DNA from: an uncultured Bacteroidota bacterium | Lineage (GTDB): Bacteria > Bacteroidota > Bacteroidia > Chitinophagales > LD1 | Reading direction: 5' to 3' | DNA length: 37,156 bases | Assembly: GCA_903917755.1 (NCBI GenBank) | Contig: CAIXBT010000148.1 | Span: forward strand, 1-37,156 | Shown: positions 1 through 37,156 of the stretch, piece after piece | Layout: every line of letters starts with the position of its first letter | Numbering within the stretch: the stretch's first letter is position 1 | The notes under the pieces: model-generated | Database searches by the model: none | What the model saw: the letters and a program-made list of their open reading frames with translations, nothing else | What the model was told of the DNA's origin: nothing | Position numbers and translations under genes: made by a program

Positions 1-185
1 ACCTGCTGCCGGGTACTAGCATATTCCAGACCACAATCCGGGCGGCGGCACCATATTTCACATCTCGCTGCCGCATCCAAGTACCGAGATGGTATAAAGT
101 ACATAATGATCCTAAATCCTCGCATTAGCATCTTTTCACATTATGGTATTAACAGATTCCAAATTAAAGACTGTATTATTACCCC

Positions 186-1202
186 ATGATATTATTACGT
201 TGCTATCCTAAAGTGACCGATTGGTTTTGGAGTGTCTCGGGCGGAGCCATAGACCTGAGGTCGATACCTATTTTTAGCTATGGTTTTTTTGTGGCATGCG
301 GTTTTTTGGTGGCGGCGGTCATCGTGACCCGCGAGCTGCGCAGGCGTGAGGCACTGGGTTGGATGCCTGCACTAAGATGGAACGACGGTAAGGAAGAGTG
401 GACTTCTGAACTTGTGGGAGACTTCGTCATCATCTGCGCTATTTTCGGCGTTCTGGGTTCAAACCTATTCAACTTTCTGGAGAGCCCCGATTCATACAAT
501 GGCTTCTGGCGCGATCCTTTCGGCTCTATCTTCAGCGGTCTGTCTGTCTATGGCGGTATGATCTGTGCCGGTCTGGCATTGCTCATATATAGCTGGCGCA
601 AGAAGATCAGGATACCCGATATGTTTGACATACTGGCATATTGTTTCATTCTCGCCGTAGGGATAGGGAGGATAGGCTGTCAGGTGTCGGGAGATGGCGA
701 CTGGGGTATCATCAATACCGCTCCTAAACCTGCTTTCATCCCACAGTTTCTCTGGGCTTCGACCTATGCACACAATATCGCTAATGAGGGCATCAGCATT
801 CCGGGATGCAAGGAACTGCACTGTCAGGTGCTGTCGATGCCGGTTTTCCCTACTCCGATGTATGAATTTATTGAGTGTACCATTATATTTTTTATTCTGC
901 ATTTCATCAGAAAGCGCCTGACAGATAAGCCGGGTCTTTTATTCTTTATTTTCGCCATACTCATTGGTATTCAGCGCTATTCTATCGAGCAGATACGCTC
1001 TATATCAGACAGGCAGCTCTATTTTGTATTTGGGCATGGCTTCAAACAGGCTGAACTCATATCGATGGCACTGATACTGGCAGGTATCATAGGCGTGGCG
1101 GGCCTGAGCAGATATTATGCTGCACATCCGGCTGTCAAACCACCGGCACTCGAACCTGAGCCCGAACCTACTGATGAGCAGGACATAACGACTACAGCTT
1201 AA
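186..1202 (+). CDS. lgt: Prolipoprotein diacylglyceryl transferase
   Basis: 338 aa multi-TM ORF with Lgt-like signature GRIGCQVSGDGDWG and C-terminal region GIQRYSIEQIR. Confidence 0.93.
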   Translation: MILLRCYPKVTDWFWSVSGGAIDLRSIPIFSYGFFVACGFLVAAVIVTRELRRREALGWMPALRWNDGKEEWTSELVGDFVIICAIFGVLGSNLFNFLESPDSYNGFWRDPFGSIFSGLSVYGGMICAGLALLIYSWRKKIRIPDMFDILAYCFILAVGIGRIGCQVSGDGDWGIINTAPKPAFIPQFLWASTYAHNIANEGISIPGCKELHCQVLSMPVFPTPMYEFIECTIIFFILHFIRKRLTDKPGLLFFIFAILIGIQRYSIEQIRSISDRQLYFVFGHGFKQAELISMALILAGIIGVAGLSRYYAAHPAVKPPALEPEPEPTDEQDITTTA

Positions 1203-1366
1203 GGCTTATAAATGGCATCCTAAACATGCTTTAAAAGAGATGTTTGGAAAATATTGATTATTCTACTGCCTAATAATCAGCCGTGAACAACTATTTTTGG
1301 CAAAATGTTTTTGTGGTTTCATTTAAGTTGTTAGTTTTAGGCAATAGAAAACCAAACTAGCCTTTT

Positions 1367-2407
1367 ATGAAGAATATTCTACGCGTATTATCCTGTACTT
1401 TGTTATTGATCGGAGGTTCATTTGTGGCAGATGCCCAGGACCCACACTTTAACCAATACTATTCTTTTGCCTCGCAGCTCAACCCGGCGCTGGTGGGAAA
1501 TTATGACGGCAGCTACCGTCTGGCAGCGCTCTATCGTCAGCAGTGGACATCGGCTCTGGGCCAGTCCAACGGATACCGTACAGTAGGAGCAGATGCAGAT
1601 GTATCGCTGCTCGAGGGTTATCTCAAACATTCTAAACTCGCTATCGGCGTTGGATTTCTAGATGACAAATCAGGCACAGCCGGATTGGACTATATCAATG
1701 CTACACTGAGTGTGGCTTATCATCAGGGCTTCGGCAAGGACGGTGCTCACCACCTTTCTGTAGGTCTTCAGGGTGGTTTCATCCAGAAGAGACTGGACGA
1801 TCCTACTTTCAGCGATCAGTTCCTTGGTCATGATCAGACCCTTACTCAAACCAGAGAAAACTATCAGAGAGGTATCACTAATGGTGATTTCAGCGCAGGT
1901 CTCTACTGGAAATCAAATTTCCACGATGTAGTTCGTTTCGGACTCGGTCTGGGTGTTTTTCATATAGTTCAACCTAAAGAACAACTCATAGTAGCTAATA
2001 ACGATAATTTCGGCAATCAGTACCGCAAATATTCAGCAGATCTGAATGTGGAAGTATTTTTTGGTAAAGGCAAACACATGAGTCTCTCACCTGAATTCAT
2101 ATTGCTGAGTCAGGGTCCATCACGTGAGATCACTCCGGGTCTGTTTTGGTCATATTATTTCCAGACAGGTTTCCGCAAGAATAACAGCTTCAATCTCGGT
2201 GTCAGATATCGTGTAGGCGATGCGGTAGTACCTATGGCAATGGCAGAATTCAGAAATATCCGTCTGGGTCTGGGCTATGAGGTCAATACATCTAATCTGA
2301 GTACCACTACTCACAACAGAGGTGCATTTGAATTGAGTTTGTCATTCGTAGGCGAGAGCATCAAGGCCTTTAAGGGCAGCAGGTCTCTGCCGAGCAGGAG
2401 ATTTTGA
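1367..2407 (+). CDS. Type IX secretion system membrane protein, PorP/SprF family
   Basis: Signal peptide followed by QDPHFNQYYSFASQLNPALVGNYDGSYRLAALYRQQW, typical of the PorP/SprF family; beta-barrel-like remainder. Confidence 0.92.
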   Translation: MKNILRVLSCTLLLIGGSFVADAQDPHFNQYYSFASQLNPALVGNYDGSYRLAALYRQQWTSALGQSNGYRTVGADADVSLLEGYLKHSKLAIGVGFLDDKSGTAGLDYINATLSVAYHQGFGKDGAHHLSVGLQGGFIQKRLDDPTFSDQFLGHDQTLTQTRENYQRGITNGDFSAGLYWKSNFHDVVRFGLGLGVFHIVQPKEQLIVANNDNFGNQYRKYSADLNVEVFFGKGKHMSLSPEFILLSQGPSREITPGLFWSYYFQTGFRKNNSFNLGVRYRVGDAVVPMAMAEFRNIRLGLGYEVNTSNLSTTTHNRGAFELSLSFVGESIKAFKGSRSLPSRRF

Positions 2408-2470
2408 TCAGGAGCAGGAATAAGAAACGCTTTGACTCATTGATGGTCACAGCTTAATAAATCATAGTAG

Positions 2471-2499
2471 AAAACCTGCCGGCTGTGGCAGGTTTTTTT
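2471..2499 (+). terminator. Rho-independent terminator after the PorP/SprF gene
   Basis: AAACCTGCC-GGCTGT-GGCAGGTTTTTTT: 9-bp GC-containing stem with T-tract. Confidence 0.8.
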
Positions 2500-2527
2500 A
2501 TAAAAACCATACCCTTAAAAACAACCA

Positions 2528-4861
2528 ATGACCAGAAGTTTACTCATTATCATCACGGCCATTTTGCTCAGCGGCACACTGTTTGCCGGCGATCCGTTCA
2601 CCAAACATGAACTGGCAAATGGTCTGACAAAAAGGGCTACCCTCAAACTGGCTGACCGCTACTATGCTGAGTCAATCTTCTACACTGCTGCGGAGGAATA
2701 CAAGCTGTACCTGCAGAAAAAGCCCGATGACCGCTATGCTACCTATTGGTTAGGTATGGCGCTCTATCAGGCCCGTGATTACAAAGGTTCTCAGGCTGCA
2801 TTTGAAGCATATTATGCGTTGAAGCCCGGCAAAAAAGACACAAAAGAGAAATGGGAAAAACAGGAAAGGGAATTTTTTAAACTGGGCCGTTTATATTATG
2901 GCATGGTACTGCACCGCAATGGAAAGTATGATGAAGCACAGGAGCAGTTGAGGAAATTCAAAGTGGAGTATTATACTACAGATCAGGCTCAGCAGACGGC
3001 GTTGGTCAAACTCGCTAATCTGGAAATGAAAGGCTGTGACTCTGCCAAAGCCGTAAGAAAACTCAAGATCAAGATCAAGGCGCTACCCGAAGGTATCAAT
3101 ACAGCCTATACTCAGTCGGCACCCTTTCTGTATGATGACAATACACTCTATTACACCAGTCTCGATGAGAATGCGCTGGTCAACTATACAGACGTAAAAA
3201 ACAAAAAGTACACGAATATTTTTGTGGCGAGCAAACATGGAAAAACATGGAGCAAAGACCATAAAATGCCTTCCACTGTGAATGAGGACAAGTATTTCAC
3301 CGGTAATGGAACTTTCAATCCTGACAGGACCCGTTTCTATTTTACTAAATGCCTCGAGATGGATGACGACAGATCTCTGTGCAACATATTCGTGTCTGAT
3401 GTGAAGAATGGAAAACTGACAGGCGATATCAAGCGTCTGCCGGAAGGCATAAACTTCGAAGGCAAATATACTTCCACTCAGCCCACCGTCAGGAAGCTAG
3501 ACGAGAAGCGCGATATAGTCTATTATGCGACCGACAGAGAAGGTGGCAAAGGTGGCCTCGATATATGGTACACTCAGCGCACAGGCGATGGTGAATATAT
3601 GGCACCGAAACCACTGGCCCATGTCAATACTGTAGGAGATGAGGTGACGCCTTTCTTCGAAGACAGCAGCAAAACACTTTATTTCAGTTCAGACGGTCTG
3701 CCGGGTCTCGGTGGCTTCGACGTATTTGCTACCGTGCTCAATATGGAAGAAAGCTCATGGACCGAACCACGCAATATAGGCAAACCACTCAACACCGGCG
3801 CTGATGAACTCTACTACTCTGTACAGCCCGATCAATCGTATGGCTACTTTGTATCAAACAGAGAAGGCTCGATCCCGCTCGCAGGCATCTCTACTGCTTC
3901 TGACGATATCTTTTATTGGGAAAACCTCCACTTTGCAGTAGATGGCGAGATCACTAAAAAAGGCGACCCTACATTCTCTATGGCTGGTGCCCGTTTCAAT
4001 CTCTACCGCACCACACCTGAAGGCAAGAAAGAACTCATCGCTGTAGATTCCACATCTACCAATGGTAAATACTTCTTCAACCTCAGCCCTGACAAGGACT
4101 ATGAAGTAGAAGCAGTAAAAGACGGCTTCCTTCCTCAGGTAGATAAGATCACCACCAAAGGACTCGATGCAGAAGATACCCTCAATGCCAATATGAAAGT
4201 GGCGAAAGACGGATTCATTGTCTATGGCAAGATCATGGAAAATGATTCGCTCTTTTATCCCGGCATCATGAACGCCAGCATGCTCATATATGAGGTCAAA
4301 GGCGGACGCGAGTATCTCTTCAGAGAATTGACAGCCACAGATTCATTCTATGTCACTACGCTTCCTACCGAAAGAGATTTCAAAGTACTGGCTCGCAAAG
4401 ACGGCTATTTTGCAGGCAATACCCGCATCACTACTAAAAACCTCCCGCAAAATTTTGACTCACTCAGAGCCGATATCAAGCTGAACAAAGTGATAGTCAA
4501 CAAAGACTATCGCCTGTCAAATATCCTCTATGAGTTCGATAAAGCAACCCTTACTAAATCATCTATGCTGGTGCTCGATACCCTGTATGACATCATGAAG
4601 GACAATCCTTCTTTCGTTATCGAGCTTTCATCACACACCGATGGCAAGGGTTCTGATCCGTACAACTTAAAACTCTCTCAGGCACGTGCCCAGAGCTGCG
4701 TTGATTACCTCATCAAAAAAGGTGTCGCCAAAAAACGTATGGTACCTGTAGGATACGGTATGCGCAAACCTGTAGCACCAAACAAAAAACCTGACGGCTC
4801 CGACAACCCAGACGGTCGCGCCACAAACAGACGCACAGAGTTCCGAATCACTAAGATTTAG
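2528..4861 (+). CDS. OmpA family protein with N-terminal TPR, PD40/WD40-like beta-propeller and C-terminal OmpA peptidoglycan-binding domain (PorE/SprE-like architecture)
   Basis: Signal peptide, TPR-like N-terminus, propeller motifs (LYFSSDGLPGLGGFDVFAT), C-terminal ELSSHTDGKGSDPYNLKLSQARAQSCVDYLIKKGV; follows a PorP/SprF gene. Confidence 0.9.
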   Translation: MTRSLLIIITAILLSGTLFAGDPFTKHELANGLTKRATLKLADRYYAESIFYTAAEEYKLYLQKKPDDRYATYWLGMALYQARDYKGSQAAFEAYYALKPGKKDTKEKWEKQEREFFKLGRLYYGMVLHRNGKYDEAQEQLRKFKVEYYTTDQAQQTALVKLANLEMKGCDSAKAVRKLKIKIKALPEGINTAYTQSAPFLYDDNTLYYTSLDENALVNYTDVKNKKYTNIFVASKHGKTWSKDHKMPSTVNEDKYFTGNGTFNPDRTRFYFTKCLEMDDDRSLCNIFVSDVKNGKLTGDIKRLPEGINFEGKYTSTQPTVRKLDEKRDIVYYATDREGGKGGLDIWYTQRTGDGEYMAPKPLAHVNTVGDEVTPFFEDSSKTLYFSSDGLPGLGGFDVFATVLNMEESSWTEPRNIGKPLNTGADELYYSVQPDQSYGYFVSNREGSIPLAGISTASDDIFYWENLHFAVDGEITKKGDPTFSMAGARFNLYRTTPEGKKELIAVDSTSTNGKYFFNLSPDKDYEVEAVKDGFLPQVDKITTKGLDAEDTLNANMKVAKDGFIVYGKIMENDSLFYPGIMNASMLIYEVKGGREYLFRELTATDSFYVTTLPTERDFKVLARKDGYFAGNTRITTKNLPQNFDSLRADIKLNKVIVNKDYRLSNILYEFDKATLTKSSMLVLDTLYDIMKDNPSFVIELSSHTDGKGSDPYNLKLSQARAQSCVDYLIKKGVAKKRMVPVGYGMRKPVAPNKKPDGSDNPDGRATNRRTEFRITKI

Positions 4862-4883
4862 GTGTAGAACGAAAGTTGTATCT

Positions 4884-5330
4884 ATGTTTATTCGAATTAT
4901 TAAGGGTAATAAACCTGTTGGGTCTTCTATTATCAATAAAAAGTCAACTTGGGTTTTGTGTATTCTAATAGGCATTGGAATTTCCATACCCATAACTATT
5001 GGAGTTCTTCGTCAATGCAAAATCTATACAAAGGGAAGTTTAGTTAAAGTACTGGTGGTAAATGTACCAGATAATAGTAGAGGTAATTCTAACGGAAGAA
5101 TGAATTTTGAATTCAATGGTAAACCATATGACATTAGTGTTCGTGGTCCTGTCAGTAAAGTATATCATGTTGGAGACACAATATTACTTAGATATCTTAA
5201 TGAGGATGAAGGACTTTTTATGCTCCCAAATAAAAATCCTATAATCGATGGCTTACTATATTTTATAGCAATGTCAATAGCAATTGCGGGCTGTGTTTAC
5301 TATTTAATAAATACACCTGTTGTAAAATAG
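4884..5330 (+). CDS. Hypothetical protein with two TM segments (DUF3592-like)
   Basis: 148 aa ORF; TM segment, short beta-rich region, second TM segment. Confidence 0.55.
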   Translation: MFIRIIKGNKPVGSSIINKKSTWVLCILIGIGISIPITIGVLRQCKIYTKGSLVKVLVVNVPDNSRGNSNGRMNFEFNGKPYDISVRGPVSKVYHVGDTILLRYLNEDEGLFMLPNKNPIIDGLLYFIAMSIAIAGCVYYLINTPVVK

Positions 5331-5459
5331 ATCGCAAATCAGAAATAACCATCCAATGGTATAGATAATTTCATACCCTAAGCCCGCGCAGTTTTTTTTA
5401 TGTCATTTATAATAAATATATAATAACTTCGTTCTTGTCGGGAATCCAATAAAATCTTA

Positions 5460-5546
5460 TGAAAATATTTGCTTTCTCATTGCTGGTGCTTGCTATCCTA
5501 TTCGGAGCCGCGCAGGTATATGAACTCCTGCAGATCGAGAGATAGC
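5460..5546 (+). pseudogene. Orphan signal-peptide ORF (MKIFAFSLLVLAILFGAAQVYELLQIER*), possible 5' remnant of a secreted-protein gene
   Basis: ATG after an AT-rich leader, strong hydrophobic signal peptide ending AAQ, stop shortly after; 3' part lies antisense to the neighbouring ORF. Confidence 0.35.
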
Positions 5547-6070
5547 CAGCCGTATCGGGTGCCGATGCTGTCTGTTTTTTGGAAGCCAAAATAATGAATG
5601 GAAGTGTCAGACCCTGAATAATCAGGCGGATATCCGTATTGATAGTAATCGCGATAATGACCATTGAGTAATGCCGCAGGGGCTGTGCTAAATCTATTGG
5701 TAGCAGAGAGCGAATCTCCGAAAGCAGGGCTGACCGGGTTTGTGCAAACGGAAAAGTTCGGGTTCAGAAAGCTATCCAGAGTGGCAGTCTGGGCATAGTC
5801 AAAATAATTGCCGAGAGAACAGACATAGCCTTGCCTGGTCTGGGTACATGAGAGGCGGATGCGTGCATCGGGAGTGCTGTCGCCATCGAGGTCTATGAGA
5901 TAGAATGATCCGCAGCCGCAAACCAGTTTATTGCCTGAGAAATAGAATGCTTGTGTAGTGATTGTTGATGCGGAATTGGGGTGCAGGGGCTTTGAGGCTG
6001 TTTCCTTTTTACAGGATACGGCACCTATCTCGGCGGTACCTACGGTCAGGGCATCAGAGCAGGTATTCAC
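5498..6070 (-). CDS. Hypothetical secreted-type protein without a signal peptide (possibly truncated or rearranged)
   Basis: 190 aa ORF with GTG start; protein-like content (LIDLDGDSTPDARI, YFGFQKTDSIGTRYGWLSLDL); starts 6 nt after the mpl stop. Confidence 0.5.
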   Translation of the reverse strand: MNTCSDALTVGTAEIGAVSCKKETASKPLHPNSASTITTQAFYFSGNKLVCGCGSFYLIDLDGDSTPDARIRLSCTQTRQGYVCSLGNYFDYAQTATLDSFLNPNFSVCTNPVSPAFGDSLSATNRFSTAPAALLNGHYRDYYQYGYPPDYSGSDTSIHYFGFQKTDSIGTRYGWLSLDLQEFIYLRGSE

Positions 6071-6076
6071 TGATGA

Positions 6077-7441
6077 CTATAGCTTGCTTATGATGGTTTG
6101 AGCCATGCTCTTCACATCCATCCCCCCAAACTGCCCGCTCGTCATAAGCAGCAGATTATTCTCATGCCAGTCCTGCGACAGCAGAAACTCCTGTAGTTTT
6201 TCTTTCTCGCTAAACACCCTCATATCATCCCGCCCGAATGAACTGATGATCAACGCCGGGTCCAAGGGAGGCATCTGTTTCAGCTTCATAGCTTCATGAT
6301 CGATGAATACCACCGCCGTATCTGCCTTATCCATCCCTCCATGATATTCCTGCAGGAAATCCTTATTCAGACTGCTGAATGTATGCAGTTCCATCACCGC
6401 CGTCAGCCTGCGCGTAGGATATTGCTCTTTCATAGCATTCACCGTAGCCTGCAGCTTTGAAGGCGAATGTGCAAAGTCTTTATAGACCACCGTGTGCGCA
6501 TTTTCACCCAGTTTTTCCAACCTGTTTGCCGCCCCTTCGAAAGTACTCATGGCGGTATAAAAATCATGGTCCGAGATACCTACCTCACGGCACACAGTTC
6601 TCGCACCTTCCATATTCTGCATATTATGAGTACCGAATACCACCATCGGATATTCGCCCTCCGCCGTCTTCACATAGGTCTTATTATCGCGCACTTCATA
6701 GCTGGCCGAGGTATAAGGAATAGCCCTCGCCGCACCGCTGTAGTCCGCAAATATCCTTTGCAGCTCCTTATCACCCGCATAGTACGACATCGATCCGCCC
6801 GCCTCCACACTGTTCGCGAACTTCCTGAACTGATTCACATAGCCATCATACACCGGAAACACATTGATATGATCCCACGCCACACCCGTTATCAGCGCTA
6901 TATGTGGATGGTAAAACATAAATTTCGACTCCCGCTCTATCGGCGATGCCAGATATTCATCGCCCTCTATCACAATGATTTCCGCCGACTCGCTCAGTCG
7001 CACACCCGTATCAAAACCCTTCACTTTGGCACCAACCATATAGTCTATATCGCGCCCGCACTCATGCAGCACATGCATTACCATCGAGGTGATGGTGGTC
7101 TTGCCGTGGCTGCCGGCTATCACTATACGCTTCTTGTTTTTAGAAACCTCATAGATATAATGCGGGAAAGAGTATATCGGTATCTTCAGTTCCTGCGCCC
7201 TCAGCAGCTCCGGATTGTCTATCCGCGCATGCATACCCAGTATCACCGCATCCAGCCCCGCATGTATCTTTTCGGGGAAAAATCCCTCCGTTTCCGGCAA
7301 TATCCCTTCTTTACCCAGATTGGTTCTGGCTGGATCAGCTATCTTATCATCCGACCCCAAAACCTGATATCCCTGCCGTTTCAGAGCAATGGCGAGACTG
7401 TGCATCACGGCACCTCCTATGGCTATAAAGTGTACATTCAT
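6077..7441 (-). CDS. mpl: UDP-N-acetylmuramate:L-alanyl-gamma-D-glutamyl-meso-diaminopimelate ligase (Mur ligase family)
   Basis: N-terminal MNVHFIAIGGAVMHSLAIALKRQGYQVLGSDDKI, ATP motif GSHGKTTITSMV, downstream DFAHSPSKLQATVNAMK. Confidence 0.9.
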   Translation of the reverse strand: MNVHFIAIGGAVMHSLAIALKRQGYQVLGSDDKIADPARTNLGKEGILPETEGFFPEKIHAGLDAVILGMHARIDNPELLRAQELKIPIYSFPHYIYEVSKNKKRIVIAGSHGKTTITSMVMHVLHECGRDIDYMVGAKVKGFDTGVRLSESAEIIVIEGDEYLASPIERESKFMFYHPHIALITGVAWDHINVFPVYDGYVNQFRKFANSVEAGGSMSYYAGDKELQRIFADYSGAARAIPYTSASYEVRDNKTYVKTAEGEYPMVVFGTHNMQNMEGARTVCREVGISDHDFYTAMSTFEGAANRLEKLGENAHTVVYKDFAHSPSKLQATVNAMKEQYPTRRLTAVMELHTFSSLNKDFLQEYHGGMDKADTAVVFIDHEAMKLKQMPPLDPALIISSFGRDDMRVFSEKEKLQEFLLSQDWHENNLLLMTSGQFGGMDVKSMAQTIISKL

Positions 7442-7555
7442 AGCGCCAAAGGTGGCTTAAATATGAAACATTATTATCCACAAATCGTTAAGTGGGGGGT
7501 ACTAATTCTAAAATAAAACACATACTTTTACGTTCTAAAGTTAAAACCAACAATT

Positions 7556-7693
7556 ATGACAGCCACTAAAAGAACCCTTTCGATAGCCTTAGTAGCATTC
7601 GCTTTTATGTGTGTTGCCCTTGCATCTTGCGATCGCCACACATGCCCTACATATTCTAAAGCTCCTGAGCAGACTACCGAGAGCAAAGGTTAA
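7556..7693 (+). CDS. Small lipoprotein, 45 aa (MTATKRTLSIALVAFAFMCVALASCDRHTCPTYSKAPEQTTESKG)
   Basis: Absent from the ORF track because it is short; signal peptide and lipobox (ALASC); ends 5 nt before the ytxJ-like ORF. Confidence 0.65.
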   Translation: MTATKRTLSIALVAFAFMCVALASCDRHTCPTYSKAPEQTTESKG

Positions 7694-7698
7694 TCTTC

Positions 7699-8031
7699 AT
7701 GCATTGGATACCACTCACTGACGAAAAGCAACTGGACGAGATCATTGCTGCTTCGTATCAAAACCCTATTGCTATCTACAAACATAGCACGAGGTGTTCT
7801 GTGAGTGTCATGGCCAAAAGAGGTCTGGAGCAGCAGTGGCGCCTCAGCGATGAGGAGTTGCCCTTGTACTATCTGGACCTGCTGACCTACCGGCCTGTTT
7901 CAAATCGCATAGCCGAACTCTTCGGCGTGCAGCATCAGTCTCCGCAGCTTCTCCTGATCAAAGATGCCAAAGCCATGTATCATGCATCTCATTCAGATAT
8001 AGATTTTGATGAGATGGCAGCTCGCTTATGA
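7699..8031 (+). CDS. ytxJ: Bacillithiol system redox-active protein YtxJ-like (DUF2847)
   Basis: 110 aa thioredoxin-like; YKHSTRCSVS active site, SPQLLLIKDAKAMYHASH C-terminal region. Confidence 0.88.
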   Translation: MHWIPLTDEKQLDEIIAASYQNPIAIYKHSTRCSVSVMAKRGLEQQWRLSDEELPLYYLDLLTYRPVSNRIAELFGVQHQSPQLLLIKDAKAMYHASHSDIDFDEMAARL

Positions 8032-8076
8032 CATGGTCAGTCCACGGCATTATCTATAATTCTCTATCTTTATAGT

Positions 8077-8379
8077 ATGGATGACATAGGAAAACCTTTA
8101 TTTCATCGGCGCATCTTTTGGGATGTGGATTTTGATAAGCTCGACTATGATGCTAAATCAGCCTTTGTGATAGAGCGGGTCTTTGAGCGCGGCGATGTGG
8201 ATGATATACGCCAGTGTCGCAGGTATTATGGTGATGAGAAAGTCACCGATGCCCTTTTGAATGCCAAATATCTGTCCGAGCGTACTATTTATCTGTCCGC
8301 AGCTGTGACAGGCAAGGAACTAAATGAATTCAGATGCTATATACTGAGACAGTCGACCGAGGAACCTTATCCATATTAA
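8077..8379 (+). CDS. Hypothetical protein, DUF6922-like, candidate antitoxin partner
   Basis: FWDVDFDKLDYDAKSAFVIERVFERGDVDDIRQCRRYYGDEKV; overlaps the AbiEii-like ORF by about 46 nt. Confidence 0.75.
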   Translation: MDDIGKPLFHRRIFWDVDFDKLDYDAKSAFVIERVFERGDVDDIRQCRRYYGDEKVTDALLNAKYLSERTIYLSAAVTGKELNEFRCYILRQSTEEPYPY

Positions 8380-8960
8380 AGAAATTGATGGCAATTCCGG
8401 AGTTGCAGGATTTTTATCTTGTCGGTGGAACCTGTTTATCACTCAGATATGGACACAGAAAATCTGTTGACCTTGATATGTTTTCAATAGTAGATTTTAA
8501 CCTCGATGATATTGTACTGATTCTCGAAAAGAACTTCAATGGGTTTGAATATCGCAATACAGGCAACACTATAGGAATTTTTGGTTTTATTGATGATGTG
8601 AAAGTTGACTTTGTCAAATATCATTATTTCAAACAATTAGGAAAGCCCCAAATGGAAGATGGCATCAGGATGTTTAATGACCTTGATATAATGGCTATGA
8701 AGGCTTTTGCTGTATTGAAACGTGCTCAAAAAAAGGATTTTTGGGACGTGGCTGAATTGTTGCAGCACTATTCTGTCAAGGAATTAATCATGGCCTACGA
8801 TGAGAAATTCCCCAATCATCAACTGGCTATTTCTATACCGCAGGCCATAACTTATTTTGCAGATGCTGATGAGAGTGAAGATCCGGTGAGCCTCAAAGGC
8901 CAAACATGGGAAACTGTGAAAAAGCAGATCCAACAAAAAGTGAAAGACTATCTGAAATAG
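8334..8960 (+). CDS. AbiEii/AbiGii-type nucleotidyltransferase-fold protein (candidate toxin)
   Basis: FYLVGGTCLSLRYGHRKSVDLDMFS: nucleotidyltransferase GG...hDhD motif characteristic of AbiEii; start within the overlap is uncertain. Confidence 0.85.
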   Translation: MLYTETVDRGTLSILKKLMAIPELQDFYLVGGTCLSLRYGHRKSVDLDMFSIVDFNLDDIVLILEKNFNGFEYRNTGNTIGIFGFIDDVKVDFVKYHYFKQLGKPQMEDGIRMFNDLDIMAMKAFAVLKRAQKKDFWDVAELLQHYSVKELIMAYDEKFPNHQLAISIPQAITYFADADESEDPVSLKGQTWETVKKQIQQKVKDYLK

Positions 8961-8994
8961 TATAAATCTCTATTTTTTTCTTAGGTTTATCCCT

Positions 8995-9759
8995 ATGAGC
9001 AATAACTCTTTTTCTGAGGATCATTTAGACCTCAAATATCATTTGATCAATAAATACAGGGGTCTTATAACCCGCAGATATGATGATGTGATCAAAAATA
9101 TTCACAAAACGGATCTTAATCTCAGCCAGGACGTGGCGCGTGAGATCAGAGATTTCTTTCTCGAAAATGTCTATCCCGAACCGGCACAGCGCAGGAAACT
9201 GGATGCTGCTTTTGCTGAACTCAGAAACTTCACTAACAATCCAGTATTGATCTGGGGACTGTTGGGCAGCCTGCCTGTGGCTTTGTTTCAGTTTGGGGCG
9301 CAGTTGCCCCACGCCATTCGTGCCGGCCTTACTTCACTGCCGGCCTACACTTCAGCTATCGGATTTGAAGAGGCGATGCTTCGTACTGCTGTCGAGAAGG
9401 GTTTCAAAGAGCCGATCTCCGATGAGCAGTTTTTTGAGTGTCTTAGAGCCCTGCCACACAAAAAACTGGATGATTTTATCAATGAAGCAAGCGTGCTTTT
9501 TATCGTTATATCAGATACTACACTACTGACCAAGACCATCAACATCATGAAGGATGTCATAGCCCGGATGAAAAGGAAACCGACACTATATACCTCAGAC
9601 CAGGTAGAAGCCATACAGCTGGGACTGGACCTGATGGAGAAAGGCTATGAACTGCTCGAACCTTACACAGAAGATACCAAGAAAGATATTATTGCATTCA
9701 TTACCGAAAATGAAATGAAATTCATAGCAGAGATCCATGCATCTGCTAATAAATCATAG
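8995..9759 (+). CDS. Hypothetical protein, mostly alpha-helical
   Basis: 254 aa ORF with central hydrophobic stretch (NNPVLIWGLLGSLPVALFQFGAQ); codon-consistent. Confidence 0.7.
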   Translation: MSNNSFSEDHLDLKYHLINKYRGLITRRYDDVIKNIHKTDLNLSQDVAREIRDFFLENVYPEPAQRRKLDAAFAELRNFTNNPVLIWGLLGSLPVALFQFGAQLPHAIRAGLTSLPAYTSAIGFEEAMLRTAVEKGFKEPISDEQFFECLRALPHKKLDDFINEASVLFIVISDTTLLTKTINIMKDVIARMKRKPTLYTSDQVEAIQLGLDLMEKGYELLEPYTEDTKKDIIAFITENEMKFIAEIHASANKS

Positions 9760-9781
9760 AGCACTCAAAACCTGAAACACA

Positions 9782-10282
9782 ATGGCACGTACCGAAACAC
9801 AGATACTAGCAGATATGATGGACAAGACCCGTCAGCTGACACGGTTCTATATTTCGAATCTCAAAACAGTAGATCCCTATGTACCCATTGAGTTTGGCGG
9901 CAAGACCTTCAATAGCATCTACTGGCTCACAGCGCATCTCATGTGGGCAGAGGATAATCTCATCTTGATGGGAACCGGTGCTAAGTCTGTGGCACCGGAA
10001 TGGATCAAACACTATCATCTCGGTGCTGATGGTTCGCTGCATGAAGGGCATGGGGATTATAAATCACTGCTGGGCGAAATGAAACGTATGCATGAGGAAG
10101 CATTAGCCCATCTGACCTCACTGAATGATGAAGATCTCGATAAGCAAAATGCTTTTGGTTTTCATTTTGGAGATGGTGACACTACCAATCGTTTGATCAT
10201 AATGCATGCCATACGCCACGAAGGTATTCACATCGGCAATCTGGCATGGATGTGCAAGATGAATGAGGTCAAGACACCATGA
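9782..10282 (+). CDS. DinB family protein
   Basis: SIYWLTAHLMWAEDNLI and IMHAIRHEGIHIGNLAWMCK: four-helix DinB-like pattern with spaced His. Confidence 0.85.
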   Translation: MARTETQILADMMDKTRQLTRFYISNLKTVDPYVPIEFGGKTFNSIYWLTAHLMWAEDNLILMGTGAKSVAPEWIKHYHLGADGSLHEGHGDYKSLLGEMKRMHEEALAHLTSLNDEDLDKQNAFGFHFGDGDTTNRLIIMHAIRHEGIHIGNLAWMCKMNEVKTP

Positions 10283-10393
10283 TGTGGTTTCTGATCTTTA
10301 ATTAGCTCTGGTCTAGGCTTAAGAGTGTTCATCTTTTATTTTTCGTAATATTTCCTTTACTTCATTCTATTATTGTTATTTAATACATCGGTT

Positions 10394-12238
10394 ATGAAAA
10401 AATTACTCCTACTCGCAGTGACAGGTATCTTTCTGGCATCATGCAATACCAAAAATATAGACTCGGGAGGCCCTAAATACACTGAAGCGGAGATAACCGA
10501 GCAATCAAAAAAGGTAAATGAATATCTGGATAGAAAATTTGATGAGGCTGTGGACCGAAACCCGGAACTCGCATCTACACTTGGTTTGCGCAGTCACTAT
10601 GGAGACTGGACCCAGCGCACCGATGAGAATATCAAGCGCGAATTGGATATTCAAAGAGCCAATCTCGATACCTTGAAAAAGAATTTTAAACTCGATGCCC
10701 TCGATGAGCAAACCAGGCTTAGTGTGAGGCTTACAGAAGAGGAGTTGAGGCGTTCGGAAGATGATTATAAATGGCGGTTTCATAACTACTGGGTATCGCA
10801 GATGGGAGGCGAACACAATGACATACCGGCCTTTTTGGTCAATGTACACAAGGTAGATAGTCTGCCTGATGCAAAGGCTTACATCAGTCGTCTGAAGAAG
10901 CTGGACACAGTGTTCGATCAGGTGCTCTGGCAGCTGCAAAGGAGAGAAGAACTGGGAGTTGTGCCACCGAAATTCACTTTTGATTTTGTGACCAAAAGTG
11001 TAAAGGCATTCATGGAGGGATGTGGCAAAGCCGATTCGACCAATGTGCTATTAACTGATTTTTCGGATAAGGTGGATAAACTCTCGATAGACAAATCTGT
11101 AAAGGATAAGCTCAAAGCGGAAGCCAAAACGGCGATATCCACTACCGTGAAAAATTCTTATCAGAAACTATATGACTACTGGATAGCGCTCGATAAAAAA
11201 ACAGAGAAAAGCGAAGGTGTATGGTCGCTGCCTGATGGAGATGCCTATTATCAATACTGTCTGCGACACAATACTACCACCGCGAAAACACCTGATGAGA
11301 TATTTGAGACAGGTCAAAAAGAGGTGGCGCGAATTCACGCTGAGATGAAAGCGATCATGAAGCAGGTCAATTATAAAAATGACTCGCTACAGGATTTCTT
11401 TACTTTCATGCGCACCGATAAACAATTCAAATATGGTAATGATGACAAGGGCAGACAGAAACTCATAGCTCAATCGAATAGCTATCTTGATACCATTAAG
11501 ATCAAATACCTGAGCAAGTTATTCGCACATATCCCCAAGGCTCCGCTGATCGTCAAACAAGTGGAAAAATTCAGAGAGAAATCAGGAGCAGGAGCATTTT
11601 ATGAAGACCCATCAGAGGATGGTTCGCGTCCTGGCAGGTTCTACGTAAACCTCTACAATATGGACGATGAACCTATGTATCAGATGGAAGCACTCTGCTA
11701 TCATGAGGGTATTCCCGGTCATCATATGCAGATAGCACTGGCTCAGGAACTGAAGAGTGTGCCTAAGTTTCGCCGTCATGGCGGCAATACCGCTTATGTC
11801 GAGGGTTGGGCATTATATTCAGAGAAGATCCCCAAAGAGGTTGGATTATATCAGGATCCATATTCTGATTTCGGTCGTCTGAGCATGGAGGTGTTTCGTG
11901 CGGCGAGGCTCGTGGTAGATGCCGGAATTCATTACAAACACTGGTCGCATCAGCAGGCTATCGACTATATGCTTCAAAACACGGCCAATGCTCCCGGAGA
12001 TTGCAAAACTGAGATTGAACGTTATTTTCTATGGCCTGGTCAGGCTACGGGTTATAAGATCGGAATGATAAAAATCCTTGAGCTACGTGCTAAAGCACAG
12101 GCAGCTCTCGGTGATAAATTTGACATACGCGATTTTCACGATGTAGTGCTGATGAATGGCGCTGTGCCGCTCACCGTACTGGAGGAACTAGTCGATAAAT
12201 GGATCGCTAAGGTCAAGGATCAAAACAAGAAGAGCTAA
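10394..12238 (+). CDS. DUF885 family lipoprotein (predicted metallopeptidase-like)
   Basis: Lipoprotein signal MKKLLLLAVTGIFLASC; CYHEGIPGHHMQIALAQEL and YVEGWALYSEKIPKEVGLYQDPYSDFGRLSMEVFRAARLVVDAGIHYKHW. Confidence 0.92.
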   Translation: MKKLLLLAVTGIFLASCNTKNIDSGGPKYTEAEITEQSKKVNEYLDRKFDEAVDRNPELASTLGLRSHYGDWTQRTDENIKRELDIQRANLDTLKKNFKLDALDEQTRLSVRLTEEELRRSEDDYKWRFHNYWVSQMGGEHNDIPAFLVNVHKVDSLPDAKAYISRLKKLDTVFDQVLWQLQRREELGVVPPKFTFDFVTKSVKAFMEGCGKADSTNVLLTDFSDKVDKLSIDKSVKDKLKAEAKTAISTTVKNSYQKLYDYWIALDKKTEKSEGVWSLPDGDAYYQYCLRHNTTTAKTPDEIFETGQKEVARIHAEMKAIMKQVNYKNDSLQDFFTFMRTDKQFKYGNDDKGRQKLIAQSNSYLDTIKIKYLSKLFAHIPKAPLIVKQVEKFREKSGAGAFYEDPSEDGSRPGRFYVNLYNMDDEPMYQMEALCYHEGIPGHHMQIALAQELKSVPKFRRHGGNTAYVEGWALYSEKIPKEVGLYQDPYSDFGRLSMEVFRAARLVVDAGIHYKHWSHQQAIDYMLQNTANAPGDCKTEIERYFLWPGQATGYKIGMIKILELRAKAQAALGDKFDIRDFHDVVLMNGAVPLTVLEELVDKWIAKVKDQNKKS

Positions 12239-12257
12239 GTGCAAAATCTGTAAGGAT

Positions 12258-12851
12258 ATGGCAGGTGATGATACATTCCTTCTTTTGCGAAAGCATATTG
12301 AGCAGTTCGGACCTATGCGCGATCAGGATTGGCAGCTGATAGAGCCTTATCTCTCTGAGCGTACTATTCGCAAGCATGACTATATGATCCGCGAAGGTGA
12401 AACAGGCCGCGAAGTAGGCTACATACTCAAAGGAGAAATGCGCCATTTTTATACTTATGATGGCGAGGAAAAAACCACTTACTTTTATTTCGAAAATTCA
12501 CTGGTCGCGCCTTATTATAGTTGCCTCAGCGGTCAGCCATCGAGACTGAGTATAGAGGCCCTCAGTGATACTCGTCTTATCATTTTCCCCTATGCTGTCC
12601 TGAAGAAATTATTTGCGGAAAATCAGACATGGAATACCTTCGGAAGGGTAATGGCAGAGTATCTCGGTATGGGTCTTGAGGATCGTATGGCGGGTTTGCT
12701 CATGCTGAGTCCCGAAGAGCGTTATCTGGAACTTTTGAAAAGCAATAAGAAGAAGATCCTTGAGCGCATTCCTCAGCATCTTATCGCAAATTATCTTGGC
12801 ATTACACCGGTCAGTCTGAGCCGCATCAGAAACCGCCTTATCAAAAAGTGA
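12258..12851 (+). CDS. Crp/Fnr family transcriptional regulator
   Basis: cNMP-binding-like domain (IREGETGREVGYILKGEMRHFY) and HTH end IPQHLIANYLGITPVSLSRIRNRL. Confidence 0.9.
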   Translation: MAGDDTFLLLRKHIEQFGPMRDQDWQLIEPYLSERTIRKHDYMIREGETGREVGYILKGEMRHFYTYDGEEKTTYFYFENSLVAPYYSCLSGQPSRLSIEALSDTRLIIFPYAVLKKLFAENQTWNTFGRVMAEYLGMGLEDRMAGLLMLSPEERYLELLKSNKKKILERIPQHLIANYLGITPVSLSRIRNRLIKK

Positions 12852-12856
12852 ACACA

Positions 12857-13942
12857 TTAAACTATCATTTGCGGATTGCTGACATGCAGTTGATCCAGTA
12901 TATTCATTAGTGAGGGGCTTTCATCATGGATACAGATCATTTGTCCATATCTGTCTTCAGCTATCTTATTTTCGATTGCTTTTCTTTTTTCTTCTAAAGT
13001 AAATTGCGCTGCGATGATGTTTTGTATCCTTTGTTCGCTATGGCCACGCTCTGCTATGTGAGTTTCACCGCTGTCGAGCAGTATGATATTATTATTGCAA
13101 AGCGAAAACAGATCCATCTCAGCAAACAATGCCGACTCCAGAAGTATGATCCCTCTTTTGCCATAGAGACCTTTTCTGATATGATATAAAACCTGCGGAG
13201 AGAGCAGCTCATTTAGCTTTTTGAGTTTGCTCAGATCATCAAACATCAGCGCTGAGATTTTATCCAAACTATATTCCGAAATATCGATACCCAGCAGCTC
13301 ACAGATTTGCTGTCTGAGCAGGAGAGAAGCACCGATGATCACTTCCTTACCTATCACATCTGTATCGAGATGATAGATGTCGATATCTTCCGCTTCCCTG
13401 ATCCACTCAGCGCACAGGTGCGATTTGCCTGCGCCTGGCAGTCCTGTCACGCCGATTATCATTTGCCCGGATATACGCTGTTCCAGCTTTTGCTTTACAT
13501 TGATAGGCACATATTCAGGTATCATGCCTTGCTCCAGTTGCAGCGCCTTTGCTGCACTTGAACTGATATGAGAGAGCTCTTTGCGGCAAGGCATCAGAAA
13601 GGTTTCCAGTTCTCTGTTTTGAGATTCTCCCAGATGATGCAACATCAGTTCGAAGTTGAAATCTTCAGCATTACGTAGCCCCCTGATGATGACATTAACA
13701 TTCTGATCGTATGCGAAATCAGCCAGTAGTCCGCTAAAGGAAGTCACCCTTACATTCGTGAAACCGGACAGAGACTCATGGGCCATCCTGAGGCGTTCAT
13801 CAGTTGTGAAAAGATAGTTTTTTAGTGGGTTGCTCCCTATAGCAGCTATCACTTCATCAAAAATTTTCGCTGACCGGGAAATGATATCCATGTGCCCGTA
13901 TGTGATCGGGTCGCCAGAGAAGGCATAGATCGCACTTTTCAT
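12857..13942 (-). CDS. Predicted bifunctional phosphopantetheine adenylyltransferase (CoaD) / dephospho-CoA kinase (CoaE) fusion
   Basis: N-terminal half: FSGDPITYGHMDIISRSAKIFDEVIAAIGSNPLK...VIIRGLRNAEDFNFELMLHHL...ISSSAAKAL (CoaD motifs). C-terminal half: MIIGVTGLPGAGKSHL Walker A, YHLDTDVIGKEV, LDKISALMFDDLSKLKKLNELLSPQVL, RIQNIIAAQFTLEEKRKAIENKI (CoaE motifs). One uninterrupted ORF. Confidence 0.88.
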   Translation of the reverse strand: MKSAIYAFSGDPITYGHMDIISRSAKIFDEVIAAIGSNPLKNYLFTTDERLRMAHESLSGFTNVRVTSFSGLLADFAYDQNVNVIIRGLRNAEDFNFELMLHHLGESQNRELETFLMPCRKELSHISSSAAKALQLEQGMIPEYVPINVKQKLEQRISGQMIIGVTGLPGAGKSHLCAEWIREAEDIDIYHLDTDVIGKEVIIGASLLLRQQICELLGIDISEYSLDKISALMFDDLSKLKKLNELLSPQVLYHIRKGLYGKRGIILLESALFAEMDLFSLCNNNIILLDSGETHIAERGHSEQRIQNIIAAQFTLEEKRKAIENKIAEDRYGQMICIHDESPSLMNILDQLHVSNPQMIV

Positions 13943-14568
13943 TTGTATAGATTTAGTTCGTTGGATAAATTGATTCGTGCCTGTGTTTCGTATTGCAGAC
14001 GATATTTTTCCGTTCTGAAAATATGCTGAGCGGACAATGTTTTTTCAATAAATAATTTTCTCCCGGCATAGAATAATTCATCAGGAAAGATCAGGTACTC
14101 TTCGCGAATGTCAGACACATATTTTCTGTATGTCTCCGGATCTGCCCCGAGTATCTTGATGTCTGTGTCCAGAAATATTTTGATGAGATCATCTTCCTCT
14201 GCATCGATGCGGAAGTGATCTGCTGTATGCAGGATAGCCTCCACTACCTGTGGTATGACAGACTCAGGCAGATGAAGCAGCTGCAGTTTTGCTGAAGCCA
14301 GATCGGCGCTGGCTTGTTCATTGTCATGGCGAAGAGTATCATAGATGCTGTCGTGGTACCATGCAGCAAAAAACAATTCGGCAGGGATATTTCCATCGGT
14401 CAGTGTGTGAAGGTCGCTGAGCATATGGCTGATATGATCCAGGTTGTGATATCTGCGATGTGGCTCCTGATACAAGGTGATAAGCTCATCTATCAGTGAT
14501 GTGGATAAGGCTTCATCAGAACTATAAGCTGCGCAGTGGTTCAGCCAATCTGTTTTAAGTGAGTTCAT
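13939..14568 (-). CDS. HD-domain metal-dependent phosphohydrolase-like protein (COG4339-like)
   Basis: RRYHNLDHISHML, AAWYHDSIYD, FLDTDIKILG; 4-nt overlaps with both neighbours. Confidence 0.85.
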   Translation of the reverse strand: MNSLKTDWLNHCAAYSSDEALSTSLIDELITLYQEPHRRYHNLDHISHMLSDLHTLTDGNIPAELFFAAWYHDSIYDTLRHDNEQASADLASAKLQLLHLPESVIPQVVEAILHTADHFRIDAEEDDLIKIFLDTDIKILGADPETYRKYVSDIREEYLIFPDELFYAGRKLFIEKTLSAQHIFRTEKYRLQYETQARINLSNELNLYK

Positions 14569-15839
14569 ATCTGGTTATTTATTTTGCTTAAGGTGAAACT
14601 GAAAATGAGGATAGATAACACTAACGCGACTGTGCAAACTATAGCCAGAGAGTGCCCGATGGCCAGAGGGTCATGATAGTAATGGTCGGTCAGCAAAGCC
14701 ACACATAATGGGCCGAGACTTAGCCCGATGATATTCTGCAAAAAGAGTGTGAAGGCGGATGCAGTGGAGCGGTAAACCGAAGGAACGAGCTCTTGTATAG
14801 CCGCAGCAGTGACTGCTACAGGTATGCTGACGCATAGTGCATAGGCCATCAATACAGGTATGATATATACGCTGTCAGAAAGCCCCAGTGCCATACAGAC
14901 CGGTATGAACAGGATAAGTGAGAATATAATGATAAGCAGTCTGTTTTTCAGTTTTGAGGTGCCGGGTAGTATATCGCTGATCCGGCCTCCTGCCACGACT
15001 CCTATAGGCGACAGTATCAGTATGCCCAGACCGGTATACCGGCCCACCGTGTCCATAGGCATATGATGTACTCTGTGCAGCAGCGATGGTATCCATACTC
15101 CTGTGGCATATACTGCGATGTTGAATATGGCCGATCCAAGACTGATGAGCATAAATGTGCCGCCATCTGATCTCATATAGGCTACGAAATCTCTCACTGA
15201 AGTATGAGCGATAGATGCCGGTCTCTCAGGTTCTTTGACCAGCATGAATATCAGTGCCACTAGCAGACCCGGTAAACCAAGAATGAAGAATATCAGTTGC
15301 CAGGAAAAAATAGAGCCGATCACAGGGAGTGTGTAGATGGTTTGCGCTCCCAATAGTTTCAGCATATAGCCGCCTATGATGTATGCGAGCCCGGCACCGA
15401 GATATATGCCGGATGAATATATACCAATAGCTGTGGCCAATTGTTTCTTAGGAAAAAGATCAGTGAGCAACGGGTATGCTGCAGGTGTCAGTGCTGCCTC
15501 TCCGACCCCTACTCCGATACGGCCTGTCAGTAGCTGTATGAAACTCTTCGCACTGCCACAGATTGCAGTAAAGAAGCTCCATAGTGCAATGCCTGAAGCA
15601 ATGATCCGAACCCTTGAACCGCGATCAGCCATGACACCGAGGGGCAGGCTCATTAAGGCATAAAATACTGCAAACCCTGCGCCGGTCAGTAGCCCTGCCG
15701 ACGTGTCTGTGAGGTGAAGGTCATGTTTCATCGGTTCGATGAGGAGATTGATCACATATCTGTCCATGAATGAAAGCATGTAGGCCAGCATCAGCAGCAG
15801 GAGTATGGCCCATTTGTTTGATATATGATATGCTCTCAT
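14565..15839 (-). CDS. MFS transporter (spinster-like)
   Basis: LLMLAYMLSFMDRYVINLLIEPMKHDLHLTDTSAGLLTGAGFAVFYALMSLPLGVMADRGSRVRII; about 12 TM segments. Confidence 0.93.
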   Translation of the reverse strand: MRAYHISNKWAILLLLMLAYMLSFMDRYVINLLIEPMKHDLHLTDTSAGLLTGAGFAVFYALMSLPLGVMADRGSRVRIIASGIALWSFFTAICGSAKSFIQLLTGRIGVGVGEAALTPAAYPLLTDLFPKKQLATAIGIYSSGIYLGAGLAYIIGGYMLKLLGAQTIYTLPVIGSIFSWQLIFFILGLPGLLVALIFMLVKEPERPASIAHTSVRDFVAYMRSDGGTFMLISLGSAIFNIAVYATGVWIPSLLHRVHHMPMDTVGRYTGLGILILSPIGVVAGGRISDILPGTSKLKNRLLIIIFSLILFIPVCMALGLSDSVYIIPVLMAYALCVSIPVAVTAAAIQELVPSVYRSTASAFTLFLQNIIGLSLGPLCVALLTDHYYHDPLAIGHSLAIVCTVALVLSILIFSFTLSKINNQI

Positions 15840-15918
15840 CGTTTGCTTGATTTATGATACAAATGTACATGGATCAATATGCACCCGCATTGATGTATGA
15901 TAAGATTTTCAGATTGGG

Positions 15919-16503
15919 CTATTTTTCTTTCCTGATGCGGCTGAGAGACTCAGGTGTAATGCCCAGATAGGAAGCTATATAATGATGCGGCACCATATTG
16001 ACCAGCTGCGGATATATGGACAGCAGCTCATTGTAGCGCTCTGCAGCTGATCTGTGTTGCAGCGAATAGATACGCTCCAGTGCCAGCATATAGTTGTACT
16101 CTGCCATCTTGCGGCCCAGTCTGTCTATAGCCGGATGGGTCTCATACAGATGTTCCAGATCTGCGTGACTGATCACGATCATGCTGCAATCAGTGATGGC
16201 ATGAATATTTTCCTGAGATGCGATCCGTTTTGTGAAACTAGTAAAAGAAGACACGAACGGATTGCGCTGCCCAAAGTTGAAATAGGATGTATACTCCTTA
16301 TCATTAGCCAGATGATATACACGCATCACACCGCTTATCAGAAAACCTATATGCGAGGACACCTGTCCCTCACGCAGCCAGTACTCACCTTTGGCGATAT
16401 CAAGGCTCGTCATTCGATCATACAGGGCCTCAATATCAGTATCTCCGAGCGGGGAGAAATGATTGAGTTGTTTGATGAGAATATCGGGTAAACTGTGATC
16501 CAT
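15919..16503 (-). CDS. Crp/Fnr family transcriptional regulator
   Basis: LREGQVSSHIGFLISGVMRVYHL cNMP-like domain; VPHHYIASYLGITPESLSRIRKEK HTH end. Confidence 0.9.
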   Translation of the reverse strand: MDHSLPDILIKQLNHFSPLGDTDIEALYDRMTSLDIAKGEYWLREGQVSSHIGFLISGVMRVYHLANDKEYTSYFNFGQRNPFVSSFTSFTKRIASQENIHAITDCSMIVISHADLEHLYETHPAIDRLGRKMAEYNYMLALERIYSLQHRSAAERYNELLSIYPQLVNMVPHHYIASYLGITPESLSRIRKEK

Positions 16504-16579
16504 GATCTGTTTGAGATTGAAAATAACAAAAATGCTCTTTTTATTATCTTATGTTATCGTCCCGCTTTATCGCCTGCTA

Positions 16580-16587
16580 TAGCTTTG
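16580..16587 (+). promoter_or_regulatory. Putative Bacteroidetes -7 element (TAnnTTTG) upstream of the DUF4260 gene
   Basis: TAGCTTTG, exact match to TAnnTTTG, 20 nt before ATG 16608; no clear -33 TTTG seen. Confidence 0.4.
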
Positions 16588-16607
16588 CACCATAAAATAA
16601 CAACAAT

Positions 16608-16958
16608 ATGGACAAAGTACTCAAACTCGAAGAACTGGCACAGTTCGGCATCGCATTGGTAGCTTTATATTATCAGCCTCTGGAATTCAGATGGTGGGCA
16701 TGGATCATTCTTTTCTTCATGCCTGATTTAGGTATGCTCGGTTATCTTATCAATACGACTGCTGGTGCCGTTTCCTATAATCTCTTTCACCACAAAATGG
16801 TCGCCCTTCTTTTTCTCGGTGCAGGCTGGTATCTGAGCCTTCCATTGGTGACATTAACAGGTTTGTTGCTGTATGCTCATACATCATTTGACAGGGTCAT
16901 GGGTTATGGGTTGAAATATTTTGATAGCTTCAAGCATACCCATCTGGGCTCGCTGTAA
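16608..16958 (+). CDS. DUF4260-like membrane protein
   Basis: EELAQFGIALVALYYQPLEFRWWAWIILFFMPDLGMLGYLIN; four hydrophobic segments. Confidence 0.88.
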   Translation: MDKVLKLEELAQFGIALVALYYQPLEFRWWAWIILFFMPDLGMLGYLINTTAGAVSYNLFHHKMVALLFLGAGWYLSLPLVTLTGLLLYAHTSFDRVMGYGLKYFDSFKHTHLGSL

Positions 16959-17009
16959 GACTTGAATTTCCCAATAAAAGGTTGTACTTTTCATACAAAT
17001 AAAACATTT

Positions 17010-17417
17010 ATGGTACCTATCACAAGTTTCAAACAGCAGGTCACATTTAACGCCTCGCCCGAAGAACTCTATGAGCAGATCATGGATGCAGAGAAGCATG
17101 GCAAACTCACCGGAGGCAAGGCGACAATGAGTCGGAAAGTAGGAGGGGAGTTCAGCCTGTTTGACGGTTCTGCTTATGGCAGAAATATTGAACTGATCCC
17201 TGGAAGGAAGGTCGTACAAACATGGCGTATGCGTCAGGACAACTGGCCGGAAGATGTGATGTCTGAGATCACTTTTGATTTTCAGGCTGCTGGAAAGAAT
17301 AAGACCAAACTGATATTCACTCAGAGGAATATTCCAACCAATGTGGCAGATGAATTTAAACAGGGATGGAAAGACTACTACTGGGAGCCGCTCAAGGCGA
17401 TCTTCAATAAAAAATAG
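17010..17417 (+). CDS. SRPBCC (AHSA1-like) domain protein
   Basis: VTFNASPEELYEQIMDAEKHGKLTGGKATMSRKVGGEFSLFDGSAYGRNIELIPGRKVVQTWRMRQDNWPE; in-frame ORF opens at 16962, but MVPITSF start at 17010 preferred. Confidence 0.88.
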   Translation: MVPITSFKQQVTFNASPEELYEQIMDAEKHGKLTGGKATMSRKVGGEFSLFDGSAYGRNIELIPGRKVVQTWRMRQDNWPEDVMSEITFDFQAAGKNKTKLIFTQRNIPTNVADEFKQGWKDYYWEPLKAIFNKK

Positions 17418-17426
17418 CCAATATCA

Positions 17427-18560
17427 TTAACCTTCGATCAGATGTGGTACGAATCTGCTTGTATTAGAAGTGATAGGTGAATCTGACTCTCTGATCCCCA
17501 TTCCTGCAGGCTCCTGACCGATGATCCAGCTACCCAGCACCGCATATTTGCCCTGATTTTGTGGCAGCGTGAATAGTGTCTGAAATATGGTTTTTGTATT
17601 ACCATACTCACCACGTGTCTCTTCTGTCTTCTGCCCGTTTTCATACATGATGATGTTATTTCCCTCCCGGCTCCAGATCGGTTTCTCTACATATGAGCCG
17701 TAAAAAGGTTTATCAAAAGATGCTTCGAGCAATAGTTCGTGATTAGGAAATAAGCGCCACAATATTGGCAGGATGGCCTTGCAGGAGAGGAGCATTTTCC
17801 ATGCCGGCTCTATCCATAGCGACCTGTTCTTATCAAGCGGGATGTTTTTGCCGAAATCTTCTGCCAGCATCATTTCCCAGGGATATAATTTGAAAATATT
17901 TTTCATGGCTATACCTTCATTATCCACCCATACATTCAGCGTGGTGTCCCATCCGATCTCATCTACGAATATGAAACAGGCCTCAATGCCCGCCTGAATG
18001 GCGCAGTCTCGCATATATTCAGTGGTGGTGAGGTCTTCGAGAGATCGTTTTACACAGGCGAAATACAGCGGCTCGCGGTAAAGATAATCTTTCAGAAAGG
18101 CCCAGTAGGCTACTAATTTTTCGTGTATGGAGTTGAACTGGTCTTTGCTCCGGTCGAAGTCCTGCAGCCAGTACCACTGCACCACAGCTGCTTCAAACAG
18201 CGAGGTAGGAGTGTCGGCATTGAATTCCAGCATCTTGATCTGTCCGTCTTTGTAGCATAGATCAAACCTTCCGTATATGGCCGGAAGGTCTTCATTCCAG
18301 CTGTTTTCGATCTCGGGGATAATGAACTCCGGTATCTGAAATTGAGCATATAGTTTTTTGTCGATCACATACTGTACAGCCTGTAGGCACATCTGCCATA
18401 GTGTGGCGGTGGCGGTTTCGATACGGTCTATCTCATTCATGCGAAATGAATAATAAACTGTCTCGTCCCAGTAGGGAACATTAGTAGTGTGAAATCCGAA
18501 GCCGATCTTTTCGACGGCTTGCTGCCAGTTATTTCTGGGTGGAGTGGTGTATCTTTCCAT
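17427..18560 (-). CDS. Glutathionylspermidine synthase-like ATP-grasp ligase (YgiC/YjfC type)
   Basis: YGRFDLCYKDGQIKMLEFNADTPTSLFEAAVVQWYW, KPFYGSYVEKPIWSREGNNI, GKYAVLGSWIIGQEPAGMGIRESDSPITSNTSRFVPHLI; synthetase domain only, no amidase domain. Confidence 0.9.
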   Translation of the reverse strand: MERYTTPPRNNWQQAVEKIGFGFHTTNVPYWDETVYYSFRMNEIDRIETATATLWQMCLQAVQYVIDKKLYAQFQIPEFIIPEIENSWNEDLPAIYGRFDLCYKDGQIKMLEFNADTPTSLFEAAVVQWYWLQDFDRSKDQFNSIHEKLVAYWAFLKDYLYREPLYFACVKRSLEDLTTTEYMRDCAIQAGIEACFIFVDEIGWDTTLNVWVDNEGIAMKNIFKLYPWEMMLAEDFGKNIPLDKNRSLWIEPAWKMLLSCKAILPILWRLFPNHELLLEASFDKPFYGSYVEKPIWSREGNNIIMYENGQKTEETRGEYGNTKTIFQTLFTLPQNQGKYAVLGSWIIGQEPAGMGIRESDSPITSNTSRFVPHLIEG

Positions 18561-18567
18561 AGATGTG

Positions 18568-18894
18568 TTATGAAGAAACAGTCAGATGGCCCGATCCGTA
18601 GCCTCCCCGGATCACATTGCTTTTGCCGTAATTGACGCCGTAATTGCTATGTTCGGCTATGGCATCGGAATAATATCCGTAATGCGTATACATGCCGTAG
18701 TAATTGTCTCCGATGGGGCGAAAGGCTCTGTACCACATATGTGTGTGATAGGTGGGGCTGAATTCTGCCGTAGTGTCGGATCTCATATATACATGCCGGT
18801 CTCCTGCTGTCCATTCGTTTTCGGGGTCGTGCTTATTGCATGAGGCGAGGGCAGCAGTGATCAAAACCAGTGATATAGCTCTTGATTTTTTCAT
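18568..18894 (-). CDS. Small lipoprotein with C-terminal RGGYG motif
   Basis: MKKSRAISLVLITAALASC lipobox; C-terminus SNVIRGGYGSGHLTVSS; 7 nt upstream of the ATP-grasp gene. Confidence 0.75.
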   Translation of the reverse strand: MKKSRAISLVLITAALASCNKHDPENEWTAGDRHVYMRSDTTAEFSPTYHTHMWYRAFRPIGDNYYGMYTHYGYYSDAIAEHSNYGVNYGKSNVIRGGYGSGHLTVSS

Positions 18895-18898
18895 GGGG

Positions 18899-19225
18899 TC
18901 ATTTTACTGTGATATATATTTCATATTCACGTGGAGAAAGCACTTGTTTATTGCTGCCGTCCTGATCTGTGGCATCATTCATGCCGCTGCCAAGAGAAGG
19001 CAAAGTATCATGCGTCACAAATGTTTTGACCATCGAGCGGTTCTTCCATACTTTGTGAGTAGTGGTCAGCATGTCGTAAGTCTCATTGAGATGAGAGACG
19101 GCGACTTCAGTCTCTATTGAACCATCTTTGTCTACCATTTTTACTTTGTCTTCGGGTACTGTATTAGAGTCACATCCGCTCAGCAGAAGCAAAGCTGCCA
19201 GGATAAATGAAACAGTCATTCTCAT
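18899..19225 (-). CDS. Small lipoprotein of unknown function in the ATP-grasp operon
   Basis: MRMTVSFILAALLLLSGC lipobox; 4 nt upstream of the next gene. Confidence 0.7.
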   Translation of the reverse strand: MRMTVSFILAALLLLSGCDSNTVPEDKVKMVDKDGSIETEVAVSHLNETYDMLTTTHKVWKNRSMVKTFVTHDTLPSLGSGMNDATDQDGSNKQVLSPREYEIYITVK

Positions 19226-19265
19226 GAGATATATTTTATGTAATTGGTATTTCTTTGGCCGTAGG

Positions 19266-19295
19266 CAAAGTATACATTTTTATGCTTTTGACAAA
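19266..19295 (-). promoter_or_regulatory. Putative Bacteroidetes promoter internal to the lipoprotein/ATP-grasp operon
   Basis: Minus strand TTTG-N17-TATACTTTG, close to the TTTG/TAnnTTTG consensus (one extra spacer base in the -7 box), upstream of the 19225 start. Confidence 0.45.
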
Positions 19296-19308
19296 CTGGT
19301 CACTCAGA

Positions 19309-19623
19309 TCATGAAGAAAAACTGTGTGTCAAACCATGAACCCCGAAACCTCCGCGTTCTATGGTTGTACTATGTTTATGGTTAGGGCCGGTATAAAAAC
19401 TGCTAGGTACCTGAAAGTATAAAAATGACCCATTTCTGTCGTATTGGTTGCCAGGTGTAAAAGACGTACTGTCTGATAGAAATGCTTTATTCCAATGCTC
19501 CGGCATACTGGTATCGGGTGGGATATAACTGTTGTACTGGGTTTCATAGGAAGGAAGCGGCGAACGACAGGATGCCAAAGCCGAGGTGATCAGAACAAGT
19601 GACAGCAACTTTGATTTTTTCAT
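19309..19623 (-). CDS. Small lipoprotein with C-terminal RGGFG motif, paralog of 18568..18894
   Basis: MKKSKLLSLVLITSALASC; C-terminus TTIERGGFGVHGLTHSFSS. Confidence 0.75.
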   Translation of the reverse strand: MKKSKLLSLVLITSALASCRSPLPSYETQYNSYIPPDTSMPEHWNKAFLSDSTSFTPGNQYDRNGSFLYFQVPSSFYTGPNHKHSTTIERGGFGVHGLTHSFSS

Positions 19624-19849
19624 AAAGTAAATATTTAGGTGGCTCTATGCACAAGATACTGGTGGCTGGCTTAAAAGAACCTTAAATTCAGACATTTTTA
19701 AGGCCTTTAAAGCGGGATTTAACTCATATTGTGATTGCAGGAGGGCGATGAAGGCTGAAAATAAATTCCGCCTTTTTTCCTTATTTTCGCAGTCCGTTTG
19801 ACTTTTTCGAGGTCAGATATTTATCAAACATCCTTAATACTATTACTAA

Positions 19850-21538
19850 ATGGCAGAGCCGGTTTCCAATAGAATCATTTTCTCGATGGTCGATGTGAGC
19901 AAGACCATACCGCCCACCAAGCAGATATTGAAAAACATATATCTGAGTTTCTTTTATGGTGCCAAGATCGGTATCATAGGTCTCAACGGCTCAGGTAAGT
20001 CTACGCTGATGAAGATCATCGCAGGCATAGACCAGAACTTTCAGGGCAAGATCGAAAGCACAAAAGACTTCACCGTAGGCTATCTCGAGCAGGAGCCTAA
20101 ACTGGACGACACCAAGACGGTGATAGACGTGATCCGTGAGGGCAAGAAAGAGATCTTTGATATTCTCAATGAATACAACGCTATCAGCGAGCAGATGGGC
20201 GAACCTGAGGTATATGAGAACGCTGACAAGATGGACAAACTGCTGGACCGTCAAGGTACGCTGCAGGATAAGATCGATGCGGCCAATGCCTGGGAGATCG
20301 ACACTGTGCTGGAGCGCGCTATGGATGCGCTGCAGGTGCCTGATGGTGATGCACTGGTCAAGAACCTCTCCGGAGGTGAGCGCAGACGTGTGGCACTCTG
20401 CCGACTGCTGCTGCAGGAGCCGGATGTGCTGCTGCTCGATGAGCCGACTAACCACCTCGATGCTGAGTCTATCTTATGGCTGGAGCATCACCTGGAGCAA
20501 TATAAAGGTACGGTGATCTGTATCACACACGATAGATACTTCCTCGACAATGTGGCCGGATGGATACTCGAACTGGATGGTGGCAAGGGAATACCTTTCA
20601 AAGGAAACTATACCTCATGGCTGGAGCAGAAGCAGGCGCGTCTGGCGCAGGAGGACCGTGAAGACAGCAGACGCCAGAAGGTGCTGCAACGTGAGCTCGA
20701 GTGGGTACGTGCAGGAGCCAAGGGCCGACAGAGCAAAGGTAAAGCCCGTCTGGCCAACTATGAGAAGATGCTCGGTGATGATGAGAAGCAGAAAGATGAA
20801 AAACTGGAGATATACATACCGCCTGGTCCGCGTCTGGGCAATAAGGTGATCGAGGCGCATGATATATCAAAAGCATTCGATGATAAACTGCTCTATGAGC
20901 ACCTGAACTTCAAACTGCCTCAGGGCGGTATAGTCGGTATCATCGGACCGAACGGTGCCGGTAAGACGACTCTCTTCCGCATGATCATGGGTGAGGAAAA
21001 ACCCGACACAGGTACATTCGAAGTAGGTGAGACCGTGAAGATCTCTTATGTAGATCAGGCACACTCTGATATCGATCCTGAGAAAACCGTTTTCGAAACC
21101 ATCACCAATGGCGATGAGTGGATCGAGACCGGCAAGATCAAGATGAATAGCCGAGGCTATGTATCGCGATTTAACTTCGCCGGCGGCGACCAGCAGAAGA
21201 AGGTCAAGATGCTCTCCGGTGGTGAACGCAATCGCCTCCATCTCGCACTTACGCTCCGCCAGGAAGCCAATGTGCTGCTGCTCGATGAGCCAACCAACGA
21301 TCTCGATATAAATACCATTCGCGCACTCGAAGAAGCTCTTGATAACTTCGCGGGCTGTGCGGTGATCATCTCTCACGATCGGTGGTTCCTAGATAGGGTA
21401 TGTACGCATATACTGGCCTTCGAAGGTGACGCCACGGCATATTACTTCGAGGGGGGCTTCTCAGAATACGAAGAGAACCGTAAGCAGCGCCAGGGCGAGC
21501 AGATCAAGAAGTTCAAGTATAAGAAGCTGGTGAAGTAA
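19850..21538 (+). CDS. ettA: Energy-dependent translational throttle protein EttA (ABC-F)
   Basis: Two ABC cassettes (GLNGSGKST, GPNGAGKTT; LSGGERRRVALCRLL, LSGGERNRLHLALTL); EttA-like N-terminus and linker. Confidence 0.93.
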   Translation: MAEPVSNRIIFSMVDVSKTIPPTKQILKNIYLSFFYGAKIGIIGLNGSGKSTLMKIIAGIDQNFQGKIESTKDFTVGYLEQEPKLDDTKTVIDVIREGKKEIFDILNEYNAISEQMGEPEVYENADKMDKLLDRQGTLQDKIDAANAWEIDTVLERAMDALQVPDGDALVKNLSGGERRRVALCRLLLQEPDVLLLDEPTNHLDAESILWLEHHLEQYKGTVICITHDRYFLDNVAGWILELDGGKGIPFKGNYTSWLEQKQARLAQEDREDSRRQKVLQRELEWVRAGAKGRQSKGKARLANYEKMLGDDEKQKDEKLEIYIPPGPRLGNKVIEAHDISKAFDDKLLYEHLNFKLPQGGIVGIIGPNGAGKTTLFRMIMGEEKPDTGTFEVGETVKISYVDQAHSDIDPEKTVFETITNGDEWIETGKIKMNSRGYVSRFNFAGGDQQKKVKMLSGGERNRLHLALTLRQEANVLLLDEPTNDLDINTIRALEEALDNFAGCAVIISHDRWFLDRVCTHILAFEGDATAYYFEGGFSEYEENRKQRQGEQIKKFKYKKLVK

Positions 21539-21708
21539 ATGGTGGTGGGTGAGCGGTGAATCGCTGTATTAGTTTAGTTCATTGTAACTATTTGTCTTCA
21601 GTTTGTATGTATCGATACGTCAGAACTGGATCGCTGACATATTCTGTCTGGTTTTACAGCTACCAAGTGGAAGTTTATCTTTCATTATTAGGATTTTATT
21701 AGATAGCA

Positions 21709-23279
21709 ATGATAAATTTAAGGCGTAATAAATGTATCTTGAAATCAATGTTTACTCGAAGAATATTACTCTTGATAGTCGTATTAAGCATAGCAATATT
21801 ATGCCTGTTCAATTACTTTTTTGGGTATACTCTACTGGCATCTCCTGAACTTATTCAAAAGTGGTTTCCCAGATTCGGATGGTTATGGTTGCACATCCGT
21901 GATTTTTTGAATTTATTTTTGGTAAGTATATTTATCATCAGCTTATCAGCTTTTTTGTGGTTTTATAGTTCTAATATTGCAATTGCAGTAAGGCAGTACC
22001 GGCTAGAACTTAGATTGTCAATAATCAGCAGTATTTTTATTTTGACCATAGGGGAGGTCGCATTGCGACAAATCGGTTATCGTCCGGGGCACATTAACTA
22101 CCTTTATAATCCAACTACTTTTGTAGATTCATTGATCGAATACAAAGGCTATCTGGCCGATGAAAACGCAATGACCTATACAGATCCGCTGGTAGCAGAT
22201 AAGTTACATACGTATCTTAAATTAAAAAACAGCGTAAATCCATCTGAAGAGGATAGCGCTTCGCGAATGGATTGGAGCAAAGTGGCCTGGGACATCAGCC
22301 AACTGACCTCATCATATTTCGATGTTATTTCGGCTAAGGATACGAGTGAGTTTACCAATTTTTACCAGGCCATTAAAAAGAAGCCACGGCCCGATCCATT
22401 TGATTCGTTGATCCTGAATTACGTTTTCACACCGATCAATAAAGAAGGGTTTAGGAGTATTGAATTTCGAAAGCGATCTACAAAAAAAAGGATTTTATTT
22501 ATTGGCGACTCCTTCACTTTTGGTATGACTGCGAGCAACCGACTCGCCAGTTTTTATGACAGACGTCTAGCCAGAGGTTATGAAGTATATAATACAGGCA
22601 TAATAGGCGCTGACCCTCCACAGTACCTTGCTGTAGCCGAGAAATATATCCCTTTACTGAAACCTGATATTGTCATTATCAATTTTTATCTAGGCAACGA
22701 TATCCAATACTACAGGCAGAACTTTAGACCATATCAGACTTATTTTTATCGCTCAAATGCAGGCGCGTTGCTTGCTTGTCCTTTTGGAGTGCCTATGAAA
22801 AATGCCAGAGAGGCTTGGGAGTTAGACAGAGATTACAATATGATCCCCATCGACAGATCTTTACTGAATAAAGTTTGCAGCAAATTAGCGATCACTACTC
22901 TATTCTGGAATGCATTCAGAAATGTTTTTCATTTCGAAACTCACAGTGCCAGATATAAAGATTTTTTAAAGAGGGCAGATGCTTTTAAAATAGATCACCC
23001 GGATGCCAATGATAGAATACCGATCATCGAAAAGTTGTGTATAGACAATGATTCAAAATTCGTCCTTTCTGTAATACCCAGCTTAAAGGGAGATGGGCGG
23101 ATATTGAAATATGCCGGAGATGATAAGCGTTTATTCCCTGCTCAATCTTTTTTGAGGATAAGGAACTTATCGAGTCAGACTATTGCGCCAATGGTGATAC
23201 ACACTTCAATGATAGAGGCCACCTGAAGTATGCAGCCTATTTGCAAAAGATCATAGACTCGCTTTCTGCTCAGCAGTAA
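21709..23279 (+). CDS. Membrane-anchored SGNH/GDSL hydrolase-like protein, C-terminus frameshifted
   Basis: Frame-0 ORF 21709..23226 has N-terminal TM segments and GDS box (ILFIGDSFTFGM); catalytic C-terminal DTHFNDRGHLKYAAYLQKIIDSLSAQQ* is in the -1 frame after T6 at 23148-23153, ending 23279. Confidence 0.7.
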
Positions 23280-23361
23280 ACTGAAATAATGAAACAAATT
23301 TAATTCTTGGATCACATATAGTCCGGATTTGTAATCCCGAACTTATAGCATATTTTCAGGT

Positions 23362-24276
23362 ATGAAAAAACTTCTTTGTGCAGTTGCTTTCTATGTTTTA
23401 GGCTGTCAGGTATCGATGGGAGGGACTGATGCACAGCGTTACAAGGATATCGTTTTCCATGAAATAAAGATCGATAGTGTGGTCTACAGCATAGAGGGAG
23501 GCAAGCCTCTGTATATGGATGTATATCAGCCTGTGGGCGATACTGCTGTTCAAAGACCTCTGGTGATACTGGCACATGGCGGGGCCTTTATGCATGGCAA
23601 CAGACATGAAGAGAGCGTGCCTCGTATCTGCCGGGAGCTTGCCATGAGGGGATTTGTGACGGTGAGCATTGACTACAGGCTTACAAACCTGCTAAGTATG
23701 GCATCGAGGCGCAGTGCATTCAGCGCAATGATAAGGTCGGTGGCCGACGGTCGCAACAGCGTACGCTGGTTCATACTCGATGCTGCTAAAGCAAATGCCT
23801 ACCGCATAGACACAAAGAAGATATTTTTCGGAGGCAGTTCTGCGGGTGCGATACTGGCAGAGCAACTCGCATATATCGATAGCGCTGGCGAGTGTCGGGG
23901 TATTCTTTGCAAAGTGGTAAATAAATATCTGCCTGATAGCTGCGCTCTGCCTCCGCATGCTATACGCGGATTCATAAGCCTGGCAGGTGCAGTGCTTGAT
24001 ACTAATCTGATCGGCCCCGGACAAGCTCCGCTGCTGCATATACACGGCGATGCGGATAATGTGGTGCCCTATGGAAATAAACGCGCCGTAAATGGCCTTG
24101 CGCCCTTCAGGCTGGCAGGGCTCGGGGCAAGCAGGCCGAGATATGTGTCACAGCGGCTCGATTTTGCAGAGTATGTATTCAGCAAAGGCGGGCATACGCC
24201 ATGGGACTATGATAGCAAGGCTTTTAAAATAGTAATAGAGCAGATGGTCGGCTTCCTCAATAAAGAGATGAACTGA
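23362..24276 (+). CDS. Secreted alpha/beta hydrolase (carboxylesterase/BD-FAE-like)
   Basis: Signal peptide, PLVILAHGGAFMHGN oxyanion-hole motif, IFFGGSSAGAILA nucleophile elbow, LLHIHGDADNVVPYG. Confidence 0.88.
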   Translation: MKKLLCAVAFYVLGCQVSMGGTDAQRYKDIVFHEIKIDSVVYSIEGGKPLYMDVYQPVGDTAVQRPLVILAHGGAFMHGNRHEESVPRICRELAMRGFVTVSIDYRLTNLLSMASRRSAFSAMIRSVADGRNSVRWFILDAAKANAYRIDTKKIFFGGSSAGAILAEQLAYIDSAGECRGILCKVVNKYLPDSCALPPHAIRGFISLAGAVLDTNLIGPGQAPLLHIHGDADNVVPYGNKRAVNGLAPFRLAGLGASRPRYVSQRLDFAEYVFSKGGHTPWDYDSKAFKIVIEQMVGFLNKEMN

Positions 24277-24382
24277 AAACTCAGATCAGGTTTCCTTTTT
24301 CAATGAAAAATGTGTAGACTAGTATCAGCATTTTAAAGATATTTTCAGTTATAATATTTTAATAATCAAAATACCATTTACC

Positions 24383-25021
24383 ATGGGAGCATTAGACAAC
24401 AAAACCATTCTTTTCTCGGGCGTATTCGATGGATATGACCGCAAAGATCTCGAAGAGCAGGCAAAGGCAGCCGGCGCGAAGCTACTGTCAGGTGTCACAA
24501 AAAATCTTGACTATCTGGTGGCCGGCGAAAAGATGGGCCCGCAGAAAAAAGAAAAAGCAGATGAGCTCGGTGTGCCGATCATCAGCCTCTCTGACTTCTT
24601 TGCCATGTTGCCGGAGGAGGCCCCGGTAGAAGTTGACATAGAGGCATTAGAAGTAAGGCTGGCGGCTTTTCTGAAAGCGAATTACACGGACGTTACTGAC
24701 TCAGGTTACTTTAATTATAAGGGCACCAACTTTCAGGCAGTATTCAATGATGACGGATTTCTGATCAGCATGGGTATAGCCGAGTATTACGATAATGTAG
24801 ACGCCGTGCTGAAAGGGATATCGACTATCAACAAGGGCCTCGATAAAAAGCTGCTGGCTCGAATGATGGAGCGGGATGCCTATTTCGGTGTAGAAGCAGT
24901 AGTGAGTCCTGCCAGGTATTCTGAAGAGCTGGCAAAACAAATGATCGAGGATATCATCACTGTCAAGGAGCTTCCGAAAGTTGTAACCTTTTCAGAAAAA
25001 TACGGAGAGGATTTTTATTGA
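24383..25021 (+). CDS. BRCT domain protein fused to an uncharacterised C-terminal domain
   Basis: N-terminal DNKTILFSGVFDGYDRKDLEEQAKAAGAKLLSGVTKNLDYLVAGEKMGPQKKEKADELGVPIISLSDFFAML resembles LigA BRCT; C-terminal about 120 aa is shared with the next ORF. Confidence 0.88.
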   Translation: MGALDNKTILFSGVFDGYDRKDLEEQAKAAGAKLLSGVTKNLDYLVAGEKMGPQKKEKADELGVPIISLSDFFAMLPEEAPVEVDIEALEVRLAAFLKANYTDVTDSGYFNYKGTNFQAVFNDDGFLISMGIAEYYDNVDAVLKGISTINKGLDKKLLARMMERDAYFGVEAVVSPARYSEELAKQMIEDIITVKELPKVVTFSEKYGEDFY

Positions 25022-25039
25022 TCAAAACATCTGATCTAT

Positions 25040-25468
25040 ATGCCATCAAAGGAAAAATCGACTGATAAAAAGACCAAAGAGCCCGTATCGCTTATGGATC
25101 ACCTGGGTGCATTTCTGAGAGCGAATTTCGGAAAAGTGACCGGTGAGGGCGGCTACAGGTTTTCATATAAAAAGACCGCATTTCAAGCCACATTCAATAA
25201 CGATGGATTTTACATCAGCATATGTTTGGCTGAATACTATGAACATGTAGAGGAAGTACTGAAAGGCATCAAGACCATCAACAAAGGCCTGGATAAAAAA
25301 CTGCTGGCTCGAATGATGGAGCGGGATGCTTATATCGGTGTAGAGGCCGTTGCCCGTCCCAAAAACTATTCCGATAAACTGGCTATGCAGATGATCGAGG
25401 ATATCATTACCGTGAAAGATATGCCTGAAGTGAAAGCCTTCGTCGAGCAATACGGTGAAGCGGATTGA
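25040..25468 (+). CDS. Uncharacterised domain protein, tandem paralog of the C-terminal half of 24383..25021
   Basis: TINKGLDKKLLARMMERDAY.GVEAV near-identical in both; MIEDIITVK shared. Confidence 0.85.
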   Translation: MPSKEKSTDKKTKEPVSLMDHLGAFLRANFGKVTGEGGYRFSYKKTAFQATFNNDGFYISICLAEYYEHVEEVLKGIKTINKGLDKKLLARMMERDAYIGVEAVARPKNYSDKLAMQMIEDIITVKDMPEVKAFVEQYGEAD

Positions 25469-25490
25469 ACGCTCAATAAGCTTTGTACCA

Positions 25491-26753
25491 TCAAGGTTTC
25501 ACCAGTAGTTTGCCCATAGCAAGGACGATGCGTTTGAATATCGGGCCATGCGATCGCGGGTGACCTTCGAGAAAGCCATCAAAGAACATTTTAGTATATA
25601 CCACCGCAAACAGCGCACAGTTGATGTGTTTGAACTTGCGGCCTGCATGCCATAACTCTACATTGGTACTGCCATTTTTTTTCATGGTCTCATATGCCTT
25701 GACAGAGTTTCTGTAGGTCACCTGATCGTCACCTTTGCAGTAGCACAACTCTGTCGGTGATTCGGGTTTCCAGTCATATACATTGTTTGACGCGAGGTAT
25801 TTTCTGAATGGCGAATCCTTGTTCTGATCAAAGTCTCTGTAGAATTCAGGCTTCACTGCTTTGAAGCAGGTATCGGGCAGGCAGGAGTTGATGAACTCTA
25901 TAGGCCATTGTCCGGTCATCAGCGACGGTATGATCGTATCATAAGGATGGCATAGCAGTTCGCCCATCTGCGGCTGACTATCCCGACTCTCATAGAATGA
26001 TGACATGAGCAGCATCAGATAGCCGGGGTTGTCATTAGGTTTGGCGCGTGCGTCATAGACAGTACTCTCGATATCATAGGGGCCGCTCATAGGTGAGGCC
26101 GCTGTGACAGGAAAACGATCCTTGTATTTCTCCTGAAGCAATTTATAAGTAGCCATCGAGGCATGTCCGCCCTGCGAATAGCCGGTCAGAAATAAATTCT
26201 TGCTGGTATTGACCGATAGCGATGGAAGCAGATCGGTCACAGCTATCAGCATATCTACAGACGCACTGGCCTCTGTGGGTGCGTTGAGATATATCTGGTT
26301 TCTCTCACCTTCGCCTATACCTATATAGTCGGGCCAGACCACCACATAGCCGTCAGTCGCAAATCCAAGACAGATGGCCTGTTCATCTTTGCCATCGAAA
26401 TAGAGGTCGCGGCAGGTATTGGTACCGTGATTATATATCATCAGTGGTGCGGCTCTTTTGGCACCCTGAGGCACATATAGCACACCTGAGGCTTTGACGA
26501 TCTTGCCATCTGAGTGTGTAGTATAGTAAAATATCTCATAAACATTCAGCCCTTCTTTGGCTGCGAGGATTAGCTTGGGAATATGCTGCTCTTTGAAAAG
26601 AGTCTTCATATCCTGCGGCGAAAAGCTCCTGAGTAGCCTGTATTCTACTAGCTGCCCAGCTTGTTTTTGCGCAAATGTCTGATGCGACATCAGCGACAGA
26701 AATAATATCCATAAAAAAGGCGCAAGTATGCGTGGATGTATTACAAAAGGCAT
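25491..26753 (-). CDS. Secreted alpha/beta hydrolase (secretory lipase-like)
   Basis: Signal peptide; LFLTGYSQGGHASMATYKLLQEKY nucleophile elbow; paralog of 26880..28109. Confidence 0.85.
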   Translation of the reverse strand: MPFVIHPRILAPFLWILFLSLMSHQTFAQKQAGQLVEYRLLRSFSPQDMKTLFKEQHIPKLILAAKEGLNVYEIFYYTTHSDGKIVKASGVLYVPQGAKRAAPLMIYNHGTNTCRDLYFDGKDEQAICLGFATDGYVVVWPDYIGIGEGERNQIYLNAPTEASASVDMLIAVTDLLPSLSVNTSKNLFLTGYSQGGHASMATYKLLQEKYKDRFPVTAASPMSGPYDIESTVYDARAKPNDNPGYLMLLMSSFYESRDSQPQMGELLCHPYDTIIPSLMTGQWPIEFINSCLPDTCFKAVKPEFYRDFDQNKDSPFRKYLASNNVYDWKPESPTELCYCKGDDQVTYRNSVKAYETMKKNGSTNVELWHAGRKFKHINCALFAVVYTKMFFDGFLEGHPRSHGPIFKRIVLAMGKLLVKP

Positions 26754-26879
26754 GGTATGAAAATTTCGCTGGCGAAAGTAATGTACATTATAAATAAAAT
26801 TAGTTAAATGTGAGTTAAATATGATATGAAAAAATATTTGTATTTACTGACAACTGGTAACTGATCACCGACAATAGAT

Positions 26880-28109
26880 TTAAGGTTTCACAAACAGTTT
26901 GCCGATATTCAGTAATGCGCGTTTACCAAGTGGCCCGTGCGACATCGGGTGGCCTTTCAGAAAGCCATCAAAGTACATTTTGGTATATACCACTGCGAAG
27001 GTGGCGCAGTTGATATGCCTGAACTTTCGGCCCACCATCCATAGTTCCACGTTCTTGCTTCCGTTTTTCTTCATGGCATTATAGGCCGTGATGGAGTTCT
27101 TGTAGGGCACCTGTTCGTCATGCATACAGTAGCACAACTCCGTAGGCGATTCCGGCTTCCAGTCATAGATATTATTGGCCCGCAGGTATTTTCTGAAAGA
27201 TGAATTCTCATCTTCAAATTCTTTAAATATTTCAGGTTTCAGGGTCTTCATACATATATCTGGCAGTAGGGCATTGAGTACTTCTTCGGGCCAGCATCCA
27301 TTCATCATGGGAGGTATCAGCGTATCATAAGGCGGCACAAGCACGCGCCCCATCTGCATCATACTGTCTTTGCTCTCGTAGTAGGATGCCAGCAACATCA
27401 TCAGGTACACAGGGTTCTCATTGGGCAGCAGGCGGGCTTCATATACGGTGCGCTCTATATCATAAGGGCCACTCATGGGCGATGCAGCCGTGATCGGAAA
27501 ACGCTCTTTGTATTTCTCCTGCAGCAATCTGTAGGTAGCTAAACATGCATGTCCGCCCTGCGAGTAGCCGGTCAGAAACAGGTCCTTATTGGTCTTCACA
27601 GATAACGAGGGTAGCAGATCACTCACCACGAGCAGCATATCTACCGTGGCACCGGCTTCCGTAGGGGCATTGAGCATGATCTGGTTGCCCTCGCCTTCGC
27701 CCATTCCGATATAGTCTGGGCATAGCACGACATAACCATCGGTAGCAAAGGCCAGACAGATGACCTGCTCATCTTTGCCATTGAAATAAATATCGCGGCA
27801 GGCATAGGAGCCGTGATTGTATACCAGAACGGGAGATGGCTTGTCGCCCTGCGGCACATATAGCTGGCCCGATGCTCTGACCAGTCGGCCATCTGCATGC
27901 CTAGTGTAATAATGTATCTCATATACATTCAGGCCCTCACGTGCTGCGAATATCACTTTGGGGATGTGCTCTGCCTTCAACCATTGTTTTACCTCATCTG
28001 CAGAGAAGCTTCTGATCAGCCTGTAGTCAATGAGTTTAGCTGCCTGCCCGGATGCCTGACTGTGCCATAGCAGCGGCACTATCAATATCCAAAGAAAAAA
28101 TTTGTGCAT
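26880..28109 (-). CDS. Secreted alpha/beta hydrolase (secretory lipase-like), tandem paralog
   Basis: LFLTGYSQGGHACLATYRLLQEKYKERFPITAASPMSGPYDIE; signal-peptide start MHKFFLWILIVPLLW preferred over upstream 28160. Confidence 0.85.
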   Translation of the reverse strand: MHKFFLWILIVPLLWHSQASGQAAKLIDYRLIRSFSADEVKQWLKAEHIPKVIFAAREGLNVYEIHYYTRHADGRLVRASGQLYVPQGDKPSPVLVYNHGSYACRDIYFNGKDEQVICLAFATDGYVVLCPDYIGMGEGEGNQIMLNAPTEAGATVDMLLVVSDLLPSLSVKTNKDLFLTGYSQGGHACLATYRLLQEKYKERFPITAASPMSGPYDIERTVYEARLLPNENPVYLMMLLASYYESKDSMMQMGRVLVPPYDTLIPPMMNGCWPEEVLNALLPDICMKTLKPEIFKEFEDENSSFRKYLRANNIYDWKPESPTELCYCMHDEQVPYKNSITAYNAMKKNGSKNVELWMVGRKFRHINCATFAVVYTKMYFDGFLKGHPMSHGPLGKRALLNIGKLFVKP

Positions 28110-28547
28110 GATGAAGACGGAGTTGAAAAATGTTCGGTGAAAATAATGAACCATGTACAAAGGCGGACGCTATATCTTTCAAAGCTCGATTAAACGGGAT
28201 GAACGGCATTGCGGAGACGGTTTTTATCACACCAGAAACGGGGAACATAACTTGACACTTTTTTCATTTATATATAAATGGAAATTCATATTTGACATTA
28301 TGGATCACTTTTTTCGAAAAAACTAATACCCTAAAAGTCAATTGCTTCAATATTTGCGAAAATGAAATGAGTTTTTTAAATATGCATAATGAACATTTAT
28401 TTGCTTTAAATAATTAATAAGTGTAAATATAGTTAATTGCTGTGTAAATTTCAAATGCTTTTGTGAAAACAGAAAAGTCCTGGTACAACACAAAACTAGG
28501 TAAGCAGATTCCCTCTCACTATAAGGCACACTATCATTTCTTCACTT

Positions 28548-28730
28548 TCATGAGGCCTTCTTCACGTCTTTTTTGGCTAGACGTTTCTTGATGATTTCGA
28601 GTGCCTCCATGGCATCTATTCTTTCACCCGACTTAGGCCTGCTCACTAGTTCGCGCAGTTCTTCGTCAGTGGCTTTGCGACCAATGCCGAAAGCCAGATC
28701 ATGCGGGGTCAGTTTTCTGAACTTTTCCAT
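28548..28730 (-). CDS. Small highly charged protein, 60 aa
   Basis: MEKFRKLTPHDLAFGIGRKATDEELRELVSRPKSGERIDAMEALEIIKKRLAKKDVKKAS: helical, protein-like composition; AT-rich leader. Confidence 0.5.
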   Translation of the reverse strand: MEKFRKLTPHDLAFGIGRKATDEELRELVSRPKSGERIDAMEALEIIKKRLAKKDVKKAS

Positions 28731-28934
28731 ATATAAAAATAATGGATGCCTGCTGAGATTGCAAATGCTTGTCTTTTTTTGCAGGTCCGTTTCGCCTACC
28801 CGTATCTCACACTTCAGACGACGGATAGCATTTTATAGATATTCAGACTAAGAAGAACTGGTTGTAAATTTGTCACCGACTGCATGGTGAATTTTCTCAA
28901 GTGAAATGAAGGAAGAATTAAGAAGCGGTGGTCT

Positions 28935-28978
28935 TTATTATGGTAATCCGGAATGATCCGGACAAATTGCCATAATAT
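28935..28978. other. Stem-loop, possible terminator for the TPR gene
   Basis: ATTATGGTAATCCGG ... CCGGACAAATTGCCATAAT imperfect inverted repeat just beyond the 3' end of 29017..29724. Confidence 0.4.
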
Positions 28979-29016
28979 CTACCTCACCTAAAAATTGCTC
29001 AGCATCCTTTCCCAAC

Positions 29017-29724
29017 TCAGTTACAATACTTTTTGATCATGGAGAACGCATCATCATGGCCCAGATCTCCCGCTTTGGAGAAATCCATACATCCGCTATC
29101 CCTATAGCCCAGGGCGTTTTTGCATAGCCCTCTGATGAAATAGGCCTGTACATATTTCGGATTGAGCGAGATGGCAATATCCAGATCTGCTATGGCACCA
29201 CGATTATCTTCCATCTTAGCTTTACATATCCCGCGATTATAATAAGCCAGTTCATTTTTGCGATCCAGTTTTATCACTTTATTATAATCTTCTATGGCAG
29301 CTAAATAGTCATGTAGTTCATCTCGACATATTCCACGGTTATAATAGGCATCCTCATATTTAGGATTGAGTTCGATGGCCTTAGTGAGGTCTTCGATGGC
29401 CCCTTTATAGTCCTTTTGTTTGTCCATGCAGACGCCCCGGTTATAATATACCTGTGCATTCTTAGGATCGAGTTGTATGGCCTTATTGTAGTCTGTCATT
29501 GCCCCTTTGTAGTCCTGCAGTTTGTCTTTGCACAGGGCGCGGCCATAATAGGCATTGACATTAGATGTAGAAAGTTGTATGGCTCTGTTATACTCAGCTA
29601 TTGCACCTTTATGATCCAGTATCCTCTCTTTATCTACTGCTTTTTTGCAATACTCCTCACTGGATTGACTGAAACAATTGACTAATGAAAATACAGCCAG
29701 AATGATTGAAACGACTTTTTTCAT
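29017..29724 (-). CDS. Secreted TPR repeat protein
   Basis: Signal peptide and several 34-aa TPRs (DYKGAMTDYNKAIQLDPKNAQVYYNRGVCMDK). Confidence 0.92.
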   Translation of the reverse strand: MKKVVSIILAVFSLVNCFSQSSEEYCKKAVDKERILDHKGAIAEYNRAIQLSTSNVNAYYGRALCKDKLQDYKGAMTDYNKAIQLDPKNAQVYYNRGVCMDKQKDYKGAIEDLTKAIELNPKYEDAYYNRGICRDELHDYLAAIEDYNKVIKLDRKNELAYYNRGICKAKMEDNRGAIADLDIAISLNPKYVQAYFIRGLCKNALGYRDSGCMDFSKAGDLGHDDAFSMIKKYCN

Positions 29725-29780
29725 AAAGACGAACTTCTCCGGGTTTTAGGTGGATCAACGAAACGAACAAGCACGTTTTC

Positions 29781-32700
29781 TTAGTTCAGCACAAACTCCA
29801 GTTCCTCAATAGTTCTAAGTTCTTCAAGCAGTTCATTAGATATATCTACAGTCACTTTACGTGAGTTGAGGGTCAGTGATATTTGTTCCTCATCACTTTT
29901 TAACTTCACAGAGATAGGGAATTTGCCCGGATATTTTTGAAATAATGCGATCAATTCGTCAGTGATGCGTTCTGTCACAACTTCGGCGGGTATACGAAGT
30001 GTAAGACGTTTGGTGAGTTTGGTGCGGATGTCGGGCAGCAGCTCTATCTTTGATATTTTGAACTCATAGTTGTCAGGCTGATTGTAGCGCGCCTGATAGC
30101 GGCCCGTGATGTAGAGAAGGGCAGCCTGAGTCTCGATATAATTTTTGAACTGTATGTAGTCTTTGCCGAAAAGTGCAAACTCAAATGTGCCTTCAAAATC
30201 CTCCAGCGTAAACACCGCAAACTGATTTCCGGTCTTGGAGACTTTCGTTTGCGTAGCACTGATGATGCCTGCTATTTTGAGTTCTTTGTCTTTTTGCTCG
30301 GTGATCTGTTTGAGTGTGCTGTTGGTGAAGGTATTTATCTCCAGTTTGTATGAATCAAGCGGATGTCCGCTGATATAGATACCCACCACTTCCTTTTCCT
30401 TTTTGAGTTTCTCCAGCAGTGGCCATTCTTCTACAGGCGTGAGAAGGGGCTCCGAAGAGTCCACATGTGCAGATCCGCCGAAGAGCGAGTTTTGGTTCAT
30501 CGATTTATTGCTCTGCTCGCTGTTTCCCCATTTGATGCATTTATCTATCACGGTCATGCCGTCTTTGGTATCTGATGTGAAGAACTGTGCGCGAGTATAT
30601 TTTCCGAAGCCATCAAAAGCTCCTGCCAGTGCGAGGTTCTCGATAGATTTTTTATTGACAGTGCGGAGATTGACACGTTTGGTCAGGTCAAAGATAGATT
30701 TGAATGGGCCGTTTGCTTTACGCTCTTCGAGAATGCCGACTACAGCCGCATCGCCTACGCCTTTGATAGCAGAGAGTGCATAGCGAATATGCCCTTTCTG
30801 ATTCACGGAAAATTTCACATCACTTTCATTCACATCGGGACCGAGCACGGGGATACCGATGCGGCGTGACTCTTCCATAAAGAAGGTGATCTTGTCCAGA
30901 TTTCCCATGTTGTTTGACAGCACTGCCGCCATGAACTCGGACTTGTAATGTGCCTTGAGATATGCGGTCTGATATGCCACGAGCGCATAGCAGGTGGAGT
31001 GAGATTTATTGAAAGCATATTGTGCGAATGCCTCCCAGTCGGTCCATATTTTAGCGAGTTTAGTGGCGTCGAGTCCTTTGGCAGTAGCACCATCGATGAA
31101 CTGGCTCTTCATCTTGTTGAGCACCTCGATCTGCTTTTTTCCCATAGCTTTTCGCAGCACATCTGCTTCACCTTTGGTAAAGCCAGCCAGCTTCTGCGAG
31201 AGCAGCATCACCTGTTCCTGATAGACCGTGATACCGTATGTATCATTCAGGTATTCTTCCATCTCTGGCAGGTCATAGGATATCTGCTGCTTGCCGTGTT
31301 TGCGATCTATGTAGTCGGGTATATACTCCATCGGTCCCGGGCGATAGAGGGCATTCATCGCGATCAGGTCTTCAAATTTATCCGGCTTCAGTGAGCGTAA
31401 GTGCTTCTGCATGCCCGGTGACTCAAACTGGAATGTCGCATTCGTATCGCCGCGCTGATAGAGTTCGTAGGTGGCTTTGTCATCGAGAGGTATCGTATCG
31501 ATGTCGATCTTGACACTGTGATTTTGCTCGATCAGCACCAGCGCATCGCGAATGATGGTGAGGGTTTTCAAACCTAAAAAGTCCATCTTGATCACACCTG
31601 CATCTTCTATCACATTGCCTTCGAACTGTGTCACCCATAGCTCACTATCTTTGTTTGTTGCTACCGGCAGGATATCCGTCAGGTCATAAGGAGCGATGAT
31701 GATACCCGCAGCATGTATGCCTGTATTGCGCACTGAACCTTCGAGTATCACAGCCTCTTTGAGCACTCTGGCCTGAAGGTCATTGCCATTATACAGTTCG
31801 CGGAGCTTTTTGATATTCTCAATATCCTCAGCACCGTAGCCTTCTTTTTCTTTCAGTGACTTCGGCCCGTCAAAGGGCGTAAACATCACGCGATTGAGCT
31901 CTGTACCTGGTTTATCAGGTACGAGTTTCGCTAGCATGTTTGATTCGGTGAGCGGCAGGTCCATGACACGAGCCACGTCTTTGATACTCATCTTAGCTGC
32001 CATCGTACCATATGTGATGATCTGCGCCACCTGGCTCTTGCCATATTTCTGTACTACATAGTCAATGACCTTCTGGCGGCCCTCATCATCGAAGTCCGTA
32101 TCAATATCCGGCATTGACTTACGATCAGGATTGAGAAACCTCTCAAACAGCAGATTGTATTTGATGGGGTCAATGTTTGTGATACCAATGCAGTACGCCA
32201 CCGCAGAGCCAGCGGCAGATCCCCGCCCGGGTCCGATGAGCACGCCGATGTCGCGGCCTGCCTTGATGAAATCAGCCACGATCAGAAAGTATCCTGCAAA
32301 ACCCATGGTGCGCACGACACCGAGCTCAAAGTTCAATCGCTCTTCGACCTCAGGCGTGATATCCTTGTACCTCTCCTTTGCGCCCATCATGGTGAGATGG
32401 TGGAGATAATGATCCTGATCAATGAAGCCCTCGGGTATCACAAAGTTGGGCAATGCGATATCTTTTTTGAGTTTCAGCGGTTCGATCTTATCAAAGATAT
32501 CACCTGTATTGTCGATGGCCTGGGGAACGTCTTTGAAAAGCTCATTCATCTCGGCAGTGGTCTTGAAATAAAACTGGTCATTGAAGAATGCAAAACGCTT
32601 GCCTTTCATCGAGACATCTTCATCCGAAAAGTCTTTCATGATGGGTGTGCTCTGCTTCTCGCCGGTATTGATGCAAAGCAGAATATCATGGGCATTGGAG

Positions 32701-33362
32701 TTGCCCTGATCGACATAGTGAGAGTCATTTGAAGCAATGACCTTGACATTGTATTTTTTGGCAAAGCCGAGCAGTACCTGATTTACTTTCTCCTGCTCCT
32801 CCATGCCGTGACGCTGCAACTCTACGTAGTAGTCTTCGCCAAAGAGGTCGAGCCACCATTTGAAAACTTTCTCAGCTTCTTCTTCTCCCTTGCGCAGGAT
32901 AGCCTGCGGCACTTCTGCACCGAGGCAGCAGGTAGTAGCGATCAGGCCCTTGTGATATTGCAGGATGAGTTCCTTGTCGATGCGCGGATATTTGCCGTAG
33001 AGGCCTTCGATATATCCCAGCGAACAGAGTTTGACGAGGTTTTTATATCCCTCGGCATTTTTGGCCAGCATGAGCTGATGGTAGCGTTTGTCTTTCTCGC
33101 CACCGGTGAAGGACTGCTTGTGCCTATTCTCCACCACATAAAATTCACAGCCTACTATCGGCTTGAGTGCCTTGCCGTCTGCGGTCTTGTGCTTGGCTGC
33201 CTCCGCCACGAACTGAAATACGCCGAACATATTGCCGTGGTCAGTGATGGCAATACCTTTCATACCATCCTTTGCAGCCTTTTTGAACATGGTAGAAATA
33301 TCAGCCGCCCCGTCTAGCAGGGAGTACTGTGTATGGCAGTGAAGGTGGACGAACTCGGGCAT
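29781..33362 (-). CDS. dnaE: DNA polymerase III alpha subunit
   Basis: PHP domain start FVHLHCHTQYSLLDGAADI; GPGRGSAAGSAVAYCIGIT; PDIDTDFDDEGRQKVIDYV; C-terminal OB-fold. Confidence 0.97.
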   Translation of the reverse strand: MPEFVHLHCHTQYSLLDGAADISTMFKKAAKDGMKGIAITDHGNMFGVFQFVAEAAKHKTADGKALKPIVGCEFYVVENRHKQSFTGGEKDKRYHQLMLAKNAEGYKNLVKLCSLGYIEGLYGKYPRIDKELILQYHKGLIATTCCLGAEVPQAILRKGEEEAEKVFKWWLDLFGEDYYVELQRHGMEEQEKVNQVLLGFAKKYNVKVIASNDSHYVDQGNSNAHDILLCINTGEKQSTPIMKDFSDEDVSMKGKRFAFFNDQFYFKTTAEMNELFKDVPQAIDNTGDIFDKIEPLKLKKDIALPNFVIPEGFIDQDHYLHHLTMMGAKERYKDITPEVEERLNFELGVVRTMGFAGYFLIVADFIKAGRDIGVLIGPGRGSAAGSAVAYCIGITNIDPIKYNLLFERFLNPDRKSMPDIDTDFDDEGRQKVIDYVVQKYGKSQVAQIITYGTMAAKMSIKDVARVMDLPLTESNMLAKLVPDKPGTELNRVMFTPFDGPKSLKEKEGYGAEDIENIKKLRELYNGNDLQARVLKEAVILEGSVRNTGIHAAGIIIAPYDLTDILPVATNKDSELWVTQFEGNVIEDAGVIKMDFLGLKTLTIIRDALVLIEQNHSVKIDIDTIPLDDKATYELYQRGDTNATFQFESPGMQKHLRSLKPDKFEDLIAMNALYRPGPMEYIPDYIDRKHGKQQISYDLPEMEEYLNDTYGITVYQEQVMLLSQKLAGFTKGEADVLRKAMGKKQIEVLNKMKSQFIDGATAKGLDATKLAKIWTDWEAFAQYAFNKSHSTCYALVAYQTAYLKAHYKSEFMAAVLSNNMGNLDKITFFMEESRRIGIPVLGPDVNESDVKFSVNQKGHIRYALSAIKGVGDAAVVGILEERKANGPFKSIFDLTKRVNLRTVNKKSIENLALAGAFDGFGKYTRAQFFTSDTKDGMTVIDKCIKWGNSEQSNKSMNQNSLFGGSAHVDSSEPLLTPVEEWPLLEKLKKEKEVVGIYISGHPLDSYKLEINTFTNSTLKQITEQKDKELKIAGIISATQTKVSKTGNQFAVFTLEDFEGTFEFALFGKDYIQFKNYIETQAALLYITGRYQARYNQPDNYEFKISKIELLPDIRTKLTKRLTLRIPAEVVTERITDELIALFQKYPGKFPISVKLKSDEEQISLTLNSRKVTVDISNELLEELRTIEELEFVLN

Positions 33363-33386
33363 GTGTCTGTTGTTGGTTGGCTTACC

Positions 33387-33430
33387 ACCCCTAGCCCCTC
33401 CTTCGATAAGGAGGGGTTGGGGGGTGGTTG
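33387..33430. repeat. Palindromic intergenic element (REP-like hairpin)
   Basis: ACCACCCCTAGCCCCTCCTT-CGAT-AAGGAGGGGTTGGGGGGTGGT, near-perfect inverted repeat with G-rich arm. Confidence 0.75.
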
Positions 33431-33631
33431 GAAAATACTGCTACTAAAATACTGCTAAAAAAGGGGAGATAAAAGGGATAGATATTAAGGGGTGTGAAAA
33501 AGTTATCAGCATTCAGGGGGAATTTTGGAAAAGTGAATGATCAAGATTTGTGCTATCGGGATTGCTTCAGCTTTATCGCGCATATTTTTATTTTGGAAAA
33601 GCAAAGACGCTACTTTTTGTTTAAAGCAAAA

Positions 33632-33783
33632 CGTCATGGCGAGTCGGCCCCCGACGTCGCCATCTGTATCTGTAAGCGTGATAGCGCTTCACCACAGTAC
33701 TGAGGGATTCCAACGTTATCAGTCCAGATTGCCACAATTTTTATCGCTTATATTTTTTACGGGAGAAAAATTTCGCAATGACG
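33632..33783. repeat. Degenerate REP-like element with inverted ends
   Basis: CGTCATGGCG at 33632 and CGCAATGACG at 33774-33783 inverted; internal GCCATCTG and CAGATTGCC inverted; resembles widespread CGTCATTGCGAG...GCAATCTG repeats. Confidence 0.5.
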
Positions 33784-33842
33784 GTGTGGTTGGAGTGTTC
33801 AGTTTATCACCTATTATCACACCTTTGGGGATTCAGGGCCTT

Positions 33843-35771
33843 CTAGGCTGTCTTAACCTTGTTTACAGACTTCATGATATAAACCACTACGGCCAGTACT
33901 ATGATCTGTGCGGCCAGTGTCTCTATGGTAGGGAAGATGCCGAGCAGTTCGATACGTGGCAGTAGCGGCACTCCATGTATGCTGGAGTGTCCTGTCTCCT
34001 GAAAGGAATGTATGCCCTTGCCTGCCAGTATCACTGCCAGTACGCCCATCACGATAGATGATATTTTGAAGAGCTTTGGTATAGGCAGCCGTGCCGAGAA
34101 CTTCAGTAGTACCCATGCCATCGAGATGACCAGAACCATCGCTATCACTACACCTGCTATGATCGCATTTTCCTGCTTGCCGCCCGACTCGATATTGATA
34201 GCTGAGAGAAACAGCACCGACTCAAATACCTCTCTGAATACAACGAAGAACGAAAGCGCAAAGAGTCCGAAGAGACTGTTAGCACCGGAGATATTTTTGA
34301 CCTGATCGGTCACATAGGCTTTCCACTTATCTACTTCAGATTTGCTGTGCAGCCAGAACCCGATATAGAGGAGCATCGCTACAGCCACAAAGGCGATGAT
34401 ACCCTCCATGAGTTCTACCTGTGCCATGTGCATCTGTATGATTTGTCCCCCTATCACCCACATGATCACTCCTGAGAGTATGGCTACTATCCACCCAGCA
34501 TGGATGTATTTCATCGGCGAACTAAGGCCAGATGCCTTGACGATACCCAGTATCACCATGATGACCAGAAAGGCTTCGAGGCCCTCACGCAGCAATATCG
34601 AGATAGACATGAGAATGGCCAGCAGTGGTGACATAGCAGTGGTGCTGATGGTGTTGCCGGCTTCGATGATGAGTCGTCTTGATTCTTTCAGTGAGTCGTT
34701 GACAGCGGGGAGCGGCTCATGTCCTGACAGTGCCTTGCGGGTATTGCCCATCTGCTCTTCTATGCGCAGCATCAGCCCGGGGTCAGTAGAGCGCAGTTGG
34801 TTTTCTATGGGTTCTATACCCTCCAGATAGGCGAGTGTGGACAGGCGTTCAGCCTCTTCGTAGTTGCCATCGCGCGATGCCAGCATCGATTCATCTATAT
34901 ATTTAAGCGCAGCGTCTATGAACTGCTGTTTGGCATTGTCGGGTTGATTGTATCGCAGAATGCCGAGGTCACCTTTATTAGCATGATAGGTAGCGGTCAG
35001 ATCCTTATCACTCTCGGTAGCTATCTGCTCCAATGTGATAGATGGAAACCTGTTTTTGAGTATCTGGTCAGTGTATCCCTTGTCAGCATTGGCTTCATAG
35101 CGCAGTGCCAATACATAAAAAGCCACATCCCATATTTCTTCGTCGGTCAGCTCTGTATGCGGTTTCATTCCGGTGCCCTGCACACCGCATCTCACGGTGT
35201 TATAAACTGCAAAAGGTGACAACAAAACCATCCGCGCATCATCATGAAAATTTCTCGGCTTTGGGTCCAGTTTGAGGCCTTCTTTGCCATCACCCAAGCC
35301 TTTATTGCCGTGGCATTTGGCACATTGTGCCGCAAAAACCACTTTGCCATTCATCAGCGCGGGATATTTGGTCGGTGCTACTATCAGGTTACTGGCTCTT
35401 ATCACTTCTGCCTTGGCAGCATTGGCAGACAGGGCCACTGCTTCTGCGGGAGCTTTAGCATGTATGAGACTATCCAAATGGTAAATAAATGCACCGATCT
35501 TCAGCGTATCCTGCGGTGTCCACAGGGGGGCATCTTCGCGATAATACCTGATGGCAGTAGAGCAGAAGCCGAGCATCTCCTCATATTCACTTTTGTTGAT
35601 CACTTTGCCGTTCAGCACACCATTGGGATAGTCGGTGCCCATGTAGTTCAATGTATGAACCAACATCCGCGCAGCTTCGCTTTTATCAGTCGTCACAGCA
35701 TGAGCCAGAGTACTGAATATCAGCATAGTTAGTGTGGTCAAAAGCGAGCGTAGATGACTTTTAATGTCCAT
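33843..35771 (-). CDS. FTR1 family iron permease fused to N-terminal cytochrome c domain
   Basis: CAKCHGNKGLGDG heme c motif, REGLEAFLVIMVILG and REVFESVLFLSA FTR1 motifs; MDIKSH start preferred over 35804. Confidence 0.92.
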   Translation of the reverse strand: MDIKSHLRSLLTTLTMLIFSTLAHAVTTDKSEAARMLVHTLNYMGTDYPNGVLNGKVINKSEYEEMLGFCSTAIRYYREDAPLWTPQDTLKIGAFIYHLDSLIHAKAPAEAVALSANAAKAEVIRASNLIVAPTKYPALMNGKVVFAAQCAKCHGNKGLGDGKEGLKLDPKPRNFHDDARMVLLSPFAVYNTVRCGVQGTGMKPHTELTDEEIWDVAFYVLALRYEANADKGYTDQILKNRFPSITLEQIATESDKDLTATYHANKGDLGILRYNQPDNAKQQFIDAALKYIDESMLASRDGNYEEAERLSTLAYLEGIEPIENQLRSTDPGLMLRIEEQMGNTRKALSGHEPLPAVNDSLKESRRLIIEAGNTISTTAMSPLLAILMSISILLREGLEAFLVIMVILGIVKASGLSSPMKYIHAGWIVAILSGVIMWVIGGQIIQMHMAQVELMEGIIAFVAVAMLLYIGFWLHSKSEVDKWKAYVTDQVKNISGANSLFGLFALSFFVVFREVFESVLFLSAINIESGGKQENAIIAGVVIAMVLVISMAWVLLKFSARLPIPKLFKISSIVMGVLAVILAGKGIHSFQETGHSSIHGVPLLPRIELLGIFPTIETLAAQIIVLAVVVYIMKSVNKVKTA

Positions 35772-35893
35772 TTCCTTATTTAGACTGAGTATAAACAAGC
35801 GCAAATATAATTTGTTAGATCAGGATTCAAAATGATTTCTCTCATTTGCATAATTCCACAATAAATCATTATAATGTAAACAGGTAACTGATA

Positions 35894-36367
35894 ATGAAAA
35901 ACAGACTGATTAGCATTTTATTGATCATCCATCTTTTCCTGATCATTCTGGGTACGAACTTAGTTGATTTTGCTAAAGTTCCCGCATTTCTCCGCAGTCC
36001 TGTTGGATTTTATTTGGCGCTCACCGGTGGGCATTCTTACGCCTTTTTTTCGCCAGATATTCCGACACAGATAGTTGTCAGATGCTACATTACCGACAGG
36101 ACGGGACAGGTATTGACCCGAACCATCGAAAAAAAGGCAAATACTTTCGATCTGCGGGCTAATTATCTTTTTCAATTTCTGGATAATGTCAGCGACCTTG
36201 AGACCGCAGGCAAGCTGGCCGCAGATCATTGCTTTAAAACATACCCCGATGCTGTCTCGGTCAGAGTCTCTATCGGACGCTTCATTGTACCAAAGATCAC
36301 TGAATATAAAGCAGGCCGGAAAAGCAATTTTGCGGAATTGTATACAAACACTTTCGACCATGAATAG
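35894..36367 (+). CDS. Hypothetical membrane-anchored protein preceding an HTTM protein
   Basis: 157 aa, N-terminal TM segment; stop overlaps the ATG of the following ORF. Confidence 0.7.
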   Translation: MKNRLISILLIIHLFLIILGTNLVDFAKVPAFLRSPVGFYLALTGGHSYAFFSPDIPTQIVVRCYITDRTGQVLTRTIEKKANTFDLRANYLFQFLDNVSDLETAGKLAADHCFKTYPDAVSVRVSIGRFIVPKITEYKAGRKSNFAELYTNTFDHE

Positions 36368-37156
36368 GCTAAGAATATTTTTGAGCAAATTTTTGGTTGC
36401 AAACAGGTCCGCTTATGATTGGCTGGTCATGCTAAGGATCGGTGTCAGCATATCTCTCATCGTCAAGATACTGACTGAGTTCAGATTTTTAGATCTGCTG
36501 TATGGCAGCAAGGGCCTCGTGCCCATAGAGATTTCTCATTTTTCTCAACTGCCGTTGATACCTTCTGTATATGGTCTCTCTCAGCTGATAGCTTGCTGCA
36601 CGGAGTCGCATTTTCTCATGGGCTTCTTTTTATGCCAGCTTCTTTTCGCTTCTTTTTTGCTGATGGGTTTTCTAAGCAGGTTTTCGGCATTCATGTGCTT
36701 GCTCATGCAGGTCATTGTGTTCAACAGTACACATCTTACATCTTACGGATTCGATGCGGTATTGCTATCGATGCTATTTTATACAATGATATTCCCTGCC
36801 GGCAAATATTTTTCGTTTGATAATATTTTGAGAGCTAAGAAACCCCAGGCAGATACATCAATGATATTCTTTTATCAGAAAATTATCCAGCTGCATGTCT
36901 GTATCATTTATTTTGTGAACGGAGTAAGCAAGATGGGGCACAACTGGCAGGATGGTAGCGGTATATGGGACGCAGTCAATCAGCCGCAATTTCAGTCATT
37001 TCTTACTCCTTTTTGGCAGAGCATCTTATTGATAGAACATGTACCTGCTTTGGTAACATGGTCTACTATCATAGTGGAGATCGCTTATCCTTTTCTGGTA
37101 TGGGTCAGGGGTGTGAATACCCTGCTATTGATCCTTATCATTTTGTTGCATGCAGA
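36360..37156 (+). CDS. HTTM (vitamin K-dependent gamma-carboxylase-like) membrane protein, truncated by window end
   Basis: Open frame from ATG 36360 to window end: MNRLRIFLSKFLVANRSAYDWLVMLRIGVS...QLHVCIIYFVNGVSKMGHNWQDGSGIWDAVNQPQF...; absent from the ORF track because it has no stop in the window. Confidence 0.8.
   Translation, partial: MNRLRIFLSKFLVANRSAYDWLVMLRIGVSISLIVKILTEFRFLDLLYGSKGLVPIEISHFSQLPLIPSVYGLSQLIACCTESHFLMGFFLCQLLFASFLLMGFLSRFSAFMCLLMQVIVFNSTHLTSYGFDAVLLSMLFYTMIFPAGKYFSFDNILRAKKPQADTSMIFFYQKIIQLHVCIIYFVNGVSKMGHNWQDGSGIWDAVNQPQFQSFLTPFWQSILLIEHVPALVTWSTIIVEIAYPFLVWVRGVNTLLLILIILLHA

Follow-up and report, generated by a model that had tools for sequence, protein, structure and literature searches.

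The window, which is the whole stretch of 37,156 nucleotides analysed here from an uncultured Bacteroidota bacterium, carries on its minus strand a single uninterrupted gene in which a phosphopantetheine adenylyltransferase (PPAT, CoaD) is joined to a homologue of dephospho-CoA kinase (DPCK, CoaE). We consider it probable that this protein is one of a family of bifunctional CoA synthases that has spread horizontally, and that these stand in a module with an HD-type phosphodiesterase-like protein. The family is rare and is undescribed in the searchable literature.

The CoaD-CoaE reading frame

An initial annotation had reported a CoaD-CoaE fusion in one open reading frame. Our analysis confirms it, with the following features.

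12857 to 13942, minus strand: whole CoaD-CoaE open reading frame (ATG at 13942, 361 amino acids, no internal stop)
13475 to 13933, minus strand: CoaD (phosphopantetheine adenylyltransferase) domain, residues 4-156, from TIGR01510 and from the AlphaFold model compared with structure 6b7a
12971 to 13462, minus strand: CoaE (dephospho-CoA kinase) domain, residues 161-324, from PF01121, the match to structure 2grj and alignments

The N-terminal half, whose PPAT domain starts at residue 3-4, scores 143.7 bits with the equivalog model TIGR01510 over residues 4-156 (cut-off 103.3), and 145.6 bits in a profile search of the host genome. It has the CoaD motifs G16-H17, R87-G88-L89-R90 and S127-S128-S129, which are conserved among its relatives, and all of the CoaD and CoaE motifs named in the initial annotation were found in the protein. 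The AlphaFold model of the fusion has a mean pLDDT of 88.8; its N-terminal half resembles E. coli PPAT (6b7a; TM 0.94 by target, rmsd 1.5), the structures closest to that half are bacterial PPATs with E. coli first, and the best 50 Foldseek matches of the fusion model are all PPATs. By sequence, the nearest solved structures are PPATs for the first half and a Thermotoga dephospho-CoA kinase for the second (2grj; E 3.4e-11). The C-terminal half passes PF01121 with 46.4 bits (cut-off 27), and the kinase half is on these sequence matches identified as CoaE. With TIGR00152 it reaches 52.0 bits against an equivalog cut-off of 65.55, which the relative in genome G008 passes with 72.4 bits; we therefore call the C-terminal half of the window protein a CoaE homologue and not a confident functional CoaE.

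The host assembly is fragmented (430 contigs), which would favour a reading of the frame as an assembly or sequencing artefact, or as a recent fusion private to this genome. That reading is refuted with near certainty, however, since the identical junction is present in about 20 full-length relatives (29-49% identity) on cellular contigs of unrelated sources and, again at full length, on 11 viral contigs.

The operon and its HD-type partner

The picture given by the initial annotation was incomplete, in that a conserved HD-type partner gene had been overlooked. The operon contains three further features.

13939 to 14568, minus strand: HD-type metal-dependent phosphohydrolase/phosphodiesterase partner of 209 amino acids, from its conservation as neighbour or fusion partner, its predicted fold and PHROG 19425
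14565 to 15839, minus strand: MFS transporter (PF07690, 155.7 bits), in the same place in genomes G008, G023 and G028
15919 to 16503, minus strand: Crp-family regulator heading the operon (PF00027, 31.2 bits), conserved upstream in relatives

The fusion gene and the HD gene upstream of it share 4 bases at the start codon of the fusion, as is usual within operons, and the HD gene overlaps the MFS transporter gene by the same amount. The order Crp, MFS, HD, CoaD is repeated in G008 and G028, which belong to the same bacterial family, and also in G023, there with a shorter Crp ORF; the operon of G026 has no MFS gene, and a Crp regulator lies upstream both there and at locus L068. Among these related operons G008 alone has the fused CoaE, and CoaD stands alone in G023, G026 and G028; an ordinary CoaD is also present in G008, G026 and G028. 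We infer a role in the module for the MFS transporter. Two Crp-family regulators, one on each strand, flank the window operon (12258-12851 and 15919-16503).

Pfam gave no match to the 209-residue HD partner at E 0.01, and PHROG 19425, a phosphohydrolase, matches it with 105 bits. Its predicted model (mean pLDDT 94.9) aligns with class I cyclic-nucleotide phosphodiesterases with a Z score of 16.3 over 208 of the 209 residues, at 12-18% identity. In an alignment of 14 sequences H41, H45, H72, D134 and D136 are invariant and D73 is nearly so; these H...HD...D residues and the all-helical HD/PDE fold of the model place the protein in the HD superfamily, and we take its family to be COG4339. It is like the class I phosphodiesterases and other HD enzymes in predicted fold and in the conserved His, His-Asp and Asp, but differs from them in having no Pfam match and in lying beside CoaD-CoaE or being fused to it.

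All five loci of the window's family have the HD gene. A profile search finds it in 10 of 20 outside loci, as a neighbour on either side or as a fused domain, and it is adjacent in 5 of the 11 viral contigs; in about half of the outside loci there is no HD gene within the flank read. It lies directly upstream of the fusion or CoaD in the window's family, L068 and L085, and directly downstream in L070, L071, L077, L081, L082 and, in part, L075. In two loci it is fused to the C-terminus of CoaD-CoaE.

L074, 1385 to 3130: three-domain CoaD-CoaE-HD protein of 581 amino acids, in a Spirochaetales bin
L079, 1845 to 3647: three-domain CoaD-CoaE-HD protein of 600 amino acids, in a Clostridiales bin

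That the linkage recurs with the genes in different orders suggests that the HD protein and CoaD-CoaE are functionally tied. The linkage is not a clade trait, as the tree needs 10 changes to account for it, no fewer than with shuffled labels; thus the link has been repeatedly gained or lost. Nor is the HD protein specific to the module, related HD genes being found in 255 of the 396 genomes of the order; the five best HD scores in the order are exactly those of the five operons. In two genomes of the order, stand-alone HD relatives adjoin a gene for a Nudix regulator of NrtR type (L198:1498-2815 and L199:1498-2815).

Occurrence of the family and state of the fusion in its host

Within the host's order the fusion was found only in the window's genome and G008 (396 genomes), and an unfused operon CoaD in three genomes; a search of 395 genomes from the phylum recovered, at E under 1e-40, no fusion but that of the window. 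Scanning 84,980 species genomes gave about 20 full-length fusions, whose carriers are Bacteroidota, Woesearchaeota, Nanoarchaeota, Aminicenantes, Spirochaetes, Phycisphaerae, Dojkabacteria, Clostridiales, Lentisphaeria, a Patescibacterium and a plasmid of Pseudomonas serbica, and a plasmid search gave one fusion, in a plasmid of Pseudomonas silesiensis. The fusion is therefore rare in the host's order and scattered over Bacteria, DPANN archaea and viral contigs. One Woesearchaeote bin (G410) has two different CoaD-CoaE fusions, on contigs C34 and C80, one of which shares its contig with CoaB.

We built a tree of CoaD domains from 22 fused CoaDs, the three unfused operon CoaDs and ordinary CoaDs. 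A branch (SH-aLRT 93) separates the 22 fused domains from ordinary CoaD; nearest to the fused group are the three unfused operon CoaDs, with the ordinary ones farthest away, and different taxa are intermingled inside the fused group. A single group with mixed taxa fits one origin and later transfer, and on this evidence the fusion looks like one old, mobile family rather than a local event. The homologues in other phyla rule out a local recent fusion.

Full-length fusions are present in 11 IMG/VR contigs of 72-330 kb, and none was found in the INPHARED phage collection. The viral members mostly group together in the tree (2 label changes), and the family is apparently also borne by large phages; since its protein is 83% identical to the Pseudomonas plasmid protein, contig L160 may be a plasmid and not a phage. 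Nicotinamide phosphoribosyltransferase and NMN adenylyltransferase-Nudix genes lie near CoaD-CoaE in L157 (12585-16200) and L159 (13111-17121); such genes are known in jumbo phages as NAD+ systems (PMC7824862). The same two genes are at L183:3209-8122 near HD-CoaD, a viral fusion without CoaE (L183:9332-10459). Contig L186 (9986-10546), and also L187 and L188, encodes a 186-residue chimeric protein in which a truncated beginning of CoaD is joined to the C-terminal portion of HD. PADLOC gave no useful match to a defence system.

CoaB, CoaE, CoaD and the carrier protein were searched for in the 20 outside carrier genomes, which are mostly draft metagenome bins, so that the absences that follow may be gaps. 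No CoaD other than fused copies was found in 16 of the 20, and neither another CoaD nor another CoaE above cut-off in 10. Six of these ten (G399, G401, G402, G405, G412 and G413; two Nanoarchaeota, two Spirochaetes and two Lentisphaeria) keep CoaB, which supports a CoA synthase function for the fusion. CoaB was undetected in seven of the 20, all genomes of 2 Mb or less; synthesis of CoA from imported or recycled 4'-phosphopantetheine would fit these carriers. In the Woesearchaeote locus L083 the fusion belongs to a run of genes that also includes CoaBC, two genes upstream; that CoaBC is fused to a class II aldolase domain (L083:5397-7250). Genes for Ser/Thr protein kinases lie close to the fusion in different phyla (L072:5362-7926, L084:3-563, judged from sequence only, L085:6408-7385 and L088:2018-2809), and in L085 an HD gene lies between the kinase gene and the fusion.

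The host assembly has one strong separate CoaE (180 bits), and no CoaD above the TIGR01510 cut-off was found in it besides the fusion. In the host's genus coaD follows rsmD; in this assembly rsmD breaks off at the edge of a contig (C171:1), and coaD's other usual neighbour is picked up from base 250 of C240. Since both neighbours sit at contig edges, an assembly gap between C171 and C240 is the likelier explanation, the ordinary coaD probably lies in that gap, and we set aside the idea that the fusion is the host's sole PPAT. With a separate CoaE in the genome and the ordinary coaD probably unassembled, the fusion is best regarded as accessory in this host.

The CoaE half of the window protein keeps the P-loop (GLPGAGKS) and the catalytic Asp195, which aligns with the second Asp of the canonical DxD and has a counterpart in all fusions aligned. 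Its lid has a 4-residue deletion, of the two arginines usual there one is difficult to locate, and a conserved DGxIDRK segment is largely lost. The window protein shares 72% identity with its nearest relative (L006) in the CoaD half and 30% in the CoaE half. Over all comparisons its mean residual against the family trend is -8.5 points, the lowest among 21 members and followed by that of L006, 5.6 below the trend. Judged by these comparisons, the CoaE half is unusually eroded in the window's genome; taken with the absence of CoaE from three of the related operons, this suggests that constraint on the fused CoaE is relaxed where a separate one exists. Because the genome has such a separate CoaE, the kinase half is probably weak or decaying there, and we regard its activity in this genome as uncertain. 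Elsewhere in the family the P-loop residues are broken in some members (L071, L072), and PF01121 was not detected in the CoaE half of L088.

It is a serious possibility, though not the reading we favour, that the window protein is mainly a second PPAT, its CoaE half a relict or regulatory kinase that is being lost, and that its dephospho-CoA passes to the separate CoaE. The divergence of the CoaE half and its lid deletion would both be expected from this, as would the strength of the separate CoaE and the operons of G023, G026 and G028, which have the same CoaD without CoaE. Nevertheless, the reading frame is unbroken, the kinase half retains its P-loop and catalytic Asp and continues to score above the PF01121 cut-off, and the unfused CoaDs need not be losses, since they fall between ordinary and fused CoaDs in the tree.

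Proposed function and relation to known fusions

In the bifunctional CoA synthase that we favour, the N-terminal CoaD would adenylate 4'-phosphopantetheine to dephospho-CoA and the C-terminal CoaE would phosphorylate this to CoA. The HD-type phosphodiesterase-like protein would act with the fusion, and may supply 4'-phosphopantetheine, for instance by releasing it from holo-carrier proteins, or clear a related nucleotide. Our inference is thus of a mobile module for CoA synthesis from 4'-phosphopantetheine, the catalytic activity of the fusion and the substrate of the HD protein being presumptive. Carrier-protein recycling is attractive because E. coli AcpH, which cuts 4'-phosphopantetheine from holo-ACP, is a member of the HD superfamily. 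No carrier-protein phosphodiesterase family was found among the related HD proteins. No carrier protein (PF00550) was detected in the HD carriers G398 and G409, which argues against holo-ACP as the only substrate and weakens the idea of an AcpH-like enzyme so restricted. HD presence and ACP presence showed no visible association across the 20 genomes.

The HD protein might instead be a phosphodiesterase of cyclic nucleotides, in which case the operon would regulate CoA synthesis as a cAMP-type unit and not serve as a source of 4'-phosphopantetheine; we think this rather unlikely, but worth keeping in view. Class I cyclic-nucleotide phosphodiesterases are the best fold match, a cNMP-binding regulator is part of the Bacteroidota operons, and in L080 a CHASE2-adenylate/guanylate cyclase gene (3416-5236) ends about 15 bases before the fusion gene. 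A common fold does not reveal the substrate, however, the sequence identity is low, and most carriers have no cyclase or Crp gene nearby. Quite improbable, in our judgement, is that the module no longer makes CoA, its domains and the HD protein acting on some other pantetheine-like or nucleotide substrate. The distinct conserved motifs of the family (SGDPIT in place of SFDP, and NNN in the kinase half) are what this would lead one to expect, as are the conserved HD partner, the NAD salvage genes in viral loci, and the co-occurrence of the fusion with ordinary CoaD and CoaE in Bacteroidota and Pseudomonas. But of the 22 carriers searched, 21 have a fused CoaD that passes the TIGR01510 equivalog, there are genomes with CoaB in which no CoaD or CoaE besides the fusion was found, and CoaBC lies near the fusion in L083, all of which favour CoA synthesis.

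The fusion resembles animal COASY in having PPAT and DPCK in that order in one chain. COASY's PPAT is of another type than bacterial CoaD, and the PPAT here is of the bacterial CoaD type, so that the fusion is presumably independent of COASY. The independent origin proposed in the initial annotation thus stands with respect to the animal enzyme; it does not extend to a private event in this genome, the fusion being one scattered family. Animal COASY also has a long N-terminal extension before its PPAT (PMC6284149), which is missing here, where an HD-type partner is present. The separate CoaD and CoaE of bacteria have the same domains and motifs, but here these are fused, form their own group in the tree and are linked to HD. 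A PPAT-DPCK fusion of the arCOG04076 type has been published from uncultured archaea, so the idea of such a prokaryotic fusion is not new; it too joins the last two CoA enzymes, but its DPCK is not homologous to CoaE (PMC6650551), whereas the fusion here has the bacterial P-loop CoaE, in DPANN archaea as well, some of which have been described as lacking arCOG04076 (PMC6650551). The CoaD-CoaE version, its HD partner and its viral occurrence were not found in the searchable open-licence literature.

More speculatively, and in our estimate improbably, CoaD-CoaE-HD could be a mobile, partly phage-borne cofactor-restoring cassette, in which HD would release 4'-phosphopantetheine or clear the nucleotide half and the fusion would rebuild CoA. 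An equally tentative analogy is that such a cassette would parallel the phage NAD+ reconstitution pathways, whose genes are in some of the same viral loci.

If the bifunctional CoA synthase reading is right, the family would be a further solution to fusing the last two steps of CoA synthesis, distinct from COASY and from the arCOG04076 fusion. Some DPANN archaea and bacteria with small genomes, among them the seven carriers without detected CoaB, could then make CoA from 4'-phosphopantetheine, for which no bacterial uptake route is known in E. coli according to a recent review (PMC12570885). The HD linkage, whether upstream, downstream or fused, gives an uncharacterised enzyme family a testable class of substrates, and, as large viral contigs carry the fusion next to genes for NAD salvage, maintenance of CoA by viruses as well is suggested as a possibility.

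Follow-up and report, generated by a model that had tools for sequence, protein, structure and literature searches.

The window analyzed here, a stretch of 37,156 nucleotides from an uncultured Bacteroidota bacterium, encodes a GspS-like ATP-grasp ligase in the company of small lipoproteins that share a C-terminal RGG[FY]G tail, which raises the question of what this tail is to the enzyme. We consider it probable that the operon encodes a peptide-polyamine ligase together with its own exported substrates, and that a polyamine is joined in amide linkage to the C-terminal carboxylate of these tails prior to export. Direct observation covers the pairing of the genes, the conservation of the tail, and the family and active-site pattern of the enzyme.

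Operon layout and the shared tail

Lipoprotein A (19623-19309, 104 aa) is followed in transcription order on the minus strand by a tail-less lipoprotein (19225-18899, 108 aa), lipoprotein B (18894-18568, 108 aa) and the ligase (18560-17427, 377 aa). The intergenic gaps are 83, 4 and 7 nt, and this spacing makes it likely that the four genes form one operon. The preliminary description had located the ligase and the two tail-bearing lipoproteins correctly and on the right strand, and its account of A and B as having a common signal peptide (MKKS..LSLVLIT.ALASC) and a tail at each C-terminus, with divergent sequence in between, is borne out. It also placed both lipoproteins directly upstream of the ligase, which is true of B, across the 7-nt gap, but not of A, since the tail-less gene intervenes. 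Lipoprotein B, which has orthologues in most related loci, is the core tail protein, and A (35% identity to B) is an extra tail-bearing paralogue.

The lipobox Cys is residue 19 in both tail-bearing proteins. Lipoprotein B ends in IRGGYGSGHLTVSS and lipoprotein A in ERGGFGVHGLTHSFSS, within the longer C-terminal stretches ...NVIRGGYGSGHLTVSS and ...TIERGGFGVHGLTHSFSS, respectively, and the motif lies 13 and 15 residues from the C-terminus. Placed by motif position, and in B also by alignment of the conserved tail, the tails are RGGYGSGHLTVSS in B (18571-18609, minus strand) and RGGFGVHGLTHSFSS in A (19312-19356, minus strand). A Pfam search with lipoprotein B returned no family above its cut-off.

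The tail-less lipoprotein, which ends in REYEIYITVK, had been overlooked in the preliminary description. It is a conserved operon member in Bacteroidota: a related gene is found upstream of the tail gene, between it and the upstream DNA, in 43 homologous Bacteroidota loci. The group ends in [KR][DE]YEI[FY]ITVK across these loci and matches no Pfam family.

When the entire 4.05-Mb genome to which the window belongs is searched at the nucleotide level for [RS]GG[FY]G, the pattern turns up 12 times, compared with 16 times for a control pattern. Only the two occurrences in the window form the C-terminus of small lipoproteins, and one further site is a Gly-rich SGGFG tail on a larger protein. Scanning of the whole genome revealed no other small lipoprotein with an RGG[FY]G-type tail. 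By this genome-wide count, the tail common to lipoproteins A and B is not due to chance.

Pairing of the tail with the ligase

Enrichment of RGG[FY]G beside GspS-like genes in other genomes, which the preliminary description proposed as a check, is overwhelming and supports its suggestion that the ligase recognizes or modifies the tail. Among the 76 homologous genome loci with sequence upstream of the ligase, 67 have, directly upstream of it, a gene whose product ends in a strict RGG[FYW]G tail, and 73 do when close variants are counted, although the loci are related by descent and these counts overstate their independence. The background is a single strict tail in 2,185 other ORFs of the same DNA, and this one belongs to an operon of the same type, as its second tail protein. 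In most loci where the exact motif is missing there is a variant, such as RAGFG, RTGGFG, RGLLG or KGGFG. A sample of 297 Bacteroidota genomes, selected independently of the tail, yielded 14 ligase loci above 250 bits, and 13 of these have a tail-like neighbour (e.g., GRSGYGSGRSTRSYGG). The 14 loci include a second subfamily with quite different lipoprotein bodies.

Proteobacterial coverage of the pairing comprises E. coli, plasmids and phages. In E. coli, the pairs are YgiB-YgiC and YjfM-YjfC, in each of which the lipoprotein is of the DUF1190 type; the C-terminal motif of YgiB mentioned in the preliminary description is present in the E. coli sequence, and YjfM has a tail as well, ending in ...VSRGGYGRSSSARGHWGG. 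In RefSeq, the E. coli homologues that have such a neighbour bear the product name peptide-spermidine ligase. Homologues accompanied by a tail are also encoded on alphaproteobacterial, gammaproteobacterial and actinobacterial plasmids, namely those of Sphingomonas, Vibrio, Methylobacterium, Asticcacaulis, Pseudomonas, Paracoccus and Curtobacterium. The DUF1190 (PF06693) model matches neither tail lipoprotein of the window. When profiles of window-type lipoproteins and DUF1190 proteins were compared, only the signal peptide aligned, and we do not posit a common ancestry of the two kinds of body.

In viruses, the tail gene is present in about 62 of 65 distinct loci, upstream of the ligase in 52 and downstream in 10. 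Phages OC, Motura, Acj61 and LAh_8 have the tail, and Phosso and avDM4 have variants. The pairing crosses phyla, phages and bodies that have no detectable similarity except in the signal peptide. Phages that encode a YgiC-type ligase with their own RGGFG-tail lipoprotein (L122, L124, L126, L128, L135-L214) include contigs of 300-530 kb. Four viral tails (L144, L146, L148 and L158) end in Glu, as GGE or GE, instead of in Gly, Ser or Ala; they are reminiscent of Pup, which ends in Gly-Gly-Glu.

Several further observations concern the neighbourhood of the ligase. The signal peptides of the tail lipoproteins begin with M[KR]xS in 62 of 93 cases, compared with 8 of 151 other nearby lipoproteins; such conservation of a signal peptide is unusual, and it may itself be recognized by something. 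One operon (L036) encodes a second exported protein with an RGGWG tail (5028-5276), apparently non-lipidated, so that two tail proteins per ligase occur elsewhere too. More remote GspS-like ligases (44-75 bits; L099, L100, L102, L105 and L106) adjoin proteins of ∼460 aa with Gly/Ser/Arg-rich C-terminal tails, e.g., GRSGGFSGG, the one in L099 having no Pfam match, which suggests a further version of the ligase-tail pairing. Finally, a contig binned as Candidatus Uhrbacteria (L072) has the pair with a ligase of 49% identity, possibly through a binning error.

The distance from the motif to the C-terminus varies among families, from about 8 to 35 residues, as would be expected if the motif were a separate recognition site. 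The tail might then be a docking element only, with the ligase modifying another site of the lipoprotein or converting a tail that is cleaved later into a free peptide-polyamine, as in ribosomal peptide natural products. We regard this as unlikely, however, given the strong constraint that keeps the last residue of the protein small: it is Gly, Ser or Ala in 95% of the tail lipoproteins, compared with 14% of other nearby lipoproteins. Moreover, the parent enzymes have a C-terminal carboxylate as their site of action, and no conserved protease or exporter is found beside the pair in the loci that were read. Glutathione, the substrate of the parent enzyme, has Gly at its end.

The tail could also be a sorting or assembly signal for another envelope factor, its linkage to the ligase reflecting a shared pathway and not the relationship of enzyme and substrate. 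Every tail protein seen is exported or looks exported, and DUF350 membrane proteins are frequent in the same clusters, both of which fit such a role. The constant partner, however, is the ligase, including in phages that often have no DUF350 protein, and tblastn of the Bacteroidota loci found no DUF350 homologue. On this evidence we hold a sorting signal to be quite improbable and continue with amidation of the tail.

The ligase and its likely amine

The window ligase matches PF03738 (GSP_synth) with 471 bits, against a cut-off of 29.3, over model positions 1-371 of 371. Its top PDB sequence matches are YgiC (7uk8) and YjfC (7uk6), with which it shares 41-42% identity over the full length, and both are matched in fold by the model of a close homologue (in L017), with TM scores of 0.89-0.91 (normalized by target). 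AlphaFold2 was also run with ligase and tail on one chain by reading in-frame neighbours through their stops, once with the tail upstream (L017) and once with it downstream and its C-terminus free (L140); alignment rows from E. coli, plasmids and phages were left out. The ligase is confidently predicted in both models, while the tail has a pLDDT of about 25-30 and is not predicted to dock. In the former, the C-terminus of the tail is fused to the linker, and in the latter, most lipoprotein rows of the alignment are misplaced, so that neither model is a proper test of docking.

Residue roles were taken from a study of trypanothione synthetase (PMC3581523) and mapped by alignment onto 18 proteins. 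All 18, E. coli Gss and the phage homologues among them, keep the catalytic Arg (R98), the Mg ligands (D100, E112 and N114), the ATP lysines (K261 and K293) and, at the polyamine site, E123, E175 and R357. The residues with which Gss contacts the γ-glutamyl moiety (S335, S337, E392, T441, A443 and T446), by contrast, are replaced together in YgiC-type members, including those of the window and phages, with few exceptions; they become T, T, D, L, P and a mostly bulky residue, respectively, and the window ligase has S335T, S337T, E392D, T441L, A443P and T446M. Since the catalytic and polyamine residues are kept while the γ-glutamyl pocket is replaced, the window ligase should, to judge from its residues, activate a carboxylate and couple a polyamine to a target other than glutathione.

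This bears on the reading that the lipoproteins are incidental neighbours of a true glutathionylspermidine synthetase, as the Pfam family name and a weak resemblance to the synthetase half of Gss might indicate. The rebuilt pocket argues against it, as does the absence of the Gss-type CHAP amidase domain from the window ligase, whose 377 aa make up the synthetase part only. With the NCBIfam Gss equivalog the window ligase scores 162 bits, below the cut-off of 882. No tail gene is found near E. coli gss, and YgiC is reported to be without glutathionylspermidine synthetase activity (PMC12506659). Glutathione synthetase was not found in the window genome, which is 96.7% complete and fragmented, and the doubt that the preliminary description voiced about glutathione as the substrate thus appears well founded. 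A true synthetase is, in our estimation, scarcely credible. Two other readings of the tail were dropped: an RNA-binding RGG box does not fit exported proteins, and sorting of the rhombosortase or PEP type does not fit a tail that has no transmembrane segment.

A further question is which polyamine a ligase that amidates the tail would use. In the window genome, AdoMet decarboxylase, spermidine synthase and carboxynorspermidine decarboxylase were not found. Taken together with six ligase-bearing Bacteroidota relatives, it gave no match to AdoMet decarboxylase and none to carboxynorspermidine decarboxylase above the cut-off, and the relatives had only weak spermidine synthase matches. A deoxyhypusine-synthase-like gene, on the other hand, is present in all seven genomes, as a partial match in that of the window. 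Bacterial deoxyhypusine synthase homologues (SpeY) make homospermidine (PMC9992855). A literature search on the polyamines of Chitinophagaceae gave no result. The lack of detectable spermidine synthesis, the deoxyhypusine-synthase-like gene, the chemistry of SpeY and the hss gene of phage Motura together make homospermidine, rather than spermidine, the likeliest co-substrate in the window organism.

Proposed modification and comparison with known systems

YgiC and YjfC are peptide-spermidine ligases according to the citation of Pederick et al. 2023 in PMC12568646. Taken together with the gene pairing, these reports make amidation of the tail with a polyamine the simplest explanation, and we infer that the enzyme acts physiologically on the lipoprotein tail. 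In the proposed mechanism, the cytoplasmic ATP-grasp enzyme would recognize a C-terminal tail consisting of [RK]-x-G-[FYW]-G followed by a short Ser/Gly-rich stretch that ends in Ser, Gly or Ala. It would phosphorylate the terminal carboxylate of the tail with ATP, and the activated carboxylate would then be joined to a primary amine of the polyamine, here most likely homospermidine. The ligase has no signal peptide although the tail proteins are exported, so the modification would have to precede export and lipidation of the pre-lipoprotein. The outcome would be an envelope-anchored protein with a positively charged polyamine in place of its carboxylate end, which may serve for cationic anchoring or for protection from C-terminal proteolysis.

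Whether exported proteins are C-terminally amidated with polyamines by a general system is, in our judgment, an even call. Such a system would combine a portable [RK]xG[FYW]G tail with a cognate ligase in many phyla and (jumbo) phages, on bodies with little or no detectable similarity, and would use an amine matched to the host, homospermidine in these Bacteroidota. The class of enzyme and its activity in E. coli are already known. As far as we have checked, what is new is the recognition that a portable tail accompanies the ligase almost everywhere, together with the putative non-DUF1190 substrates of Bacteroidota, the phage pairs and the prediction of homospermidine. If correct, the proposal adds a modification of exported proteins whose target is predictable from a short tail and which entails an exact mass shift. 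YgiB, YjfM and many unrelated-looking envelope lipoproteins that have long been without an assigned function would gain a testable biochemical role, and annotations as "glutathionylspermidine synthase" in glutathione-free bacteria and phages would become predictions of C-terminal polyaminylation of proteins. It also raises the question of why phages bring their own pair of ligase and lipoprotein.

The window ligase shares the ATP-grasp fold, the catalytic Arg, the Mg and ATP ligands and the polyamine-site glutamates with E. coli Gss and trypanothione synthetase. The window system differs from these in having no amidase domain, a replaced γ-glutamyl pocket and a tail-bearing partner, in a host in which glutathione synthesis was not found. 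With the E. coli pairs it shares the active-site pattern and an RGG[FY]G-tail lipoprotein directly upstream of the ligase, and with DUF1190 lipoproteins the lipobox, the RGG[FY]G motif at the C-terminus and the location beside a GspS-like gene. Unlike the E. coli pairs, it has two tail lipoproteins, neither with a detectable DUF1190 body, and a third lipoprotein, no PspA/DUF350 cluster, and a host that probably makes homospermidine and not spermidine. Finally, Achromobacter phage Motura has a gss homologue beside hss, for which glutathionylhomospermidine was proposed as the product (PMC9992855). Its ligase is of the YgiC type, like that of the window, and is located near a homospermidine synthase. 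The hypothetical gene that lies between hss and gss (L124:3114-3494) is found here to encode a tail lipoprotein, ending in IVRGGFGSTGSSFSAGG.
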